DNA of 64,000 nucleotides from Candidatus Gastranaerophilales bacterium (GTDB lineage Bacteria > Cyanobacteriota > Vampirovibrionia > Gastranaerophilales > Gastranaerophilaceae): contig CALUVE010000006.1 of assembly GCA_944324135.1 (NCBI GenBank), positions 1-64,000 on the forward strand, given 5' to 3'. The position numbers and the translations under genes were made by a program. Positions 1 through 64,000 of this stretch are shown here, piece by piece (positions within the stretch are counted from its first letter, which is position 1; each line of letters starts with the position of its first letter). The notes beneath the pieces were generated by a model, which was not told the DNA's origin, did no database searches, and was given only the letters and a program-made list of their open reading frames with translations.

Positions 1-23
1 TACGTAAGCTTTTACGATGATAA

Positions 24-49
24 GATGCTGAAACAAGTTCAGCATGACA
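24..49. repeat. Short palindromic repeat (CATGCTGAAC-type)
   Basis: TGCTGAA and TTCAGCA form perfect 7-bp arms around a 5-base loop, flanked by AGA and TGACA. A similar logic is seen in the GTCATTCTGA repeats elsewhere in this window, so it is probably an interspersed repeat unit and not a gene-specific signal. Confidence 0.5.
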
Positions 50-61
50 GATAAAGAGTAG

Positions 62-78
62 GTCAGGCACTGCCTGAC
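62..78. repeat. Hairpin, 7-bp arms
   Basis: GTCAGGC-ACT-GCCTGAC is a perfect inverted repeat just downstream of the stop of the small minus-strand gene ending at 88. There is no clean U-run on the minus-strand side, so an intrinsic terminator is possible but not shown. It is next to the other palindrome at 24-49. Confidence 0.4.
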
Positions 79-87
79 AATAAACTT

Positions 88-237
88 TTAAGCAATCTGC
101 AATGTCTGTTCAAGCATTTCTATATTTGAACGGTATTCGTAAATTGAATCGTTTTCTTTTGAATCAATGTGGGTATCAACGTTAGTGATGACATGTTTTT
201 TGTCCATTAAGTTTACTTTTTTTTCTTCTGTTTTCAT
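88..237 (-). CDS. Small hypothetical protein, 49 aa
   Basis: I do not recognise the family. The start is placed at the ATG at 237 (MKTEEKKVNL), because an AAAGG lies about 8 bases upstream. The in-frame upstream Met at 279 has no such site. The product is hydrophilic, with no membrane segment or cysteine. It sits alone downstream of asd on the same strand, separated by about 160 bases of very A/T-rich DNA. It could be a real small protein or a chance ORF; the ribosome-binding site is the main support. Confidence 0.45.
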   Translation of the reverse strand: MKTEEKKVNLMDKKHVITNVDTHIDSKENDSIYEYRSNIEMLEQTLQIA

Positions 238-396
238 AATTAGAGCCTTTATATTTTCTGTATTTTGATTAAAGCACAAACAAAAAATTTTTTGCTTAAA
301 TGTTTAGAAATTTTTCAAAAAAATGTAATAAAATTTTTTGAGATTTTCCCGTAAAATTTTTAATAATTTTACGGGAAAAGTCAAAATTATTAAAAA

Positions 397-1413
397 TTAA
401 AATAAATCCATTTCAATAACTTTTTTGCAGAGTCTGACAGTGTTCAAAGCAGCTCCTATTCTGAGGTTATCGGCAACGCACCAGAGAGAAATTCCGTTAT
501 CAAAAGCGAGATTTTTTCTGATTCTGCCGACAAAAACAGGATCAACTCCGGAGGCATCCCGTGTGGTCGGGTATTCATAATTTTCCGGGTTATCAATTAC
601 AGTTACTCCGAAAGAATTTTTGAGGATTTCTCTTGCTTCCTCCGGTGTAATTTTTTCTTCAAATTCTATGTCAACAGCCTCAGAGTGTCCGTTATAAACA
701 GGTACTCTTGCCGCAGTGCATGAGATAGGAGTTTCTTCCGGCAGGTGAAGAATTTTTTTAGTTTCGTTTGCAACTTTCATTTCTTCTTTTGTGTAGCCGT
801 TTTCGCAGAACACGTCAATTTGCGGAATTACGTTAAACGAAATTGGCTTTTTGAAACATTTGTTTTCAAACTTTTCGCCTGCAAGGTTTGCTTTTGTGTC
901 AGCGGTGAGTTCGTTGATTGCAGCGAGTCCTGCACCTGATACAGCCTGATAGGTGGATACTATCAGACGTTTAATTTTTGCTTTTTCATGCAGAGGTTTG
1001 AGGACAAGCATCAACTGTGAAGTTGAGCAGTTAGGATTTGCGATTATACCTTTGTGTTTTCTTAAATCTTCATCGTTCACGTATGCGATAACAAGCGGTA
1101 CATCTTTTTCCATTCGGAAAGCGCTGGAATTGTCAATGAGGACGCCGCCGCGTTTAACAATTTCCGGAGCAAATAGTTTTGAGGTTGAGGCACCTGCTGA
1201 GGCAAGTACAATATTTACGCCGTCAAAGCTTTCGGGTTTGGCTTCTTCTACAGTGTATTTTTTCCCTTGAAATTCAAGTTGTGTCCCTGCACTTTTGGCG
1301 CTTGAGAGAAATTTAATTTCGTTAAATTCTATATTTAATTCATCAATAATTTTGGTAATTTCACGTCCGACAACCCCTGTTGCCCCTAAAATTGCTATGT
1401 TTGGTTTTCTCAT
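397..1413 (-). CDS. asd: Aspartate-semialdehyde dehydrogenase
   Basis: Reduces aspartyl-4-phosphate to aspartate-semialdehyde with NADPH, the branch point to lysine/diaminopimelate, threonine and methionine. The N-terminal Rossmann motif GATGVVG is at residues 10-16. The catalytic cysteine lies in NPNCSTSQ (Cys129). The 338-residue length is typical. The start has a good AAGGAG site about 6 bases upstream. It is 9 bases downstream of dapB on the same strand, so the two form a diaminopimelate-pathway operon. No anomalies are seen. Confidence 0.97.
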   Translation of the reverse strand: MRKPNIAILGATGVVGREITKIIDELNIEFNEIKFLSSAKSAGTQLEFQGKKYTVEEAKPESFDGVNIVLASAGASTSKLFAPEIVKRGGVLIDNSSAFRMEKDVPLVIAYVNDEDLRKHKGIIANPNCSTSQLMLVLKPLHEKAKIKRLIVSTYQAVSGAGLAAINELTADTKANLAGEKFENKCFKKPISFNVIPQIDVFCENGYTKEEMKVANETKKILHLPEETPISCTAARVPVYNGHSEAVDIEFEEKITPEEAREILKNSFGVTVIDNPENYEYPTTRDASGVDPVFVGRIRKNLAFDNGISLWCVADNLRIGAALNTVRLCKKVIEMDLF

Positions 1414-1422
1414 ATCTGCTCC

Positions 1423-2172
1423 TTATAAAATATTTTCCAGCCCGTAGACAAAATCATTTTTGTCAAAAACGTGCTTTGTTGCAAGTAATACTCCAGGCAT
1501 GTAACATTTTCTGTCCATGGTGTCGTGGCGAATTTTAAACAGCTGTCCGCTGGAACCGAACAGGACCTCCTGAGAGGCAATATAACCGGGCATTCTTACA
1601 GAATGTATTTGTATTCCGGCGTAAGATTCTCCCCCTCTTGCCCCTTGTATAGTTTCAGTCTCAGGACAGTTTCCTTTTTTAAAGTTTTCGTTTGCTTCTG
1701 ACATCATCAGCGCTGTTTTTATTGCTGTACCTGACGGCGCATCTTTTTTCTGGTTGTGATGGAGTTCAATTATCTCCGCGTTGTCAAAATATTTTGCAGC
1801 CTGCTTTGCGAACATCATCATTAAGACTGCTCCGGTAGAAAAGTTCGGCGCTATGAAACAGCCGGTATTGTTCTCTTTTGAAAGTTTTTTGAGTTCTTCA
1901 ATCTGGTCGTCTTTTAATCCGGTTGTTCCGATTACAATTTTTATCCCGTGTGTCAGACAGAATTTTGCGTTTTCAAAAATTGATTTTGGCTGTGTAAAGT
2001 CAATTAATACATCAATTTGTACGGCAGCAGACGCTTCTTCTATTGTTTTATAGGTATCATCTCCTGCAATATCAATTTTTGCGGCAAGTTCTGTTTCAGA
2101 ATCAGCAAGGACTGCCTGAACGACTTCTTTGCCCATTTTCCCCTGACTTCCGCATACTGCAACTTTTATCAT
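1423..2172 (-). CDS. dapB: 4-hydroxy-tetrahydrodipicolinate reductase
   Basis: Reduces the dapA product to tetrahydrodipicolinate in lysine and peptidoglycan precursor synthesis. The nucleotide-binding motif GSQGKMG is near the N-terminus, and the family active-site stretch ELHHNQKKDAPSGTA is present. I place the start at the ATG at 2172 (MIKVAV), because the GGAG site is 9 bases from it; an in-frame TTG two codons earlier is too close to that site. It is the first gene of dapB-asd. About 249 residues, which is usual for the family. Confidence 0.96.
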   Translation of the reverse strand: MIKVAVCGSQGKMGKEVVQAVLADSETELAAKIDIAGDDTYKTIEEASAAVQIDVLIDFTQPKSIFENAKFCLTHGIKIVIGTTGLKDDQIEELKKLSKENNTGCFIAPNFSTGAVLMMMFAKQAAKYFDNAEIIELHHNQKKDAPSGTAIKTALMMSEANENFKKGNCPETETIQGARGGESYAGIQIHSVRMPGYIASQEVLFGSSGQLFKIRHDTMDRKCYMPGVLLATKHVFDKNDFVYGLENIL

Positions 2173-2267
2173 AAACAATCACTCCTCTTTTTTGTCCTAC
2201 TATGTTAGCAGAAAAAAAACGGTATGAATAATTGAGCTTTACAAAACTTAATCAAAAAGGCAATTTT

Positions 2268-2296
2268 TTGATGAAAAAATACTTTATTTATATATG
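2268..2296 (+). promoter_or_regulatory. Putative sigma-70 promoter
   Basis: TTGATG at 2268-2273 and TATATG at 2291-2296 are separated by exactly 17 bases. The pair is placed about 20 bases upstream of the ATG of the 148-residue ORF that follows. Read by eye only. Confidence 0.5.
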
Positions 2297-2317
2297 TAAC
2301 AAGAAAAAGGGAGATTT

Positions 2318-2764
2318 ATGGCACCAACAGACGGAATTAAATCAGAATTTTACTTTAATTCAAGTCCTGAACTGAAAAATCAGTACGGTACCTATGAGAA
2401 TTACAGAACCAAAATGATGGCGGAATTGAAAAGTACACCGCTCTGGTCTCAAGGGAAAGCCTGGTATGAGGTTTCAACTGAAAAATATAATTACTATATG
2501 TCTTTATTTTCAAAATTAAAAACAAAGCTTGATAAGGCACAGAGTGATTATGATACCAGTCTTGCTGCATATATGAAAAAGAATAATATTACAAACAGCA
2601 GCCATGTGGCCTCCGGTGTTAAAAGCAGCTTAAAAAGCGATGCAGATTTGACTGCAGAGTTAATTCATAACACAAATGAAACGGAGACATTAGCAGATAT
2701 TGAATTGGGACACCGTTTTGCAGCTGTTGATATGCAAAGACACGGGCTTTATTTTAACGGTTAA
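2318..2764 (+). CDS. Hypothetical protein, 148 aa
   Basis: The family is not recognised. The product is hydrophilic, without signal peptide or membrane helix, and has a central Lys/Asp-rich helical stretch (about residues 60-95) that could form a coiled coil. A strong AGGGAG site precedes the ATG, and a plausible promoter lies upstream (2268-2296). The gene stands alone between divergent dapB and the promoter of rpsO, so context gives no role. Confidence 0.7.
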   Translation: MAPTDGIKSEFYFNSSPELKNQYGTYENYRTKMMAELKSTPLWSQGKAWYEVSTEKYNYYMSLFSKLKTKLDKAQSDYDTSLAAYMKKNNITNSSHVASGVKSSLKSDADLTAELIHNTNETETLADIELGHRFAAVDMQRHGLYFNG

Positions 2765-2792
2765 TTATTTGTAACATGTATCTTTCACGGGC

Positions 2793-2820
2793 TTGATTTT
2801 TGGGATTGATATATTATGAT
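2793..2820 (+). promoter_or_regulatory. rpsO promoter candidate
   Basis: TTGATT at 2793-2798, a 16-base spacer and TATGAT at 2815-2820 match a housekeeping promoter. Transcription would begin near 2827, giving a leader of about 50 bases before the rpsO start codon. Confidence 0.55.
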
Positions 2821-2829
2821 ATCCTTGTA

Positions 2830-2854
2830 GAGTGCTTACGCCAAATAGCAACTC
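2830..2854 (+). promoter_or_regulatory. rpsO leader stem-loop
   Basis: GAGT-GCT pairs with AGC-(A)-ACTC around a 10-base loop, directly in the predicted 5' leader of rpsO. S15 autoregulates through a structured leader in several bacteria, with lineage-specific structures. Regulation here is an inference from position. Confidence 0.4.
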
Positions 2855-2878
2855 ACACTAAAAAAAGGAAAATATATC

Positions 2879-3148
2879 ATGTCAATTAATTTGAAAAACA
2901 AACAAGACATCATCAAAGAATACGGTGCGAACGAAAAAGATACAGGTTCTCCTGCTGTTCAAATCGCTTTGATGAGCAAGAAAATTTCTGAACTTACCGA
3001 ACACTTGAAAAACAATAAAAAAGACTTTGCTACTAAAAGAGGTCTGTTGATGATGGTTGGTAAAAGAAAGAGATTACTTTCTTACCTGAAAGATCAAAAC
3101 CTTGACGAGTACAGAGAATTGGTTAAAAAGTTAGGAATCAGAGGTTAA
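2879..3148 (+). CDS. rpsO: 30S ribosomal protein S15
   Basis: Primary 16S rRNA-binding protein of the small-subunit platform. At 89 residues it has the standard length. The conserved [20 protein letters not shown] and the C-terminal [10 protein letters not shown] region are clear. An AAAGGA site precedes the ATG. It is monocistronic here, with its own leader hairpin and a strong terminator just after the stop. Confidence 0.98.
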
Positions 3149-3160
3149 TTCTAGAACAAG

Positions 3161-3189
3161 AAAAGGCACTCTACGGAGTGCCTTTTTTA
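3161..3189 (+). terminator. Intrinsic terminator of rpsO
   Basis: AAAAGGCACTC-TACG-GAGTGCCTTTTTT forms a G/C-containing stem with a 4-base loop and a T-run, beginning 12 bases after the rpsO stop. Confidence 0.9.
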
Positions 3190-3260
3190 GTAATCAGGAT
3201 ATATTTTTATTTTGCATTCTGCACATCAACCCTCACTCTTCACTTAAAAAAAGGAGCTTT

Positions 3261-4457
3261 ATGAAAACGTTAAAATCTATGAGACTGCATATTGGAATTT
3301 TTGGTAAGACGAATGTTGGCAAATCTTCTTTTTTGAACAAAATTACGGGTCAGGATATGTCAATAGTCTCGGATATTGCAGGAACTACCACCGATGTCGT
3401 GGAAAAATCCATGGAGCTTTTGCCTGTAGGACCTGTTACGTTTCTTGATACAGCGGGGATTAATGATAAAACCGATTTGAGTGCACAGCGGGTTGAAAAA
3501 ACTCTTAAGGTTATTAACCGTATTGATATTGCAGTTATTCTATGTGATTTCCACGGAATTGATGATTATGAAAAAGAACTGTTCGAAAAATTCAACGAAT
3601 TAAAGATTCCTTTTATGGTTGTTATTAACAAGAGTGATATCGAACAGATTTCAGGCGAAAAATTAAGCGAGATTGTAAACTATACAGATAAGGTTCTTAT
3701 CACATCCGCGGCGAATGACGAAAAGATAGTTTTTAAGTTTAAAGATTTGTTAGTAAAAATGCTGCCGGAAGATTTTGTGAATTCTCCGAAAATAGTCGGG
3801 GATTTGGTTCAAGCAGGCGATACTGTTGTTCTTGTTATACCTGTTGATAAAGAAGCGCCCAAGGGCAGAATAATTTTGCCTCAGGTTCAGACTATCAGAG
3901 ATTTGCTTGACACCAACTGTATGAGTTATGTGGTTAAAGAAACAGAGCTTGAGGCAGCTTTAGGAAATCTTAAAGCTCCGCCGGCGCTTGTTGTTACGGA
4001 TTCGCAGGCTTTCAAGACGGTTAGCGAAATTGTACCAGAGACTATTCCGCTCACCTCTTTTTCAATTCTTTTTGCGAGATTAAAAGGTGATTTGAACGCG
4101 TTTATTCAAGGCGCTGATGCTGTAGAATCCCTGAATGACGGCGACAGGGTGCTGATTTTGGAAAGCTGTACACACCACGCGATAGAAGATGATATCGGCA
4201 AAGTTAAAATTCCGGCTTTGCTCCGTAAGAAAACCGGCAAAGAGTTAGTAATAGAACATTATTCAGGTCATGATTTCCCTGACATAGCGGACTACAAGCT
4301 GATTATCCATTGTGGAGCGTGTATGACAAACAGGCGGGAAGTCCTTTCAAGAATACTTCTTGCAAATTCCGCCGGTATTCCTATTACTAATTATGGTGTT
4401 GTTATTTCTTACTGTCTGGGTATTTTGCCGAGAGCCATAAGCATCTTCAAAAAATGA
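3261..4457 (+). CDS. hydF: [FeFe]-hydrogenase maturation GTPase HydF
   Basis: Scaffold and carrier protein that delivers the 2Fe precursor to the [FeFe]-hydrogenase H-cluster. The N-terminal Ras-like GTPase domain has the P-loop GKTNVGKSS and G3 DTAG, with NKSD as G4. The C-terminal [4Fe-4S] domain has CTH (about residues 303-305) and HCGAC (about 350-354), the HydF cluster ligands. At 398 residues it is family-typical. An AAAGGAG site precedes the start. HydE, HydG and the hydrogenase are not in this window, so the locus is split. It implies H2 metabolism under anaerobic conditions. Confidence 0.95.
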   Translation: MKTLKSMRLHIGIFGKTNVGKSSFLNKITGQDMSIVSDIAGTTTDVVEKSMELLPVGPVTFLDTAGINDKTDLSAQRVEKTLKVINRIDIAVILCDFHGIDDYEKELFEKFNELKIPFMVVINKSDIEQISGEKLSEIVNYTDKVLITSAANDEKIVFKFKDLLVKMLPEDFVNSPKIVGDLVQAGDTVVLVIPVDKEAPKGRIILPQVQTIRDLLDTNCMSYVVKETELEAALGNLKAPPALVVTDSQAFKTVSEIVPETIPLTSFSILFARLKGDLNAFIQGADAVESLNDGDRVLILESCTHHAIEDDIGKVKIPALLRKKTGKELVIEHYSGHDFPDIADYKLIIHCGACMTNRREVLSRILLANSAGIPITNYGVVISYCLGILPRAISIFKK

Positions 4458-4529
4458 ACATACAAAAATACCAACCTGCGGTTTCGATTGGCACTTTTGA
4501 GTATTCTACCCTTTCGTTTCAAATTCTGA

Positions 4530-4688
4530 TTATACAAGACCTAATACTTTCTTATACCAAGAGAATGTTTCTAATTCCAAGCCGTTGAATGTTGTTTTTA
4601 AGCATTGGTTTTTTAGATAATTTTCAAATTCATCGTTAAATTTCGATTTAATAGTTTTGTCCGTTGCCGGTGTTACTAATGTTGCCAT
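4530..4688 (-). CDS. Small hypothetical protein, 52 aa
   Basis: An unrecognised 52-residue ORF beginning MATLVTPATDKTIKSKFNDE, with one cysteine and two aromatic residues near the C-terminus (ETFSWYKK). The support is a very strong AAAAGGAG site 7 bases before the ATG. No membrane segment is seen. It lies convergent to hydF and divergent from the methyltransferase gene at 4952, with about 260 bases of A/T-rich DNA upstream that could hold its promoter. Confidence 0.6.
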   Translation of the reverse strand: MATLVTPATDKTIKSKFNDEFENYLKNQCLKTTFNGLELETFSWYKKVLGLV

Positions 4689-4951
4689 ACAAGTACTCCT
4701 TTTCCTTTTTGTTTTGATAGCCCCAAAAATTATTTTGTTTCATATTTTATATTGAATACACTTACTTATCCGATGATATCATTATACCATGTTTTTCAGA
4801 CTTTTACTAGGTTTGTAGTGATTAATTCTCAAGAATAGAATATTGACAAATACATGCACAATGTAAATTTTTATGTCAGTAATTTATTTTTATAAATATT
4901 ATATATCATAACGGGTATTTTCATATTGTCTATTTGTGCTAAAATAAGGCT
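4689..4951. other. A/T-rich divergent intergenic region
   Basis: Between the small minus-strand gene and the plus-strand methyltransferase gene. A TTGACA occurs in it, but I find no -10 at a good spacing. No RNA gene or repeat was recognised. Confidence 0.4.
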
Positions 4952-5872
4952 ATGATTTTAATTGGTGAAAATATACATATTATTTCTCCTAAAATTAGGG
5001 AGGCACTTTTATCCCGTAATGAGGAAGTTATCTTGTCCGTACTTGACAAGCAAAAAAATATGGATTTTGCGGACTTGAATGCCGGCCCTGCCAAAGGTGA
5101 CTTGAAAGGTGTAATCCCGTGGCTCTGCGGTATTGTAGAAGAAAAATCATCGCTTGGGATATCTATAGATACTACAAACGTTGATGAGATGGCTGCCGGA
5201 CTTTGCAAAATTAAAAATGCAGAAAGAGCATTTATCAATAGTACCAGTAATGATGAAGTCAGATTTGAAAAGATGACGGATATGGCTTTAGAGTTTGGCA
5301 GTAATCTGATAGAGCTTACTCTGTGTAAAGAAAGGGGAATCCCGAAAACTGCAGACGGCAGGTTGGAAATTGCGTTTGAAATGTATGAAAATTCCATAGC
5401 TAAAGGGGTTAATTCCGACAAAATATTTTTTGACCCTCTGGTTCTTCCAATCGGGGTTGAGCAGTCGCAGGGTATTGAAGTTCTCGGAACAATAAAAATG
5501 ATAAAGGAGAGTTTTGACCCGCCGGTTAAGACTGTTATAGGACTTTCGAATATTTCAAACGGCTCGCCGGCAGAATTGCGTCCTCTGCTAAACAGAGTGT
5601 TCGGGGTTCTGGCATACGGTGCAGGGCTTGATGCTGTGATAATGGATGCGGGGGATGAGGAACTTGTCAGAATTTTTAAAATGTTAGAGAAAAACAACCC
5701 TGAAAAAAATACAGATAATTTGTATCTGACGCTTTCAAAAAATATGGCGGAGTTTCCGGATTTTATAGCCCCGGAATATGATAGCGGGGATGATGAGCAG
5801 GCTAAAATTATCAAGGCGGCGGAGATAATTTTTAACAGGAAAATCTATTCTCACAGCTTTACACTAATCTAG
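4952..5872 (+). CDS. AcsE-like methyltetrahydrofolate:corrinoid methyltransferase
   Basis: A pterin-binding TIM-barrel protein of the DHPS/AcsE family. Matching features are GENIHI at the start, DLNAGPAKGD, SIDTTNVDEM, INSTSND, GIPKTADGRL, FDPLVLPIGV, GLSNIS and GLDAVIMDAGDEE. This order matches the methyltransferase that moves a methyl group from methyl-THF to a corrinoid Fe-S protein better than it matches folate-synthesis DHPS. It differs by an extra segment of about 35-40 residues (roughly 245-283) before the C-terminal ILLN-like helix. No corrinoid protein or CO dehydrogenase gene is nearby, so the methyl acceptor is unknown. Confidence 0.8.
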   Translation: MILIGENIHIISPKIREALLSRNEEVILSVLDKQKNMDFADLNAGPAKGDLKGVIPWLCGIVEEKSSLGISIDTTNVDEMAAGLCKIKNAERAFINSTSNDEVRFEKMTDMALEFGSNLIELTLCKERGIPKTADGRLEIAFEMYENSIAKGVNSDKIFFDPLVLPIGVEQSQGIEVLGTIKMIKESFDPPVKTVIGLSNISNGSPAELRPLLNRVFGVLAYGAGLDAVIMDAGDEELVRIFKMLEKNNPEKNTDNLYLTLSKNMAEFPDFIAPEYDSGDDEQAKIIKAAEIIFNRKIYSHSFTLI

Positions 5873-5905
5873 ATTTTGTGATAAAATATTGTCAGGGAAA
5901 AACTT

Positions 5906-5910
5906 AGGAG
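5906..5910 (+). promoter_or_regulatory. RBS that selects an ATT start
   Basis: AGGAG ends 7 bases before ATT at 5918. No purine-rich site precedes the first in-frame ATG at 5945. Confidence 0.6.
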
Positions 5911-5917
5911 AGCAACA

Positions 5918-7966
5918 ATTAATAAGCATTTAATTATATCAACAATGACGGTCTTAGCTCTTGCGGGCGGTGTTTCTGCAGACGCTTATATGTCGCCTGA
6001 GGCAACATCATTTTACCAGCAGGCATGTGCGCTGGAATATCAGCATAATTACGAGGCAGCTGCAGAAAAAGTTTTGCAGGCAATTCAGCTGACCGGTGAC
6101 GATGCGCTTTTGTATACCAAACTTGCAGGATTGTATACAGAACTTGATAAATATGATGAGGCGCTTGCGGCTTATTCTAAAGTTGCTAAACTGCGTCCGA
6201 ATGATGCTTTTATTTTCATCAGTATCGGTAATATTTATCAGACAAAAGGTGATTACAAACAGGCTCTGGCGGCCTACGAGAACGCTTTGAAAATTTTCCC
6301 CGAGTACAAATACAATTATCTGAATATTGCAAATGTTCAGTATCAGCTCGGAGAATACAAAGCCTGCATTGAAAATTATAAAAAATTCCTGACAGCATAC
6401 CCGAATCATAAAGAGGCTCGCGAAAATCTGGCAAATTCACTTTTTGCAGCCGGTGATTCTCAAAATGCAGTTAATGTCTACGCAGAACTTCTCGCTAAAA
6501 ATCCTAACGATTTTAAATATTATTCCAACTACGGGCAGGCTCTGTTCAAGATGAAAAATTACGAGCAGGCTGCAGAAATGCTTGAAAAAGCTGTAAGTGC
6601 AGATTACGAAAATACCGCGGCACATGTTTCTTTAGCTCTTGCTTATCAGGAGCTGGAGCGTAATAATCAGGCGCTTGCTCAGTATGATGTTGTGTTCAAA
6701 CAGGCTCCGCAGCTGCATTCTTTGAGATTGGATTATGCAAACCTGCTGGCTGATATCGGTAATAATGCTGCCGCTATTGAGCAGTACAAAATTTATACGG
6801 CAAACTTCCCTGATGATGCTAAAGGTTATAAAAATCTTGCCATACTTTATGAACGTGATAAAAACTATAATCTTGCCATAGCGGAGTTTGCAAAAGCTAT
6901 TGAAAAAGATAAAGACGATATTTCTTTGAAAAAAGAAATTGCAAAATGCTACCATATCCAAAAAGATTACGAAAATGCACTTAAATATTATGATGAAATT
7001 CTGGCGAAAGACAGCAAAGATTTGCAGGTAAAAACGGATAAAGCTATTGCACTTCACGCTCTCAATCGTTATGAAGAGGCGATTGTGCTTTACGAAGATA
7101 TTCTGAACTGGAATGACAGCAAGCTTATAAAAGATAATCTTTTGACAGCTTTAATGGCTCAGGGCAATATTGAACTTGATGCCTCTAATTTTTCAAAAGC
7201 AGCAGAATACTTTGAAAAAGCTGTAGAAGCCGGAACAAAAGACAGCACTGCATATTTTGGTTTGGCGCGTGCATACAGAGGCTCCAAGATGAACGAAAAA
7301 GCCGCTGAATTTTATGAAGAAGCAATAAATATGTCTCCGGAAAATCAGCTCTATAGTGAGGAATACGCTGATTTTATCGCATCAACCCAGGACAAAGAAG
7401 TTGCTTCTGATGTAGAAGTTGAAGTGACCGAGGATATGGAAATCCCTGCAGTTGTTGTTCAGGATAATACTTCAAAAGCAGATAAAGAGCAGGCAGAACT
7501 TGACGCGCAGCGTAATAAAGAGTTCATTGCAATTGCAGACGAGAATTTTAAGTCCAAAAAATTTGATGATGCTGTAAGGAATTATCAGGCAGCTTTGAAA
7601 ATTAATCCGAGTGATGAGGTCACTCTTCTGAAACTAGGAAATATTTACAAGGCTCAAAATGATATGGAAAAAGCTGTAGATTTTTATAAAAAATCTATAT
7701 TTGTTAATCCGTCTTACGCAGACGGCTGGTTTAATCTGGGGTTGGTTTATGCCAACAACGATGACATTGCCGGCAGCAAAGAATGTTTCAAACGGGTAAT
7801 TTCTATAAATTCAAAATATGCTTATGCGTATTTTGCTCTTGCATTAGCTTTCGAAACCGAAAATAATAAGGAAGAGGCAGTCAAAAATTATCAAAAATTC
7901 CTTGAATACAATACCGATGAAACGCAGGTGGCGCCGGTACTTGATAAGATTAAAAAGTTAAGCTGA
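5918..7966 (+). CDS. Secreted multi-TPR protein (probable ATT start)
   Basis: A tandem tetratricopeptide repeat protein of about 682 residues: roughly a dozen TPRs, an acidic Glu/Val-rich linker (about residues 480-520), then three more TPRs at the C-terminus. I place the start at ATT 5918. That adds (M)NKHLIIST ahead of the first ATG and completes a normal signal peptide (basic n-region, hydrophobic core, GGVSA cleavage before DAYM). It also puts the start 7 bases after AGGAG. Starting at ATG 5945 would leave a signal peptide with no basic residue and no ribosome-binding site. TPRs scaffold protein complexes; the partner is unknown. It overlaps the downstream lipoprotein-like gene at TGATG, so the two are probably translationally coupled. 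Confidence 0.85.
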   Translation: MNKHLIISTMTVLALAGGVSADAYMSPEATSFYQQACALEYQHNYEAAAEKVLQAIQLTGDDALLYTKLAGLYTELDKYDEALAAYSKVAKLRPNDAFIFISIGNIYQTKGDYKQALAAYENALKIFPEYKYNYLNIANVQYQLGEYKACIENYKKFLTAYPNHKEARENLANSLFAAGDSQNAVNVYAELLAKNPNDFKYYSNYGQALFKMKNYEQAAEMLEKAVSADYENTAAHVSLALAYQELERNNQALAQYDVVFKQAPQLHSLRLDYANLLADIGNNAAAIEQYKIYTANFPDDAKGYKNLAILYERDKNYNLAIAEFAKAIEKDKDDISLKKEIAKCYHIQKDYENALKYYDEILAKDSKDLQVKTDKAIALHALNRYEEAIVLYEDILNWNDSKLIKDNLLTALMAQGNIELDASNFSKAAEYFEKAVEAGTKDSTAYFGLARAYRGSKMNEKAAEFYEEAINMSPENQLYSEEYADFIASTQDKEVASDVEVEVTEDMEIPAVVVQDNTSKADKEQAELDAQRNKEFIAIADENFKSKKFDDAVRNYQAALKINPSDEVTLLKLGNIYKAQNDMEKAVDFYKKSIFVNPSYADGWFNLGLVYANNDDIAGSKECFKRVISINSKYAYAYFALALAFETENNKEEAVKNYQKFLEYNTDETQVAPVLDKIKKLS

Positions 7967-8373
7967 TGAAAAGATTATTTTTATACATAATTTCAATGGT
8001 TGTGATTTCAACGGCAACGGCATGTTCTGATACAAAGCCGATGATTTTGTTTAACAAAAATCAAATAACTGTAGAAACAGTTATGTCAAATGATACTGTT
8101 TTCCAACCCGGAGAGCGGATATACTACCTGATTTTACTCCCTAAAAAAGTACAGACTCACAACATATATATTCAGGTTATCAAAAAAGGTTCTGCAGGCA
8201 GACTAGGATATGAGCTTTTCTGGACGAGGAATGCCAGATTGAAAGAAGAGCAGATGTATTATTATGACGATTATGTTGTACTAAATCAGCCCGGGTCTTA
8301 TGTAATGGTTGTTTATTCAAAAGATAATCCGCAAAAACCGCTCACGATGTCTCCGTTTATTGTGAGTGAATAG
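7966..8373 (+). CDS. Small exported protein, candidate lipoprotein
   Basis: 135 residues beginning with a basic n-region, a hydrophobic core and ATAC-SD. The Cys could be lipidated, although the -3 position is Ala, not Leu, so the lipobox is weak. The rest looks like a beta-rich domain (IYYLILLPKK, GSYVMVVYSKDN) of unknown family. Its ATG shares a base with the stop of the upstream secreted TPR protein, implying a joint role in the periplasm or outer envelope. Function not recognised. Confidence 0.75.
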   Translation: MKRLFLYIISMVVISTATACSDTKPMILFNKNQITVETVMSNDTVFQPGERIYYLILLPKKVQTHNIYIQVIKKGSAGRLGYELFWTRNARLKEEQMYYYDDYVVLNQPGSYVMVVYSKDNPQKPLTMSPFIVSE

Positions 8374-8400
8374 TTTTTGGCATTCTGTTTTTTAGACTTT

Positions 8401-9009
8401 TTAACGGACTTTGTTTTCTTCACCTTTGAGGAGTCGTTTTATGTTCTCACGGTGGAGATATATAATATAAACCGCGCCGAGTGCGCAATACCAGATATAT
8501 GCAGATGGTGCTTTCAATCCCCACATAATAAACGGCGAAAGTGCGAGCGCTATGATTGAACCGAGTGAAACATATTTAGATGTATATGTGATGATACCCC
8601 ATACAACTGCAATTATTAATCCGGCTATCCAGTTCAGTGCAAGGATAGTACCGACGCCGGAGGCAACTGATTTACCGCCTGTGAATTTTAAAAATATTGA
8701 TTTGCTGTGCCCTAAAATTACAGCAACAGCAGCTAAAACAGGAAGCAATCCGATTTCCGTAAAAGAGGTTGTTAAAAGTTTTGCCAAAACAACAGGCAGC
8801 GCCCCTTTGATTGCATCAAGTATCATGACGATAAAGAACCATTTTTTACCCATAACACGTTTAACGTTTGTAGCCCCGGTTGAGCCTGAGCCTATAGTTC
8901 TAATGTCCTGTCCTGTGAACAGTTTTACAATAATATATCCTGTCGGGATTGAACCTATCAGATATGCTGCGATGATTACAAGTGCAATTTCTATAATAAT
9001 GGTTTCCAT
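8401..9009 (-). CDS. plsY: Acyl-phosphate glycerol-3-phosphate acyltransferase
   Basis: Integral membrane enzyme that transfers an acyl group from acyl-phosphate to glycerol-3-phosphate, the first step of phospholipid synthesis. The three PlsY motifs are present: GSIPTGY, GSGSTGATNV and FTGGKSVASGVGT. Several membrane helices are evident. I start at METIII (9009), giving 202 residues, the usual length, with GAGG 5 bases upstream. The longer frame to 9060 would begin at the predicted transcription start of the promoter at 9062-9090 and has no ribosome-binding site. Confidence 0.95.
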   Translation of the reverse strand: METIIIEIALVIIAAYLIGSIPTGYIIVKLFTGQDIRTIGSGSTGATNVKRVMGKKWFFIVMILDAIKGALPVVLAKLLTTSFTEIGLLPVLAAVAVILGHSKSIFLKFTGGKSVASGVGTILALNWIAGLIIAVVWGIITYTSKYVSLGSIIALALSPFIMWGLKAPSAYIWYCALGAVYIIYLHRENIKRLLKGEENKVR

Positions 9010-9061
9010 CTCTTCCTCTTTGATTTTAAAATGAACAAATTGTATCGGTTTTCGTTTCATG

Positions 9062-9090
9062 ATTATAACACAAAGCCACTATACAGGCAA
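9062..9090 (-). promoter_or_regulatory. plsY promoter
   Basis: On the minus strand TTGCCT (9085-9090), 17 bases and TATAAT (9062-9067), the latter preceded by TGT (extended -10). Transcription would start near 9055-9060, which argues for the plsY start at 9009. Confidence 0.7.
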
Positions 9091-9141
9091 TTTGTTTAAT
9101 GCTAAAATGTATTTATCGGCAACTATAAAAGGTTAAACAAT

Positions 9142-10032
9142 TTGATAAAAAAAATATTGTCTTTAGTTATAACTTTTACATTGATTGCGGCACCTTTGAC
9201 CCTTGCGGAAGAGGTGCAGTATGATTTCAGTGATGAAGCACAGATTAAGTTCAACCAGAATGCCGATATTTATAAGCCGATTAATACCAATACGGGAGTG
9301 AATACCCCGCCCGCTGAGGAACATAAATTCAAGCGTGTAAAAGAAAAAAAGAAAGAGCATCTTGAAGAAATACATCTTGAAACTCCTGCTGAACTCCCCA
9401 AAATAGAAGTTCCCAAATATGACCCTAAAGCTAAACTTTTAGGGAAAGTTGTTTATGTTCCTGAAGGGACAGTCATTAATGTGCAGCTGCAATCCGGCAT
9501 AAGTTCAGGCAGTTTGGATGAAAATGACAGGCTGACTGCCGTATTACCCGAAAATTGGATTTATAACGGGAATTTGATTGCTCCTGCCGGCAGTCTTGTT
9601 TACGGTACTGCGATAGATGCAACTCCTGCCGGATATGCCTATGGCAGCGGTGCTATGGAACTTATTTTCGATAAAATTATGACTCCCGATGGTCAGGTGT
9701 ATAATATCAATGCCGAAAAAATCAGGCTGGAAGCTGAAAGCAGCAGAGGTAAAAATATGACAAGAGATGTGCTTGTCGGTGCCGGTATCGGTCTTTTGGC
9801 AGGTTTGTTGATGACAGCGCTGGGTGCTAATTTTTACGGCGGGGATAATGATTATGCTCAGGCAATGCTTATCTACGGCGCAGCGGGTGCTGCAGGCGGC
9901 GGGATAAAAGGTGTTGCCTCCCGCGGAGAAGATGTTTCGATTGCTCCGGATACTATCCTGCAATTAAAACTCCTTGAACCGCTGGAAGTTGTTCCGCAGA
10001 ATGCTGATACACAATTGCCTAATCAGTTTTAA
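9142..10032 (+). CDS. Secreted protein with VirB10/TrbI-like domain and glycine zipper
   Basis: 296 residues from a TTG start with AAAGG about 8 bases upstream. The signal peptide ends near LTLA-EE. A charged Lys/Glu linker (about residues 55-85) leads to a domain resembling the VirB10/TrbI beta-domain: an EGTVINVQLQSGI stretch, then LIAPAGSLVYGTAID. A Gly/Ala-rich hydrophobic hairpin (about 213-255, GAGIGLLAGLL and GAAGAAGGG) follows. No other type IV secretion gene is present, so this is probably a stand-alone envelope protein. It is the first of six co-directional envelope genes. Confidence 0.65.
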   Translation: MIKKILSLVITFTLIAAPLTLAEEVQYDFSDEAQIKFNQNADIYKPINTNTGVNTPPAEEHKFKRVKEKKKEHLEEIHLETPAELPKIEVPKYDPKAKLLGKVVYVPEGTVINVQLQSGISSGSLDENDRLTAVLPENWIYNGNLIAPAGSLVYGTAIDATPAGYAYGSGAMELIFDKIMTPDGQVYNINAEKIRLEAESSRGKNMTRDVLVGAGIGLLAGLLMTALGANFYGGDNDYAQAMLIYGAAGAAGGGIKGVASRGEDVSIAPDTILQLKLLEPLEVVPQNADTQLPNQF

Positions 10033-10067
10033 TATGTTAAAATTTATGCAAATAAAGGATGTTTTTT

Positions 10068-10736
10068 ATGAATAAAAGGTTAATTACTTTAGGGTTGATA
10101 ATTCTGGCAGTCTCACTGGTGCTGGCGTTTGTTGTATCACTGGCAAAGAAAATCAAAATTGATGAGTTCAGACCTGCTGCTGTAATTTTTGTTGTGGATT
10201 CTTCCGCCTCAAACCAGTCAAAACTTCCGGAACAGAAGAAAACTCTCCGCCAGATATGTAATACTCTCGATCCTGAAGATCAGATTAAAATTATCAAAGT
10301 TTCAGAAGATTCTTATCTTATATATGAGGGTACGCCGCATAACGGCAGCGGAATTACCAAAGCGATGGACGCCTTTACTGAATTTGACCCTAATGATTAC
10401 GGAACGGCGTATGGCGTCGGGTTGAAAAAAGCTATGAATCATGCTCTCACTATGTACGGAGAGGGATATATTCCTGCTGTTGTCGTGATTGGTGATTTGG
10501 AAAATGAGGGCGCTGTTGACAAACAGATTAACTGGGATACTCTGGCGCAGAATGTTGCCAATATCAAAGCTCAGGCGCCTGAGCTTGCTATGATGTTCTT
10601 GTATGCTCATCCTGAAAAGTTAGATAAGGTTAAAGAAATTCTCTCTCCTGTTCTCGGTGAAACAAAACTCGTTATTTCTCCGGAACAAACTATTGATAAA
10701 TCTGTAAGAAAATTTCTTCACGCTATCGGAAGATAA
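10068..10736 (+). CDS. Membrane-anchored von Willebrand A-like protein
   Basis: 222 residues. A single N-terminal membrane helix (about residues 5-25) is followed by a vWA fold. The metal-ion-dependent adhesion site looks complete: DSSAS at 44-48, a Thr in YGTAYG (113) and Asp in IGDLENEG (143). vWA domains mediate metal-dependent protein-protein contact and often assemble envelope complexes. I start at ATG 10068, 8 bases after AAAGGA; the ATG at 10059 lies inside that site. The next gene encodes an FHA-like membrane protein, a frequent partner of vWA proteins. Confidence 0.75.
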   Translation: MNKRLITLGLIILAVSLVLAFVVSLAKKIKIDEFRPAAVIFVVDSSASNQSKLPEQKKTLRQICNTLDPEDQIKIIKVSEDSYLIYEGTPHNGSGITKAMDAFTEFDPNDYGTAYGVGLKKAMNHALTMYGEGYIPAVVVIGDLENEGAVDKQINWDTLAQNVANIKAQAPELAMMFLYAHPEKLDKVKEILSPVLGETKLVISPEQTIDKSVRKFLHAIGR

Positions 10737-10755
10737 TAGAAAGAGGTAATATAAA

Positions 10756-12372
10756 ATGACAATCGTAATTTCGTCTTCTAAAAATGAAAAAATTTTTATT
10801 GATAAAGATATGATAAATATCGGTACAAACCCAAACTGTGATTTTCAGCTCGATTTGGATTTTGATTTGCTGATTACGGTTCAGTATATCAAATCAGAAA
10901 ATAAATGTATTGTTATGAATACATTCCACAGCGACAAAATATTTTTTAAAGGCGAAACGTTCGGCAAAATTGAGGTAGGAAATATCTGTAAACTTTTGAC
11001 AGCTGATTCTTCCGAATTTATCAGTATTAGAGTTCTAACCGATGAGACCGATACCGCAAGAAAAACTATTAAAGCTATCGGTGAAGAAGATTTTACCGAA
11101 AATGATATCAAGCGCCTCTACGGCAGTGATTCAAACCCTATTACACGCGTCAAAATAGAAAAACAAAAAGAAGATATTGAAAGCGCTCGTGTCGCAATTA
11201 TCAAACAGTCAGGATATACGATTTCCGATTTAAAACATAAATTATCTTCAAATTTCAAAACAAGTTTGTTTCTGCATATAGCAATGTTTTTCGGTGCTGT
11301 AATGTGTGCATTCGGGCTTTCAAATTATCTGATGGGGCTTTCTATTGCAGATTCTGCAAATTATATGCACCTTCCGACTAATATTAAAATCTGGTTTGTT
11401 TATTCTATCCTTGTTTACGGACTTTGTCTGTTGATGAAACAGGGTGTTTATCAATCACTGCTTAACAAATCAGCAAAAGGTGTTCCGCCGACATCAAAGT
11501 TTGCAGAAACTTTCTTTATCGGTTTTGCTACTATCCTGATGCTCGGGGTGTATGCTATAAATCTTGTTTACTTTATGAATGTAAAAGATTTTGTTGTGTT
11601 TGCAATATTTATCTCATTGTTCTTTGTGGGTTTGACAGCAGGCCTTGCTGTCGGATGCGGATATTTTAAATTCAACGGAAATGCTCTTTCTCTCAATTTG
11701 AACAAATTTGAATACAGAGAAGATTTTGAGGCTGTTTTAAAGGCTTACAGACAATGGATTGAAAGATATATCAATAATCTCGGCAAAACAAAAATTCAAT
11801 ATATTAAAGATAAATTATTCAACCTGCAGATAAAATCCGTATTTGAAATAGTTATAGGTATGTTGACAGCTCCGTTTCTTGCTTACGGTGTATCAAACAC
11901 TCTTGCAATGTGTTTTCCTGAGGCTGCGGGGTGGATTAGAATTTCAGGTTTAAGATTTAGTCCGGTATTCCTTGTACTTGCAACATTTTTGATTATTTTT
12001 GCATTTTTCTCATTTGTGAGTGCTTTTACCTGCACAAAGAAAATTCAAGCGTCTGAAGTAATCAAGCAGGACGGTTTTAGTGATTTTATGCACCACGGTG
12101 TTGATATTTACGGGCTGGAGGGCGTCAGAAAAATTAATTCAGACAAAATACGTGCACTTTCTATCGCATGTTCAATCATATTTATAGAATTTGCAATGAA
12201 TGTTTCTTACTTTATGACTGAAATCGGCGGCGATTTGCAGGGAATTTTCTTGAGTTTGATTGCCGCTCTTGTACCTACTGCGCTTTTGATTGCGGAAACA
12301 TTGATGCTCAGCCAGACACGGTTTGAAATCTTTGCTTGTGATGAATTGATTTCTAAAATAGATAAAGATTAA
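10756..12372 (+). CDS. FHA-like domain polytopic membrane protein
   Basis: 538 residues. The N-terminal ~95 residues resemble a forkhead-associated fold (INIGTNPNCDFQLD, later a turn like GETFGKIEVGN), though the canonical Arg/Ser phospho-binding residues are not clear. A charged region (about 100-165) then leads to about eight hydrophobic segments (near 172-195, 212-230, 250-272, 278-302, 365-387, 400-425, 465-487, 498-520). The family is not recognised. It sits 19 bases after the vWA gene with a GAGG site and 2 bases before a TonB-like gene, so it could be the inner-membrane core of a complex built by this cluster. Confidence 0.6.
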   Translation: MTIVISSSKNEKIFIDKDMINIGTNPNCDFQLDLDFDLLITVQYIKSENKCIVMNTFHSDKIFFKGETFGKIEVGNICKLLTADSSEFISIRVLTDETDTARKTIKAIGEEDFTENDIKRLYGSDSNPITRVKIEKQKEDIESARVAIIKQSGYTISDLKHKLSSNFKTSLFLHIAMFFGAVMCAFGLSNYLMGLSIADSANYMHLPTNIKIWFVYSILVYGLCLLMKQGVYQSLLNKSAKGVPPTSKFAETFFIGFATILMLGVYAINLVYFMNVKDFVVFAIFISLFFVGLTAGLAVGCGYFKFNGNALSLNLNKFEYREDFEAVLKAYRQWIERYINNLGKTKIQYIKDKLFNLQIKSVFEIVIGMLTAPFLAYGVSNTLAMCFPEAAGWIRISGLRFSPVFLVLATFLIIFAFFSFVSAFTCTKKIQASEVIKQDGFSDFMHHGVDIYGLEGVRKINSDKIRALSIACSIIFIEFAMNVSYFMTEIGGDLQGIFLSLIAALVPTALLIAETLMLSQTRFEIFACDELISKIDKD

Positions 12373-12374
12373 TC

Positions 12375-13193
12375 ATGAATATTTTTAAATTTATTTCATT
12401 AACAACGTTAATTTTGATAATAACAGCCGCAGTTGTTCTTACAAAACCGGTTATGCACAAACCTGCGGTGCTGGAAGATGCTGCTTTTACGCTTGCATCT
12501 CTGGAAAAGAAAGTTCCGGTGAAGAAAGTTCAGACAGATTTTTCAGCACCATTGCCGCCAGCGCAAAAAACAGTTGTTGAAAAACCGGCTCCTGTAGTCA
12601 AAAGAATTGTAAGAATTGTAAAACAGGAGGTTCCGGCGCCTGTTCAAACCGTCACGGTAAAAGAACAGCCTGTCCAGCAAAAGACACAGCCGGTAAAAAC
12701 AGTTAAACAAGAAACGCCGTCTCTTCCCGTGAAAACCGTGCAGGCAGCAAATGAGCCTGTGGAAATTGAAAAACCTGTTAAACTAGAGATTGAAGAACCC
12801 GTTAAGGTTGTGACAACACCTGTAAATACAGCTCCTTTGACAGAAAAGGAAGAGATTATTGCCTGGAACAAGTGGCGTAGTGATTTGCAAAATAAAGTCA
12901 TGAGAGATTCCAGAATAAGCGCTCCTGTCGGAACTACTTTTTATTTTTCCTGTACGGTTGATAAATTCGGTAATATTTCTAATATAAATACCTGGTCTGA
13001 CAACGACTATTACACACCGATGGCAAAACGTGTTATAAAACCTGTCCTGAGCAGCTATCAGAATCAGCCGATTTTGAAATTCCCTGAGCGGACTCAGCGG
13101 ACTATTACTAACGTGAACGGTTCTTTTACGATGGCATTTACTGACAGGTTCTCTACTCCTGCGGATTACTCCGATTATGAAAGGATAAAATAA
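12375..13193 (+). CDS. TonB-like protein with Pro/Lys-rich spacer
   Basis: 272 residues: a membrane anchor (about 5-23), a Pro/Val/Lys-rich periplasm-spanning spacer (about 35-150, with PVQTVTVKEQP-type segments), then a C-terminal domain of about 100 residues. The pattern of that domain (WRSDLQNKVM, GTTFYFSCTVDKFGNISN, then an MAKRVIKPVL helix) resembles TonB C-terminal energy-transducing domains. No ExbB/ExbD is seen nearby. Translation probably couples to the upstream FHA-like gene, since the gap is 2 bases. The TonB assignment is by architecture and motif shape only. Confidence 0.6.
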   Translation: MNIFKFISLTTLILIITAAVVLTKPVMHKPAVLEDAAFTLASLEKKVPVKKVQTDFSAPLPPAQKTVVEKPAPVVKRIVRIVKQEVPAPVQTVTVKEQPVQQKTQPVKTVKQETPSLPVKTVQAANEPVEIEKPVKLEIEEPVKVVTTPVNTAPLTEKEEIIAWNKWRSDLQNKVMRDSRISAPVGTTFYFSCTVDKFGNISNINTWSDNDYYTPMAKRVIKPVLSSYQNQPILKFPERTQRTITNVNGSFTMAFTDRFSTPADYSDYERIK

Positions 13194-13337
13194 ATGAGCA
13201 AAAATAAAATTTTCGCAATTTTGATAATTTTAGCATTAATTGGTGTGACAGCAGCAGCTGTTTATACAAGACCTGAGCTGCACAAAACCTTTGAGATACA
13301 GATTTTGAAATTTATAAAGGCTGACACTGATGTATAA
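13194..13337 (+). CDS. Single-span small membrane protein, 47 aa
   Basis: Begins MSKNKIFAILIILALIG: a basic start, one hydrophobic helix (about residues 6-23), then a short soluble tail ending KADTDV. AAAGGA lies 8 bases before the ATG. The ATG directly follows the stop of the TonB-like gene, and its end overlaps the start of the zinc-ribbon protein by 8 bases, so it is embedded in a coupled operon. The spacing and site make it likely to be a real subunit of the same membrane system. No family recognised. Confidence 0.65.
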   Translation: MSKNKIFAILIILALIGVTAAAVYTRPELHKTFEIQILKFIKADTDV

Positions 13338-14304
13338 ATGTTCTGATTGCGGAAAAATTACTAAAGAAAAACCTCAATATTGCGACTGCGGAAATAATAT
13401 TTTTGTAGAAGTTGATTCGCAGGCAGATAATGCGGCAGTGAAGCCGGTTTCTTCCGCGGGCAAAACGTCTGCAAAATTTACACTCCCTCAAGAGTTTGAC
13501 AGATTATCAGTGACAATATTTGTATTATGTTTAATTTTTTCTGTTATCCCGTGGTTCTTCGTTCTGAGGCAGACACCGGAAAATGAAAATAAACACGCCA
13601 TAAAGCCGGTTGAGGTTAAAAAAGATATCCCCGATTTTGAAACTTTATGGGATGATACCCCTGTTACCGCTCCGGCTGCGGAGGTTCCGGAACCGGTTGA
13701 ACAGCAGGAAGAACCTCAAACAATTATTGAGTATGTTACTCAAATTGTTCAGGTGCAACGTCCTGCGCCAAAAGTTGTTACTCCGGCGCCTAAAGTTACC
13801 CAGCCTAAAAAAGAAGATGTAAAAACTACTGCCAAACCGAAAACGCAGACGCAAAATAAGCCTCAAACGCAGAATAAACCGGAGGTTATAAATAGGATAG
13901 AGCAAAAGCTTTCAGCCAAAAATGATGAACAGAAAAAACAGCAGGCCAAACCTGCAGTTTCTAAAACTGAAACAAAGCCGCAGCCGCCCAAGCCTACGGC
14001 AGAAGAACTTGCGGCATTAAATTTATATCGAAATAACCTCAGAATGGTTTTGTTATCAAAATTAAATGTTAAAAGCATTATCGGCGAGGGAAGCTGTGAT
14101 ATTGAGTTTGCAATTGACCCGAACGGCAAGTTGATAAACCGTAAGTTTGCTAAACAATCTGATAACAAATCTCTGAATGATGCTGTATATTATATGCTAA
14201 TGAGTGTTCCGGTTTATCAAATCCCGCCAAAGGCATACAAAGGCGAGACTATACGGCTGCATTTTTATATAAATAACGGATATTATGAAATCAGTTTTAA
14301 ATAA
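13330..14304 (+). CDS. Zinc-ribbon / TonB-like membrane protein
   Basis: 324 residues with three parts. A cytoplasmic zinc ribbon at the N-terminus has CxxC at residues 4-7 and CDC at 18-20. A membrane helix (about 58-77) follows, then a long Pro/Lys/Gln-rich spacer (about 85-215) and a C-terminal domain of TonB type (LYRNNLRMVLLSKL, GEGSCDIEFAIDPNGKLINR, then LNDAVYYMLMSVP). AAAGG lies 9 bases before the ATG, inside the end of the small membrane gene. It is the last gene of the envelope cluster and is followed by a shared terminator. A zinc ribbon fused to a TonB-like periplasmic arm is unusual. Confidence 0.65.
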   Translation: MYKCSDCGKITKEKPQYCDCGNNIFVEVDSQADNAAVKPVSSAGKTSAKFTLPQEFDRLSVTIFVLCLIFSVIPWFFVLRQTPENENKHAIKPVEVKKDIPDFETLWDDTPVTAPAAEVPEPVEQQEEPQTIIEYVTQIVQVQRPAPKVVTPAPKVTQPKKEDVKTTAKPKTQTQNKPQTQNKPEVINRIEQKLSAKNDEQKKQQAKPAVSKTETKPQPPKPTAEELAALNLYRNNLRMVLLSKLNVKSIIGEGSCDIEFAIDPNGKLINRKFAKQSDNKSLNDAVYYMLMSVPVYQIPPKAYKGETIRLHFYINNGYYEISFK

Positions 14305-14307
14305 TTA

Positions 14308-14336
14308 AAAAGCCGGAATTTTTAATTCCGGCTTTT
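14308..14336. terminator. Bidirectional terminator
   Basis: GCCGGAATT-TTT-AATTCCGGC, with AAAA before and TTTT after, lies between the converging genes ending at 14304 and 14341. It can work on both strands. Confidence 0.85.
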
Positions 14337-14340
14337 GTTG

Positions 14341-15066
14341 TTATTGATTATTTGTTCTATATTCTATAATCATTTCAAGATGTTTTGGAAATTTTGTCGG
14401 GAATTTGTCAAAAGGAGCTGTTTCGTTTACTATTTCCAGAATTTCTTTATCAATTTCCTCATTTCCTGATGCCTGACGGAATCCGCTTTTTATAATTTCT
14501 CCGTCAGAACTTATATCAAGATATAATCCTACAGGATTTTCCGGTTTTGTAGAGAGGTTTTTATTCAATGCCCGTATCAATTTCAAGCTTATGTCGGCCA
14601 TATAGGCTTTTGGAGTATAGAGGCTTCCAAATGGCATGAATTTTACAAATTCATTGGCTGCGCCGTCATAGACTTGAATATATTTGAGTCTGCCTGTCGG
14701 ATAATCATAGATAGCATCACTTTTCGGGGTGCGGAGTTTTTCAACACTAACAGATTCCAGAGTACCTGTTTTTTTGTTATACATCAGCTCAGCATATTCA
14801 TATTGAACATAGTGATAATTCGGATTTCTGTATTTTGTTTGTTTATTCGGAACAAGATTTTTGTTGTATGTATCCGAAATTTTTTTGGTATCAATTCTGA
14901 TTCTCGGTATCAGGTTTTTGAATACCTTTTCACTTGCAAGGTTAACAAAATGATATCCGCCGGAATCCTGCTCTTTGAGCTGGTACGGAACAATGAAATC
15001 TTTTGAATAAGCGCAAGCTCCTGATAACAACAAGCCGCTTAACGCTATTAATACTAATTTTTTCAT
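14341..15066 (-). CDS. Secreted TonB C-terminal-like protein
   Basis: 241 residues with a signal peptide (MKKLVLIALSGLLLSGACA). The last ~90 residues resemble a TonB C-terminal domain: LKLIRALNKNL, then GLYLDISSDGEIIKSGF, then a SGNEEIDKEILEIV helix and PFDKFPTKFP. The middle, about residues 30-140, is not recognised. It has no membrane anchor or Pro-rich spacer, unlike the two TonB-like proteins of the converging operon. It is the third protein of this fold type within 3 kb. Confidence 0.65.
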   Translation of the reverse strand: MKKLVLIALSGLLLSGACAYSKDFIVPYQLKEQDSGGYHFVNLASEKVFKNLIPRIRIDTKKISDTYNKNLVPNKQTKYRNPNYHYVQYEYAELMYNKKTGTLESVSVEKLRTPKSDAIYDYPTGRLKYIQVYDGAANEFVKFMPFGSLYTPKAYMADISLKLIRALNKNLSTKPENPVGLYLDISSDGEIIKSGFRQASGNEEIDKEILEIVNETAPFDKFPTKFPKHLEMIIEYRTNNQ

Positions 15067-15145
15067 AACTCAGACTTATCCTATAAAATTAACTAAAAGA
15101 ATTATAGCACATTGTTTTTTTAGGAGCAATCATTCAGATACTTTA

Positions 15146-15997
15146 TTATTGGTTTTGAGAGTTATTTTCTTTTGCTTGTCTTATTTGTGCGGCACGCAAT
15201 TTGATTAAAGTCAGCAGAGCTAAGAAAAGTAATGTTACACGATTTCTTTCAGTGCTTTGGCGGTACATTTCATTGCTTTCTTCCTGTAATTTTTGATTTT
15301 CTTCATAGTCAGTAATATTCTTACTGTTAAGGAGTGTTTTTTTGCCGTTTTCTACAAGGTAAAGAGTGTTCCCCTGGCGTGACAACGTAAGTGTTTTTTC
15401 TTTGGAATTATCTTCACGGCTTTTTAGTTTCAGTGTAAAGTCATTGATGTTTTTGTCAGAAAATTTTATTGAATAATCATTTATCCACATCAGGCTGTCA
15501 TTATCAAGGGGATCTTTTATTGTCATAACTCCGGAGATGCTGTCTTTGTTTCTGTCTGAAATATTCATGTGCATTGTGATTGCTTTTTCATCCAGTTCAA
15601 AAGTCGCGAAATAATCGTCCTGAGAGGCTTTTGTAATCATAGCACCATCCACATCGTGGAGTTTATTCAGATGAAAATATGCTGTTGCTTTTCCGTCTTT
15701 TTTATACAATCTGTCGCTTAAGTTATAGAAATCCTGATTTATTGAATGTTCATATTCCATTTTCTGCTGCCAGGTTTTGTCTAAGTTATGTTTTACAATC
15801 GGGGTTATGACGATTGCGTTAAGCACCAGTCCCCAGTAAATACCGTTCCCCAGAGAACGCAGGCAGCCGTGGCTTGGATGCGGATCTTGTTCATTATTGT
15901 CGTAATTCGGTCGGTATTGAGGATTGATAGTTCCGCCGGCAGAGTTTTTAAAATTGATATTATTGCGGCAGCCGGTCATAAGCGGTGAAATTTTCAT
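15146..15997 (-). CDS. Two-span membrane protein with N-terminal NINFKN signature
   Basis: 283 residues. The N-terminus MKISPLMTGCRNNINFKNSA carries a short signature seen in other proteins of this window (see findings). A hydrophobic segment lies at about 51-70 and a second near 253-270, so the ~180-residue middle is likely on one side of the membrane. That middle is beta-rich by appearance. No family recognised. It is co-directional with the small gene at 16020-16307. Confidence 0.7.
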   Translation of the reverse strand: MKISPLMTGCRNNINFKNSAGGTINPQYRPNYDNNEQDPHPSHGCLRSLGNGIYWGLVLNAIVITPIVKHNLDKTWQQKMEYEHSINQDFYNLSDRLYKKDGKATAYFHLNKLHDVDGAMITKASQDDYFATFELDEKAITMHMNISDRNKDSISGVMTIKDPLDNDSLMWINDYSIKFSDKNINDFTLKLKSREDNSKEKTLTLSRQGNTLYLVENGKKTLLNSKNITDYEENQKLQEESNEMYRQSTERNRVTLLFLALLTLIKLRAAQIRQAKENNSQNQ

Positions 15998-16019
15998 TTT
16001 TTTTACTTCCTTAGAGTGA

Positions 16020-16307
16020 TTATAAATTATGTTTGCGGTTATCTATATTAGTTTTGACAAGAGAGCAAGTGCCTGCTATTGCTCCTATCACCCCGTTTAT
16101 AAAAAGAGAATTTTTTACAGGTGAGTTGAAAAAAGCCGGGCATTTTTTTAGTATAAAATCAAAAGCAACCCCAAAACCAAACCACGCTCCTGCAGTGTTC
16201 ATACCTTGATATACGGGAGAGCGTCTTTCAAATGTCGGGTGATTATTTTTTTTCGCACAAAAATTTATGCTTTTGCACGGGGTATTTTGAATATTTGTGA
16301 CTTTCAT
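16020..16307 (-). CDS. Small membrane protein with N-terminal INFCAK signature
   Basis: 95 residues if started at MKVTNIQNTP (16307). The longer frame opens with a TTG at 16343 that has no ribosome-binding site, but the site before the chosen ATG is also poor, so the start is uncertain. It has the short signature SINFCAKKN near residue 15 and two hydrophobic segments (around AWFGFGVAFDFIL and INGVIGAIAGTCSLV). Unknown function; 22 bases upstream of the next signature-bearing membrane gene on the same strand, so probably co-transcribed. Confidence 0.55.
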   Translation of the reverse strand: MKVTNIQNTPCKSINFCAKKNNHPTFERRSPVYQGMNTAGAWFGFGVAFDFILKKCPAFFNSPVKNSLFINGVIGAIAGTCSLVKTNIDNRKHNL

Positions 16308-16347
16308 ACCTAGTGTTGTATAATAAACAATCTTTAAATGCAAGAAA

Positions 16348-17148
16348 TTATTGCCAATTGTATCTTTGACCGGTACTTACGTCTTCTATTTTTACATATT
16401 TGGAAAGTATGATTTTTGCTTCCAGATCAGTGCAGTGGCACGGGAAAATTCTTGTAATATTTTGCTCTTGAAGATATTCGCCAAGTGCGTGAATTTCATC
16501 TTCGCTGCGGTTGATTAAGTATAATCCGCCTATAATTGTATTAATCTTGTTAACTCCGGTCACGTGTTTTGCGTGGTCGAGAATATTTTCAACACCGCTG
16601 TGTGAGCAGCCGGAAATTATCACAAGCCCGTCTTTTGCTTTGTAAGCAAGCGCAATTTCATCCGGTGCATAATCTTTTTTTATCTCTCTTGTAATCGGAA
16701 TTTCTCCGAGGTAAATCAATTTTGATGTTATGTGGAAAGGTTTTGCAGTAAGCCTTAGATTAAAGCATTTGTCTAAATCTTCCTTAGAAAGCTTTATGCT
16801 TTCGTCAGCAGAAGCATCTTCAAAATCATCTGTTTTTTTGAAAACATCCGGATGTGCAATCACAGTTTTTGAATTGAATTTTATTCCTATCTGTTCAAAA
16901 TTCTGATAAAGTGACTGCAGTCTCATAAAACCGCCAATATGGTCTTCATGGCTGTGTGAAAGAACTACATCAGTTACCTGCTCCAAATCTATCTGCATTT
17001 TGTGTGCATTTTTTATAAAAGCGTCTGTGGAGCCGCAGTCAAATAACAATTTCTGGTTCTCTTCCTCTATATAAAAAGACAAACCGTGTTCAGGAAGCAA
17101 ACAATTCCCAGAATGCGTATTATTATCCACTAAAACTGTTAATTCCAT
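16348..17148 (-). CDS. MBL-fold metallohydrolase (COG1237-like)
   Basis: A metallo-beta-lactamase-fold enzyme of 266 residues. The metal motif HSHEDHIGG, the downstream SGCSHSGVEN, GGLYL and the terminal PCHCTD fit the subgroup that includes methanopterin-related dihydropterin phosphate synthases and other pterin-phosphate hydrolases. The substrate cannot be assigned from the sequence. The promoter at 17155-17183 places the transcription start almost at the ATG, and no ribosome-binding site is seen, suggesting a leaderless message. Confidence 0.85.
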   Translation of the reverse strand: MELTVLVDNNTHSGNCLLPEHGLSFYIEEENQKLLFDCGSTDAFIKNAHKMQIDLEQVTDVVLSHSHEDHIGGFMRLQSLYQNFEQIGIKFNSKTVIAHPDVFKKTDDFEDASADESIKLSKEDLDKCFNLRLTAKPFHITSKLIYLGEIPITREIKKDYAPDEIALAYKAKDGLVIISGCSHSGVENILDHAKHVTGVNKINTIIGGLYLINRSEDEIHALGEYLQEQNITRIFPCHCTDLEAKIILSKYVKIEDVSTGQRYNWQ

Positions 17149-17154
17149 AAGTGT

Positions 17155-17183
17155 ATATTATACTATTTTTCTGATGTTGTCAA
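17155..17183 (-). promoter_or_regulatory. Promoter of the MBL-fold gene
   Basis: On the minus strand TTGACA (17178-17183), 17 bases, TAATAT (17155-17160). Overlapping TATAAT gives a 15-base spacing. Either places +1 at or within a few bases of the ATG at 17148. Confidence 0.65.
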
Positions 17184-17220
17184 CATAATATTTAATGCAA
17201 ACGCACTATTGACAAAGGTT

Positions 17221-18210
17221 TTAATCCATATACGGATTGTATTGAGTCTCTTCAATTTCGTCCAGATATTCATTAATTTTATTCAGGCGTTCAGGCATAT
17301 TCGGGTATCTGCGTCTTATATTAATGAGGTTGTGTCTGATTTCGCTCCATGGTTCTTGGATATCAGACAGTCTTAACCCCTCATTCAATTCGTTAATTTC
17401 AGGCATGGTTGACCCGAAATCCAGCTCATTCTTTTCGCCGGCAAGTATAATTTTTCTCAAAAGAATTCTTCTTGAACCGACGGCCAGAACATCATATTCT
17501 GCAGGTGTATTGCGGTCAAATGAGGTTAAAAATACTTTGAACATACCGGCAAGACTGTTAAAGAATTTATCGTCAGGGTTTTCCAAATCGTCGATAATTT
17601 TTAATTCATCACCGTCTGCAAGAAAATTATTCGGATTGATTGTATCAAAGCTTTTGCGCTCGCGGCTCAAGGTTTTGAAATCAGAAGCTACTTTGTCAAA
17701 AGCTTGTTGCGGGAGCATGGAAAATCTGTTCAGGTATTTATTGCGGTAGTAACCTGCTTTTTGCCAGTTTTCTGTGATTTCGTCTGTTATTCCTGCCGGC
17801 ATGTGGTTTGCGGATTGGCGTGCATTTCTCAAAATCTTGGCATCCCCTATCATTGCCACAAATCCGCCGTAGTATGTTTTCAATTTTTGAATAACTGTAT
17901 TGTTATTCAGGACTACTTGTTCTTCTGAGATTTCTTTAGATTTGTGAGGGAGTTTTAGTGCATATTCATCATCTATTCTGTAAACCTTTCCGTATTGTCC
18001 TGCACCCATTTCATTTTCAGGTTTTGTAATCTGCGGCAGCATTGCTTTTAGTTGAGCAATCAGAGACTTTTCTTCAGCGGTATCTTTTGTCGTTGATGCA
18101 ATAAATTTGTCAAGTTCGCGTGTAAATTGGCTCCTGTAGCCGCAAAAGGCCGGAGTATGCGGGGGGAACATATTATGGGATTGTATTTTCGGGGTAAAAT
18201 TTACTATCAT
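17221..18210 (-). CDS. Protein-kinase-fold protein with N-terminal AFCGYR signature
   Basis: 329 residues from the ATG at 18210; the longer frame begins at TTG 18267 without a site. It has a glycine loop GAGQYGKVY (69-77), an ATP-binding Lys in YALKL (86), a catalytic-loop-like D-T-I-N-P-N-N-F-L (Asp189, Asn194/195) and a metal-binding IIDD (207-208). So the kinase core looks intact, closer to the compact bacterial/APH type than to Hanks kinases. The N-terminus carries PAFCGYRS, similar to signature-bearing neighbours. The substrate is unknown. No signal peptide. Confidence 0.65.
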   Translation of the reverse strand: MIVNFTPKIQSHNMFPPHTPAFCGYRSQFTRELDKFIASTTKDTAEEKSLIAQLKAMLPQITKPENEMGAGQYGKVYRIDDEYALKLPHKSKEISEEQVVLNNNTVIQKLKTYYGGFVAMIGDAKILRNARQSANHMPAGITDEITENWQKAGYYRNKYLNRFSMLPQQAFDKVASDFKTLSRERKSFDTINPNNFLADGDELKIIDDLENPDDKFFNSLAGMFKVFLTSFDRNTPAEYDVLAVGSRRILLRKIILAGEKNELDFGSTMPEINELNEGLRLSDIQEPWSEIRHNLINIRRRYPNMPERLNKINEYLDEIEETQYNPYMD

Positions 18211-18295
18211 ATTTTTTTCAAGTCGTGTGAAAATAAAAATTGCTTTAATTTTCGTAAATGGTAACAATTCTTAATGGGGTTTAATGTAATTTATG

Positions 18296-18304
18296 TGATA
18301 TTAT
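18296..18304 (+). promoter_or_regulatory. Extended -10 element before rimI
   Basis: TGA-TATTAT ends 7 bases before the rimI ATG at 18311, so transcription could begin on the start codon. An overlapping TATAAT is at 18302-18307. No clear -35 is seen and no ribosome-binding site precedes the ATG. Confidence 0.4.
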
Positions 18305-18310
18305 AATTAT

Positions 18311-18853
18311 ATGATATCAAAAATTTCTGAAATTAAAATAGTTCCAATGACAAAAGACCATATAGACGATATAGTTCGTCTTGAGGAAGCCGCCTACGGA
18401 AGCCACCACTGGTCAAAGGAATCTTTTTTGAATGAAATTAATAACGAACTTGCTCATTACTGGTGTGCGTTTGATAATACCGGAAGTCTTACAGGTTATG
18501 CCGGCTGCTGGCAAATTCTTGAGGAAGCGCATATTACAACAATAGCTGTTTCTCCTCAATTCAGACGCAATAAAATAGGTGAGGCTCTGCTAAAAACTAT
18601 CCTGGATGACTGTTACAAAAATATGATTAAATATATTACACTCGAAGTCAGAGTGAGCAATGTACCGGCTATAAACCTTTACGAAAAATACGGTTTTAAA
18701 TCGCTGGGTACAAGAAAAGGGTATTATCAGGATAATAATGAAGATGCCTTAATAATGTGGACAGAAAATATATTTTACGATAAATTTAAGTTGTTGTATG
18801 ACAAAAATATAAAATTACTTTCTGAAAAGGTTGAGATAAAATGTCAGGTGTAA
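18311..18853 (+). CDS. rimI: Ribosomal-protein-alanine N-acetyltransferase
   Basis: A GNAT acetyltransferase of 180 residues. Motif A is IAVSPQFRRNKIGEALL, and the motif B region YEKYGFKSLGTRKGYY is characteristic of RimI, which acetylates the N-terminus of ribosomal protein S18 (related enzymes acetylate other proteins). The last ~35 residues extend beyond the usual core. It overlaps the start of bioY by 13 bases, so the two are co-translated. Confidence 0.88.
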   Translation: MISKISEIKIVPMTKDHIDDIVRLEEAAYGSHHWSKESFLNEINNELAHYWCAFDNTGSLTGYAGCWQILEEAHITTIAVSPQFRRNKIGEALLKTILDDCYKNMIKYITLEVRVSNVPAINLYEKYGFKSLGTRKGYYQDNNEDALIMWTENIFYDKFKLLYDKNIKLLSEKVEIKCQV

Positions 18854-19506
18854 AAGGTGATGATATAAAAGTTCCAAAACGCAAGTACGATGACTTCAGG
18901 TTGACTTTTTGGGGCGGGGCTTTGCTTGTTGTTTTATGTACTTTTTTGATGATAATTTCTACTTTTTACGAGTTCAGCCTTTCTCATTTTATTCTGCCTG
19001 CGGAAGTTTTTAAAGGAACCGCACATTTCCCTAAAGATTTTGTCTATACTTATAAAATAATTCCGCAAATACCTGCAGTGATGTTTACAGCGGCATTTTT
19101 AGGGAAAAGATACGGGCTTGCAAGTGTTATACTTTATCTCATATTGGGACTGTTTTGCATTCCGGTGTTTGCGCTGGGCGGCGGACCGGGGTATCTTTTG
19201 GAATACGGATTCGGGTATCTTATCGGGTACATTCCTGCTGTATTTTTTGCAGGGTCAATTATCAAGAGCGGTTTTTCCTGCCGAAACATTGCGCAGGCAG
19301 TGCTTGTCGGTGTGTTTACAATCCATATAATCGGAATATTTTATATGATATTTATTGCGGCTATCAGGCATGAGGGCTGGAATTTTATCAGCAGCTGGAT
19401 TCTTTACCAGAGCGGGATTAAAGTTTTGTATGATTTTGCACTCAGCTTTGCGGCTATGTTTGTTGCCAGATACCTTAAAATTATTCTCTGGCTCTATATG
19501 AAGTAA
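18841..19506 (+). CDS. bioY: Biotin transporter substrate-binding subunit BioY
   Basis: A polytopic S-component of ECF-type vitamin transporters that captures biotin. 221 residues with about six membrane helices. The diagnostic IPVFALGGGPGYLLEYGFGY region is present. It has an N-terminal extension of ~25 charged residues before the first helix. The ECF energising module is not in this window. No biotin synthesis gene is seen here, consistent with scavenging. Confidence 0.92.
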   Translation: MSGVKGDDIKVPKRKYDDFRLTFWGGALLVVLCTFLMIISTFYEFSLSHFILPAEVFKGTAHFPKDFVYTYKIIPQIPAVMFTAAFLGKRYGLASVILYLILGLFCIPVFALGGGPGYLLEYGFGYLIGYIPAVFFAGSIIKSGFSCRNIAQAVLVGVFTIHIIGIFYMIFIAAIRHEGWNFISSWILYQSGIKVLYDFALSFAAMFVARYLKIILWLYMK

Positions 19507-19511
19507 TATTT

Positions 19512-19522
19512 TGTGTTATAAT
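19512..19522 (+). promoter_or_regulatory. Extended -10 promoter candidate
   Basis: TGT-TATAAT lies 10 bases after the bioY stop and about 38 bases before the next start. No good -35 at 17 bases. Confidence 0.4.
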
Positions 19523-19559
19523 TTTGATTGTTGAGAATTAGGGAGAGTATTTTAAAATT

Positions 19560-20156
19560 ATGCACGAGATATTAGTACGATTAAATGACCTTTTTCAGAG
19601 TATGGGGCTGCAGGGACTTGCACTCAATTCGTTTATAGAAAGTTTTTTCCTTGTGCCGCCTCCTGACTTTTTGCTGATTACGATGGATTTGGCAAAGCCG
19701 GAAAAAGCTATGTGGTACGCTACTGTTTGTACAATAGCGTCAGCTCTCGGCGGTGCTTTCGGTTATCTAATCGGATTTTTCGGCGGGCGTCCTGTTTTTA
19801 ACTTTCTTTTCCGCAACAAAAAAGAACAGTTTGAAGGGGTTGAAAAATTGTATAATAAATACGGCTCTCTTGCGGTATTTTTCTCTGCTTTTACACCAAT
19901 CCCGTATAAGGTGTTTACTATTGCAAGCGGAATTTTGAATATGAACTTTTTAAAATTTATGGTTGCAAGTTTCTTTGGCAGAGGATTAAGATTTTTTATC
20001 GTGAGCGCTGTTTTAATGTTGTTTGGCGAAACTATTAAACAGTATATTGAATGGGTTATTCTTGCCGTCACGGTAGTGATAATCCTGTTCTTTGTTATCC
20101 TTTACAAAAAAAGACACGCTTTTACAACTTCAAATATTTCCGATGATGAAAAATAA
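19560..20156 (+). CDS. YqaA/DedA-family membrane protein
   Basis: A SNARE-associated/VTT-type membrane protein of 198 residues. Typical features are a re-entrant-like SFIESFFLVPPPDFLL near the start, FGYLIGFFGGRP, and FTPIPYKVFTIASGI with a following FFGRGLRFF. This family handles lipid carrier recycling or envelope homeostasis; the exact substrate here is unknown. GGGAGAG lies 12 bases upstream of the ATG, rather far. It is a single gene between bioY and a TPR protein. Confidence 0.85.
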   Translation: MHEILVRLNDLFQSMGLQGLALNSFIESFFLVPPPDFLLITMDLAKPEKAMWYATVCTIASALGGAFGYLIGFFGGRPVFNFLFRNKKEQFEGVEKLYNKYGSLAVFFSAFTPIPYKVFTIASGILNMNFLKFMVASFFGRGLRFFIVSAVLMLFGETIKQYIEWVILAVTVVIILFFVILYKKRHAFTTSNISDDEK

Positions 20157-20181
20157 TCGTATATTTAGATTAGTAAATATT

Positions 20182-20210
20182 TTGCGTTATGTTATATAAT
20201 TAAAAAAAAT
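20182..20210 (+). promoter_or_regulatory. Promoter of the secreted TPR gene at 20261
   Basis: TTGCGT (20182-20187), 17 bases, TATAAT (20205-20210). A ~45-base leader precedes the ATG. Confidence 0.65.
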
Positions 20211-20260
20211 ATTGATTTGTTAATTTTTATCATTAATAAATTTATAAAGGAAAAATAGCA

Positions 20261-21373
20261 ATGAATAAGAAGATAATATTAACCTTGGCTTTATTAATGG
20301 CGTTTGGAAGTAATGCTGTATATGCTGCAAATCCATTCAATTATGATTTGCAAAAAGACATGTACCGCACCCGCGACAAAAAACTCGCAGAAAAAAGAGC
20401 AGCTAAGGAGGCGAAAGAAGCCGAAGCCCGTGGAGAAACAGTTCAGCAGCCCGTTGCGGATAACGCTTCGCAAAAAACAACAGGCGAAAATGCTTTGCAA
20501 CCTGTTGTCTCCAAAAAGCTTGATTCTTCCCCAAAATATTATCCGAATGCAAATATGCCAAGTGCTATAAGAAAATATAAAAACGGCAATTATACCGGAT
20601 GTTTGCAGGAATTATTTTCCTTTGTAAAAAAAGATCCGTCCAATCCTATTGCTTACTATTATATGGCTATGGCTTATTCTCAAATTGGTGATAAGACTGC
20701 AGCTATTGCCTCTTATGATAGGGTTATTGCCTTGAGTTCAAATGATGTTTTATCTTCTTATGCAACAAGAGGGAAAGCATGCATTTCAGGTGATGCAACT
20801 CTCTGCCATCCGGAAGTCAGTGTCTCTAATACCGGTGAAGTCGTTGATGAATTGGATGCATTTATTGCTGCGCCATACGGCAATGGTTTTTCTGATGAAT
20901 TGAATGAGGAAATGAAACAAAAAGAGTTGAACCGTATCCAACAAAATATCAATAATAATTCTGAACTGGAAAAGGGACAATTCAGAAGAATAAAAGAATT
21001 GGAATCTCCTGATGCGCCTGCGGATTTGGAGTCTAAAAATCCTACCAAAGAGGAGGTGCTCGCAGCTCTTGAGGTTCTAAAAAATGCCGGGATTACTTTG
21101 AGTGTGAACCAGCCGGAAACTGAGGAACAGAAAAATATGAAACTTATGGCTCAAATGATGAACAGCCCTCAGGCTCAACAGTTCAATGAAATAAGTATGC
21201 TCCTCGGTAATAATAACAATAACAACAACAATAATAATATGATGATGAATATGCTCCCGATGCTCCTTGCACAAAACGGCGGGAAAAATATTGATCCTCA
21301 AATGATTCAGACAATGATGATGCAGTCTATGCTGCCTGATATTAACTTCAATACTAATAAAGACACTTACTAA
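20261..21373 (+). CDS. Secreted TPR-like protein with Asn-rich tail
   Basis: 370 residues. The signal peptide ends at VYAA-NPF. A basic/charged region (about 30-65) is followed by a TPR-like segment (about 100-170, with YYYMAMAYSQIGDKTAAIAS), then a helical charged middle and a Met/Gln/Asn-rich C-terminus with ten consecutive Asn at about 317-326. AAAGGA precedes the start. Two bases separate its stop from the next TPR gene, so they are likely coupled. The family is not recognised. Low-complexity Asn/Met tails are unusual in secreted bacterial proteins. Confidence 0.75.
   Translation: MNKKIILTLALLMAFGSNAVYAANPFNYDLQKDMYRTRDKKLAEKRAAKEAKEAEARGETVQQPVADNASQKTTGENALQPVVSKKLDSSPKYYPNANMPSAIRKYKNGNYTGCLQELFSFVKKDPSNPIAYYYMAMAYSQIGDKTAAIASYDRVIALSSNDVLSSYATRGKACISGDATLCHPEVSVSNTGEVVDELDAFIAAPYGNGFSDELNEEMKQKELNRIQQNINNNSELEKGQFRRIKELESPDAPADLESKNPTKEEVLAALEVLKNAGITLSVNQPETEEQKNMKLMAQMMNSPQAQQFNEISMLLGNNNNNNNNNNMMMNMLPMLLAQNGGKNIDPQMIQTMMMQSMLPDINFNTNKDTY
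21209..21238 (+). repeat. AAT/AAC trinucleotide tract
   Basis: Ten Asn codons in a row, mixed AAT and AAC, followed by ATG repeats. The mixed codons would limit slippage, and a length change would not shift the frame. Confidence 0.9.
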
Positions 21374-21375
21374 TT

Positions 21376-21975
21376 ATGGTTTTAGATTATAACAATGCTA
21401 AACAAAAGCTGTTGACATTCGATATTGACGGATGTCAACGCTTTTTTGCGGAAAACGGTTGTCTTCTTGAACTGGGGTATTGCTTTCTGTTGAGTGACAA
21501 TCTTAAAGATGCCAGGGCGGCATTTATTCAGGCAAGAGAGTTTGATAAACGTGCAAACTGGGCTTTGTTTATGACCAATTTGTTTTTAAATCTGCCTGCT
21601 GATTATCCTAGTTATTTTGAATTAAGAAACTTTTTGGAAATTGATTTGAACATTTTAATTCAGGCAGGAAAAGGCGAATTTGTCGAAAAATTGATTAGTT
21701 ATGCAGATTTCTTTTATACGATAAATCCCGAAGTATATAAATATTTAGGCAGGGTATTTTTGAATAATGATTTGGAGCAGTACGGTTATTTTTTCCTTAT
21801 GAGGGCAAAGGATTATTTCTATAATGATCCTGAGCTGCATTACCTTTTGGCAGAGTTTTTCTTTAATAAAAAAGATTTCAAAGAAGCTAAAAAGTATGCT
21901 CAAACCTGTCTGGAGGTACTGCCCGAGTATTTCCCGGCAAAAAAAATGTTGGAAAAAATTGCCGATGCGGTATAG
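21376..21975 (+). CDS. TPR-like helical protein
   Basis: 199 residues, no signal peptide. Degenerate TPR-type helices run throughout, clearest at DNLKDARAAFIQAREFDK and at the C-terminal KKDFKEAKKYAQTCLEVLPEYFPAK. It lies directly after the secreted TPR gene, suggesting a pair (one exported, one cytoplasmic). No catalytic motif. Function unknown. Confidence 0.7.
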   Translation: MVLDYNNAKQKLLTFDIDGCQRFFAENGCLLELGYCFLLSDNLKDARAAFIQAREFDKRANWALFMTNLFLNLPADYPSYFELRNFLEIDLNILIQAGKGEFVEKLISYADFFYTINPEVYKYLGRVFLNNDLEQYGYFFLMRAKDYFYNDPELHYLLAEFFFNKKDFKEAKKYAQTCLEVLPEYFPAKKMLEKIADAV

Positions 21976-21991
21976 ATTTGTTAATAAACTA

Positions 21992-22019
21992 TTGAAGTGT
22001 TGTAGTTTTTAAATATACT
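21992..22019 (+). promoter_or_regulatory. Promoter candidate for DAHP synthase gene
   Basis: TTGAAG (21992-21997), 16 bases, TATACT (22014-22019), about 65 bases before the ATG. Confidence 0.45.
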
Positions 22020-22085
22020 ATAAGTGTAGTTTAAATTATATAAATTATTCAGCTGAGAATAAAATAGCGTTTAAGGAGAAGAAAA

Positions 22086-23135
22086 ATGATTATAGTAATG
22101 GAGCGTAACGCTACCCCTGAAAATATAAAAAAAGTAACAACCATGCTGGCAGAGCACGGTTTTAAGGTAATTGAACACTCAGGCGATATACATACAGTTA
22201 TTGATGCTCTCGGTGATAAGACCTCTTTGACGCCGGGCAGACTGGCCGCTTTAGAGGGAGTTAAGGAAGTTAAAATCATCCGCGAGCCGTTCAGACTTGC
22301 ATCTCGTGACCGTAAGGAAGAAGATACAGTCATAACATTTCCTAACGGTGTTAAAATCGGCGGGAATAACAAACCGGTTTCTATTATAGGTCCGTGTTCT
22401 GTTGATGAAGATTTGGACGGACTCCTTGCTGTTGCAAGAGCAGGAAAAGAAATGGGCTGTGAATTTTTACGCGGCGGTGCATTTAAACCGAGAACTTCTC
22501 CGTACGAGTTTCAGGGGCTGGGCGAAAAGGCGCTCAAATATCTTCAAAAAGCAAAAGAAGAAACAGGTCTGTTGATTGTTACAGAACTTATGGATTCAAC
22601 TGATTTGGATTTAGTATGTGAGTATGCTGATGTTATTCAGATTGGTGCAAGAAACTCCCAAAATTTTAAACTCCTGCAGGCTGTCGGCAGAACTAACAAG
22701 CCTGTTATACTCAAACGCGGGCCGGCAAATACTATTCGTGAATTCTTAATGTCAGCTGAACATATTATGTATCAGGGAAATGAAAATGTTATCCTATGTG
22801 AACGCGGTATCAGAACTTTTGATAGTACTTATACCCGCAACACTATGGATATCGCGTCTATTCCGGTTATTAAAAAATATTCTCACCTTCCTATAATTGC
22901 TGACCCGAGCCACGGTACAGGTCAAAGATACCTGATTGAACCGTTGTCTAAGGCGGCTTTGATTGCAGGTGCTGACGGTATTATGATAGAAGTTCACCAT
23001 GACCCTGAAAATGCTCTCTCCGACGGTAAACAAAGCCTTTCTATACCGATGTTCAAAGATATTATCACCAGAATAAATACTTTGACCGGCAGAATGCATT
23101 ACGAAAAAACTTGTCTGTCTGCTAATCTGGACTAA
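22086..23135 (+). CDS. aroF: 3-deoxy-7-phosphoheptulonate synthase
   Basis: Condenses PEP and erythrose-4-phosphate, the first step of the shikimate pathway. An N-terminal ferredoxin-like regulatory domain (about residues 1-75) precedes the type I-beta TIM barrel with [39 protein letters not shown] and ADPSHGTG. At 349 residues it matches this subtype. AAGGAG precedes the start. pheA, the phenylalanine branch, is at 49863. Confidence 0.95.
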
Positions 23136-23161
23136 GTGCAAGTTTTCTTAATAGTTGAATT

Positions 23162-23192
23162 GAGACGGAGGATTTCTTCCGCCTCATTTTTT
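23162..23192 (+). terminator. Terminator after DAHP synthase gene
   Basis: GAGACGGA and TCCGCCTC pair with one mismatch around a short loop, followed by ATTTTTT. Confidence 0.75.
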
Positions 23193-23298
23193 ATGCAGAA
23201 ACTTAACAAATTGACCTGAAGTGCATTCTATGATTTAAACTTTATATAAGATATTATTCGGAGTTAAAATCAGGAATATTATAAAAGGAGGCAAAAAG

Positions 23299-23829
23299 AT
23301 GAAAATACTTGTTATTACTGGAAGCCCGCGGAGAAACGGAAATTCAAATACTCTTGCTGATTATTTTATAAAAGGTGCAGAGGAAGCCGGACACAATGTA
23401 ATTAGATTTGATTCTGCATTTAAGAATGTTCATCCTTGTATTGCCTGCGACAAATGCGGTTCAAGTGGTGAATGCGTTTTTAAAGATGATTTTGAATTTG
23501 TAAAAAATAATATTGTGGATGCCGATGCTGTTGTATTTGCAACCCCGATGTATTATTTTGGAATTTCAGCCCAGATAAAGACAGTTATAGACAGATTTTA
23601 TTCAATAAACGGACAAATTACCCATCCGAAAAAGGCGGTATTGCTCATGTCTTACGCTGATACTTCCTCAAAGGAGGCTGAACCTATTATCAGTCATTAT
23701 GAAACAATGATAAGATATCTCAGCTGGACTGATGCCGGAAAAGTTATTGCCTCCGGGGTTTGGGTTGCGGATTCTGTAAAAACTACAAAATATCCGGAAC
23801 AGGCTTACAATCTGGGGAAAAGTTTATAA
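23299..23829 (+). CDS. NAD(P)H-dependent FMN reductase-like flavoprotein
   Basis: 176 residues of the flavodoxin-like/iron-sulfur flavoprotein group. The phosphate loop GSPRRNGNSNTL and ATPMYYFGISAQIKTVIDR are diagnostic. The CIACDKCGSSGEC cysteine segment (about 48-60) resembles the cluster-binding or redox Cys of iron-sulfur flavoproteins. An excellent AAAGGAGG site precedes the ATG. The electron partner is unknown. It is convergent with a double CMD protein. Confidence 0.85.
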   Translation: MKILVITGSPRRNGNSNTLADYFIKGAEEAGHNVIRFDSAFKNVHPCIACDKCGSSGECVFKDDFEFVKNNIVDADAVVFATPMYYFGISAQIKTVIDRFYSINGQITHPKKAVLLMSYADTSSKEAEPIISHYETMIRYLSWTDAGKVIASGVWVADSVKTTKYPEQAYNLGKSL

Positions 23830-23867
23830 AATAAGAGACACCTTTTTAAGGTGTCTCTTATTTTTTT
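23828..23867. terminator. Bidirectional terminator between converging genes
   Basis: A perfect stem AAATAAGAGACACC / GGTGTCTCTTATTT with a TTTTTAA loop, flanked by A/T runs on both sides. Confidence 0.85.
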
Positions 23868-23885
23868 ATAATATTTATAGTTCGG

Positions 23886-24746
23886 TTAGTTTTTTTGTTC
23901 ATCTACTAAAACTTCTTTCAAGATCTTAAGTGATGCTAAAGTGTTGGGAAAACCTACATAAGGCAAGCATTGAATGATTGTTGCAGTTATTATTTCTTTT
24001 GAGTTGCCTGCTTTTAAATTTCCTTTGATATGACTTTTTAAAGTTACGGTGTTCCCTGTTGTCACAAGAGCTGCTATAAATAATAACTCTCTTGTTTTTA
24101 TATCCAGCCCTTCTCTTGTATAAAAATCACCAAAGCAGACTTCTGTTAAAAATTTTGCTACATCTGTTCCCATGTCATCAGGAAGTCCTTTCATGGCTTG
24201 TTTTATTTCATCTCCATATAAAGGATTTTGTATTGTCAAACCTTTTTCAAACCGTTCTTCCTCTTTGATTGTAGCTGTCGATTTCAATGGAGTTTTAATG
24301 CCTCTTTCTTTAAATACTTCATTTAATACACTTAATGCATTTAAAGTCTTTGGAAAACCGATAAACGGTGCAAGCTGGTAAATTGTTTCCCTGAGTTCTA
24401 TAGGGGTAACTCCGACATTAAGAGCAGCATTAATATGTGCTTTTAGCTGCGGCAAAGTCTGCTGAACGGCAAGAGATGTCACAGTTATCATTTCTCTTGT
24501 TTTTATATCCAGTTCTCCGACTGTAAATATTTCTCCAAAAATATATTTTTGTAAAATTATCATAAATTCTGGATCATTTCCGGTATTTGTCAATGCTTCA
24601 CCGCCAAAAAGCTCACGGTAATTATTTTTGCAGATGTCTGTTCTTGTAAGTTTTGATTCCGCCTGTTGATTTACTGTTGATGCAAGTGCGTAATTTGAAC
24701 TAAATGTGCATAATGATACTATTGCAGCAAAAATTTTTTTTATCAT
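23886..24746 (-). CDS. Secreted protein with two carboxymuconolactone decarboxylase-like domains
   Basis: 286 residues. The signal peptide ends at YALA-STV. Two tandem CMD/AhpD-type repeats follow (about 60-140 and 190-275), each with KTRE-(M/L)-hydrophobic and ...LKAHI / LKSHI...G(V/N) and ending GFP(K/N)TL. The CxxC of AhpD is absent, and the His of the LKxHI motif is kept. The domain is usually cytoplasmic, so an exported double copy is notable. Activity unknown. Confidence 0.8.
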   Translation of the reverse strand: MIKKIFAAIVSLCTFSSNYALASTVNQQAESKLTRTDICKNNYRELFGGEALTNTGNDPEFMIILQKYIFGEIFTVGELDIKTREMITVTSLAVQQTLPQLKAHINAALNVGVTPIELRETIYQLAPFIGFPKTLNALSVLNEVFKERGIKTPLKSTATIKEEERFEKGLTIQNPLYGDEIKQAMKGLPDDMGTDVAKFLTEVCFGDFYTREGLDIKTRELLFIAALVTTGNTVTLKSHIKGNLKAGNSKEIITATIIQCLPYVGFPNTLASLKILKEVLVDEQKN

Positions 24747-24952
24747 AATAGTTTACTCTCCTATGTTGTCTATTTTAATGATTGTGTCGGATATCTTATA
24801 TTTAATTATTTAATATTTTGTTTAATATTGCAAATACCTATATTGGATAACAAATATGCTTTTCAGGCATATTAAAGTCTAAATATTTATGATATGATAT
24901 TAAAAACATTCAGATTTAGCCGGAAGAACTAAGCGAGGAAAGGAGATTAAAG
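24747..24952. other. Divergent intergenic region before the Gdx-type exporter
   Basis: A/T-rich; contains TATGATATGATAT and a small TTAG...CTAA hairpin near 24917-24933. I looked for guanidine riboswitch signatures and could not match any. AGGAAAGGAG directly precedes the exporter. Confidence 0.4.
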
Positions 24953-25270
24953 ATGCACTGGATAATACTGTTAATTGCAGGCTTATTTGAAATCAGCTGG
25001 GCTGTCGGGTTGAAATATTCTCACGGTTTTACGCAGCTTATCCCATCTGTCATAACGATTGTTTGTATGATAGCAAGTTTTTACTTTCTTGCACTCGCTC
25101 TAAAAAGTCTTCCTCTTGGTACGGCTTATGCTATATGGACAGGGATAGGCACTCTCGGAACTGTTATTTTCGGGATAATACTTTTCAAGGAGCCGGTTAC
25201 GGCAGTGAGATTGCTTTGTATTTTGCTCATCCTGAGCGGAATTACAGGGTTGAAATTAATTACTCATTAA
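24953..25270 (+). CDS. gdx: Small multidrug resistance family protein, Gdx/SugE type
   Basis: 105 residues with four membrane helices. The essential Glu (13) lies in [16 protein letters not shown], and [17 protein letters not shown] matches the Gdx subtype that exchanges guanidinium for protons; the EmrE subtype has a different motif. No guanidine riboswitch was identified upstream. An AAAGGAG site precedes the start. The last 11 bases overlap the end of the converging CheR-like gene. Confidence 0.9.
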
Positions 25271-26063
25271 TATCATTTATATTCAGGTTGTGAGCCCCAG
25301 TATAATAGTGTTTCCACCCGTCCATAGTTTCAAATACGTTTGTCATCTTATGATTTCTAAAACCGTTTGCCCTTAGTAATCTGTGTGTTTCTACCGTGTC
25401 ATCAAAATTTCCTATGACAATTGTGCAGTTTGTTTTCAGTTGTTGTGCAAGATTATTGACAAGTTGAGTTCTTTCTTGTGCTGATTCAATATACGGCCAG
25501 AAATTTCTGCAAAAAATTATAGTGTTTTCCGGCGGAATATTGCTTACATCTTTTGTGATATCAGCAATAGAATAGTTAATCATTTTTTTAAACAGAGGGT
25601 TCATTCTAATGAGATAATCATATTCAATACCAATACCGCCAAGCGGTCTTTTGAAATATTTTTCAAAGTTTCCGCCTGTGTATTTGTTTATTGTTTCAAA
25701 ATCCGCATAATCCATATTGACATAGTCGCCTTTTGCCGTATAAATTACTGTGGAATCAATGTCTTTTGCAATTATCGGGAAAAATTTTTCAGCCTCCTCC
25801 CCGAAATTTTCTCTCAGCAGCATAGCAAGCGACATAGGTTCTGAACCGTCAGAGCAGGCGTAGCACATAATATTTACTTTGTCTGTATTTTTGTATTTTT
25901 CTTTTATAAGTTCAACAAATTTGTCCCATATTAAATCTTCTCTGAAAAAACTTGTTGTATTTCTATACAAGAATTGTCCGTTCTTGTCTCTGACAGTTCG
26001 GTTATTACTCTTGAATGCAGGGGTGTAATTCAATTTGGATGTTGTAATGGCGTTTATTTTCAT
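25260..26063 (-). CDS. CheR-like SAM methyltransferase with N-terminal AFKSNN signature
   Basis: 267 residues. The core has TSFFRE (37-42), the SAM-binding [12 protein letters not shown] (67-78), an acidic IAKDID strand end and FCRNFWPY (184-191), all matching CheR methyltransferases. In chemotaxis CheR the equivalents are TxFFR, GCSTGEEPYS and CRNVLIYF. The usual CheR N-terminal helical domain is replaced by a short [20 protein letters not shown] signature region. No receptor, CheB or chemotaxis gene is nearby, so the substrate is unclear. It is 6 bases downstream of a TPR-like gene, with which it forms an operon. Confidence 0.75.
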
Positions 26064-26069
26064 ATCAGA

Positions 26070-26783
26070 TTATTTCTTTTTGATATTGTCGGTTAGTTCA
26101 CTGAGTAAACGATCAATCTGGTAAGATATATTTCCTTTTTCATGTTTAGCCATAATATCTTTTGCCAGAGTTAATTCTTCTATTGCCTGTTTCGGGTTGG
26201 TCTTTTTTATAATTTTAGCAATAGAAACAAGCACCATGCTGAGCATTTGTTCATAATTTTCTACAGGTTTAAGTCCTGTTTTGACAGTTTTATGGCGTTC
26301 GCCGAGTTTGTCATAATTTTTTATGACATCGCGAATGGCTCTTTTTTCTTCGTAAAGTATTTTTAAATGATTTGGGCTGCCGGGTTCTGTCTGGTGGTAT
26401 ATATCCGCGAGGTTGCGTGTTCTTGCCATAATATGGACAGGGTCGTGAAATCTTTTTGCGATAGCAAGCGCATTTGTTGCAAGTTCTTTTACCAGCTTAT
26501 TATTGCCCTGATTAAATTTTATAAGAAAGCTGTATACTATACCTGCAAGGTTGTTTTCTTTGAGCCCGACCAGCTGCTGTGCAAAATTTTTCGAAGCTTT
26601 ATTCATCCCGTCCTTATTGTTCTGCTTTTCAAACACATCGCCAAGGGTGTGTAATTCATTTGAAAAAGCTGATAAATTTATATCTTCTTTTTTCTTTATA
26701 CTTCTGGTTACTTTTTGAGCAAATATGTCAAAAGAGGCTTTTGCGTTGTTATTTAATTTCTGTGGATTAAATTTAATTGCCAT
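26070..26783 (-). CDS. TPR-like helical protein
   Basis: 237 residues beginning MAIKFNPQKLNNNAKASF, all helical in appearance with degenerate TPR spacing (KLVKELATNALAIAKRFHD, later KQAIEELTLAKDIMAKHE). A strong AAGGAG is 8 bases upstream. It lies 6 bases before the CheR-like gene, suggesting it is a partner or chaperone for that enzyme. Function unknown. Confidence 0.7.
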   Translation of the reverse strand: MAIKFNPQKLNNNAKASFDIFAQKVTRSIKKKEDINLSAFSNELHTLGDVFEKQNNKDGMNKASKNFAQQLVGLKENNLAGIVYSFLIKFNQGNNKLVKELATNALAIAKRFHDPVHIMARTRNLADIYHQTEPGSPNHLKILYEEKRAIRDVIKNYDKLGERHKTVKTGLKPVENYEQMLSMVLVSIAKIIKKTNPKQAIEELTLAKDIMAKHEKGNISYQIDRLLSELTDNIKKK

Positions 26784-26867
26784 AAAAATATCTCCTTACT
26801 GTTGTATTAAACCTGCTCAAAATAAATTTTGCTAGCAAAGGAGATATCTTTATTATATATTTTTAAA

Positions 26868-27146
26868 CTACATCAACGGATTTTGCGGCTTCGGCGTTGT
26901 AATTTCCGTTGAAATATTATTATTACTGTCAACAGTTCTTTGCATTGATTTTATAAGGTTGCTTTTTCTGTCATAGACATTGTAAGATGACACGTAATAT
27001 TCTTTCGGATAGCTGTTGTTTAAAGGACTAAGGTTCATATCGATAGTTCTTTTCGGGGTGGAAAGGATTCTTCTTACTCCTGTACTGGTTTTTGTTTCTA
27101 TAGCCAGATTGTTAAGAAGATTTTGGGGTTTAAAATTAATTTTCAT
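26868..27146 (-). CDS. Hypothetical protein with KINFKPQ start
   Basis: 92 residues starting MKINFKPQNLLNNLA, close to the start of the TPR-like neighbour (MAIKFNPQKLNNNA). The rest is polar and not recognised. AGAGGA about 8 bases before the ATG supports translation. It is upstream of the TPR/CheR pair on the same strand but separated by about 80 bases. Confidence 0.6.
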   Translation of the reverse strand: MKINFKPQNLLNNLAIETKTSTGVRRILSTPKRTIDMNLSPLNNSYPKEYYVSSYNVYDRKSNLIKSMQRTVDSNNNISTEITTPKPQNPLM

Positions 27147-27460
27147 AACAAGTTTCCTCTTCTATTAGTGTAATATGTACACCCAAAATATACTACGAAG
27201 TGTTTTTGTTGTAAAGACAAGGACAAATATTATGTTCACAAATTTATTGTAAAACCCCATCTAGTTTGAAAATTTTGGACAAAGTTATTTTAATTGACTT
27301 AATTTTTTATAAAAAGTGGCTCGAAATAATGTAGTAATTGTCATAAAAGTTGTTTGATTAAATGTAATATTAATCTAAAAAGTCCATTGAAAAAATGTCA
27401 TATAAATGTAGGGTTTGTTTAATATTAAGTTTTGTTAAGATATAATATGAGAGAAATTAT
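27147..27460. other. Very A/T-rich left edge of the restriction island
   Basis: About 314 bases with no ORF of note. I looked for a direct copy of the tRNA-Gln 3' end that would mark an integration site and did not see one. Contains only scattered TTGACA/TATAAT-like words. Confidence 0.4.
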
Positions 27461-28771
27461 ATGAAACGATATGCTTTAAACAAACTTATAGAATGGAAAA
27501 ATGGTTCTAATCGAAAACCTTTGATAATCAGAGGTGCACGTCAAGTCGGAAAAACCTGGTTAATGAAAGAGTTTGGAAAAACAGAATACAAAAAGGTTAT
27601 TTATATAAATTTTGAGTTAGATAAGTTCATGTGTGATTTATTTTCGATAGACTTCAATACAAAAAGAATTATTGAAGGTTTAGAGTTAACTCATTCTAAA
27701 ATTAATACCACGAATACCCTAATAATACTTGATGAAATTCAAGAATGCCCGAAAGCATTAACAGCTCTTAAATATTTTTATGAAAATGCTCCGGAATATC
27801 ATATCGTTGCAGCCGGAAGTTTATTAGGTGTTGCTCTTCATGAAAATATTTCTTTTCCGGTGGGGAAAGTAGATTTTCTTGATTTGTATCCTTTATCATT
27901 TATGGAATTTATTGATGCACTAGGAGAGAGTAATTTTATAGAATTACTAAATAATCCAAAATCACCAAATATAAAAATTTTTAAAGAAAAATATATTGAA
28001 TGGTTGAAGAAATATTATTACATAGGCGGAATGCCGGAAGCGGTTAGTACATTTATTGAAACAAACGATTTTCAAAAAGTTCGAAAGGTTCAGGAAAATA
28101 TTTTAGATGCGTATACTAGGGATTTTTCAAAACACATATCTTCTACAGGTAAATTAAAAATTGATTTGCTTTGGGAGTCCATTCCAAGCCAGCTTACTCA
28201 AGAAAGCAAAAAGTTTGTTTATAAAAAAATGAAATCGGGAGCAAGGGCGGATGAGTTTGAAGAAGCTTTATCCTGGCTTATAAATTGCGGGCTTGTTTAT
28301 AAGATTAATCGAATAACAAAACCTGCTTTGCCAATTAAGGCTTATGAAGATACGAAAGCTTTTAAACTTTTTATTCTGGATGTAGGTTTACTTTGTGCAT
28401 TGAGTAAACTGCCTGCAAGAACTTTAATAGATGGTGATAAAATTTTTACAGAATTCAATGGTGCCTTGGCAGAACAATATGTTTTACAACAACTAAAAGT
28501 TTTTGAAGATATGGAAGTTGCATATTGGATAAGTAAATCCGGTAATGCAGAAATTGATTTTGTAATTCAAACAGATGGTTATGTAATTCCTGTTGAAGTG
28601 AAAGCGAATACAAATCTACAAGCAAAAAGTCTTAAGGTTTATCGTGAAAAATTTGAACCCGAGATAAGTATAAGAACTTCACTTGCTGATTTTGAAATAA
28701 ACAATGGACTTTATAATATTCCGTTGTATATGACAAGTAAGTTTGAGGAAATATTAAAGGATGGTAGATGA
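27461..28771 (+). CDS. AAA ATPase with DUF4143 domain
   Basis: 436 residues. The N-terminal AAA domain has Walker A GARQVGKT (25-32) and Walker B LIILDEIQE; a GSLLG sensor-like motif follows. The C-terminal DUF4143 region ends with a nuclease-like pattern, AEIDFVIQTDG...IPVEVKA (about 365-385), seen in this family. These are widespread accessory ATPases of uncertain role. The gene overlaps the next (modification/restriction) gene by 4 bases at ATGA, so it is co-translated with the system. A/T content appears higher than in the flanks. Confidence 0.88.
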   Translation: MKRYALNKLIEWKNGSNRKPLIIRGARQVGKTWLMKEFGKTEYKKVIYINFELDKFMCDLFSIDFNTKRIIEGLELTHSKINTTNTLIILDEIQECPKALTALKYFYENAPEYHIVAAGSLLGVALHENISFPVGKVDFLDLYPLSFMEFIDALGESNFIELLNNPKSPNIKIFKEKYIEWLKKYYYIGGMPEAVSTFIETNDFQKVRKVQENILDAYTRDFSKHISSTGKLKIDLLWESIPSQLTQESKKFVYKKMKSGARADEFEEALSWLINCGLVYKINRITKPALPIKAYEDTKAFKLFILDVGLLCALSKLPARTLIDGDKIFTEFNGALAEQYVLQQLKVFEDMEVAYWISKSGNAEIDFVIQTDGYVIPVEVKANTNLQAKSLKVYREKFEPEISIRTSLADFEINNGLYNIPLYMTSKFEEILKDGR

Positions 28772-30582
28772 TGGGCGAATATCTGACAGAAGATGAAGTT
28801 AGAGAAACAGCCGGTAAAATATTAGGTTTTACAAAGGTTGAAAATGTAAAATGCGGTGTTGGACAAATAACAACTTTTAATCAATTAGGTATAAAGGGAG
28901 AGGGTAAGGATAAGAAGCCGGACGGCTGGTATTTACCTAAAGACAAAGGTGCTATTGCTATTATCCTTGAAACAAAAAACAGTAACGAGGATATTGGTAA
29001 GAAAAAATGGATTAATGAAATAAAACAGAATTGTCAAATTGTGATGGATGCCGGGTATACTCATGTCATCGGCTTGCTTCACAATGGTTATAAAACTTTA
29101 GGGTTTAAAAATAATATTCCTATTGACGTTCCTAATGAGCTTCAAGATAAAGAAGATTATTTTAAATTTTTCACGGAAGAATGTATTGATAAAGAACGTA
29201 TTTACACTTTAACAGCACGTATTAATAACTGTTTACATAGTGAATTTGGTATTAAGAATTTGTATCATCGTATGATATTTACAGCGTGTGCACTGGTTGC
29301 GAAAAGGTTTCAAGCCCCTTTAACAGCAGGTATGGATTATGAAACCTTTAAAACTTGCATAAAATCAACACTTAAAAGAGAATTAAAAGACAGCCAAAAA
29401 GAAAATCAAAAAATAGAATTATTATGGCAAGTAAACGATGAAATTAAAATGAATTCTACGGAAAATCAAGCAGCTATTGATAATTTTATAAAATGGGTAA
29501 GCGAAATATCCGATTGTTTGAACAGCAATAAATGGCGTGGTGAAGATGTTATGGGTATTTTCTTTAATGAATTTAACCGTTATAAAAAGAAAACAGATTC
29601 GGGACAAATATTTACACCCGATCATATAACATCTTTTATGTATCGTTTAATAAATGTTTCACAATACGATAATGTCGGAGATTTTACATGTGGTAGCGGG
29701 GCTTTCCTTGTTAAATCAATGAGCAATATGATTGAAGAAGCAGGCGGTGTAAATACAAGAAAGGCTAAAGATATAAAAGCAAAACAATTATATGGTATTG
29801 AATTTGACAGAGAAATTTATGCTCTTGCCTGTGCGAACATGCTTATTCATAAAGATGGTAAAACAAATTTAGAACATCTCGATACTCGCAGCAAAGAGGC
29901 CTGTGACTGGATTAAGTCAAAACCTATAACAAAGGTTTTGATGAATCCACCTTATGAAAATAAATACGGTTGTATAGATATAGTAAAAAATGTATTAGAT
30001 AATGTTGAAAAAGGCACTGATTGTGCATTTATATTACCTGATAAAAAATTAGAAAAAGTACCGAAAACAAAAGTTACAAAAATTCTTGAAAAACACAGAT
30101 TGACAAAAATTATAAAATTACCTGAACCATTATTTTTTGGTGTGGGCGTCACTACAAGTATATTTGTTTTCAAGGCTGGTGAACCGCAAAATAATGAAGA
30201 AATTTTTGGTTGTTATATAGAAGATGACGGACTTGAAACTGTTAAAAATCAAGGGCGACATGATGTAAAAAATAGATGGCAAGATATTGAAGATTATTGG
30301 ATAGATAGCATTCGCAAGTTGAGAGATGAACAATATAATACTGCGCAGTGGATAAAACCTGGTGAACATTTATCATACCAAATGCCGGAAAAACCTTTTG
30401 AAATTTTTGAAGAAGATTTTAGAAAAGCAGCTATGGATTATTTGATGTTCAAAAAAGGTATTGATGTAAAAGAATTTGGTGAAAAACTTTTAAATTCAGC
30501 TATGTATTCTAGTGATGTAAAAGAAAACAATAATCAAATTTGTATTTCATTAAATAAGGGTAATACAGATGAAGAGAATTAA
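28768..30582 (+). CDS. BcgI-like restriction-methyltransferase subunit
   Basis: 604 residues combining a nuclease and an N6-adenine methyltransferase. Near the N-terminus PD (51-52), then ExK (E68-K70), is a PD-(D/E)xK pattern. A helical linker follows, then TPDHI, the SAM motif GDFTCGSGAFL (about 304-314) and the catalytic NPPY (about 393). Fused cleavage and methylation with a separate specificity protein is the BcgI (type IIB) arrangement, and the lengths fit (known pair about 637 and 341 residues). An alternative reading is a type I HsdM, but the PD-ExK pattern argues against it. No HsdR is present. Confidence 0.8.
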   Translation: MMGEYLTEDEVRETAGKILGFTKVENVKCGVGQITTFNQLGIKGEGKDKKPDGWYLPKDKGAIAIILETKNSNEDIGKKKWINEIKQNCQIVMDAGYTHVIGLLHNGYKTLGFKNNIPIDVPNELQDKEDYFKFFTEECIDKERIYTLTARINNCLHSEFGIKNLYHRMIFTACALVAKRFQAPLTAGMDYETFKTCIKSTLKRELKDSQKENQKIELLWQVNDEIKMNSTENQAAIDNFIKWVSEISDCLNSNKWRGEDVMGIFFNEFNRYKKKTDSGQIFTPDHITSFMYRLINVSQYDNVGDFTCGSGAFLVKSMSNMIEEAGGVNTRKAKDIKAKQLYGIEFDREIYALACANMLIHKDGKTNLEHLDTRSKEACDWIKSKPITKVLMNPPYENKYGCIDIVKNVLDNVEKGTDCAFILPDKKLEKVPKTKVTKILEKHRLTKIIKLPEPLFFGVGVTTSIFVFKAGEPQNNEEIFGCYIEDDGLETVKNQGRHDVKNRWQDIEDYWIDSIRKLRDEQYNTAQWIKPGEHLSYQMPEKPFEIFEEDFRKAAMDYLMFKKGIDVKEFGEKLLNSAMYSSDVKENNNQICISLNKGNTDEEN

Positions 30583-31591
30583 TATAGAATCATGGAAAGA
30601 ATATAAATTAAAAGATATTGGTTTTTCCATTTTTCATGGTTCCAGACAAAAACAAGCAGAAAGAGAGGCAGGAAATGTACCTTTATTGACCGCAGGTAAG
30701 GAAAATCAAGGAGTTGCAGCATATATTGGAAATCCATTATGCCAATACCAAGATCCTGTTACTGTTGATATGTTTGGAAATTGTTTTTTTCATAAAGGTA
30801 TATATTCTGGTGATGATAATATCTATTTTTTTATAAATAAAGATCTAAATGATGTAATAAAAATTTTTATTTCAAGTATAATAAATAAGCAAAATTCTAT
30901 TTTATACAACTTCAAATCTCAATTTAGACAACAACAAGCAGATGCATTAACGGTTATTTTACCATCAAAATCAGACAATACTCCAGATTATGAATATATA
31001 GAATCTTACATGAAAAACATTATGCAAGAATCTGAGAAAAATATTGAAAAATTAAACAATATTCATAATAGTAAAAAAACAATCGATATTTTGGGATGGC
31101 GAGAGTTTTCTTTGGGTGGTGATAATGGATTATTTAGAATTGTTAAAGGAACTCGTTTAACAAAAGCAAATATGAAAGATGGTAATATAAATTTTATTGG
31201 TTCGTCATCTGTTAATAATGGTATAACAAATCACATATCCAATTTAGAACATATTCATCCAGCAAACTTAATTACTGTGAGTTATAATGGTTCTATTGGT
31301 GAAGCTTTTTATCAAGAAAAACCCTTTTGGGCATCTGATGATGTTAATGTTTTTTATCCTAATTTCAAACAAAGTTTTGAAATTGCAATGTTCTTAATTC
31401 CATTAATCCGTAAAATTGGTCAAAAATACAAATTCGTAGATAAGTGGAAGCTTGAAGATATGTGTAATGATAAGATTACACTTCCTATAAACGGAAATGG
31501 TGAACCGGCTTGGGACTACATGGAAAACTATATGAAAAATATTATGAATGACACTAAAGCAAAATTAAATATACTAAAAACTGCTATTTAA
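30569..31591 (+). CDS. Restriction-modification specificity subunit
   Basis: 340 residues in two similar halves, each starting with a W-x-E/W-R-E-F strand (WKEYKLKDIG; WREFSLGG) and ending with a helix repeat (ESYMKNIMQ; ENYMKNIMN). This is the two-recognition-domain layout of HsdS/BcgI-B subunits that read a bipartite DNA site. It overlaps the end of the restriction-methyltransferase gene by 14 bases. The recognition sequence cannot be inferred. Confidence 0.85.
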   Translation: MKRINIESWKEYKLKDIGFSIFHGSRQKQAEREAGNVPLLTAGKENQGVAAYIGNPLCQYQDPVTVDMFGNCFFHKGIYSGDDNIYFFINKDLNDVIKIFISSIINKQNSILYNFKSQFRQQQADALTVILPSKSDNTPDYEYIESYMKNIMQESEKNIEKLNNIHNSKKTIDILGWREFSLGGDNGLFRIVKGTRLTKANMKDGNINFIGSSSVNNGITNHISNLEHIHPANLITVSYNGSIGEAFYQEKPFWASDDVNVFYPNFKQSFEIAMFLIPLIRKIGQKYKFVDKWKLEDMCNDKITLPINGNGEPAWDYMENYMKNIMNDTKAKLNILKTAI

Positions 31592-31694
31592 GGATATAAC
31601 CAAATCTCAAGAAATAATTAATTCCCCTTAAAGTTTTTAATATATTATAATATCAATTTTCACTGCCGACTTAAAAGATAAATTTTACATAAAC

Positions 31695-31724
31695 AAAAAG
31701 ACCTGCATTTTGCAGGTCTTTTTA
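31695..31724. terminator. Bidirectional terminator at the tRNA-Gln 3' side
   Basis: AAAAAGACCTGCA-TTT-TGCAGGTCTTTTT is a perfect stem just beyond the tRNA end, usable on both strands (tRNA from the right, island from the left). Confidence 0.85.
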
Positions 31725-31727
31725 TAA

Positions 31728-31802
31728 TGGCTGGGGCGAAAGGATTCGAACCTCTGAATGGCGGGACCAAAACCCGCTGCCTTACCGCTTGGCGACGCCC
31801 CA
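31728..31802 (-). tRNA. tRNA-Gln (anticodon TTG)
   Basis: A complete cloverleaf on the minus strand: 7-bp acceptor TGGGGCG/CGCCCCA, anticodon stem GCGGG/CCCGC around loop TTTTGGT (anticodon TTG) and T-arm with GTTCGAATC. The 3' end includes the discriminator G and an encoded CCA. Its own promoter is at 31824-31851. Confidence 0.95.
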
Positions 31803-31823
31803 TTGCGTTCGGCTACATTTAAT

Positions 31824-31851
31824 ATTCTATTCGATAAATCTCTATTGTCAA
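31824..31851 (-). promoter_or_regulatory. tRNA-Gln promoter
   Basis: On the minus strand TTGACA (31846-31851), 16 bases, TAGAAT (31824-31829), between the nif3-like gene and the tRNA. Confidence 0.65.
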
Positions 31852-31859
31852 TATTTATT

Positions 31860-32558
31860 TTAGCAGTGCTTGTTTTTGCCGTAGTATATGAACGGGCTTT
31901 TTTCTCCTGCAAAAATCTTTTCTACTCCGTCTCCGATAATATCAGCGAATACTTGCAAAATCAGCACTTCGCTTTCAAAATGACCTATGTCAAAGACAAC
32001 GATGCCACTATCAAGTGCTGTATGGAATTTCAAATCGCCGCTCACAAAAGCATCTGCTCCTTTTTCTTCTGCTGCTTTTATAAATTCAGTACCGCTTCCT
32101 GCACAAAATGCGATTTTATGCAAAGCTGATGTGTTTTTGTTGTTGACATAACGCAGGTTTGGAGAGAGCATGGCAAGTCGAGCTGCAAAATCTTCAACTG
32201 TAGTTTCAATTTGTACAAACCTTACAAAGTCATCACTTTCAGTTACTGTCAACCCGAGAGTTTTTATTAATTCATCGGTTGTTCCGCCCTGGGTTCTGTC
32301 CATATTTGTATGCGCGCAATATATGTCAATCTCGCGCCATTCAACAGGTACACAAAATAACGGGTGATGCGAAATTATCATATCACAGTTGTGAGTTTTT
32401 GCCTGATGTATTATGTCCTCAGTCACAGTGAGGGCGAGCAGAACTTTTTTTATCTCCTGTTTTGTGGTTTCCACAACAATGCCGGAGCAGTCCCAACTTT
32501 CGGCCAATTCCGGCGGCGCGTAATTTTCTATGGCGGAGATTATTTTTTGTTTATCCAT
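31860..32558 (-). CDS. Nif3-like dinuclear metal-centre protein
   Basis: 232 residues of the NIF3/YbgI (GTP cyclohydrolase I type 2-like) family, which forms hexameric toroids with two metals. The ligand motifs are ISHHPL, AHTNMD and DIGHFESE. Its length is that of the short form. It overlaps the coaBC stop by 8 bases and closes a five-gene operon; tRNA-Gln follows. The biochemical role of the family is unsettled. Confidence 0.9.
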   Translation of the reverse strand: MDKQKIISAIENYAPPELAESWDCSGIVVETTKQEIKKVLLALTVTEDIIHQAKTHNCDMIISHHPLFCVPVEWREIDIYCAHTNMDRTQGGTTDELIKTLGLTVTESDDFVRFVQIETTVEDFAARLAMLSPNLRYVNNKNTSALHKIAFCAGSGTEFIKAAEEKGADAFVSGDLKFHTALDSGIVVFDIGHFESEVLILQVFADIIGDGVEKIFAGEKSPFIYYGKNKHC

Positions 32559-33726
32559 AAATTTCCTCTAAAATTCTGCGTGCTATTTGAGCCTTTGCGG
32601 CTCTTTCAATGCGTTTTTGCCTGCCGGTTTTGTCAAATATTACAACTTCATTATAATCGCTGGAAAATCCGATGTCTTTTCTGGATATATCATTTGCAAT
32701 CAAATAATCACAGCCTTTTTTAATGATTTTTTCTTTTGCGTTTTCTATTAGGTTTTCGCTTTCTGCGCAGAAGCCGACAACTTTCTGGGTTGTTTTTTTA
32801 GCGCATAATTCTTTGAGAATGTCCGGATTTTTGACAAGTTCCAGAGTAAGTGTATCGGCATCCGTTTTTTTCATTTTATGTTCAGCCCTGTTTTTGACAC
32901 GGTAATCCGCGACTGCCGCAGCCATAATAACGCAGTCTGCTTTTTCAAAATCAGCTTCCACAGCTTTTTGCATATCGGCTGCTGATTTGACTTTTACTGT
33001 TTTATAAGGTCTTGTAACGTCTTTTGTTGTGATGAGTATAGTTTCCGCCCCCTGCTGAAAAGCTTCATCAGCGAGGGCAAGCCCCATTTTGCCTGAGGAA
33101 TAATTTGAGATGTATCTTACAGGGTCAATATCCTCAATCGTTCCGCCGGCAGTAATTATTATTTTTTTACCGGTTAATTTTTTTTTTGATTGGAGGACTT
33201 CTACGGTTTTATCAAAAATTTTCTCCAAAGCCGCAAGTCTGCCGGTACCGTTATAACCGCAGGCAAGAAAACCTGTTTCAGGTTCCACTATTTCAAATCC
33301 GTTGTTTTGTAATTTTTTAATATTTTCCTGTACAATCGGATTTTCCCACATATTGCAGTTCATTGCCGGTGCAAGGATTATGGGCTTTTTGAATGCGCAG
33401 ACAATTGATGTCAAAAGGTTATCGCAAATCCCGTTTGCAATTTTTCCTATAGTATTTGCAGTTGCCGGTGCAATAAGCATAATATCTGCTTCATCAGCGT
33501 ATGAAATATGTTCCGGTTTGAAATCAGGAATTTCAAATTCTTCCACCCCGACTTCATTCTGGCTTAAATTTTGGAGGGTAAGTTTTGTTACAAAATTCAG
33601 CGCGTTTGGAGTACAAATGACGCGGACATTTGCATTCTGTCGTTTGAACATCCTTATGAGTTCGCAAATTTTATATGCGGCAATCCCGCCGGTTATTCCT
33701 ATTAATACAGTTTTCCCGCTCAGCAT
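32551..33726 (-). CDS. coaBC: Bifunctional phosphopantothenoylcysteine synthetase/decarboxylase
   Basis: Makes 4'-phosphopantetheine from phosphopantothenate in coenzyme A synthesis. The N-terminal CoaC half has GITGGIAAYK, AMNCNMWENP and the Cys loop ACGYNGTGRL. The C-terminal CoaB half begins at KKIIITAGGTIEDIDPVRY and carries SNYSSGKMG and AAAVADYR. The domain junction is near residue 185. It overlaps gmk by 7 bases and nif3 by 8. Confidence 0.96.
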   Translation of the reverse strand: MLSGKTVLIGITGGIAAYKICELIRMFKRQNANVRVICTPNALNFVTKLTLQNLSQNEVGVEEFEIPDFKPEHISYADEADIMLIAPATANTIGKIANGICDNLLTSIVCAFKKPIILAPAMNCNMWENPIVQENIKKLQNNGFEIVEPETGFLACGYNGTGRLAALEKIFDKTVEVLQSKKKLTGKKIIITAGGTIEDIDPVRYISNYSSGKMGLALADEAFQQGAETILITTKDVTRPYKTVKVKSAADMQKAVEADFEKADCVIMAAAVADYRVKNRAEHKMKKTDADTLTLELVKNPDILKELCAKKTTQKVVGFCAESENLIENAKEKIIKKGCDYLIANDISRKDIGFSSDYNEVVIFDKTGRQKRIERAAKAQIARRILEEIYG

Positions 33727-34283
33727 TTTTTCTGTTCTCCGGTAATAATTTGTTCAAGTTCACTGACGGCTCTTTCAAGATTGTCATTAATAACTTTATA
33801 GTCAAACTGTTCAGCTCGTTCGAGTTCTATTTTGACAGCATCAAGTCTTTTTTGGATAGTTGTTTCGTCTTCAGTGTTTCGTCCTCTCAGGCGGTGTTCA
33901 AGTTCTTCAAAAGACGGCGGGCAAATAAATATCAATACTGCTTCGGGCATGCGTTTTTTTACCTGTAATGCGCCCTGTGTATCAATTTCCAGAATAATAT
34001 CTTTCCCCTCGGCGAGGCATTGTTTTATATATTTCTGTTTTGTGCCGTAGAAATTCCCTGCAAATTCAGCCCATTCAAGGAATTTATCATTATCAATACA
34101 ATTTTGAAACTCATCTTTGGAAAGAAAAAAATAGTTAACCCCATCAGTTTCCCCCGGTCTTGGAGTGCGGGTTGTGCAGGAAATTGAGAGCATAAAGGAC
34201 GGATTTTTTTCAAGAAATTTTTTTATGACCGTACCCTTGCCCACGCCTGATGAGCCTGATATTACAAACAGTTTTTTATTCAT
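33720..34283 (-). CDS. gmk: Guanylate kinase
   Basis: Converts GMP to GDP with ATP. The P-loop GSSGVGKGT and CTTRTPRPGETDGVNYFF (GMP-binding segment) are intact; 187 residues is usual. It is 3 bases after the OPA transporter gene and overlaps coaBC, so it sits in the middle of a tight operon. Confidence 0.96.
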   Translation of the reverse strand: MNKKLFVISGSSGVGKGTVIKKFLEKNPSFMLSISCTTRTPRPGETDGVNYFFLSKDEFQNCIDNDKFLEWAEFAGNFYGTKQKYIKQCLAEGKDIILEIDTQGALQVKKRMPEAVLIFICPPSFEELEHRLRGRNTEDETTIQKRLDAVKIELERAEQFDYKVINDNLERAVSELEQIITGEQKKC

Positions 34284-34286
34284 AAT

Positions 34287-35669
34287 TTATGCTTTCTTTT
34301 TACGTTCGTTTAAAAACAGTATTGTACAAATAATAACACAAATTACTGCAGATGCAATCCAGAATCCTAAAGCACCGTTCCATCCGAATTTATCAACCAT
34401 AAATCCGGTTCCGGTCGAAGAAAGAACAGCTCCGACGTACCCGAAAGTTCCTGTAAATCCGGTTGCTGCGGAGGCAACTTTTTTAGAACTGCTTTCAACT
34501 GCACACAATCCGCCAATCATCATCTGCGGACCGTATGTAAAAGCACCCAAAAGCCCGATAAATACAAAATCCAGCTCGCTTATGGTGTTAAATTTAAGTA
34601 AAAACAGGCAGCATATAACACCGACCAGGTATATAATATTAACCGGAGCACGTTGCCCTTTGAAGATTTTGTCAGATATAAGACCTGCGAGGATAGTACC
34701 GGCAATTCCGACAAGCGGGAGAGAACTCAATTTCATAGCCGCGAGCTCAAGCTCATTACCCTTTGACTCGTGCAGGTACTTAATCATCCAATCCTCAGCT
34801 CCGAATCTGATTATGTAAACAAAGATATATGCGATGGCGAGCATCCATATTGTTTTGTTGAACAGAATATTGTCTCTGAAAACTTGAACGTAATTTCTTT
34901 TGTCATCATCATTTTTATTAGCGGCAGCAGCCGGTTCATTTCTGTATTTTTCAACATCAGGGAGTCCAAGTGACTGCGGTCTGTCGCGCAGACGGTCGAA
35001 TAACCAGATAGCAACGATAATTGCAATTGTTGCCGGTGCAAAGAAAGCCATCTTCCAGCCGAATTTACCTACCAGAAATCCTGAAATAATTACGCTCAAA
35101 AACGTACCTACCTGATGGGAACAAGACCACAAAGACCATTTGGTCCCGCGTTCGCTGTTAGAATACCAGTAGGTGAGGCTTTTGGCAACAGCCGGAAACC
35201 CTGCAGACTGAAACCATCCGCTTGCACCCCAGAAAAATACAAACAACCACAAAAGTATTGTATTTGTCGGTAATCCGAAAAATGAAACTTCACCGGGCGT
35301 AATGAAAACAGCTGATAAACCGAAACAGAGGTTTGCAATAGCTGTCATAATGAGTGCTGTCGGCAGAAATTTACGGACATCCGAGCGGTCAGCAAGCACG
35401 CCGTTTACAAATTTCCCGATGCCGTATGTGAGATAAAGCGAACTGCCAAGAAGTCCGAGTTCCGTATTTGAATATCCGTATTCCTGACTTAGTCCGGGCA
35501 GTGCTACTGCTATATTTTTTTTGCAAAGGTAAAATACGGTGTATCCTATAAAACATGCATAGAATATTCGCAATCTCCAGTGCGAATACATTGATTTAAC
35601 TTTGTTTTCATCCTCTATAACCGGCTGTACAGGAGGTTCTTTAAAAGAATTAAAAAATGATTGAAACAT
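34287..35669 (-). CDS. Organophosphate:phosphate antiporter family transporter
   Basis: A 12-helix MFS protein of 460 residues in the GlpT/UhpT/UhpC group. The family signature is seen in YTVFYLCKKNIAVALP, the FVNGVLADRSDVRKFLP loop, and SGWFQSAGFPAVAKSLTYWYS with RGTKWSLWSCSHQVG. Likely cargo is a sugar phosphate or glycerol-3-phosphate, in exchange for phosphate; UhpC-like sensors look similar. It stands between an exonuclease gene (8 bases) and gmk (3 bases), an uncommon place for such a transporter. Confidence 0.85.
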   Translation of the reverse strand: MFQSFFNSFKEPPVQPVIEDENKVKSMYSHWRLRIFYACFIGYTVFYLCKKNIAVALPGLSQEYGYSNTELGLLGSSLYLTYGIGKFVNGVLADRSDVRKFLPTALIMTAIANLCFGLSAVFITPGEVSFFGLPTNTILLWLFVFFWGASGWFQSAGFPAVAKSLTYWYSNSERGTKWSLWSCSHQVGTFLSVIISGFLVGKFGWKMAFFAPATIAIIVAIWLFDRLRDRPQSLGLPDVEKYRNEPAAAANKNDDDKRNYVQVFRDNILFNKTIWMLAIAYIFVYIIRFGAEDWMIKYLHESKGNELELAAMKLSSLPLVGIAGTILAGLISDKIFKGQRAPVNIIYLVGVICCLFLLKFNTISELDFVFIGLLGAFTYGPQMMIGGLCAVESSSKKVASAATGFTGTFGYVGAVLSSTGTGFMVDKFGWNGALGFWIASAVICVIICTILFLNERKKKA

Positions 35670-35677
35670 AAAAGTGC

Positions 35678-36595
35678 TTACTTCCCTGCTTTAATAATTT
35701 GTATATTTCTGGTTTCCGTTAATTCCTGACGGGCTTCTTTAATTAATTCGCGTTGTTCTTCTTCCAGACTGTGTCCGCCGACAAGTCTGTCAACAAATCC
35801 CGTATTGAGTTTTACTGCTTTTTCCAGAGCGCCGACTTCTTCAAGGACTTCTTTTATTTTACATAAATCGTATCCGAAAGATTGTTTTGAGTTGTAAACC
35901 AGCATATCGCCGTTATTGGATGTAATCGGTTTGCCGCCCTGTTCAAAGTATAGTTTGAATACTGATTTCAAATCCTGCAGTTCTGACTGGAGGGTGTTTA
36001 TAGTCTGTTGAATCCGTAAAAATCTTTCAAACAGATATTCTACGTTATCAAGCTGTTTAACTTCCCAGTCGTATTTTTGGAGGTAGAGTTTTTTAAGTGC
36101 AGGATAAGCAAGCGCAAGCCCCATAGTATCAGCCATAGCTCTGTGGTGGTTGTTTAATTCTACATTAAATTTTTTTGTAAGAGCTTCCAGCCCGTGGGAT
36201 TCCAGCTCCGGATAGACTTCTTTGAACATTTGCTGTGAATCAATTCTCGGGTTAGAGAGTTCTTTGCCGGTGGTTCTAAGGCTTGCTTCATTTAAAAAAG
36301 TATAATCAAAAATGGCATTGTGTGCGACAATCGGGTAATCACCTATAAATTCAAGGATTTTAGGCATAATTTCCTGTTCTGTCGGAGCGTCTGCAACCAT
36401 ATCCGGTGTAATCCCGTGAATTGCAATGCTTGATTTTCTAATGTGCTGTTCGGGGTTAATAAGAGTTTGAAATTCGTCTTTTATTTTGCCGTTTTCCAGC
36501 CTCACAGCTGCAAATTCCACCATTTTTTCTTTTGTATAATCAAGTCCTGTAGTTTCTGTATCCAGTACTATTTCAATTATTTTTTTTCTTGCCAT
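35678..36595 (-). CDS. DnaQ-family 3'-5' exonuclease
   Basis: 305 residues. The Exo I motif DTETTG (12-17), Exo II HNAIFDYTF and Exo III HHRAMADT define a DEDDh exonuclease like the proofreading epsilon subunit or the PolC exonuclease domain. A C-terminal coiled-coil extension of ~130 residues is not part of the nuclease. I start at MARKK (36595), 7 bases after AGGA, not at the longer upstream Met. It heads the operon with the OPA transporter, gmk, coaBC and nif3. Confidence 0.85.
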   Translation of the reverse strand: MARKKIIEIVLDTETTGLDYTKEKMVEFAAVRLENGKIKDEFQTLINPEQHIRKSSIAIHGITPDMVADAPTEQEIMPKILEFIGDYPIVAHNAIFDYTFLNEASLRTTGKELSNPRIDSQQMFKEVYPELESHGLEALTKKFNVELNNHHRAMADTMGLALAYPALKKLYLQKYDWEVKQLDNVEYLFERFLRIQQTINTLQSELQDLKSVFKLYFEQGGKPITSNNGDMLVYNSKQSFGYDLCKIKEVLEEVGALEKAVKLNTGFVDRLVGGHSLEEEQRELIKEARQELTETRNIQIIKAGK

Positions 36596-36683
36596 TTTCT
36601 TATCCTGTCGTATTCTATAAAGATAATAGCACAAAAAAATATTCTGTGGTAAGATGTCAATGAAGTACAAAAAAGGAGTAGAC

Positions 36684-37007
36684 ATGTCAAACGCGATTGA
36701 TATTAATGATGCAAGTTTTGAACAGGAAGTACTTTCTTGCGAAAAACCTGTAGTTGTAGATTTTTGGGCACCTTGGTGCGGTCCTTGCAGAAAACTCGGA
36801 CCTATTCTTGATGAAGTGACTGCAGAACTCGGTGATAAAATTAAAGTTGTAAAAGTTAATACAGATGAAAATCTTAAAACTGCTAAAGATTATTCTATAA
36901 GCGGTTTGCCGAGCGTTCTGGTATTCAAAAACGGCAAAGCTGTTGAACGGCTGGTAGGTCTTATGCCAAAATCATCAATTATTTCAAATATTGAAAAACA
37001 TTTATAG
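36684..37007 (+). CDS. trxA: Thioredoxin
   Basis: 107 residues from MSNAID; AAAGGAG is 5 bases upstream of this ATG, so the earlier in-frame ATG at 36654 is rejected. The active site is WCGPC in VDFWAPWCGPCRKLGP, with the cis-Pro region SGLPSVLVF. A general dithiol reductant. Single gene with its own terminator. Confidence 0.95.
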   Translation: MSNAIDINDASFEQEVLSCEKPVVVDFWAPWCGPCRKLGPILDEVTAELGDKIKVVKVNTDENLKTAKDYSISGLPSVLVFKNGKAVERLVGLMPKSSIISNIEKHL

Positions 37008-37025
37008 TTTAATTTTAGAATATTG

Positions 37026-37056
37026 AAAATCCGCACAAATTATGTGCGGATTTTTT
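37026..37056 (+). terminator. Terminator of trxA
   Basis: AAAATCCGCACA-AATTA-TGTGCGGATTTTTT, a clean stem with a T-run just after the trxA stop. Confidence 0.9.
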
Positions 37057-37152
37057 GTGTACTTATGTAAACAAATTTAACAAAATCCTAAAGTTTTTGA
37101 GGATTTTGACCGATATAGTAATTGGGATAAGCTACAAAAAGGAAAGGCCATA

Positions 37153-40100
37153 ATGGAATTCAAAAGTATATCAGAATTAAGAACTGAATACAGAGACAAT
37201 CCGGATTATGCTATACAAAGTGTAATCCCGGATATGATTAATGAATTAAAGGCTGATTCTAAGTATGCAGGTTATACCGATGAACAACTTGAAGGTATTG
37301 CAAAAGCTAAATTGAGCACTTTAAACGGTTTAATGCTCAATGGCGATTTTTCAAAACATATCCCGAATAATGGTCTTCCAACAGGTACAAAGTGGAGTGA
37401 GTACAGCTACGAAGAAATTCTTGCAATGGAACAAAACGGTGTAAATATTCCTAAAGAATTCACCGATTGGGCACACTCTATGCAGGATGCAGATGCTACA
37501 AATTATGTTATTGATGAGAGCGAATTGAACAACTCTTCATCTCTTGAAGAAGTTGATCAGGCAACAGAAGATCCTCAAGATGCAATTGCTAAAAAAGCTG
37601 TTGCTTACTCTAAAAAATGCGCTCAACAAGAATCAAATCTCAATAACGCACTGGTTGATTTAGAACCGAAAAAAGAAAAAGTTCAAGAAATCCAGAACCA
37701 GATGAAAAATGAACAGAAAGACGGTATGCAGAAGCTTACCGATATGGCAAAACGCTGGAACGAACTTGATAAAAAAATTCAAAACGGTGAAAATCTTACA
37801 GAACTTGAAAAGAAAGAATATGCTCAGTTAAACAAAAATCTTAACGGCGCAAGTGCAGATTTGCGCAACAAAATGACTGAAACTGCTGATAACCTTGATG
37901 CAATGGTTGTATCAATGGATAATATCGCAAAAGATATTGAGTCTGATATTGATTTAAGTAATGAAACAATTGAATTGGCAAATACTCTTGCCGGAGTTCA
38001 AAAAGGCTATAATCCTACAAGCATCCCAAACAAAATGTCATTTATGGCAATCGGCGAAGTCGCAAATATGATTTACGGCGCAAAAGGTAAATCAATAGCA
38101 CGCGATACTGTTGATGCCGGTATTGATTTGCAAGAACTTGCAAATGACTCTCAAGTAAAAATCAATAAAGAAACTTCTCTTTATGATTTCGCTTTGGAAT
38201 ACGGCTCAACTTTAAATGATCAATTGAGTGAAGTAGAAAGACTTTTAGGCGAAAATCCAAACAAAGATGATCGTACAGTATTAACAAAAGCAGAAAACAA
38301 AGCCGGCGAACAAGCAGAAGACAACGCTATGGCAACAGCAAATGAAGCTGTAGAAAATGCACTTCCTGCCGAACCGGAAACAGAAGTTACTACAGGAACT
38401 CCTGATAAGAACGTAAACGACAAAGCTTCCGGAAATATGGCTCCTGCAACATCAGTTGAAGATGCCGCTACACAGACTAAAACAGCTCAAGCAGCTCCTG
38501 TAGAAGTTAAAGAATCTTCAAACGGCAAATCAAAATCTTCAAGCGCTCCGTCTAAAGGTTCTTCTAAACCGGAAGAAACTCTTGACGAACAAGGCGAAAG
38601 CGCAACAGAAGATGCAAGAAGCACAAGCCCGAAAGTTGAAAGCAGAGGCGTTGAAGCTGAAACTGAAACTAAAGATGCCGAAAAAACTCAAAAAGCAGCT
38701 AAAAAAGAAAATAAAGAAGTTGTTGCTGAACAAAAAGAAGTTGATAAAAAATCTAAACAGGTTAACGCAGACCTGAAACATAACAATGCACAAAGCGCAA
38801 CTTTGAACGATGAATTAACTGCAGATACAGATGCAATGGTTGAATCAATCACAGCAAATCCTGATGAAGCTCAAGCCAGAGCAGAATCTATCGCAATCAC
38901 AGGCGGTAAAATTACAGCTCTCGGTCTTGAAAGCGGCAAAAAAGCAACTGAATTCACCGAAGAAACTTCTGAACTTGAAGAAGACGCTGAAAAATCACAA
39001 AAACAAAACGAAAAATCACAGAAAAATAATAGCAAAGTTGAAAAAGCAATTTCTGTAATCGACCAAATCGCAGCTGTCGGCTTACAAAAAGGTATGAGCA
39101 CTATCGGTACAGGTGTTGTAATGACTGCTCAAGGTCAGGTTATGGTCAGCACAGGTTCTGCATTACTCGCAACTCCTTGGACTGCGGCAGCCGGTGCAGC
39201 TTTGATTACAGCAGGTACTACAACTGCTAATATCGGTTTAGGCGCAATCAATGTCGGCAGTATTTTATCAACAGCAAGCTTCTATACACTTGCTGCTACT
39301 AAAGTTACAAAAATGACAATTGCAGCCTGCAACGGCGATTTGAAAGGTGTATTCAAAAACCTCGGCGCATTCGCAACAGTTTGCGCAACTTCAGTAGCAA
39401 GCTGCGCAGCAACAATGGCTGTCGGTGCTGCTACAATGGGCGTTGCCGGCCCTGTCGGTACAGCAATTGCATCTCAGGCAGCTGCTCTTCCGTTTGATGT
39501 TATCGGCGGCGCTGCTAATATGAATTTGTCTAATGACAACCTCAAATCTGATAAAAATGCCGGTATCAAAGCAAGAGTTGCTCAGAAACTTGATGAAGAA
39601 GCTTCAACAGAAACCGCTTCAACTCAAACTTCTCAATCAGCTCCTGCAGTTCAAACTACTCAACCTGCTAATCAGGTTGCAGCAGCAACAGCTCAACCGG
39701 TAGTTGCTCAGGCTGCTCCGGCTCAACAAGCTTCTGCTCAAGCAGCTTCTCAGGAAGAAACAGAAGAAACAGAGGAAACAACTGAAAATAACGAAGTTGC
39801 AGGCGAAGAAGAACAAGAAACAGAATTGAACGCTGCTCAACAGGCTCGTGCTGATATGCAGGATTCCGGCGCAAGCAAACGTGACATCGCAAAAGCTATG
39901 TTTAAACAGAGCAAACAGCTTGAATCTCAAACAAAACCTTCTATTATAGCTTCTGCTCTAACTTCTTCTAAAGCTAAATCTATCAGTGAATCTGCTAACG
40001 GCGTTGCAGAACTTGCTGTTGCAATGACTAAATCAATGAGAAATGAATATGATGAACTCTCTGATAAAGTTGAAAAAGATAAAGAAACTGCAGATCCGTC

Positions 40101-42420
40101 TGATATCGAAAAAATGGAAGATTTGAAAGACAAAATTCAGAGCAAAGGTTCAAAAGCTCAAGATAAATTAGCTGACTATGATGCTAAACTTTATGCTCTT
40201 CAAGCAAAATCAGCAGCATTCTCTCAAATAGCAGAAGATGCTAATATCTGGGGCGAAGAAACTATCCTCAGCGGTTACGATTTGTTAGGTGTTCAATCTT
40301 CAGGTGAAGCTGAAAATGTATCAGGCAGCCCGATTCGCGCATTGTTCAAACACGGTATTGACGGCTTTATTGCAGTCAGAACTATTAATCAGGGTGCATC
40401 TACAGTTGCAGCCGGTGAAAAATCAGCTGAAGCTCTTGAAGTTGCTCAAAATGCAGTTGCATCAAGCCTTAACAGCACAAATGCAAGCAAAGCAAAAGTT
40501 CAGGAAGCTACATTTGCAGAAGCAAAAGCAGCTCCGGGCAGCGAAGCTACAGGCGCAGAAAATAATGCTTCTGCCGAATCCGAAGCACCTGCTCAAGAAG
40601 AAAATACAGCTGATGCTGCTGCCGCAACTCCTGCTCCAGCAAATCAATCTGCAACCGCAGTACCTACAGCAGCACCTGCTCAAAACTCACAAAATAAAAC
40701 ACTTGCTCCTGCAAACAACGCAGGTAATTCAGTTCCTGCTGCCGCTCAGAATGTAGTTGACGGCGTTGAAGAAGTTACTGAAACTACTACCAACGACGGC
40801 AAACCTGCAGGCAGCTTTGCATCATTCCAGGCTAGAATGGCTGCTGCTAATACAATTAACAAAGAAAGCGCTGCTGATTCTCCTGCCAGCACCGGCGAAG
40901 GTTCAAAATCAGACGGCAACAAGAAAGAAGAAGAAGTTACTGAAGACAGCGTTAATACTGCTGAAGGTAAAAGAACTGCTGACGAAAACAAAAAAGAAGG
41001 CGAAAACGTCGAAAAAGAAAACAAAGATAAAAACAAAGCAAGCAAAGACGCTAAAAAAGAAGGCAAAGATTTAGAAAAATCAGATAAACAACTTCAAAAA
41101 GAAATCAAAGCATCACAAAAAGAAATCAAAGCTATTGAAGAAAAAATCTTAAAACTTTCTGATGAATCTCTGGCTATCGTCGAAGAAATCGAAGCTGAAG
41201 GTGAACAATCACAAGCTCAGTCACAAGCAGCTCCTGCAGGTCAGCCTGCTGTAGCCGGTGTTCAGCCAGCAGCTGCTAATGCTTCTATGTCAGCAGGTGC
41301 TCCAACCGGCGGTGCAGCATCAGTTTCATCTGTTCCGTCTAATATGAATGCTTCCGCTCCTGCAGCTACAAATTCATCTGCTGCATTTGATGTAAGCGGC
41401 GGTAAAATTCAGAAATTGTCTGAAAAAATTACAGCTAACGTTGCTCAAATTGCCGGCTTACAATCAAGAGGCACAAAAAGTGCAAAAAGATTACAGAAAA
41501 ATATCAAAACTCAACAAAAACGCTCAGAAAAAGCTCAAAAAGCTGCAGAAAAAGAACAAAAACAAAATGAAAAACTTGATAAGGCTTTAACCTACGTTGA
41601 TTACGCAGCAACAGCTACAAAAATTACAGGTCAGATATTTAACGGTGTTGGTGCTGCTCAGGTTACAGCAGGTACTGCAATGATTGCAGTCGGTACTCCG
41701 ATGATTCCTATTCCTTGGACTGCTGCAGCAGGTGCTGCTCTTGTAGCATCCGGTACTACATTAGAAACAACCGGTACTTCTAATATCGGTGTTGGTAATG
41801 TCTTGAATATGGTTGGTACATATACAGGCATGGCTGTTAAACTTACAAAAATTACAATAGCAGCTTGCCAGGGCAACTTGATGGGAGTATTAACAAACGC
41901 TGCAGCTCTCGGTATGAGCTGTATGGGCGGACTTCCTGGTGTTGAAGATGCAGCAAAAGCTGTTGACGCTGCAGCTCAAGCAGGCCAGCAATTAGGTAAC
42001 AACCTCGTTGCACAAGCTCAAATGCAGATTGCCGGAAACGCTATGCAGCAGACTACACAATCTATGTTAGCTAACAGCTCGAGTGAAATCTTGCGTGCTA
42101 CTGCTCAACAAATGACTGTTATGACAACTGAAGAAGCTACAAAAGCTGCATTTGGTACAGCAGCTAAACAGGCAATGGCCGGCGCTACTAAAAAAGCTCT
42201 TACAAAAGCCGCATTCGGTGCCGTTACTAAAGGTGCTATGGAAACAGTCGGTTCAATGGCAGTCGGTGCTGCAGGTGCTATGCTCAGCAAACCGTCAACA
42301 GGCGAAGAAGAAAAACAAAAAAGAGAATTGCACCTCACTAACAGAAAGAGAACAGCAAGAGTTATCAAGGCTATCAACAGAAGAAAAGGTTCTTCTCAAT
42401 ACGGCAGACAAGGCAGATAA
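37153..42420 (+). CDS. Giant protein with duplicated coiled-coil/hydrophobic modules
   Basis: 1755 residues, not recognised. N-terminal ~300 residues: polar, helical, coiled-coil-like. A module at about 587-745 consists of GGKI..., a Lys/Gln coiled coil (KSQKQNEKSQKNNSKVEKA) and a long Ala/Gly/Thr-rich hydrophobic stretch (ATPWTAAAGAALITAGTTT, then KVTKMTIAACNGDLKGVF). The same module recurs at about 1416-1575 (GGKI..., EKEQKQNEKLDKA, IPWTAAAGAALVASGTT, KLTKITIAACQGNLMGVL). Low-complexity Ala/Gln/Pro/Glu linkers separate them. No signal peptide is seen. The hydrophobic stretches could be membrane-inserting hairpins, as in translocator or pore proteins; that is inference. AAAGGAAAGG precedes the start; a terminator follows. 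Confidence 0.8.
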   Translation: MEFKSISELRTEYRDNPDYAIQSVIPDMINELKADSKYAGYTDEQLEGIAKAKLSTLNGLMLNGDFSKHIPNNGLPTGTKWSEYSYEEILAMEQNGVNIPKEFTDWAHSMQDADATNYVIDESELNNSSSLEEVDQATEDPQDAIAKKAVAYSKKCAQQESNLNNALVDLEPKKEKVQEIQNQMKNEQKDGMQKLTDMAKRWNELDKKIQNGENLTELEKKEYAQLNKNLNGASADLRNKMTETADNLDAMVVSMDNIAKDIESDIDLSNETIELANTLAGVQKGYNPTSIPNKMSFMAIGEVANMIYGAKGKSIARDTVDAGIDLQELANDSQVKINKETSLYDFALEYGSTLNDQLSEVERLLGENPNKDDRTVLTKAENKAGEQAEDNAMATANEAVENALPAEPETEVTTGTPDKNVNDKASGNMAPATSVEDAATQTKTAQAAPVEVKESSNGKSKSSSAPSKGSSKPEETLDEQGESATEDARSTSPKVESRGVEAETETKDAEKTQKAAKKENKEVVAEQKEVDKKSKQVNADLKHNNAQSATLNDELTADTDAMVESITANPDEAQARAESIAITGGKITALGLESGKKATEFTEETSELEEDAEKSQKQNEKSQKNNSKVEKAISVIDQIAAVGLQKGMSTIGTGVVMTAQGQVMVSTGSALLATPWTAAAGAALITAGTTTANIGLGAINVGSILSTASFYTLAATKVTKMTIAACNGDLKGVFKNLGAFATVCATSVASCAATMAVGAATMGVAGPVGTAIASQAAALPFDVIGGAANMNLSNDNLKSDKNAGIKARVAQKLDEEASTETASTQTSQSAPAVQTTQPANQVAAATAQPVVAQAAPAQQASAQAASQEETEETEETTENNEVAGEEEQETELNAAQQARADMQDSGASKRDIAKAMFKQSKQLESQTKPSIIASALTSSKAKSISESANGVAELAVAMTKSMRNEYDELSDKVEKDKETADPSDIEKMEDLKDKIQSKGSKAQDKLADYDAKLYALQAKSAAFSQIAEDANIWGEETILSGYDLLGVQSSGEAENVSGSPIRALFKHGIDGFIAVRTINQGASTVAAGEKSAEALEVAQNAVASSLNSTNASKAKVQEATFAEAKAAPGSEATGAENNASAESEAPAQEENTADAAAATPAPANQSATAVPTAAPAQNSQNKTLAPANNAGNSVPAAAQNVVDGVEEVTETTTNDGKPAGSFASFQARMAAANTINKESAADSPASTGEGSKSDGNKKEEEVTEDSVNTAEGKRTADENKKEGENVEKENKDKNKASKDAKKEGKDLEKSDKQLQKEIKASQKEIKAIEEKILKLSDESLAIVEEIEAEGEQSQAQSQAAPAGQPAVAGVQPAAANASMSAGAPTGGAASVSSVPSNMNASAPAATNSSAAFDVSGGKIQKLSEKITANVAQIAGLQSRGTKSAKRLQKNIKTQQKRSEKAQKAAEKEQKQNEKLDKALTYVDYAATATKITGQIFNGVGAAQVTAGTAMIAVGTPMIPIPWTAAAGAALVASGTTLETTGTSNIGVGNVLNMVGTYTGMAVKLTKITIAACQGNLMGVLTNAAALGMSCMGGLPGVEDAAKAVDAAAQAGQQLGNNLVAQAQMQIAGNAMQQTTQSMLANSSSEILRATAQQMTVMTTEEATKAAFGTAAKQAMAGATKKALTKAAFGAVTKGAMETVGSMAVGAAGAMLSKPSTGEEEKQKRELHLTNRKRTARVIKAINRRKGSSQYGRQGR

Positions 42421-42427
42421 TATAAAT

Positions 42428-42460
42428 AAAAATCCCTATCCTCTCAGGATAGGGATTTTT
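42428..42460. terminator. Terminator after the giant gene
   Basis: AAAATCCCTATCC-TCTCA-GGATAGGGATTTTT, strong stem with T-run on both strands, between the giant gene and the converging pentapeptide gene. Confidence 0.9.
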
Positions 42461-42482
42461 ATTATTTAAAATTTATTAACGA

Positions 42483-43013
42483 TTAATAATCGCTTACTGT
42501 ATTATCTTCTTCATCTTTTAATGAAGAAAGGTCATCTGAGTAATTGGCTTCGAAATCTTCCGGCAGCATATCGTTATCCGGCCAGATTGTGTCGCTGTCG
42601 TATCTGCTGGCATGGAGATTGTATGATGCACTCAAGTCGGAATTACTCAGGTCACATTCGCATAATACGCATCCTGCCATATCTGCATCTGTAAAATTGC
42701 AGTAGGTCATCTCTGCATAACTGCAGTCAGCACCGGTCAAAAGGCTTTCTGTGAAATCACATTCCAGAACTCTTGAGCGGGTGAAGTCTACTGATGTCAA
42801 ATCGGCGTTGGAAAAATTGACAAATGATAAGCTGCAATCTGCAAAAGAGCTTGAATTTAAATCAACTCCGCTAAAGTCTATTTCATTCAGATTTATACCG
42901 GAAAAATCAACTTCGCTGAGGTCAATTTCTTCCTGTTCAACTTTCCATTCGTTAAAACGTTCCGGATTTTTTTTCAACAAATTTATCAGTTCTTCTCGGG
43001 TATAATCTATCAT
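42483..43013 (-). CDS. Pentapeptide repeat protein
   Basis: 176 residues. The middle (about 30-130) is a run of A(D/N)LxF-type pentapeptides (VDFSG, INLNE, IDFSG, VDLNS, VDFTR, CDFTE, CNFTD, CDLSN) that would form a right-handed quadrilateral beta-helix. The ends are acidic and non-repeat. A strong AAGGAG precedes the ATG. It is the last gene of the signalling operon; its target is unknown. Confidence 0.92.
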   Translation of the reverse strand: MIDYTREELINLLKKNPERFNEWKVEQEEIDLSEVDFSGINLNEIDFSGVDLNSSSFADCSLSFVNFSNADLTSVDFTRSRVLECDFTESLLTGADCSYAEMTYCNFTDADMAGCVLCECDLSNSDLSASYNLHASRYDSDTIWPDNDMLPEDFEANYSDDLSSLKDEEDNTVSDY

Positions 43014-43057
43014 TTTTTAATTTCTCCTTTATTCTTTTTTTTATTCCAATAAAATTT

Positions 43058-43675
43058 TTATATATCCATTTGCATAGCTTTCAGTACAGCTTGAGTTCTG
43101 CTTGTTACTTTCAACTTTTTGAAAACACTGTTGAGATGTGTTTTTACAGTTACTTCTTTTACTACCAGAGTATCGGCTATTTCTTTGTTGCTTGCGCCTT
43201 TCAAGACTAGTTTGAGAATCTCTGTTTCTCTGGAGGTTAATGGGATTTCAGGTTCCTCTGTATTTTCTGCCGGTGTTTTATTTTTTGATTGGGACTGCCA
43301 TTCACAGCGTCTCAATACAGCTTCAATTCTTGCTAGAAGATTGGGTAAGATGAACGGTTTTACTATATAATCGTCTGCTCCGTTTCGCAAACCTGAAATC
43401 ATTTTTTGGTCTTCATTTACTGCTGTAATCATTATTACAGGAGTGTGTTCCGTTGCTCTGTCATGACGGATAGCTTTGAGAGTTTCCCACCCGTTCATAT
43501 TAGGCATCATAACATCAAGTAAAATTAAATCAACACTTTTGGAATTTTTTTTCAAATATCTTAACGCTTGGACTCCGTCGGTTACTGCTGTAACGTTGTA
43601 GCCGTAGTATGGCAGCACATCATTAAGATATTTAGGATTGTCATCTACCAGCAGAATATTCTTTGATTCAGACAT
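43058..43675 (-). CDS. Response regulator, NarL/LuxR type (first)
   Basis: 205 residues: receiver domain (about 1-120) with the acidic pair near the start (VDD), the phosphoacceptor Asp in LILLDVMMP, Thr in MITAVNED and Lys in VKPF. A linker is followed by a LuxR-type helix-turn-helix (about 140-205, LTSRETEILKLVLKGASNKE and VKTHLNSVFKKL). A DNA-binding transcription regulator. It is in an operon with another NarL-type regulator, an HD-GYP protein and a secreted TPR protein; no histidine kinase is here. Confidence 0.92.
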   Translation of the reverse strand: MSESKNILLVDDNPKYLNDVLPYYGYNVTAVTDGVQALRYLKKNSKSVDLILLDVMMPNMNGWETLKAIRHDRATEHTPVIMITAVNEDQKMISGLRNGADDYIVKPFILPNLLARIEAVLRRCEWQSQSKNKTPAENTEEPEIPLTSRETEILKLVLKGASNKEIADTLVVKEVTVKTHLNSVFKKLKVTSRTQAVLKAMQMDI

Positions 43676-43701
43676 TTTAAAATTTCCTTTGCGGATTTAG
43701 T

Positions 43702-44352
43702 TTATACAATATTGTATTTTAAGGCCTTAATAGCTGCCTGTAAACGGTCATCTACTTCCAGTTTCTGGAGAATATTTGCAACGTGTGCTTTTGTTGTATT
43801 AATACTTATAACAAGGATTTGTGCAATTTCCATATTGCTGTAACCCTCTGTCATCAATTTAAGAATTTGAGCTTCTCTTGCTGTTAAGTCGTATGCTTTA
43901 TGGTTTTCTGCGTAGATTTCAGCCGGAGATTTAGTGGTGGCTTTCAGAACTATATGTGCGATATTCGGGTCAAACCATGCTGCACCGTCTGCGACTGATT
44001 GTACAACCTGTACAAGTCTTTGCGGATTGATTTCTTTTGAGCAATAAGCATTTGCGCCGGCTTTTAAGCTGTCAAGGACTTCGTGTTCGTCATTGTGGGA
44101 GGTTAAAATAACAACTTTTACATTGTTATTCATTTCGTGAATTTTTTTAGTAGCTTCTATCCCGTTCATTTTGGGCAGACCCAAATCCATAATTACTACA
44201 TCTATCTGGTAATTGCTGAACAGGTTTATTGCTGTTTCCGCAGACTCTGCTTCGTAGATATCTTCAACATAATCTACGCCTTCAAATGTTGTTTTAAGTC
44301 CGAATCTTGTCAGTTCGTGGTCTTCTACTATCATTATGTTTATTTTTTTCAT
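43702..44352 (-). CDS. Response regulator, NarL/LuxR type (second)
   Basis: 216 residues. The receiver has VEDHEL, the phosphoacceptor in VVIMDLGLPKMNG and a TSHND/SKE switch (Lys in CSKE). The C-terminal LuxR-type HTH has LTAREAQILKLMTEGYSNMEIA and TTKAHVANILQKL. Its ATG overlaps the stop of the secreted TPR gene by 4 bases. It differs clearly from the neighbouring regulator, so the pair is not a recent duplication. Confidence 0.92.
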   Translation of the reverse strand: MKKINIMIVEDHELTRFGLKTTFEGVDYVEDIYEAESAETAINLFSNYQIDVVIMDLGLPKMNGIEATKKIHEMNNNVKVVILTSHNDEHEVLDSLKAGANAYCSKEINPQRLVQVVQSVADGAAWFDPNIAHIVLKATTKSPAEIYAENHKAYDLTAREAQILKLMTEGYSNMEIAQILVISINTTKAHVANILQKLEVDDRLQAAIKALKYNIV

Positions 44353-45893
44353 ATGCTTAATTCCTCTTTTGCAGGTGTAAAATCAGGATTAAGAATTAAA
44401 CTTTTTTTGAAATTATAAACGGCATCGTTTATATTTCCCTGATGTTTAGAGAGTAATCCTTGATAATAATAATATCTAAAATTGTTTTCGTCAATATAGT
44501 TAGCTACAGCAAGGTACTGGCGTGCGGTTTTAAAGTTTTGTCTTTCGATTTCGCAGCGAGCCAGGTCAATCCAGCCGTCTATAAAATAAGGATTAACTGC
44601 GACGGCTTTTTTGAGGTAGGAAAGCTCTTTGTTTTTGTCAAACAAACCTATGTGATAATAAGACATATAAGAGGAAGAGGTTGCTTTTAGAATTCTTGCA
44701 TAGAGTTCTCCTGCTTTTTTATTATCACCCAGTTTCTGGTAGGTGAGGGCTACTTTTTCAGCGTTTGTAAAACCGTTTTTATCTTTTGATTCTGCGTGTT
44801 TGTAATATTTCAGAGCGCTTTTGTAGTCTGCGTTTTTAAAACTCAAATCACCCAGTACAGATAAGGCAAGGCAGTTTCCGCCATCGAGTTTGTTGGCTTT
44901 TGTTGCCATATCAAGTGCTTTTTCAAAATCGTGGTTGTCAAAATATACTCTTGAGAGGAGTGCAAAGACTTCTTTGTTATATTTTTTCTTGGTTGTAATG
45001 GCGCTCTGGAGAGTCCGGATTGCTTTTACAGGTTCGTTTTCGTAATAGTAATAGTAGCCCAGATAGTATTTTTTATTAATTTCATTTTTCTGGGTCAGAT
45101 AATTAACATACATTTCCAGCGAATTGATTTTTCTTACAAATTCACTGGAGGCAAGGTTTTGAGATTTAATGAAATCAACTATTTTTAAAGCTTCTCCGCC
45201 CTGCTTATTCTGGGCAAGGATTTCGGCTTTGAGTCTTTTATAGTTCAGGTTCTGCGGATTCATAGAAATCGCATTGTTTATATAAATTTCAGCTTCTGTC
45301 AGGTTATTTGAACGAAAGTAGCCGAGTGCCGCTATATAATTTGCGTAATCCGAGCTTGCCATAAGGTTTGTATTTTTCAAAAGTTCTTCTGTAGCTTCCC
45401 TGCTCTGTGCGTTGTAGTTTATATTGGAATAGAGTTCCCCGAGGTAGATTTCATCTTCAGGAGATAGTTTTTTTGACGGGAAGTAGTAGTGTTTGATATC
45501 GGCAGCCATAACATCGGTCAAATCTTTGTCGGCGGCTTTTGTCATTGCATAATCCGACAGGGTGAAAAATCCTATGTAGGCAAGTTTTTCAGAAATCAGG
45601 ATGTAGGCTGTGTCACTCGGAGACATTGTTTCCAGCAGAACTTTGAAATCTGCATAGGAGGATTTGACGTTGCTCTGCATAAATCTATCCAGAGCAATGA
45701 CGTATTGATTATGGACATCGTTATGTGTGAGGGTTACTTTTTTAGGGATGTCAACGGTTGTGTTTACAGGGGTATCATTCCCGAAGTCCAATGGGTTTGC
45801 AAATTTTATCAGGCTGAAACCGTCAGCCGCCCTTGCCGGCTGACATATCATAAGTGATATTATTGCTGTTATGATTAGATTTTTAGACTTCAA
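44349..45893 (-). CDS. Secreted multi-TPR protein of the signalling operon
   Basis: 514 residues from a TTG start 7 bases after GAGG. The signal peptide ends at PARAA-DGF. About ten TPR-like repeats follow (clear units near AALGYFRSNNLTEAEIYINN, LGDLSFKNADYKSALKYYKH and YYYYQGLLSKHQGNINDAVY). It lies between the GAF-HD-GYP gene (TTG almost abuts its stop) and a response regulator (4-base overlap), so it may sense or assemble something in the periplasm for this pathway. Confidence 0.8.
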   Translation of the reverse strand: MKSKNLIITAIISLMICQPARAADGFSLIKFANPLDFGNDTPVNTTVDIPKKVTLTHNDVHNQYVIALDRFMQSNVKSSYADFKVLLETMSPSDTAYILISEKLAYIGFFTLSDYAMTKAADKDLTDVMAADIKHYYFPSKKLSPEDEIYLGELYSNINYNAQSREATEELLKNTNLMASSDYANYIAALGYFRSNNLTEAEIYINNAISMNPQNLNYKRLKAEILAQNKQGGEALKIVDFIKSQNLASSEFVRKINSLEMYVNYLTQKNEINKKYYLGYYYYYENEPVKAIRTLQSAITTKKKYNKEVFALLSRVYFDNHDFEKALDMATKANKLDGGNCLALSVLGDLSFKNADYKSALKYYKHAESKDKNGFTNAEKVALTYQKLGDNKKAGELYARILKATSSSYMSYYHIGLFDKNKELSYLKKAVAVNPYFIDGWIDLARCEIERQNFKTARQYLAVANYIDENNFRYYYYQGLLSKHQGNINDAVYNFKKSLILNPDFTPAKEELSI

Positions 45894-45895
45894 AA

Positions 45896-47635
45896 TTAAT
45901 CCTCAGTATTATCAGGTTTACCCTGATAGTAATAATTAAACAAGTTTACAATATTTTTTTGTTCTTCTGATGAGTTTTCATCATTGATAAAATTATAAAT
46001 ATCTCTCAGGTTATAATGACTCAAAGTTTCACTGTCTGCATCCGTCAGATTGTTATGATTTTCGGTGAGGAATACTTTGACGATTTTGTCGGTGGAGATT
46101 TTTAAGAATTCATCGACAATACTTTTATCAAAATGTGTGCCTGAGTCTTTTATAAGGATATTTATTACATTTGCAATAGGCATTTTGTCACGATAGTGAC
46201 GGCGGGAAGTTATCGCATCAAAAACATCAGATACGGCAAGGATTCTTCCTCCGTACGGGATATCTTCGCCTTTCAATTGTCTGTAGTAGCCTGTGCCATC
46301 GTATTTTTCGTGGTGAGAGCACGCAATTTCCGTTATCATTTTGAAATCATCAGACATATAAATTTTGTCTAATATATTGTGGGTAATTCTCACGTGTTCC
46401 TGAATATGTTTATATTCTTCCGGTGTAAGTTTCCCCTCTTTTTGGAGAACGGAATCTCTGATGCCGATTTTACCTATATCGTGGAGGGCAGCAGCTTTTT
46501 CTATAATTTCTTTGTAGCTGTCGTCAAGATTAAGCTGGTTTGCAATAAGCATAGAGTAGAGTTTAACTCTGAGTGAGTGGCCGGCGGTGATTTTGTCGCG
46601 GGCATCTATAGAAGCTGCAAGTGTGTTAATAAAGCTGTCAAAGAGTTCTTTTTGTTCTTTGTAGAGTTCTTGCTGCTGTTGGAAAAGCTGGGCGTTTTCG
46701 AGTGCAATGCTTGCACTGCCGCCGATTGCTGTCAGTAAATCTTCATCACTTTTGGTGAACAGTCCGTTGTGTTTGTTCAAGACCTGAAAAGCGCCTATAA
46801 TTTCCTGATTGTTGTTTTTTATCGGCATACAAAGTATTGTACGTGTTTTGTAGCCGCTTTTGGAATCGACTTCTTTATTAAATCTTGCATCATTATAAGC
46901 ATCTGCTATGTTAAGAGTTTCTCCTGTTTGTACAACATACCCGGCAAGTCCCTTGTCTGCAGGAAAACGTATCTCCTGATTTTCCATACCGAGAGCAATT
47001 TTTGACCAGAGTTCGTTTTTCTCTTTATCCCACAGAAAAACAGTACATCTGTCTGCCTGAATAGCTGTTTTTGTTTCCTCTGCGATTACTTTCAAAAGTA
47101 CGTTTATATCAGTCAGTGCTGAGATTGACTGCCCGATTTTTACCAGTGAAACAAGGGGGTCACTTTTCAGCGGCATTGTAAAATCCATTCCGTTTTTTAC
47201 CTGTTTGAGGCGTGTCAGGATGTAACCAAGCATTGAAAATTCGTCTTCCTCCTGTGCAAAATTCTTTGAGTTGTTATAATGTATAATTGCAAGAGAGTTG
47301 TTTTTTTCGCCAAAGTCCAGACTTCCGAGTGCAAATTCGTTGAACAAATTTGCTGTTACGTTTTTGGAAAATTTTGCCATGTATGCACCGTCATTTATTA
47401 GGGAGAGGGCTTTTGTATAATTTTTTCTGTCCAGCGAATACTCTATCAAGCCAATCATACTGAGGCAAACTGAGATATATTCACTTGCATTAAGCCCTGT
47501 GAAGATTACCTGTGCATTGACAAAGTTGTTTTTTGCCTCTTCGTAATTTTTATCTTCCAGCTGCAGAAGTGCTGATTTTACCAAGTTTTTACCATCCTGC
47601 AGTAATTTTTTATCTGTTTTTGTTACCTGTTTCAT
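45896..47635 (-). CDS. TPR-GAF-HD-GYP signalling protein
   Basis: 579 residues: a TPR-like helical N-terminus (1-160), a GAF sensor domain (about 170-325), then an HD-GYP phosphodiesterase domain (about 335-510). The HD is at 385-386 (LHDIGKIGI), and the GYP loop reads HHEKYDGTGYY (441-451), so the Pro of GYP is replaced by Tyr. HD-GYP domains hydrolyse cyclic di-GMP; the metal-binding His/Asp are present, so activity is plausible. No membrane segment. First gene of a five-gene operon. Confidence 0.9.
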   Translation of the reverse strand: MKQVTKTDKKLLQDGKNLVKSALLQLEDKNYEEAKNNFVNAQVIFTGLNASEYISVCLSMIGLIEYSLDRKNYTKALSLINDGAYMAKFSKNVTANLFNEFALGSLDFGEKNNSLAIIHYNNSKNFAQEEDEFSMLGYILTRLKQVKNGMDFTMPLKSDPLVSLVKIGQSISALTDINVLLKVIAEETKTAIQADRCTVFLWDKEKNELWSKIALGMENQEIRFPADKGLAGYVVQTGETLNIADAYNDARFNKEVDSKSGYKTRTILCMPIKNNNQEIIGAFQVLNKHNGLFTKSDEDLLTAIGGSASIALENAQLFQQQQELYKEQKELFDSFINTLAASIDARDKITAGHSLRVKLYSMLIANQLNLDDSYKEIIEKAAALHDIGKIGIRDSVLQKEGKLTPEEYKHIQEHVRITHNILDKIYMSDDFKMITEIACSHHEKYDGTGYYRQLKGEDIPYGGRILAVSDVFDAITSRRHYRDKMPIANVINILIKDSGTHFDKSIVDEFLKISTDKIVKVFLTENHNNLTDADSETLSHYNLRDIYNFINDENSSEEQKNIVNLFNYYYQGKPDNTED

Positions 47636-47741
47636 AACCGACCTTTAACACCAACTCTTCTTGTAATCACTAATTTACTTTTATATATTTCTATTGTACA
47701 ATATTTTTTATAATATTACAATGTTTTTGGGAGCGAAAAAG

Positions 47742-48434
47742 ATGGAAAAAATTACCGTATTGATTCCTGTATATAATGAAGTGAATACACTCGAACAAAT
47801 CCTTGAAAAAGTTGAAAAAGCATCATTCTGCGGTTTGAATAAAGAAATTATACTTATAGACGACTGTTCTACAGACGGTACAAAGGATTTGTATCCAAAG
47901 TTCGGGGATAAATATAAAATTCTCTACCACGAAAAAAATCAGGGAAAAGGCGCAGCCTTAAGAACAGGATTTGCTGCAGCAACAGGTGATATAGTTGTTA
48001 TTCAGGATGCGGATTTGGAGTATGATCCGGTTGATTATGAACCTTTAGTAAAACTTATTCTGGACGGGAAAGCTGATGTATGCTACGGCTCAAGACTATG
48101 TGGCGGCAAGCCGAGCCGTTCCTTTATGTTCCATCATTTGCTCGGAAACAAATTCTTGTCACTCCTCACAAATATCCTATACGGTTCTACCTTGACCGAT
48201 ATGGAGACCTGCTACAAGGCTTTCAGACGGGAATTTATCAAGGATATTACTATCAAATCTGACAGATTTGATTTTGAACCTGAAATTACTGCAAAAGTTC
48301 TCAAAAAAGGCGCCAGGCTTTATGAATTGCCGATATCCTATTACGGACGAGAATTCGCAGAGGGTAAGAAGATTACCTGGAGAGACGGAATCCATGCAAT
48401 TATTGCGCTTGTAAGGTTTAGATTTACGGATTAA
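47742..48434 (+). CDS. Family 2 glycosyltransferase, DPM1/GtrB-like
   Basis: 230 residues from MEKITV (GGGAG upstream; the longer frame to 47694 lacks support). The GT-A fold has VLIPVYNE, IDDCSTDGT and QDADLEYDP, with KKGARLYELPISYYGR near the end. It resembles polyprenyl-phosphate mannosyl/glucosyltransferases without the C-terminal membrane part. A TATAAT at 47709-47714 lies upstream without a good -35. The end overlaps the converging phosphohexomutase by 11 bases, and the two could act in the same sugar pathway. Confidence 0.85.
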   Translation: MEKITVLIPVYNEVNTLEQILEKVEKASFCGLNKEIILIDDCSTDGTKDLYPKFGDKYKILYHEKNQGKGAALRTGFAAATGDIVVIQDADLEYDPVDYEPLVKLILDGKADVCYGSRLCGGKPSRSFMFHHLLGNKFLSLLTNILYGSTLTDMETCYKAFRREFIKDITIKSDRFDFEPEITAKVLKKGARLYELPISYYGREFAEGKKITWRDGIHAIIALVRFRFTD

Positions 48435-49800
48435 CAAGCTGTTTTAAAGAGTCTATTTTTTCAGGGCTGCTGCTTTCAAAATAAATTCTCAAAAGCGGTT
48501 CTGTGCCGCTCGGGCGCACGAGAATCCAGCTGGTGTTGTCTGAAAGATAGAGTTTCACACCGTCTTTTGTGTCTTTTTTAATTATTTTATCACTGCCGAT
48601 TTCTTCAAGTCTGTTAAATTTTTCAAGGAAAGGTTTAATTTCGTCAATGCTGTTTAGTTTAAGGTCAATACGGTCGTTATAGAATCTGCAGCCGGCAAGG
48701 GTGTACAAATCTTTTTGTAGTTCGGTGAGGGTTTTATTTTCGTAAGCCATAGCTTCAAGGATTAGTAAATTTGCAAGCAGACCGTCTTTTTCCGGTATGT
48801 GTCCCTGAATACTCAGCCCGCCGGATTCTTCTCCCCCTATAACGGGATTGAATTCCCGCATCGCAGCACCTACGTGTTTAAAACCTACTGCTGTTTCAAT
48901 CACGTCTACATTGAGTTTTTCTGCAACTTTGTCTAACAAAAGGCTTGCACCGACAGTTTTTACAAGTGCGCCTTTCATGTTTTTATGTTTTGTAAGGTGG
49001 ATTAGAAGTATCGCGATTATTTCGTTTGGAGAAACGTATTCCCCGTTTTCGTTGATGACTCCGAATCTGTCAGCATCTCCATCGTTTGCGCAGCCTATTG
49101 AATTTGGTTCTGATTTGACTTTGTCTATTAATTCTTTTAAGAATTTAGGTTTAGGTTCCGGCATTCCTCCGCCGAAGTTTGAGTCGTGCAGCATGTGCAG
49201 ACTTTTATATGGAATTTTTTCAAGTTCTAAAATTCTGTCAAAATAACCGATACTTGCTGAATAAAGTCCGTCAAATATCAGATTTGTTTTGAGGTTTCTT
49301 ATTCTGTCAAAATCTATAAGTGTTTTCAGATGCGCATAATACGGTTCAAAAAAATCAACCTCTTCAATGCGCCCATCCCGTTGTTTTGCCGGCTTTTGCC
49401 CGAGGTTTCCGGTGAGTTCATCCGTGATTTCGGTTGTAGCAGGGCCTGCATAGTCAGGAATAAATTTCATCCCGAGATATTCCGGCGGGTTGTGGGAGGC
49501 TGTGAACATAACCGCGCAAGCGTTAAGATTTTTTGCACTGTACGCAAGTACAGGTGTCGGAACAACTCGTTTGCTGTATTTTACACAAAATCCTGTTTCC
49601 GCTAAAATTTCAGCACATTTTTTTGAAAATACATCTGCCATATTCCGCGGGTCATAGCCTATTATGACAGGTTTATCTATCCCGAAATTATCAAGAATGT
49701 ATTTCCCGATGGAATTTGTAACCTTTATTACATTTTCTGTATTAAAATCTTTTCCTACAACTGCTCTCCAGCCGTCTGTTCCGAATTTTATATTTCCCAT
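48424..49800 (-). CDS. Phosphoglucomutase/phosphomannomutase family enzyme
   Basis: 458 residues of the alpha-D-phosphohexomutase family. The phosphoserine loop TASHNPP, metal loop DGDADR, sugar loop GEESGG and phosphate-binding RPSGTEP are all present. The start MGNIKFGTDGWRAVVG is typical of phosphoglucomutase/phosphomannomutase homologues and differs from GlmM. Substrate preference cannot be fixed. Converges on a glycosyltransferase. Confidence 0.9.
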   Translation of the reverse strand: MGNIKFGTDGWRAVVGKDFNTENVIKVTNSIGKYILDNFGIDKPVIIGYDPRNMADVFSKKCAEILAETGFCVKYSKRVVPTPVLAYSAKNLNACAVMFTASHNPPEYLGMKFIPDYAGPATTEITDELTGNLGQKPAKQRDGRIEEVDFFEPYYAHLKTLIDFDRIRNLKTNLIFDGLYSASIGYFDRILELEKIPYKSLHMLHDSNFGGGMPEPKPKFLKELIDKVKSEPNSIGCANDGDADRFGVINENGEYVSPNEIIAILLIHLTKHKNMKGALVKTVGASLLLDKVAEKLNVDVIETAVGFKHVGAAMREFNPVIGGEESGGLSIQGHIPEKDGLLANLLILEAMAYENKTLTELQKDLYTLAGCRFYNDRIDLKLNSIDEIKPFLEKFNRLEEIGSDKIIKKDTKDGVKLYLSDNTSWILVRPSGTEPLLRIYFESSSPEKIDSLKQLVNP

Positions 49801-49830
49801 TTGCCTGAATCTCTTCTTTTACGTTATAAT
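49801..49830 (+). promoter_or_regulatory. pheA promoter candidate
   Basis: TTGCCT (49801-49806), 18 bases, TATAAT (49825-49830), followed by GGAG 11 bases before the pheA ATG. The -35 abuts the start codon of the divergent gene. Confidence 0.55.
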
Positions 49831-49862
49831 CATCATATAGGAAATACGGAGTTAAGTAAATA

Positions 49863-50714
49863 ATGAAATTTGATAATATTGACGAAATAGTTTATCTCGG
49901 GCCGGCTGCGTCTTTTACTGAAATGGCAAAAGATTTATTCTGCAATAAATATAATATCGTTGCCTATAACCGCCCGATGCAGACTATTCGTCAGGCTATT
50001 GAATATCTTGATTCAAACCCGAATATGCTGGGAGTTCTGCCGGTCGAAAATTCTATCGAAGGCACGGTAAGAGAAACTCTTGATAATCTTATGATGACGA
50101 AAAATCCTAATATAAGAATTTTATCAGAAATTGCAATGCCGATTAGACATTGTCTGCTTGCCAGAACAACAGAAATTTACAGTATTGAAAATATAATTTC
50201 TCACCCTCAGGCGCTTGCACAGTGTCAGGGATTTATAAACCACGAACTTCCGCGAAACATCAATATAATTGAAGCTGCGAGTACAGCAGAAGCCGCCCGC
50301 AGTCTCCAAAATTACAACCTGACCTACGCGGCAATCGGCAGTAAAAAAACTGCAGATACCTACTATTTGAATGTTTTGAAAGAAAATATTAATGACGATA
50401 AATCAAACCAGACAAGGTTTATTTTGATAGGTGATTTCGAAACTGAAGAAACCGGAAAAGACAAGACAACTCTTGCTTTTTCAACGAAAAATAAACCCGG
50501 TGCCCTGCTGGATGTTTTGCAGGTGTTTATGGATTACAATATAAATCTTTCGCATATTTCTTCCCGTCCGTCTAAAGAAAAATTCGGAGAATATATTTTT
50601 ATCGTGAATTTTGACGGGCATATGCGCGATAAAAAAATTATGAAAACAATACAGGCAGTAAAAGAACGCGCGATATTCTTTAGATTTTTAGGCTCTTATG
50701 AACGCGAAGATTAA
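49863..50714 (+). CDS. pheA: Prephenate dehydratase
   Basis: Converts prephenate to phenylpyruvate in phenylalanine synthesis. 283 residues: two PDT lobes, with GPAASFTEMA, PVENSIEG and the catalytic-region SNQTRFILIG, then an ACT domain from about residue 200 (KPGALLDVLQVF, SHISSRPS, the equivalent of ESRP) that would bind phenylalanine for feedback. No chorismate mutase domain is fused. Confidence 0.95.
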   Translation: MKFDNIDEIVYLGPAASFTEMAKDLFCNKYNIVAYNRPMQTIRQAIEYLDSNPNMLGVLPVENSIEGTVRETLDNLMMTKNPNIRILSEIAMPIRHCLLARTTEIYSIENIISHPQALAQCQGFINHELPRNINIIEAASTAEAARSLQNYNLTYAAIGSKKTADTYYLNVLKENINDDKSNQTRFILIGDFETEETGKDKTTLAFSTKNKPGALLDVLQVFMDYNINLSHISSRPSKEKFGEYIFIVNFDGHMRDKKIMKTIQAVKERAIFFRFLGSYERED

Positions 50715-50723
50715 TCCGGCGGC

Positions 50724-50753
50724 TTGACGGATTTTTTAAACACGTGGTAAAAT
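50724..50753 (+). promoter_or_regulatory. Promoter candidate of the tail-fibre-like pair
   Basis: TTGACG (50724-50729), 18 bases, TAAAAT (50748-50753), just after the pheA stop. Confidence 0.5.
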
Positions 50754-50804
50754 AAGATATCACACACCCCAACAAAGAATTGCCGGAAAGGAATTTCAGG
50801 CAAA

Positions 50805-51416
50805 ATGAGTACAAATCCTATTATACCTTATACCTTTGTGCCCGGAACAAAGGCAAAGGCTCAGGAAATTAACGCTAATTTCAGCTCTATAGCTGACAGT
50901 ATTCAAAGCAACAGCGATTTTGTTAACCAGAAAGTTGCTGAAATTAATTCTGATATAGCCGCACAAATCGGTGATGTAGAAGAGTCTCTGGAGACAAAGG
51001 CAGATAAAAATTTGTCTAATGTGACAAAATTAGCCTCTTCATCTGCCAAAGGGCTTACCTGGTTTGGCACAGGTACGGGGAATGTTTCCTCTACCCGTCC
51101 TGCAGTTGTGGTGGCCACATATTTATCAGGAACTACCTGGTATCGTTTATATTCGGATAAATGGATAGAACAGGGCGGCATCATTACTTTTAGTAATAGT
51201 AATGATGCGGCGTACACTCTTACGTTCCCAAAAGCATTTAAAAACACTTCATATTATTTTGATTATGCGGCCAATACCGGTGCTACGGGTACGTATACGT
51301 TTTATGCAAAAGCTGAATTAGGTGCTTCTACAAGTGTTAGTGCTGCAAGCATTAATATCTGGAGACGCGGTGCATTTAATAACCTCAGATGGTACGCAGC
51401 CGGATATGTAAATTAA
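50805..51416 (+). CDS. Phage tail-fibre-like protein
   Basis: 203 residues. The N-terminus (PYTFVPGTKAKAQEINANFSSI) resembles the attachment end of phage tail-fibre or receptor-binding proteins. A heptad-like coil (about 30-65) leads to a C-terminal beta domain with repeated WYRLYSDKWIEQGG and GTYTFYAKAELG elements. No structural phage gene or integrase is near, so this is either a remnant or a recruited adhesin. It lacks a signal peptide. An assembly-like small gene follows. Confidence 0.65.
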   Translation: MSTNPIIPYTFVPGTKAKAQEINANFSSIADSIQSNSDFVNQKVAEINSDIAAQIGDVEESLETKADKNLSNVTKLASSSAKGLTWFGTGTGNVSSTRPAVVVATYLSGTTWYRLYSDKWIEQGGIITFSNSNDAAYTLTFPKAFKNTSYYFDYAANTGATGTYTFYAKAELGASTSVSAASINIWRRGAFNNLRWYAAGYVN

Positions 51417-51436
51417 TCTGAAAGGAGAAATAAATT

Positions 51437-51781
51437 ATGTCATATACTGATGAAATGTATGCCAATATGGCTGTTCAGGCCAACGAAACCGGCAAGCAGC
51501 TTTATGTGGTTAACGGAGAGCTGGAAATTAATGAGCCGGGGTATTATCTTTGTACCGGAAGTACAAATGAAACTGACGGCACTTTAAACCCTGATTTTGG
51601 CAAAATAAGCACGGAAGAACAGATTGCTCAAATTAAACAGCAGCTTCTTGAACTTGACCAGAAACGTATCAGGGCTGTTTGCGAGCCGGAATTTAAAGAT
51701 GAGGAAGAGGGAGTTACGTGGCTTGAATATTACAATTTCAAAGTTTTGGAACTCCGCAGTCAGCTCGCGGAGCTACAATAA
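51437..51781 (+). CDS. Small protein of the tail-fibre pair
   Basis: 114 residues: a short beta N-half (LYVVNGELEINEPGYYL) then a helical C-half (EEQIAQIKQQLLELDQKRIRA, FKVLELRSQLAELQ). The helical end is like that of phage tail-fibre assembly/chaperone proteins, though I cannot name a family. AAAGGAG precedes the start 20 bases after the fibre-like gene. Confidence 0.6.
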   Translation: MSYTDEMYANMAVQANETGKQLYVVNGELEINEPGYYLCTGSTNETDGTLNPDFGKISTEEQIAQIKQQLLELDQKRIRAVCEPEFKDEEEGVTWLEYYNFKVLELRSQLAELQ

Positions 51782-51787
51782 GTTTTT

Positions 51788-51819
51788 TAAAGACCGGTAA
51801 TTTAACCGGTCTTTTTTTT
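51788..51819 (+). terminator. Terminator after the tail-fibre pair
   Basis: AAAGACCGGT-AATTT-AACCGGTCTTTTTTTT, near-perfect stem with long T-run. Confidence 0.88.
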
Positions 51820-51862
51820 CTGTTTTTATTATATAATTAAAGCTAAACAGGAGAGAATAGAA

Positions 51863-53086
51863 ATGGTAGAAATAAGACAAGAATTTATTAATCAGGCAGT
51901 AAAATTATCCCGCGGCGCAGAAGTTTTGCCGGGCGGAATTGAAGAATTAGCGGTAAAATTGCAGCACGCACACGATACAAATACTCCGCTCAGAGTTAAA
52001 TTAGGTATGGATCCAACACGTCCTGACCTGCACCTTGGGCATACGGTTGTTATGAGAAAACTCCGGGAGTTCCAAAAATTAGGTCATAAAATAGTTCTTA
52101 TTGTCGGCGGTGCAACAGCTATGATAGGTGATCCGTCGGGCAAATCAGAAACCAGACCCTCTTTAACGAAAGAACAGGTTGAAGAAAATGCCAAGTCTTA
52201 TTTTGAACAGATGTCAAAAGTTGTTGATGTTACAAATGCAGAAGTCGTAAACAATGCTGACTGGCTGCATAAAATGGGATTTACGGAACTTTTGAAACTG
52301 GCAGCACAGGTTACAGTTGCGCAGATGATGACCCGTGATGATTTCGCAAAGCGTTATGCAGAGGGGCGTCCTATTTCTATCCACGAATTTTTCTACCCGC
52401 TTATGCAGGCTTATGATTCTCACGTAATTGATGCTGATATAGAACTCGGCGGTACTGACCAGAGATTCAATACACTTCTCGGACGTGATATTCAGGCAGC
52501 TTACGGGAAAAAATACCCGCAAATGGTTATGCTGCTTCCGCTTATCGAGGGAACTGACGGGCTTGTCAAAATGTCTAAAACTTATCCTGAACATTGTATT
52601 TCACTTACAGACAGTGCAAAAGATATGTTTGGGAAATTGATGAGCATTCCTGATACTTTGATTCTCAAATATTTTACATTGCTTACTGATGTTTCTGATG
52701 AAGAATTGAAAGAAATTGAAGAAAAGCTGAAAGATTCAACAGTTAATCCTCGCGATATCAAGCTCAAACTTGCTTATACCATCACGGAAGAATACCACGG
52801 AAAAGACGGCGCTGACAAGGCTCAGGCTGATTTTATCAATGTAGTTTCCAATAAAGGTATTCCGGATGACATTCCTGAAGTGAAAGTTGAACAGGGAAAA
52901 GGAATTCTCGATTTGCTTGTAGAACTTGAATTTGTGGCAAGCAAAGGCGAGGCAAAACGTTTGATTCAGGGCGGCGGTGTAAAAATTGACGGTGAAAAAA
53001 TTGCCGATATGGCTTATACCGTCAGCTTTACAGACAGTGTAGTATTGCAGGCAGGCAAACGCAAATTCGCCAAATTAATTAAGTAA
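51863..53086 (+). CDS. tyrS: Tyrosyl-tRNA synthetase
   Basis: 407 residues. HLGH (57-60) is the class I HIGH signature, and KMSKT (about 235-239) the KMSKS signature. VGGATAMIGDPSGKSETR is in the tyrosine-binding region. The C-terminal S4-like domain is at about 345-407 (EAKRLIQGGGVKIDGEK). An AGGAGAG site precedes the ATG. cysE follows 11 bases later. Confidence 0.96.
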   Translation: MVEIRQEFINQAVKLSRGAEVLPGGIEELAVKLQHAHDTNTPLRVKLGMDPTRPDLHLGHTVVMRKLREFQKLGHKIVLIVGGATAMIGDPSGKSETRPSLTKEQVEENAKSYFEQMSKVVDVTNAEVVNNADWLHKMGFTELLKLAAQVTVAQMMTRDDFAKRYAEGRPISIHEFFYPLMQAYDSHVIDADIELGGTDQRFNTLLGRDIQAAYGKKYPQMVMLLPLIEGTDGLVKMSKTYPEHCISLTDSAKDMFGKLMSIPDTLILKYFTLLTDVSDEELKEIEEKLKDSTVNPRDIKLKLAYTITEEYHGKDGADKAQADFINVVSNKGIPDDIPEVKVEQGKGILDLLVELEFVASKGEAKRLIQGGGVKIDGEKIADMAYTVSFTDSVVLQAGKRKFAKLIK

Positions 53087-53097
53087 GGCAACAACAA

Positions 53098-53751
53098 ATG
53101 TTTAAAATACTACGACGCGGTATTACAAAAGTAAAAGAGGATATTAAGGTTATTTACGACAAAGACCCTGCTGCAAACAACCTTTTGGAGGTGATTCTCT
53201 GTTATCCCGGGCTGCACGCTTTGATTGCATACAGGTTTGCCCACAGACTTTACAAATGGCATATACCGCTCATTCCTCGTATAATTTCTTATATCACAAG
53301 GATTATCACAGGTATAGAGATTCATCCGGCGGCACGGATTGGCAGAAGATTTTTCATTGACCACGGCGAGGGAGTTGTAATCGGTGCTACTACAATAATC
53401 GGGGATGACGTATTGATTTATCAGCAGGTAACGCTCGGCGGTACAGGCAAAGAACAGGGAAAACGCCACCCGACTCTTGGTAATAATGTTATTGTAGGTG
53501 CAGGCGCTAAGGTGCTCGGGAATATTAATATAGGGGATTATGTCAGAATAGGCGCAGGCTCTGTTGTTGTGGAAGATGTTCCGGAATATTCTACGGTTGT
53601 CGGGGTGCCGGGGCGGGTTGTCCACCGCAAAATCCTTGATAAAAACGGTGTGCTGATGCACAATAGAATTCCTGACCCTGTTAAATGTGAGCTTAACCGC
53701 TTGAAATATGAAGTTCAAGAACTGAAAGAACAAATAAACAGGCAAACATAA
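53098..53751 (+). CDS. cysE: Serine O-acetyltransferase
   Basis: Acetylates serine for cysteine synthesis. 217 residues with an N-terminal helical part and a left-handed beta-helix (IHPAARIGRRFFIDHGEGVV, TTIIGDDVLIYQQVTLGGTG, VIVGAGAKVLGNINIG). This is the short bacterial form. Its stop codon lies inside a palindrome (53742-53758). It is 11 bases after tyrS, so probably co-transcribed. Confidence 0.94.
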   Translation: MFKILRRGITKVKEDIKVIYDKDPAANNLLEVILCYPGLHALIAYRFAHRLYKWHIPLIPRIISYITRIITGIEIHPAARIGRRFFIDHGEGVVIGATTIIGDDVLIYQQVTLGGTGKEQGKRHPTLGNNVIVGAGAKVLGNINIGDYVRIGAGSVVVEDVPEYSTVVGVPGRVVHRKILDKNGVLMHNRIPDPVKCELNRLKYEVQELKEQINRQT

Positions 53752-53758
53752 TGTTTGC
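53742..53758. repeat. 17-base palindrome GCAAACATAATGTTTGC
   Basis: Perfect 8-bp arms around a central A, overlapping the cysE stop. Related copies occur at 57815-57831, 57909-57925 and 58062-58078. Confidence 0.8.
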
Positions 53759-53919
53759 ATCAGTCCTATTTCCGCAGACTGAAAAACCGCCTTTTTAAAG
53801 ATGTTCAATCGACTTTAAATGTCTTTTAAAAGTCGGCTTTTACACCGCCCGTAAGAGTTCTTCAACATTCTCCCCTCTACCGTAAGGGATGAGGGGACAA
53901 GCATGATATTTGTTATGTT

Positions 53920-53946
53920 GTCATTCTGAGCGAAGCGAAGAATCTC
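53920..53946 (+). repeat. GTCATTCTGAGCGAAGCG-type repeat copy
   Basis: 27 bases, identical except at one position to the copy at 54087-54113; further variants at 57838 and 58085. Confidence 0.8.
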
Positions 53947-53959
53947 ATATTTTTTTTAG

Positions 53960-54039
53960 AAAGAGTCAGAAATATTATTTTCGGAACACGCTCCCGCCCA
54001 GCTCCCGCTATCGTCCTCAAATAACATTTCTGACTCTTT
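53960..54039. repeat. 80-base element with 22-base inverted ends
   Basis: The left arm 53960-53981 and right arm 54018-54039 match at about 19 of 22 positions as inverted copies (AAAGAGTCAGAAAT at the outer end). The centre is G/C-rich (CTCCCGCCCAGCTCCCGC). It looks like a MITE-like or hairpin element. No target-site duplication seen. Confidence 0.65.
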
Positions 54040-54086
54040 GGTTAGGCGGGCATGATGATTGCATCAATATGAGTTAGGGGTTTCCT

Positions 54087-54113
54087 GTCATTCTGAGCGA
54101 AGCGAAGAATTTC
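54087..54113 (+). repeat. GTCATTCTGAGCGAAGCG-type repeat copy
   Basis: 27 bases, second copy in this block; followed by TTTACAGAGATTCC, which is part of the longer hairpin form seen complete at 58085-58162. Confidence 0.8.
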
Positions 54114-54159
54114 AAAGTTTACAGAGATTCCTTATCGCACTTCACTTTTCACGTTCCGC

Positions 54160-55497
54160 TTATTTTCCGGTAACAAGTTCGCCTTTTATGTACCAGGTTT
54201 TAGCACCGGTAATCTTAACCGGCACAAATTGTCCGGTCAAATCTTTGTCGTAAGGTATGTGGACAGTCTTGTTATTTCGGGTTTTGCCGGTATTTATGAA
54301 CATCCCTTTGCGCTCGTAAAAGCTTTCAACAAGCACCTCCATTTCGCGTCCGACAAATTTCAGGTTAGATTTCAGACAGTTTTCTTGAATTTTTTTGTTT
54401 AAACGCTGAAACCTTTCGTCTTTCACTTCTTCCGGAATGTATTTGTCAACCCATTTTGCGGCAACTGTTTTTTCACGCGGGGAGTACGCTGCTACATTTG
54501 AGTAATCCAGTTCAAATTCATCAATTGCTGTGAGAGTTTCTTCAAACTGTTCTTCTGTCTCACCCGGAAACCCGGCTATAAAGTCGCTTGTGATAGTTAC
54601 ATCAGGCACCATTTCCCGAATTTTTGCCACAATCTTGGCGTATGTTTCTCTATCATAGCGGCGGTTCATTTTCTTCAACACCTCGGATGAACCTGATTGC
54701 ATAGGGATGTGGAAATATTCACATACCTTGTCCAGTTTTACAACAGTTTCTATAAGTTCATCAGTTATGTCTGTCGGGTACGAGGTTACAAAGCGGATTC
54801 TGAATTTGCCCTCGAGCGCGTTTAAATCTTTCAGCAGGTCTGCAAGTCTGTAGTTTTTGTCTTTAAAATCTTTGCCGTAGCTGTCAACATTTTGTCCGAG
54901 GAGAGTAATTTCTTTAAATCCGTCATTCAGGGCGTCCTGCGCTTCTTTGATTATAGTTTCCGGAAGTCTGGAGCGTTCTCTCCCTCTTGTGTAAGGTACT
55001 ATACAGTATGTGCAAAAATTGTTGCACCCCTCTGTTATCGGAATCCAGGCGTTGGTTGATTTTACACGTTTGATTTCGTAAAGTTGTTCTCTTTCGGCTT
55101 CTGTTTGATGTGTTTCTGTACATTCACAAACCTTTTCTCCTGCTTCGACTTTTTTTAAAATATCAGGGAGTGAATATATTTTGTGGGTTCCAAGGACAAA
55201 ATCAACATAGGGTGCACGTTTGAAAATTTCTTCTGCTTTCTGTTGTGCAACACAGCCGCAGAATCCTATTTTTAACTTTGGGTTGTTACGTTTTTTCCAC
55301 ATTCCCCATGTGCCGATTAGGCTAAACGCTTTGTCCTCGCTCAATTGACGTATAGAACAGGTGTTAACCATTAATAAATCAGCTTCCTCCGGAGTTTTGG
55401 TTTCTGTGTAATCAAAATGTGCGAGCATTCCGAGCATTCTTTCAGTATCGGATTTGTTCATCTGGCAGCCCATTGTTTCTATGTAAACTTTTTTCAT
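54160..55497 (-). CDS. miaB: tRNA-2-methylthio-N6-dimethylallyladenosine synthase
   Basis: A radical-SAM methylthiotransferase acting on A37 of tRNAs that read UNN codons. 445 residues: an N-terminal UPF0004 domain with three Cys (TMGCQMN, NTCSIR, FCGCVAQ), the radical-SAM cluster motif CNNFCTYCIVPYTRGRERSR and a C-terminal TRAM domain. AGAGGAA precedes the ATG. Confidence 0.95.
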   Translation of the reverse strand: MKKVYIETMGCQMNKSDTERMLGMLAHFDYTETKTPEEADLLMVNTCSIRQLSEDKAFSLIGTWGMWKKRNNPKLKIGFCGCVAQQKAEEIFKRAPYVDFVLGTHKIYSLPDILKKVEAGEKVCECTETHQTEAEREQLYEIKRVKSTNAWIPITEGCNNFCTYCIVPYTRGRERSRLPETIIKEAQDALNDGFKEITLLGQNVDSYGKDFKDKNYRLADLLKDLNALEGKFRIRFVTSYPTDITDELIETVVKLDKVCEYFHIPMQSGSSEVLKKMNRRYDRETYAKIVAKIREMVPDVTITSDFIAGFPGETEEQFEETLTAIDEFELDYSNVAAYSPREKTVAAKWVDKYIPEEVKDERFQRLNKKIQENCLKSNLKFVGREMEVLVESFYERKGMFINTGKTRNNKTVHIPYDKDLTGQFVPVKITGAKTWYIKGELVTGK

Positions 55498-55555
55498 ATT
55501 TCCTCTTGTGTAAATTTTGTCGTTAACTTAATTGTATAACAAACAAGCGTAAACC

Positions 55556-55584
55556 TTGACTTTTTTCGGTAAAAATAATATTCT
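55556..55584 (+). promoter_or_regulatory. Promoter of the acyl-CoA synthetase gene
   Basis: TTGACT (55556-55561), 17 bases, TATTCT (55579-55584). Confidence 0.55.
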
Positions 55585-55622
55585 TTTATGTATCAAGTGT
55601 TTATTTATTTAGGGATTAGGAA

Positions 55623-57296
55623 ATGGGTTACAGAAAAAAGAACATTCTCACTTTGCTGGAGGAAAAGACAAATCTTTACGGAGATAGAATTGCGCTGGGG
55701 ATGAGAACTCCTGTCGGCTGGAAAGAGTTTTCATACAAGGGTCTCGGGCTTATGTCAAGACGGCTTGCAAGTCATTTGATTCTTGATTTGGAAGTAAAAA
55801 AAGGCGAGCGGCTTGCGATTTTGTCGGAGTCAAAACCTGAATTCGGGGCGTGCGTATTTGCCTCTATTCTTGCCGGTATGACAACCGTGCCGCTTGATGT
55901 TAAACTTACAAAATATGAACTTACATCTATACTTTTAGATTGTGAACCGACTGTTATGCTTGTCTCTCAAACCTATGCCGGAACAGCACTTGAACTGCAG
56001 AAAGAAATCCACTCTCTCAAACATATTATTGTAATGGATGAACCGGGCTACAATCAGGAACTTCCTAGTATATATAACCTGCCTAACCGCTATGAGGCAA
56101 GGTGGAGACCGAGAAGCTCCAAGTCTACCGCGCTGATTATTTATACTTCCGGCACAACCGGAGCGCCTAAAGGTGTTGAAATTACTTTTAACAATATGCT
56201 GACCCAGCTTGAGGATTTGGAGGAAGCGCTCAATGCTATTTTGCCTAACCGTCAGATTACGGTGCTTTCTATTTTGCCTATGAATCATTTGTTTGAACTG
56301 ACTGTCGGGTTTGCAACATTTTTGAATTTCGGGTTCTCCGTGTATTACACACAGAGCCTGAAACCAAAAGATATCTTAGGGATTATGCGTGATAAAAAAG
56401 TAGATTTTATGATAGTTGTTCCTGCTTTTCTGAAACTTTTGAAAACTTCTATTGAAAATGAATTGAATAATTTATCTGCTCAAAAGCGCACTCTATTTGA
56501 TTTTATGTACAAGCTGGCAAAATTCATTCCCTGCTACAGTATAAAGAAAATGATGTTCAAGCCTATCCACGACAAGTTTGGCGGGCATTTTATCGGCTGT
56601 ATATCAGGAGGAGCACCATTGGATGTAGAAGTCGGCGCTTTTTTTGAGCGGATAGGTTTACAGGTTTATCAGGGGTACGGGTTATCAGAAACCAGCCCTG
56701 TCGTTTCTGTTAATACAGATAAACGCAACAATCTCGCCTCTGTCGGTCGCCCGCTCAAAACTTATGAGGCAAAAATTGACGCGGACTCCGGAGAACTTCT
56801 CCTAAGAGGCCCGTCTGTTATGAAAGGCTATCACAATCAGCCGGAAGTAACCTCTCAGGTGCTGGATTCAGACGGCTGGCTGCATACAGGTGATATCGCA
56901 AAAATTGATAAGGACGGGCATATTTTCATTACCGGCAGGATTAAGAATATGATAGTTCTTTCCGGCGGCAAAAAGGTTTTTCCGGAAGAGGTGGAATCCG
57001 TTCTAGAAAAAAGTCCGTATATAAATGAAGTTTGTGTGCTTGGCACCTCCAAAACTTTTGGCGCAAAAGACGGAACGGAAGAAGTCACGGCAGTAATTTA
57101 TCCGAAAGAAGATTTGCTGGAAAAATTCTCCCCTGAAGAATTGAATAATTTTATCCGCACTGAGGTTAAGAATCTCTCGACCCGTCTCACTGCCTACAAA
57201 CGTCCGAATAATATTGTTGTTATCAGAGAACCTCTGCCAAAAACAACAACCAGAAAAGTTAAACGCAAAGACGTCCGCGAATTGATTGCCGTGTAA
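55623..57296 (+). CDS. AMP-forming acyl-CoA synthetase / acid ligase
   Basis: 557 residues of the ANL superfamily. The P-loop-like YTSGTTGAPKGVE, GYGLSETSPVV, the Asp in GWLHTGDIA and the RIKNMIVLSGGKKVFPEEVE hinge are intact, with a C-terminal catalytic Lys in TTTRKVKRKDV. The closest type is a long-chain fatty-acid CoA ligase, but the substrate cannot be read from the sequence. Single gene. Confidence 0.9.
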   Translation: MGYRKKNILTLLEEKTNLYGDRIALGMRTPVGWKEFSYKGLGLMSRRLASHLILDLEVKKGERLAILSESKPEFGACVFASILAGMTTVPLDVKLTKYELTSILLDCEPTVMLVSQTYAGTALELQKEIHSLKHIIVMDEPGYNQELPSIYNLPNRYEARWRPRSSKSTALIIYTSGTTGAPKGVEITFNNMLTQLEDLEEALNAILPNRQITVLSILPMNHLFELTVGFATFLNFGFSVYYTQSLKPKDILGIMRDKKVDFMIVVPAFLKLLKTSIENELNNLSAQKRTLFDFMYKLAKFIPCYSIKKMMFKPIHDKFGGHFIGCISGGAPLDVEVGAFFERIGLQVYQGYGLSETSPVVSVNTDKRNNLASVGRPLKTYEAKIDADSGELLLRGPSVMKGYHNQPEVTSQVLDSDGWLHTGDIAKIDKDGHIFITGRIKNMIVLSGGKKVFPEEVESVLEKSPYINEVCVLGTSKTFGAKDGTEEVTAVIYPKEDLLEKFSPEELNNFIRTEVKNLSTRLTAYKRPNNIVVIREPLPKTTTRKVKRKDVRELIAV

Positions 57297-57324
57297 AAGC
57301 TAAAGTCTTTTCTAACTAATCGGA

Positions 57325-57483
57325 CTACTCTGCTTTTTCCGCTTTAGTAATCTTTAACGCGCCGTCGGTAATCTCTAAGTTGACATCGTGCAATACAGGG
57401 TTAATCCCGAGTTCTTCAAGATAAATCTTCGGGATAATTACGCACCAACTGCCGCCAATTGCTCTGAGAGATTTCCTTACCAT
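57325..57483 (-). CDS. AbrB/SpoVT-like small DNA-binding protein, 52 aa
   Basis: A 52-residue ORF beginning MVRKSLRAIGGSWCVIIPKI and continuing with YLEELGINP and VNLEITDGALKITK. The pattern (Gly-Ser-x-x-V-(I/x)-IPK, then LEELGI, then an I/V-x-(I/L)-x-(D/N)-G strand) is the swapped-hairpin AbrB fold found in transition-state regulators and antitoxins of the MazE/AbrB type. GGAG is 5 bases before the ATG. No recognisable toxin follows or precedes on the same strand. Two inverted repeats in the divergent region could be its operators. Confidence 0.75.
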   Translation of the reverse strand: MVRKSLRAIGGSWCVIIPKIYLEELGINPVLHDVNLEITDGALKITKAEKAE

Positions 57484-57500
57484 TTTTGCTCCATATTATA

Positions 57501-57518
57501 ACTTAATTACTATTAAGT
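57501..57518. promoter_or_regulatory. Inverted repeat, operator candidate
   Basis: ACTTAAT-TACT-ATTAAGT, perfect 7-bp arms, 18 bases before the AbrB-like start codon. Confidence 0.5.
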
Positions 57519-57548
57519 ATAACATTTATGGTTGACATTTTATTACCA

Positions 57549-57575
57549 CTTTATTACTATAAAATAGTAATAAAG
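57549..57575. promoter_or_regulatory. Long perfect palindrome, operator candidate
   Basis: CTTTATTACTAT-AAA-ATAGTAATAAAG has perfect 12-bp arms and a 3-base centre. It lies between the divergent AbrB-like gene and the small ORF at 57597. It shares TTACTAT with the repeat at 57501. Confidence 0.6.
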
Positions 57576-57579
57576 TTGC

Positions 57580-57585
57580 TATAAT
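57580..57585 (+). promoter_or_regulatory. -10 element
   Basis: TATAAT 11 bases before the ATG at 57597; the -35 region overlaps the palindrome at 57549-57575, as expected for a repressible promoter. Confidence 0.45.
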
Positions 57586-57596
57586 GTTTAGTTATT

Positions 57597-57791
57597 ATGT
57601 TGCCTGATGAAATTCTAACGGAAGAAGAATATAATGAAATGGATTTTTTAGTGCAAAACCTGCATACCTATTTGCACGTAATATACGATTACACAGAAAA
57701 ACATATGCACGAAGCGGTTAGTTTAGGGAATATTCACTGGATGTTTGACAGTGTGCTGGAGGATATCAGCAAATTAAAAAGACATTTTTAG
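57597..57791 (+). CDS. Small hypothetical protein, 64 aa
   Basis: MLPDEILTEEEYNEMDFLVQ..., acidic and helical, with a His-rich middle. The family is not recognised. No ribosome-binding site; the TATAAT at 57580 would give a near-leaderless message. Divergent from the AbrB-like gene across two palindromes, so it may be co-regulated, but it does not resemble a known toxin. Confidence 0.5.
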   Translation: MLPDEILTEEEYNEMDFLVQNLHTYLHVIYDYTEKHMHEAVSLGNIHWMFDSVLEDISKLKRHF

Positions 57792-57814
57792 CTTAAAGAC
57801 GATAGAACAGGTGG

Positions 57815-57831
57815 GCAAACATAATGTTTAC
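57815..57831. repeat. GCAAACATAATGTTTGC-type palindrome copy
   Basis: One mismatch (GCAAACATAATGTTTAC) to the copy at 53742. Confidence 0.6.
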
Positions 57832-57837
57832 ATTGCT

Positions 57838-57865
57838 GTCATTCTGAGCGTTAGCGAAGAATCTC
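57838..57865 (+). repeat. GTCATTCTGAGCG-type repeat copy
   Basis: Variant with TTAGCG in place of AAGCG; ends AGAATCTC like the others. Confidence 0.75.
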
Positions 57866-57908
57866 TTTTATCATGTTCATTTCTTTCTCTTTTATTGCGA
57901 GTAAAAGA

Positions 57909-57925
57909 GCAAACGAAACGTTTGC
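57909..57925. repeat. GCAAACG/CGTTTGC palindrome copy
   Basis: GCAAACG-AAA-CGTTTGC, a relative of the GCAAACAT palindrome, with the neighbouring ATCAATA also shared. Confidence 0.6.
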
Positions 57926-58061
57926 ATCAATAGGTATAAAGCAAACGGCAAGAATTTCTAATTAACTGTAGAATCAAGAAACGAAACCAAAGAAAGAGAA
58001 AAACGCGACCGAATGATACGAGTAATCAGAAACTATGTTTCTGAAACTTCCTTATTCTGAT

Positions 58062-58078
58062 GCAAACATTATGTTTGC
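58062..58078. repeat. 17-base palindrome GCAAACATTATGTTTGC
   Basis: Perfect palindrome, like the copy at the cysE stop. Confidence 0.75.
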
Positions 58079-58084
58079 TATGCC

Positions 58085-58162
58085 GTCATTCTGAGCGCAG
58101 CGAAGAATCTCCTAATTTACAGAGATTCTTCACCCCTGAATGGTTATCGGGTTCAGAATGAC
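58085..58162. repeat. Complete 78-base hairpin form of the GTCATTCTGA repeat
   Basis: The outer arms GTCATTCTGA (58085-58094) and TCAGAATGAC (58153-58162) and inner arms GAAGAATCTC (58102-58111) and GAGATTCTTC (58122-58131) are both perfect. This shows that the 27-base copies elsewhere are fragments of a longer hairpin element. Confidence 0.8.
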
Positions 58163-58209
58163 AGGAAAAATGATGTTTCCATCAATACTAACAGCCAACT
58201 ATAAAATAT

Positions 58210-58238
58210 CGCCGGCGAGCGGATTATTCTCACCGGCG
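58210..58238. repeat. CGCCGG...CCGGCG hairpin
   Basis: CGCCGG-C-GAG and CTC-A-CCGGCG pair around a 9-base loop. It is G/C-rich in an A/T-rich block. It is 130 bases beyond the stop of the minus-strand gene at 58367, with no U-run, so it is not an obvious terminator. Confidence 0.5.
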
Positions 58239-58366
58239 TTACACATTCACCTACCTACTTGCTCTCCTGCTTACACGTTGAGGAATTATAAAAAAGAAAT
58301 CGAAATCGTTTTATGTCATGGCTTTACATGATTATTCTCCTTTTATTCTCAATGGTATTATTCGGT

Positions 58367-60112
58367 TTATTGTTGGCTTTGGGCTTCTTTACTTTTAATA
58401 ATTTCTACGATATTTCTTACCGCAGTATTAACTTTGCCGCTGTTTGTCCAGTATGGTGCATTCAATTCAGCAAGTAATGTATTGAACTGTGCTGCCAGGC
58501 TAACATTGCTGCCGTCGCTTACGAGATATTGGTCTTGTCCTGTCTTGGCTGTAACTGTATATTGTTCTAAATCGTCTTTTTTGATTCTGTCAAATTCATC
58601 GGAATCTTCTGGTAATTGAGGTATATTTTTTGCTCCTACAAGTCCAAGTTTGTATGCACGGAGTAACAATGCTTTGTAGATGTAGTTGCCTAATTCGTAT
58701 TGTTGTGATGAATCTGCATCATCTTCAAATGCTTCAATAAAATCTTCTGCATCATCGTTATTTGTTACAGGATTATATCTGTTTTTATTCTTTTCACTTG
58801 TGTAGAAATGATCCATAACTTCTATTATGTTATTTTCATTAAGTTGTGAAATGGCAGCTTTAAGGTTTTTGTCATGTGTTCCGCCCCAGAATGTGTCTTC
58901 TCCGTTAATAGCATCTGCAAATGTATTGCTGATGTTTTCAACATTTTTATCATATTCTTTTACTGCGTTGTAAACTTCTACGCTTCTTGCATCAACCATC
59001 TCTTGTTTTTGAGCTTCAGCCTGTGCGGTTGATAATGCTTCCATTCTTGCTTGCGCTTCACTCAAGATTTTTTCGGCTGCTTCAATATTGTCTGTGGTTG
59101 TGTTTTTATCAACAGCCTGTCCATTTTCAACATCTTTGTATGCTATTGTAATCTTACCATTATCAGCTGCGGTCATTCCTTCCGGAATATTTTCTCCGTA
59201 AACGATTTTGAGGTTTTCTTCCGCATCGGCTTTTGTTGTTGCTGTTAATTTTTTAGTGTCAGTCTGCATAGCTTCAATTGATTCGTAAGTTTTGGTTTCT
59301 TTTACGGATTTGCCGTCTTTTACGACAGTTACTTCACGTGAAAGTTTTCCGTCGTCACCTACTGTGACTGATGCCGGTGCATTTTCACCATAAACTGTTG
59401 CAAGATTTGATTGTGCATCTGATTTAGTGGTTGCAACTGCTGATGTTGCTGCTGCAGAATCAGGGTCTGTGTCTGAATCAGAATCGCTGTCGCCATCTAC
59501 GGCATCATCATCTACTGCACCGTCGCCGTCTACAGCGTCATCATCGTCAGCTTCATTCTGTTCTGCTACTTCTTCTATCAATTCTTTGATTTTGGTGTCA
59601 ATTTCTGTCTTTTCGCCCATCAATGCTTCAAATGCGTCGAAATTTTCCAGCCAATCTTTATCTGTTTTCAGTTCAGGTTTCATTGCTTCAATTTTTGCTT
59701 GAAGTTCGTGTATCTTTTTGATTTGTTCTTTGATAGTTGTTTTCTGTGCTTCTGTAACACCTTCCTGTGTTAACATTTTTTCAAGGTTTTCTACTGTTGA
59801 ATCAAGGGTTTTCAATGCTGTTTCAGCTTTTGAATATACGCGTTGATTCATTGACAAGTTTACTGATGAGTCTATCCCTGCAAAATCCATTGTGCAGGCT
59901 GAAAACGGGTTAATAGGAATACCAAAGTTCACCATGCCGTTTATTGCCTGAAAATTGTATGCTTGCCATGGTGTCATTTGCATTATTGAATTCATATTGA
60001 ATTGAACTCCATTGCCCCAGTTTGAAGTCCAGGCATATGGCGCACCAAGCTGATTCAATAAAAAGTTAAATCCGGTTATTGCTACATTTGTGCTGTCACT
60101 TTGGCTTCCCAT
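58367..60112 (-). CDS. Acidic repeat-containing protein, 581 aa
   Basis: Not recognised. Residues 1-70 are aromatic- and Asn-rich (WTSNWGNGVQFNMNS) and lack a signal peptide. A coiled-coil stretch (about 92-185) follows, then a very acidic run (about 188-219, Asp/Ser with DDDDAVDGDG). Two direct repeats of ~57 residues start at 228 and 292 (TTKSDAQSNLATVYGEN and TTKADAEENLKIVYGEN). The C-terminal half is helical. AAGGAG is 8 bases upstream of the ATG. It may be a secreted or surface protein. Its Asp-rich run could bind cations. Confidence 0.75.
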   Translation of the reverse strand: MGSQSDSTNVAITGFNFLLNQLGAPYAWTSNWGNGVQFNMNSIMQMTPWQAYNFQAINGMVNFGIPINPFSACTMDFAGIDSSVNLSMNQRVYSKAETALKTLDSTVENLEKMLTQEGVTEAQKTTIKEQIKKIHELQAKIEAMKPELKTDKDWLENFDAFEALMGEKTEIDTKIKELIEEVAEQNEADDDDAVDGDGAVDDDAVDGDSDSDSDTDPDSAAATSAVATTKSDAQSNLATVYGENAPASVTVGDDGKLSREVTVVKDGKSVKETKTYESIEAMQTDTKKLTATTKADAEENLKIVYGENIPEGMTAADNGKITIAYKDVENGQAVDKNTTTDNIEAAEKILSEAQARMEALSTAQAEAQKQEMVDARSVEVYNAVKEYDKNVENISNTFADAINGEDTFWGGTHDKNLKAAISQLNENNIIEVMDHFYTSEKNKNRYNPVTNNDDAEDFIEAFEDDADSSQQYELGNYIYKALLLRAYKLGLVGAKNIPQLPEDSDEFDRIKKDDLEQYTVTAKTGQDQYLVSDGSNVSLAAQFNTLLAELNAPYWTNSGKVNTAVRNIVEIIKSKEAQSQQ

Positions 60113-60181
60113 GACAAAATCTCCTTGATTTATTCCTCGTAATTATATAAAGATATTTTATTTGTTGAAATTGCGCATGTG

Positions 60182-60841
60182 TTAAGAAATGTTACGAGGG
60201 TCAAGGATATTTATAATATCTTCGCGAGAGATTTTCGGATTAATTTCTTTTATTGAGGTGATTAAATCCGGGTTTATTTCTTCGTGAAAAATTTCAAAGA
60301 GGAGTTCTTTGTTGTAGTCGTATAGAATGGAGCCGTGCTGGAGGATATAGCCGTTTTTGCGGAATTGGGCCGAGCCAATGAGTTTTTTGCCTTTGTAGCA
60401 CAGGTCTGCTCCGGTTGATACCAGCATACAGTAATCAATATTGTGGACGGATTTTTTTGTCCCGCCAAATTCAAGTTCTATACCGAGTTTTGCAAATCTG
60501 TTTATAAGAAATTTGGAGATATCTTTGTAGGATTCGTTAATATTTTCACCGTGGGGAAGCAAATCTACCGGAGTTATGTAGCTGTATGTTATTTCATCAT
60601 CGTGCAAAATTGCGCGACCTCCGGTTATCCGTCGAACAGAGTTTATATTTTTTTTGAGCAGGAGCGCAAAATCCATAAAGTCATCTTGCTGGTTTCGACC
60701 TAAAGAAACGCAGGCGGGCGACCAGCCGTATAGTCTAAAAATAGGCTCCCTCAATTGTTTTTGTATGGCAAATTCCAACAGTTTGTTGTCCAGTTCCATA
60801 TTCCGGCTGCCGGTATTTACTTCATAAGGAATAAATTTCAT
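60182..60841 (-). CDS. LipM/LplA-family lipoyl-transfer enzyme
   Basis: 219 residues of the biotin/lipoate protein ligase fold, with VRRITGGRAILHDDEITYS and the Lys/Gly loop KGKKLIGSAQFRKNGYILQHGSIL. A Cys precedes this loop (YCMLVSTGADLC), as in the octanoyltransferase LipM, so it may load octanoate or lipoate onto carrier proteins. It is shorter than LplA with its accessory domain. It overlaps nothing; one base separates its start from the stop of the next gene upstream. Confidence 0.8.
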   Translation of the reverse strand: MKFIPYEVNTGSRNMELDNKLLEFAIQKQLREPIFRLYGWSPACVSLGRNQQDDFMDFALLLKKNINSVRRITGGRAILHDDEITYSYITPVDLLPHGENINESYKDISKFLINRFAKLGIELEFGGTKKSVHNIDYCMLVSTGADLCYKGKKLIGSAQFRKNGYILQHGSILYDYNKELLFEIFHEEINPDLITSIKEINPKISREDIINILDPRNIS

Positions 60842-60842
60842 A

Positions 60843-61754
60843 TCAGTTCTTCTTTTCCCGTTTGCTTAAATTAGTCTCAAATTGTTTGAAAACATCGTTC
60901 CCGACAAATTGTTCAAGGGCAGCTCTTTTGGAATAAAATTCGGAGTTTGCTTTTCTCTGGGTATCAAGAGCTGTTCTGTAGTAGGCATCTGTTATAAGGA
61001 TTACTTCACGCGGCATGTCCTGTGAGATATCGTAATTTTTCTTTCTCTGTTCCGTCATTTTGGTTACAAGCTGAAGTTTTTCCCGTGCGGTCATGTAGTC
61101 ATAGTACAAATTAACTGTTTTTTGCTGGAGGTCTTCAATTTTTCTCACGAGGATAATCATGTCTGCGTCTGTTACTCTTGTGTATTTGTAGTTGAGGGCT
61201 TTTGTGTCTTGAGTCATAATCCCGAGCATATTGCCGCCAATCAAAGCTCCGCTTGCAAGTAACGGATTCCCCATACCGGCGCCGACAAGGGTTGACATAC
61301 CGGCAATTGTTGTGAGGACTTTTTTAACGGATTTTTCGTTTGGTTTGTTTTCGTCAGGGTTTGCAAGTTTATAGAGCGCAAAGTTAATTACATCACTTTT
61401 TGCGGCTGCGCCCTGCCAGAGCAAAGTCAAATCCTCCATCATATCGTTCTGCTGGAGTTCTAAATCCGCTGCGATTTCTTTTGACATTTTTTTTATGCTT
61501 AAATCAGCGTAGGTTACATCTTCTATGTTGTAGCTTTCTGCATTGTTCTCATCAATTCTTTCCTTTTCCACATGAGTTTTTTGAACCTCTTGAATATCCT
61601 GCACGGCTTCTACGTACATTTTTTCAGGGGTATCAGTAAGCCCGACTCTGAATGCAGGCGGCTTTGGAGCATTCAAGTCAGCGTAATCTATTGCATAACT
61701 GGCTGTCTGTGCCATTAACATTGTGAAAATTATTATTGCGGTTAGTCTTTTCAT
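60843..61754 (-). CDS. Secreted TolC-hairpin-like protein (A)
   Basis: 303 residues; signal peptide ends at ASYA-IDY. The C-terminal half reads LYYDYMTAREKLQLVTKMTEQ..., then AYYRTALDTQRKANSEFYSKRAALEQFVG, a pattern like the long helices of outer-membrane efflux (TolC) proteins, but without the beta-barrel segments. The middle has a hydrophobic Gly/Ala stretch (about 160-190). The adjacent gene encodes a paralogue (shared LWxGxxAxxxVIxFALxKLA and the helical end). The start overlaps the stop of that gene by 4 bases. Function unknown. Confidence 0.65.
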   Translation of the reverse strand: MKRLTAIIIFTMLMAQTASYAIDYADLNAPKPPAFRVGLTDTPEKMYVEAVQDIQEVQKTHVEKERIDENNAESYNIEDVTYADLSIKKMSKEIAADLELQQNDMMEDLTLLWQGAAAKSDVINFALYKLANPDENKPNEKSVKKVLTTIAGMSTLVGAGMGNPLLASGALIGGNMLGIMTQDTKALNYKYTRVTDADMIILVRKIEDLQQKTVNLYYDYMTAREKLQLVTKMTEQRKKNYDISQDMPREVILITDAYYRTALDTQRKANSEFYSKRAALEQFVGNDVFKQFETNLSKREKKN

Positions 61755-62578
61755 TTTTTCACCGCCTTTTCTCCGACCAGTGTCGCATTGTAGTTGTACT
61801 GGTAAAGGTTAAGATTGTCTACGACTTTTTTCCCGGCAAGACGCTGGAGCTCAAGGTGATATTTTTTTGCATTTTGCAGGTAGTAGAATTCTTCTATCAG
61901 CATTTCATCATATAGTGAGGAGGAAATTGATATCTCCAGCAAATCATCTTCTGCCAGTGCTTTTGAGTAATTTTTATTATACAAAAGCAGCTTTGCGCGT
62001 GTTTCTTTCAGCTGTGATAAGGTGCTTTTGTAATTGTAGTAGGCATTGATTATTTTATCCTGAAGTTCTTCCACAAGCCCTGCAAGTTCAATCATCTCCG
62101 TATCAGTGAGCGGGATTTCCTGCGGGATATTTTTTCTGTTGATAAGACTTTGCGCCAATCTGCCGGCTGCAAATGCTGATGATGATACCAGATAGTCAGA
62201 CCCTGCCATATAAGGTATAAACGATGCGCCTGCCGCTACAGCAGAAAGCGTTTTTGCCATTAAGGAAGAATGAATTCTCCTCGCACTTTCCGGGGTCGCA
62301 AGTTTTTTAAGAGCAAATTCTATAACTTTGTTATTTGCAACCGTTCCGTCCCAGAGGTTTTCTATATCTTCAATGTCTTTTTCTTTCTGCAGTTTTATGA
62401 GCTCGTCAACGATAGCTTTGTCATCAATCAGAAGTGATTCTTTCGGGCGGATTTCCGGTTTTTTAAGTTCGATTTTATCAGATTGTACGTTTTCCAGCTT
62501 GACTTCTTCCGCTGATGTAAGCGGCATGGCATTCAACATACTCCCCAGTATAAGCAGTGAAATTATAAGCTTTCTCAT
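61751..62578 (-). CDS. Secreted TolC-hairpin-like protein (B)
   Basis: 275 residues from MRKLIIS (62578). The longer frame would include a non-signal-like MDLLLCLCYKYS leader. The signal peptide ends near PLTSA-EE. It shares with the downstream gene the LWDGTVANNKVIEFALKKLA block, a Gly/Ala-rich hydrophobic middle (about 120-145), and a helical end (NAYYNYKSTLSQLKETRAKL; LELQRLAGKKVVDNL). No clear ribosome-binding site; TATAAA lies upstream. Tandem paralogues likely act together in the periplasm. Confidence 0.65.
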   Translation of the reverse strand: MRKLIISLLILGSMLNAMPLTSAEEVKLENVQSDKIELKKPEIRPKESLLIDDKAIVDELIKLQKEKDIEDIENLWDGTVANNKVIEFALKKLATPESARRIHSSLMAKTLSAVAAGASFIPYMAGSDYLVSSSAFAAGRLAQSLINRKNIPQEIPLTDTEMIELAGLVEELQDKIINAYYNYKSTLSQLKETRAKLLLYNKNYSKALAEDDLLEISISSSLYDEMLIEEFYYLQNAKKYHLELQRLAGKKVVDNLNLYQYNYNATLVGEKAVKK

Positions 62579-62677
62579 ACTATATTTATAGCACAAGCAT
62601 AATAATAAATCCAATGATTGACAAAGTTATACATCCTTGGATTGTTCAGGCTATTAAGAAAAAAAAGTAGAATTTAT

Positions 62678-63460
62678 ATGAGAAGAGGTAGAGCTTTGGT
62701 TACTGAAAATGTAAATTTGAATTCGTTGACCGGCACAGTCGATAGCACCCCTCTGGGTAAATCCCGAGAACTGTGCCTGCTTGCTGATGCTCTCAGAAAA
62801 AGCTGCTCTTATAAAGAGGCTGTTACTAAATATTTAAATTCAATGCTTATTGACAGAAATAACGCAGATTCTTATTTCGGGCTCGGGGTTTGTTATAAAA
62901 ATTTAAAAATGTATCCGAAAGCTGTTAAATACCTTGAAAAGGCGACTGAACTCAGAGAAGATTTTTATCAGGCGTATTTTGAACTCGGACAGTGCCATCT
63001 GGCTGAGGGAATTTCCTGCGGCGCTATAAAAAATTTCGTCCGCGCTGTTCAGATTAATCCCGACAATCCGGAGGCTATTTTGCATCTGGGGATGGCGCAT
63101 GAATCCTGTGAAGAATATGATTTGGCGCTTATGATTTATCAAAAATTGATTGAAAATTCCCCGAGATATATCAAAGGCTATGAAAATAAAGCCTCGTTAT
63201 TGATTAAATTGAACCGCTACAAAGACGCTTCTGTTCTGTTGCATCAGATATTAAAAATTAATCCGGATTACTACCGTGCTTATATGAATATCGGGCTGTG
63301 TTTTGACAAACTCGGCAAACGTGCTGATGCCCAGCGCTATTACAGAAAATTTCTCCTCAAAAAGCCAAATTCGCATCAGGCTCAGTTTGTAAAAACAAGA
63401 CTAGAAAGATTAAAAAATGTAAAAACGCAAAATATGCCGTTTTCTATTGTTAACTGCTAA
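62678..63460 (+). CDS. TPR protein
   Basis: 260 residues from MRRGRALV, preceded by a weak AAAAAGTAGA. The longer frame begins at a TTG that is part of a TTGACA and is not credible. Five or so TPRs (AVTKYLNSMLIDRNNADSYF, KAVKYLEKATELREDFYQAY, and more) fill residues 35-250. Divergent from the TolC-hairpin-like pair. Scaffold role likely; partner unknown. Confidence 0.75.
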   Translation: MRRGRALVTENVNLNSLTGTVDSTPLGKSRELCLLADALRKSCSYKEAVTKYLNSMLIDRNNADSYFGLGVCYKNLKMYPKAVKYLEKATELREDFYQAYFELGQCHLAEGISCGAIKNFVRAVQINPDNPEAILHLGMAHESCEEYDLALMIYQKLIENSPRYIKGYENKASLLIKLNRYKDASVLLHQILKINPDYYRAYMNIGLCFDKLGKRADAQRYYRKFLLKKPNSHQAQFVKTRLERLKNVKTQNMPFSIVNC

Positions 63461-63478
63461 GCTGTTCTTGTATTGAGT

Positions 63479-64000
63479 TTAAATGTCTAATTGAATTGCG
63501 CCCTGACGGAAAATTTTTATATCTCCATCGTCAAATACTCCTGCTACGGTGGATTCAAGACCTTTGCAGCTTTGCCCGTAGTCTTCTATGATTAAATCAG
63601 CAAGTCCTGACATGTTTTCAAGAGCCTGCTCATAAGTTTTTGCAGACGGCTGGTGGGAAAGATTTGCACTTGTTGTCGCAAGCACATGTCCCGGTGCAAT
63701 TTCGCAAATTTCTTTGAACACTTCGTTGTGAGGAACTCTGATTCCCACTGTATCCATCCCTGAAGTCATATAATCAGGAGTCATCTCAGGATTTTTTTTC
63801 ACAACCAGTGTGAGTGCGCCAGGAAAATATTTTTTTACAAGCTGCTGACCTTTTTTAGGGATTATTTTGACATAGCTCAAAAGATGATAAATGTCGTTTG
63901 ACATTAGGATAAGCGGTTTTTGGGCTTCTCTGTTTTTTATTTCGTAAATTTTCTTAACCCCTTTTTCGCTTGACGGCAGGCAGCCTAATCCCCATACAGT
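63479..64000 (-). CDS. tsaC: Threonylcarbamoyl-AMP synthase, truncated by the window
   Basis: Makes the TC-AMP intermediate of t6A37 in tRNA (Sua5/YrdC family). The visible part has TVWGLGCLPS and EIKNREAQKPLILMSND at its N-terminal side, then FPGALTLVVKKNP, GIRVPHN, ATTSANLSHQPSAKTYEQAL and GLESTVAGVFDDGDIKIFRQGAI. The open frame runs off the right edge, so the true start lies beyond 64000. The common form of ~200 residues is likely. Confidence 0.88.
   Translation of the reverse strand, partial: TVWGLGCLPSSEKGVKKIYEIKNREAQKPLILMSNDIYHLLSYVKIIPKKGQQLVKKYFPGALTLVVKKNPEMTPDYMTSGMDTVGIRVPHNEVFKEICEIAPGHVLATTSANLSHQPSAKTYEQALENMSGLADLIIEDYGQSCKGLESTVAGVFDDGDIKIFRQGAIQLDI

Follow-up and report, generated by a model that had tools for sequence, protein, structure and literature searches.

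Arms of the TonB/TolA type transmit force in other systems. When genes for two such arms are found without the usual receptor or motor at hand, the question arises of what the arms act on and of what powers them. The operon that raises this question here lies in a MAG of Candidatus Gastranaerophilales (assembly GCA_944324135.1, contig CALUVE010000006.1); the analysed stretch of 64,000 nucleotides, positions 1-64,000 of that contig, is referred to below as the window. It is a real, conserved and previously undescribed trans-envelope operon of one bacterial family: its modules are known, while its platform protein, designated C, and the combination are new. The arms, in genomes lacking TonB-dependent receptors, appear to be coupled to a polytopic protein that belongs to no known family and that, at full length, was never found without a vWA partner in 97 genomes. 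The gene set is almost confined to a single family of gut bacteria related to cyanobacteria, and a conserved complex encoded by it would be a previously undescribed one in a gut lineage that is known mostly from metagenomes and whose envelope biology is almost unknown.

The operon and its boundaries

Six open reading frames, A to F, occupy positions 9142-14304 on the + strand (Table 1). The intergenic gaps are 26 nt (A-B), 19 nt (B-C), 2 nt (C-D) and 0 nt (D-E), and E and F overlap by 8 nt. By its sequence, the stem that follows F would serve as a terminator for either direction. An earlier note, made from the letters of the DNA, had described six tightly spaced co-directional genes ending at a shared terminator, and coordinates, gaps and two-way stem all agree with that description. 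The convergent neighbour G, whose TonB_2 domain scores over the Pfam cut-off (3.6e-6, protein scan), is found 3' of F at many loci; it may or may not be a member of the system. On the other flank, plsY recurs adjoining the operon in relatives. The TPR and lipoprotein genes farther upstream (5945-8373) were considered as part of the system and set aside, having hardly any homologues at related loci.

Table 1. Genes of the operon and flanking features, with positions in the window
Feature	Position	Strand	Description
plsY	8401..9060	-	acyltransferase gene; divergent, marks the upstream side of the primary locus; outside the system
A	9142..10032	+	296 aa, TTG start; signal peptide, Pro-rich linker, TrbI/VirB10-like C-terminal domain
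B	10059..10736	+	225 aa; single TM, predicted periplasmic vWA, complete MIDAS
C	10756..12372	+	538 aa; 8 TM helices after a degenerate FHA (1-95) and a helical linker; no known family
D	12375..13193	+	272 aa; TM anchor (P-x-M-H-K) at the N-terminus, then a Pro-rich linker and a TonB/TolA-like C-terminal domain
E	13194..13337	+	47 aa; free-standing copy of the membrane anchor of D
F	13330..14304	+	324 aa; four-cysteine knuckle (predicted cytoplasmic), TM and Pro-rich linker, then a TonB-like C-terminal domain
Terminator	14308..14336	both	putative intrinsic terminator; 13-bp stem with T tails on each strand, common to F and G
G	14341..15066	-	exported, TonB_2 domain, no TM arm; convergent neighbour of F

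Conservation and distribution

At 88 loci with non-identical C, B adjoins C and D and/or F come next. The locus types are A-B-C-D-E-F (that of the window), A-B-C-D-F, A-C-D-F, B-C-D and B-C-F; B has been lost from the A-C-D-F type, two loci of which adjoin separate secreted vWA genes. At some loci A is absent or split from B by another gene, and some have D alone or F alone. Scattering of the genes among relatives was looked for and not seen: the order is kept, as expected of a conserved unit. Full-length C is present in 64 of 97 family genomes and B in exactly those 64. A third of the family lacks the B-C pair; three further genomes have solely a stand-alone FHA-like gene of 100 aa.

The trees of B and C mirror each other (r 0.86, with a permutation maximum of 0.29), and in the six genomes that have two copies it is its own neighbouring C that each B follows (0.45-0.86, versus -0.09 to 0.23 for the other C). 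Within-genus conservation amounts to 93-96% for B, 92-95% for C and 86-95% for plsY, and to 66-75% for F and G. The gene set is held together far beyond chance, with its order kept at dozens of loci and with B and C matching plsY in conservation.

C occurs in the family Gastranaerophilaceae and, outside it, in a single genome from a sister family; a phylum sample of 292 listed no other genome with it. Beyond the phylum, the search consisted of a close-relative scan of GTDB. Two other origins were tried and rejected: a mobile one (C has no match in plasmids or phages), and one in anti-phage defence, such as Zorya, for which PADLOC gave only a weak match (0.002) to the low-complexity linker of F. 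Family scans agree with literature searches, which returned nothing on this operon, that the combination matches no recognised system, as had been suspected.

The membrane protein C and its vWA partner

C has no match to a Pfam or NCBIfam family. Its AlphaFold2 model (pLDDT 82.5) consists of a nine-stranded N-terminal domain and, following it, eight long TM helices. When the N-terminal domain is compared with the PDB by Foldseek, ranks 1-30 are all FHA domains (probability 1.00, target TM-score up to 0.77), a match made on a predicted model and with a modest E-value of 0.002. The earlier description of C as FHA-like thus passed structure comparison, the modelled N-terminus folding as a degenerate FHA. 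The phosphothreonine-binding residues are missing: the Arg position is T, S or N in 55/55 homologues, and there is no S-x-x-H. Since this holds for all 55, the domain is, to judge from sequence, probably a docking module.

The membrane part of C has no credible fold match in the PDB by Foldseek. It is there that conservation is concentrated, in TM5-TM8, where 55 of 129 columns are conserved at 95% or more (FHA, 5 of 95) and polar residues are invariant. E364, T371, E478, N482, T508 and T515 of C are invariant and E514 nearly so. By eye, TM5 and TM8 resemble TM2 and TM3 of ExbB, but hhalign against the ExbB of the lineage, with a small alignment of 5 sequences, gave a probability of only 0.2%, and the idea of C as a diverged ExbB was dropped. 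So was the idea that four TM helices had been duplicated within C (hhalign, 0.5%).

B scores over the curated Pfam cut-offs for both VWA_2 (1.3e-7) and VWA (5.3e-7), and its MIDAS (D-x-S-x-S ... T ... D) is formed by D47, S49, S51, T116 and D146, all five invariant in 55 homologues; the description of B as a vWA protein with a full MIDAS site is therefore sound. (A Pfam VWA search of the window's own genome missed B, which the protein scan found; it was not used for counting vWA genes.) A basic residue lies in the TM core of B in 47 of 55 homologues and is missing in the window's own genus, for which reason a salt bridge between a TM lysine of B and acidic residues of C is not claimed.

Topology was predicted from hydropathy and charge. 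C would have its FHA domain and its two termini on the cytoplasmic side, and the periplasm would contain B's vWA domain together with the D and F arms. With the two domains predicted on opposite sides of the membrane, the contact between vWA and FHA that the earlier note suggested is unlikely as stated, and any contact between the two proteins would be via their membrane parts.

The arms and their anchor

D has no Pfam family match. Its C-terminal domain is modelled with the alpha-beta-beta-alpha-beta topology of TonB/TolA (pLDDT ~97), and its 15 best PDB matches are all to TonB, TolA, HasB or FusB, again on a predicted model and with modest Foldseek E-values (0.06 for the best). TonB_2 is matched by 35/36 homologues of F (best 6.3e-9), which also has a weak PDB match to TonB (E 0.011), and the C-terminal domains of D and F are related to each other (hhalign E 8e-5, probability 61%). 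Two TonB-like arms can accordingly be accepted, one on the strength of its modelled fold and the other by family membership. The proposed zinc ribbon or zinc knuckle of F also gains credence: its four cysteines, C4, C7, C18 and C20, are invariant among homologues.

E, which had been listed as a 47-residue membrane protein, can be taken as a real gene, and most loci of the window type have a homologue of it. Its profile matches the N-termini of D proteins at 5e-9 to 1e-6, and alignment brings out an anchor motif common to the two: a TM helix with a Thr and, eight residues later, P-x-(M/L)-H-K. In other clades a gene of 59-88 aa with the same motif lies upstream of A. In 60 genomes, all good matches to this anchor module are at the B-C operon; the genomes without C have only marginal ones (9e-4 to 0.01), located in large frames. 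We infer that the module may be a docking tag by which D and E are directed to a platform of B and C.

What the arms act on and what might drive them

None of the operon's proteins matches ExbB or ExbD (MotA_ExbB, ExbD). The same genome has, at another locus, ExbB-ExbD-ExbD-TonB next to two TrbI-like proteins, one of them a paralogue of A, and ExbB with two ExbD genes is found in 21/21 relatives searched. The reported lack of ExbB and ExbD thus holds for the cluster but not for the genome. Coupling of the arms to ExbBD is, however, not favoured, because the S-x3-H motif that the genome's own TonB possesses (reading ISTILHP) is not found at TonB's place in D, E or F (0/36 for F, 0/32 for E); D has T-x3-H only at the far end of its TM, in 18/54.

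The TonB-dependent receptor plug, PF07715, has 0 matches in the window's own genome and is absent from 12/13 family genomes, in a search that did match its controls and some relatives in the order. The TonB-like arms of this family must therefore act on something else, and since TrbI-like proteins repeatedly adjoin TonB-like arms, A is the best candidate for a partner. The TrbI match of the window's A (4.5e-6, Pfam) is below cut-off; 29/33 A homologues match TrbI, at best with 3e-9, in keeping with the VirB10/TrbI-like call. A has a glycine-zipper helix at ~209-230 and, once its signal peptide is cleaved, no N-terminal TM anchor. (Profile searches of PDB sequences with A, B, C and D yielded nothing useful.)

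A trans-envelope complex and its alternatives

We consider it rather probable that the products of the operon form one lineage-specific trans-envelope complex. Gene order, the co-occurrence of B and C (64/64), their mirrored trees, the folds, the shared anchor, the TrbI paralogues beside TonB, the missing receptor plug and the invariant polar residues in TM5-TM8 of C support this. Against it, genes that lie side by side may be inherited together through linkage alone, A, D or F is displaced or absent at some loci, and the FHA and TonB folds are matched by predicted models at modest E-values. The anatomy fits the trans-envelope machine that had been proposed, and that there is such a machine we infer. 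Its presumed physical assembly, topology and contact with A would be as follows. C would be the inner-membrane platform, with TM5-TM8 as its working part and its degenerate FHA docking partners independently of phosphothreonine. B, its obligate partner, would contribute a vWA domain that is metal-dependent (MIDAS) and sits immediately beyond the membrane. The common anchor would dock D and E to the platform; F would dock by its own TM and expose its cysteine knuckle to the cytoplasm. With their Pro-rich arms D and F would reach through the periplasm, bringing their TonB/TolA-like domains to a partner at the outer-membrane side. This partner would not be a TonB-dependent receptor, and A would be the first choice for it.

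Whether such a complex would consume energy is a separate matter. That C and B constitute a new ion-driven inner-membrane motor, unrelated to ExbB, TolQ or MotA, with invariant intramembrane acidic residues driving the single-TM partners D, E, F and B and with the arms working on the VirB10-like protein at the outer-membrane side in place of TonB-dependent receptors, is an idea that we regard as unlikely; the conservation of TM5-TM8 in C and the basic TM residue of B would suit a motor of that kind, but do not show one. A passive tether between the inner membrane, the cell wall and the outer membrane, or an envelope sensor that signals the state of these layers to the cytoplasm by way of FHA domain and cysteine knuckle, in either case using no energy, is a real possibility, if somewhat short of probable. 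The operon without an energy-coupling protein, the unrelatedness of C to ExbB and the docking or regulatory domains that C and F carry in the cytoplasm all speak for it, but acidic and hydroxyl residues are conserved in TM5-TM8 more strongly than a plain anchor would need, and arms of this type are force transmitters elsewhere. The force might also be borrowed: D and F would then be extra TonB arms powered in trans by the genome's ExbB-ExbD-ExbD, with B and C as accessories. The presence of ExbB with a pair of ExbD genes, adjoining TonB and two TrbI-like proteins, makes that conceivable. We nevertheless think it improbable, given the misfit at S-x3-H, the universality of ExbBD in a sample of a family in which a third lacks B-C, and an anchor of D that is common only to the B-C operon.

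Two further explanations concern the nature of the gene set itself. The TrbI/VirB10-like domain of A could mark it as the channel part of a secretion machinery that descends from a type IV secretion system (T4SS), and a full T4SS has been described in Vampirovibrio, a relative (PMC4451040). This origin is very unlikely: no ATPase-type or other T4SS gene was recognised in the operon or the paralogous operons, A has a signal peptide for export but no inner-membrane anchor like that of VirB10, TrbI-like proteins also adjoin ExbBD-TonB, and C was not found on plasmids or phages. Scarcely credible is a set of unrelated envelope genes that merely share an operon. D, F and A do come and go at some loci, but the invariable company of B and C, their paired paralogues and the exclusiveness of the anchor module to the operon weigh against it.

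Comparison with known systems

A complex of the favoured kind would resemble several known assemblies in part. Like TonB of TonB-ExbB-ExbD, D and F combine an N-terminal TM, a Pro-rich linker and a C-terminal domain of TonB type; unlike that system, the operon has vWA and FHA partners and lacks ExbB and ExbD (C being no ExbB homologue), the genome has no TonB-dependent receptors and S-x3-H is not in place. The likeness to Tol-Pal is that the C-terminal domain of D matches the fold of TolAIII as well as that of TonB and that C, D and F would span the envelope as TolQRA do, but C is not TolQ-like, by its comparison with ExbB, a member of TolQ's superfamily, and there is no TolR in the operon. 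With VirB10/TrbI of type IV secretion the C-terminal domain of A is shared; the signal peptide of A sets it apart, and neither a VirB4-type ATPase nor VirB7/VirB9 nor any other T4SS part is found among the operon's proteins.

GldL-GldM, the motor of type 9 secretion and gliding, is similar in principle, with intramembrane acidic residues in the polytopic partner and a basic TM residue in the single-pass one (B, in 47/55). GldL, however, has 2 TM helices against the 8 of C, B of the window's own genus lacks the basic residue, and no sequence similarity to GldL-GldM was found. FHA domains that are degenerate in the same way, lacking the phosphothreonine residues and lying on the cytoplasmic side of a membrane protein, occur in YscD/PrgH of type III and EssC of type VII secretion systems. 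C differs in its 8 TM helices and in having no ATPase or ring-building periplasmic domains; one of its 55 homologues gives a weak match (0.06) to YscD_cpl.

TonB-type domains in the genome

Gene G, the neighbour convergent with the operon (genes A-F), encodes an exported protein that ends in a TonB-type domain and has neither a transmembrane arm nor a Pro-rich linker; the convergent arrangement recurs at many loci. The lineage of the window genome seems to reuse TonB-type domains widely. No TonB-dependent receptor was detectable in this genome, which has an ExbD-ExbD-ExbB-TonB locus.

Features in the window, its own genome and related loci
Feature	Location	Strand	Remarks
G	window 14341-15066	-	C-terminal TonB-type domain
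TonB_2-domain protein	own genome, contig C34 (G000:C34) 9944-10153		short frame, ~120 aa
TonB_2-domain protein	own genome, contig C11 (G000:C11) 15941-16192		frame ~1313 aa
ExbD-ExbD-ExbB-TonB	own genome, contig C7 (L077) 7236-11523		two TrbI/VirB10-like proteins upstream
Paralogous A-C-D-F operon	L078 9630-11365		operon and adjoining vWA gene
Paralogous A-C-D-F operon	L079 4386-5162		operon and adjoining vWA gene
Second small hydrophobic gene	L043 10578-10757, and many related loci		54-68 aa, between E and F
Stand-alone FHA-like gene	L085 6039-6338		100 aa, homologous to C N-terminus
Stand-alone FHA-like gene	L096 5298-5597		100 aa, homologous to C N-terminus

Variation in gene content

The two paralogous operons have lost B, the vWA gene, and are adjoined by divergent vWA genes whose products are apparently secreted and contain the canonical motif DYSGSM; it is as if a different vWA protein had taken B's place. 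In one clade (L083, L084, L086) two co-directional genes, by eye a TrkA/TrkH-like potassium transporter, lie upstream of B and are followed by the B-C-F set. Many species have the small hydrophobic gene, apparently with two transmembrane helices, that is absent from the window.

HlyD-like and MarR-like genes lie near the stand-alone FHA-like gene, joined at L096 by a pair of MFS-type exporter genes. The stand-alone gene has two more copies, which seem to contain stop codons.
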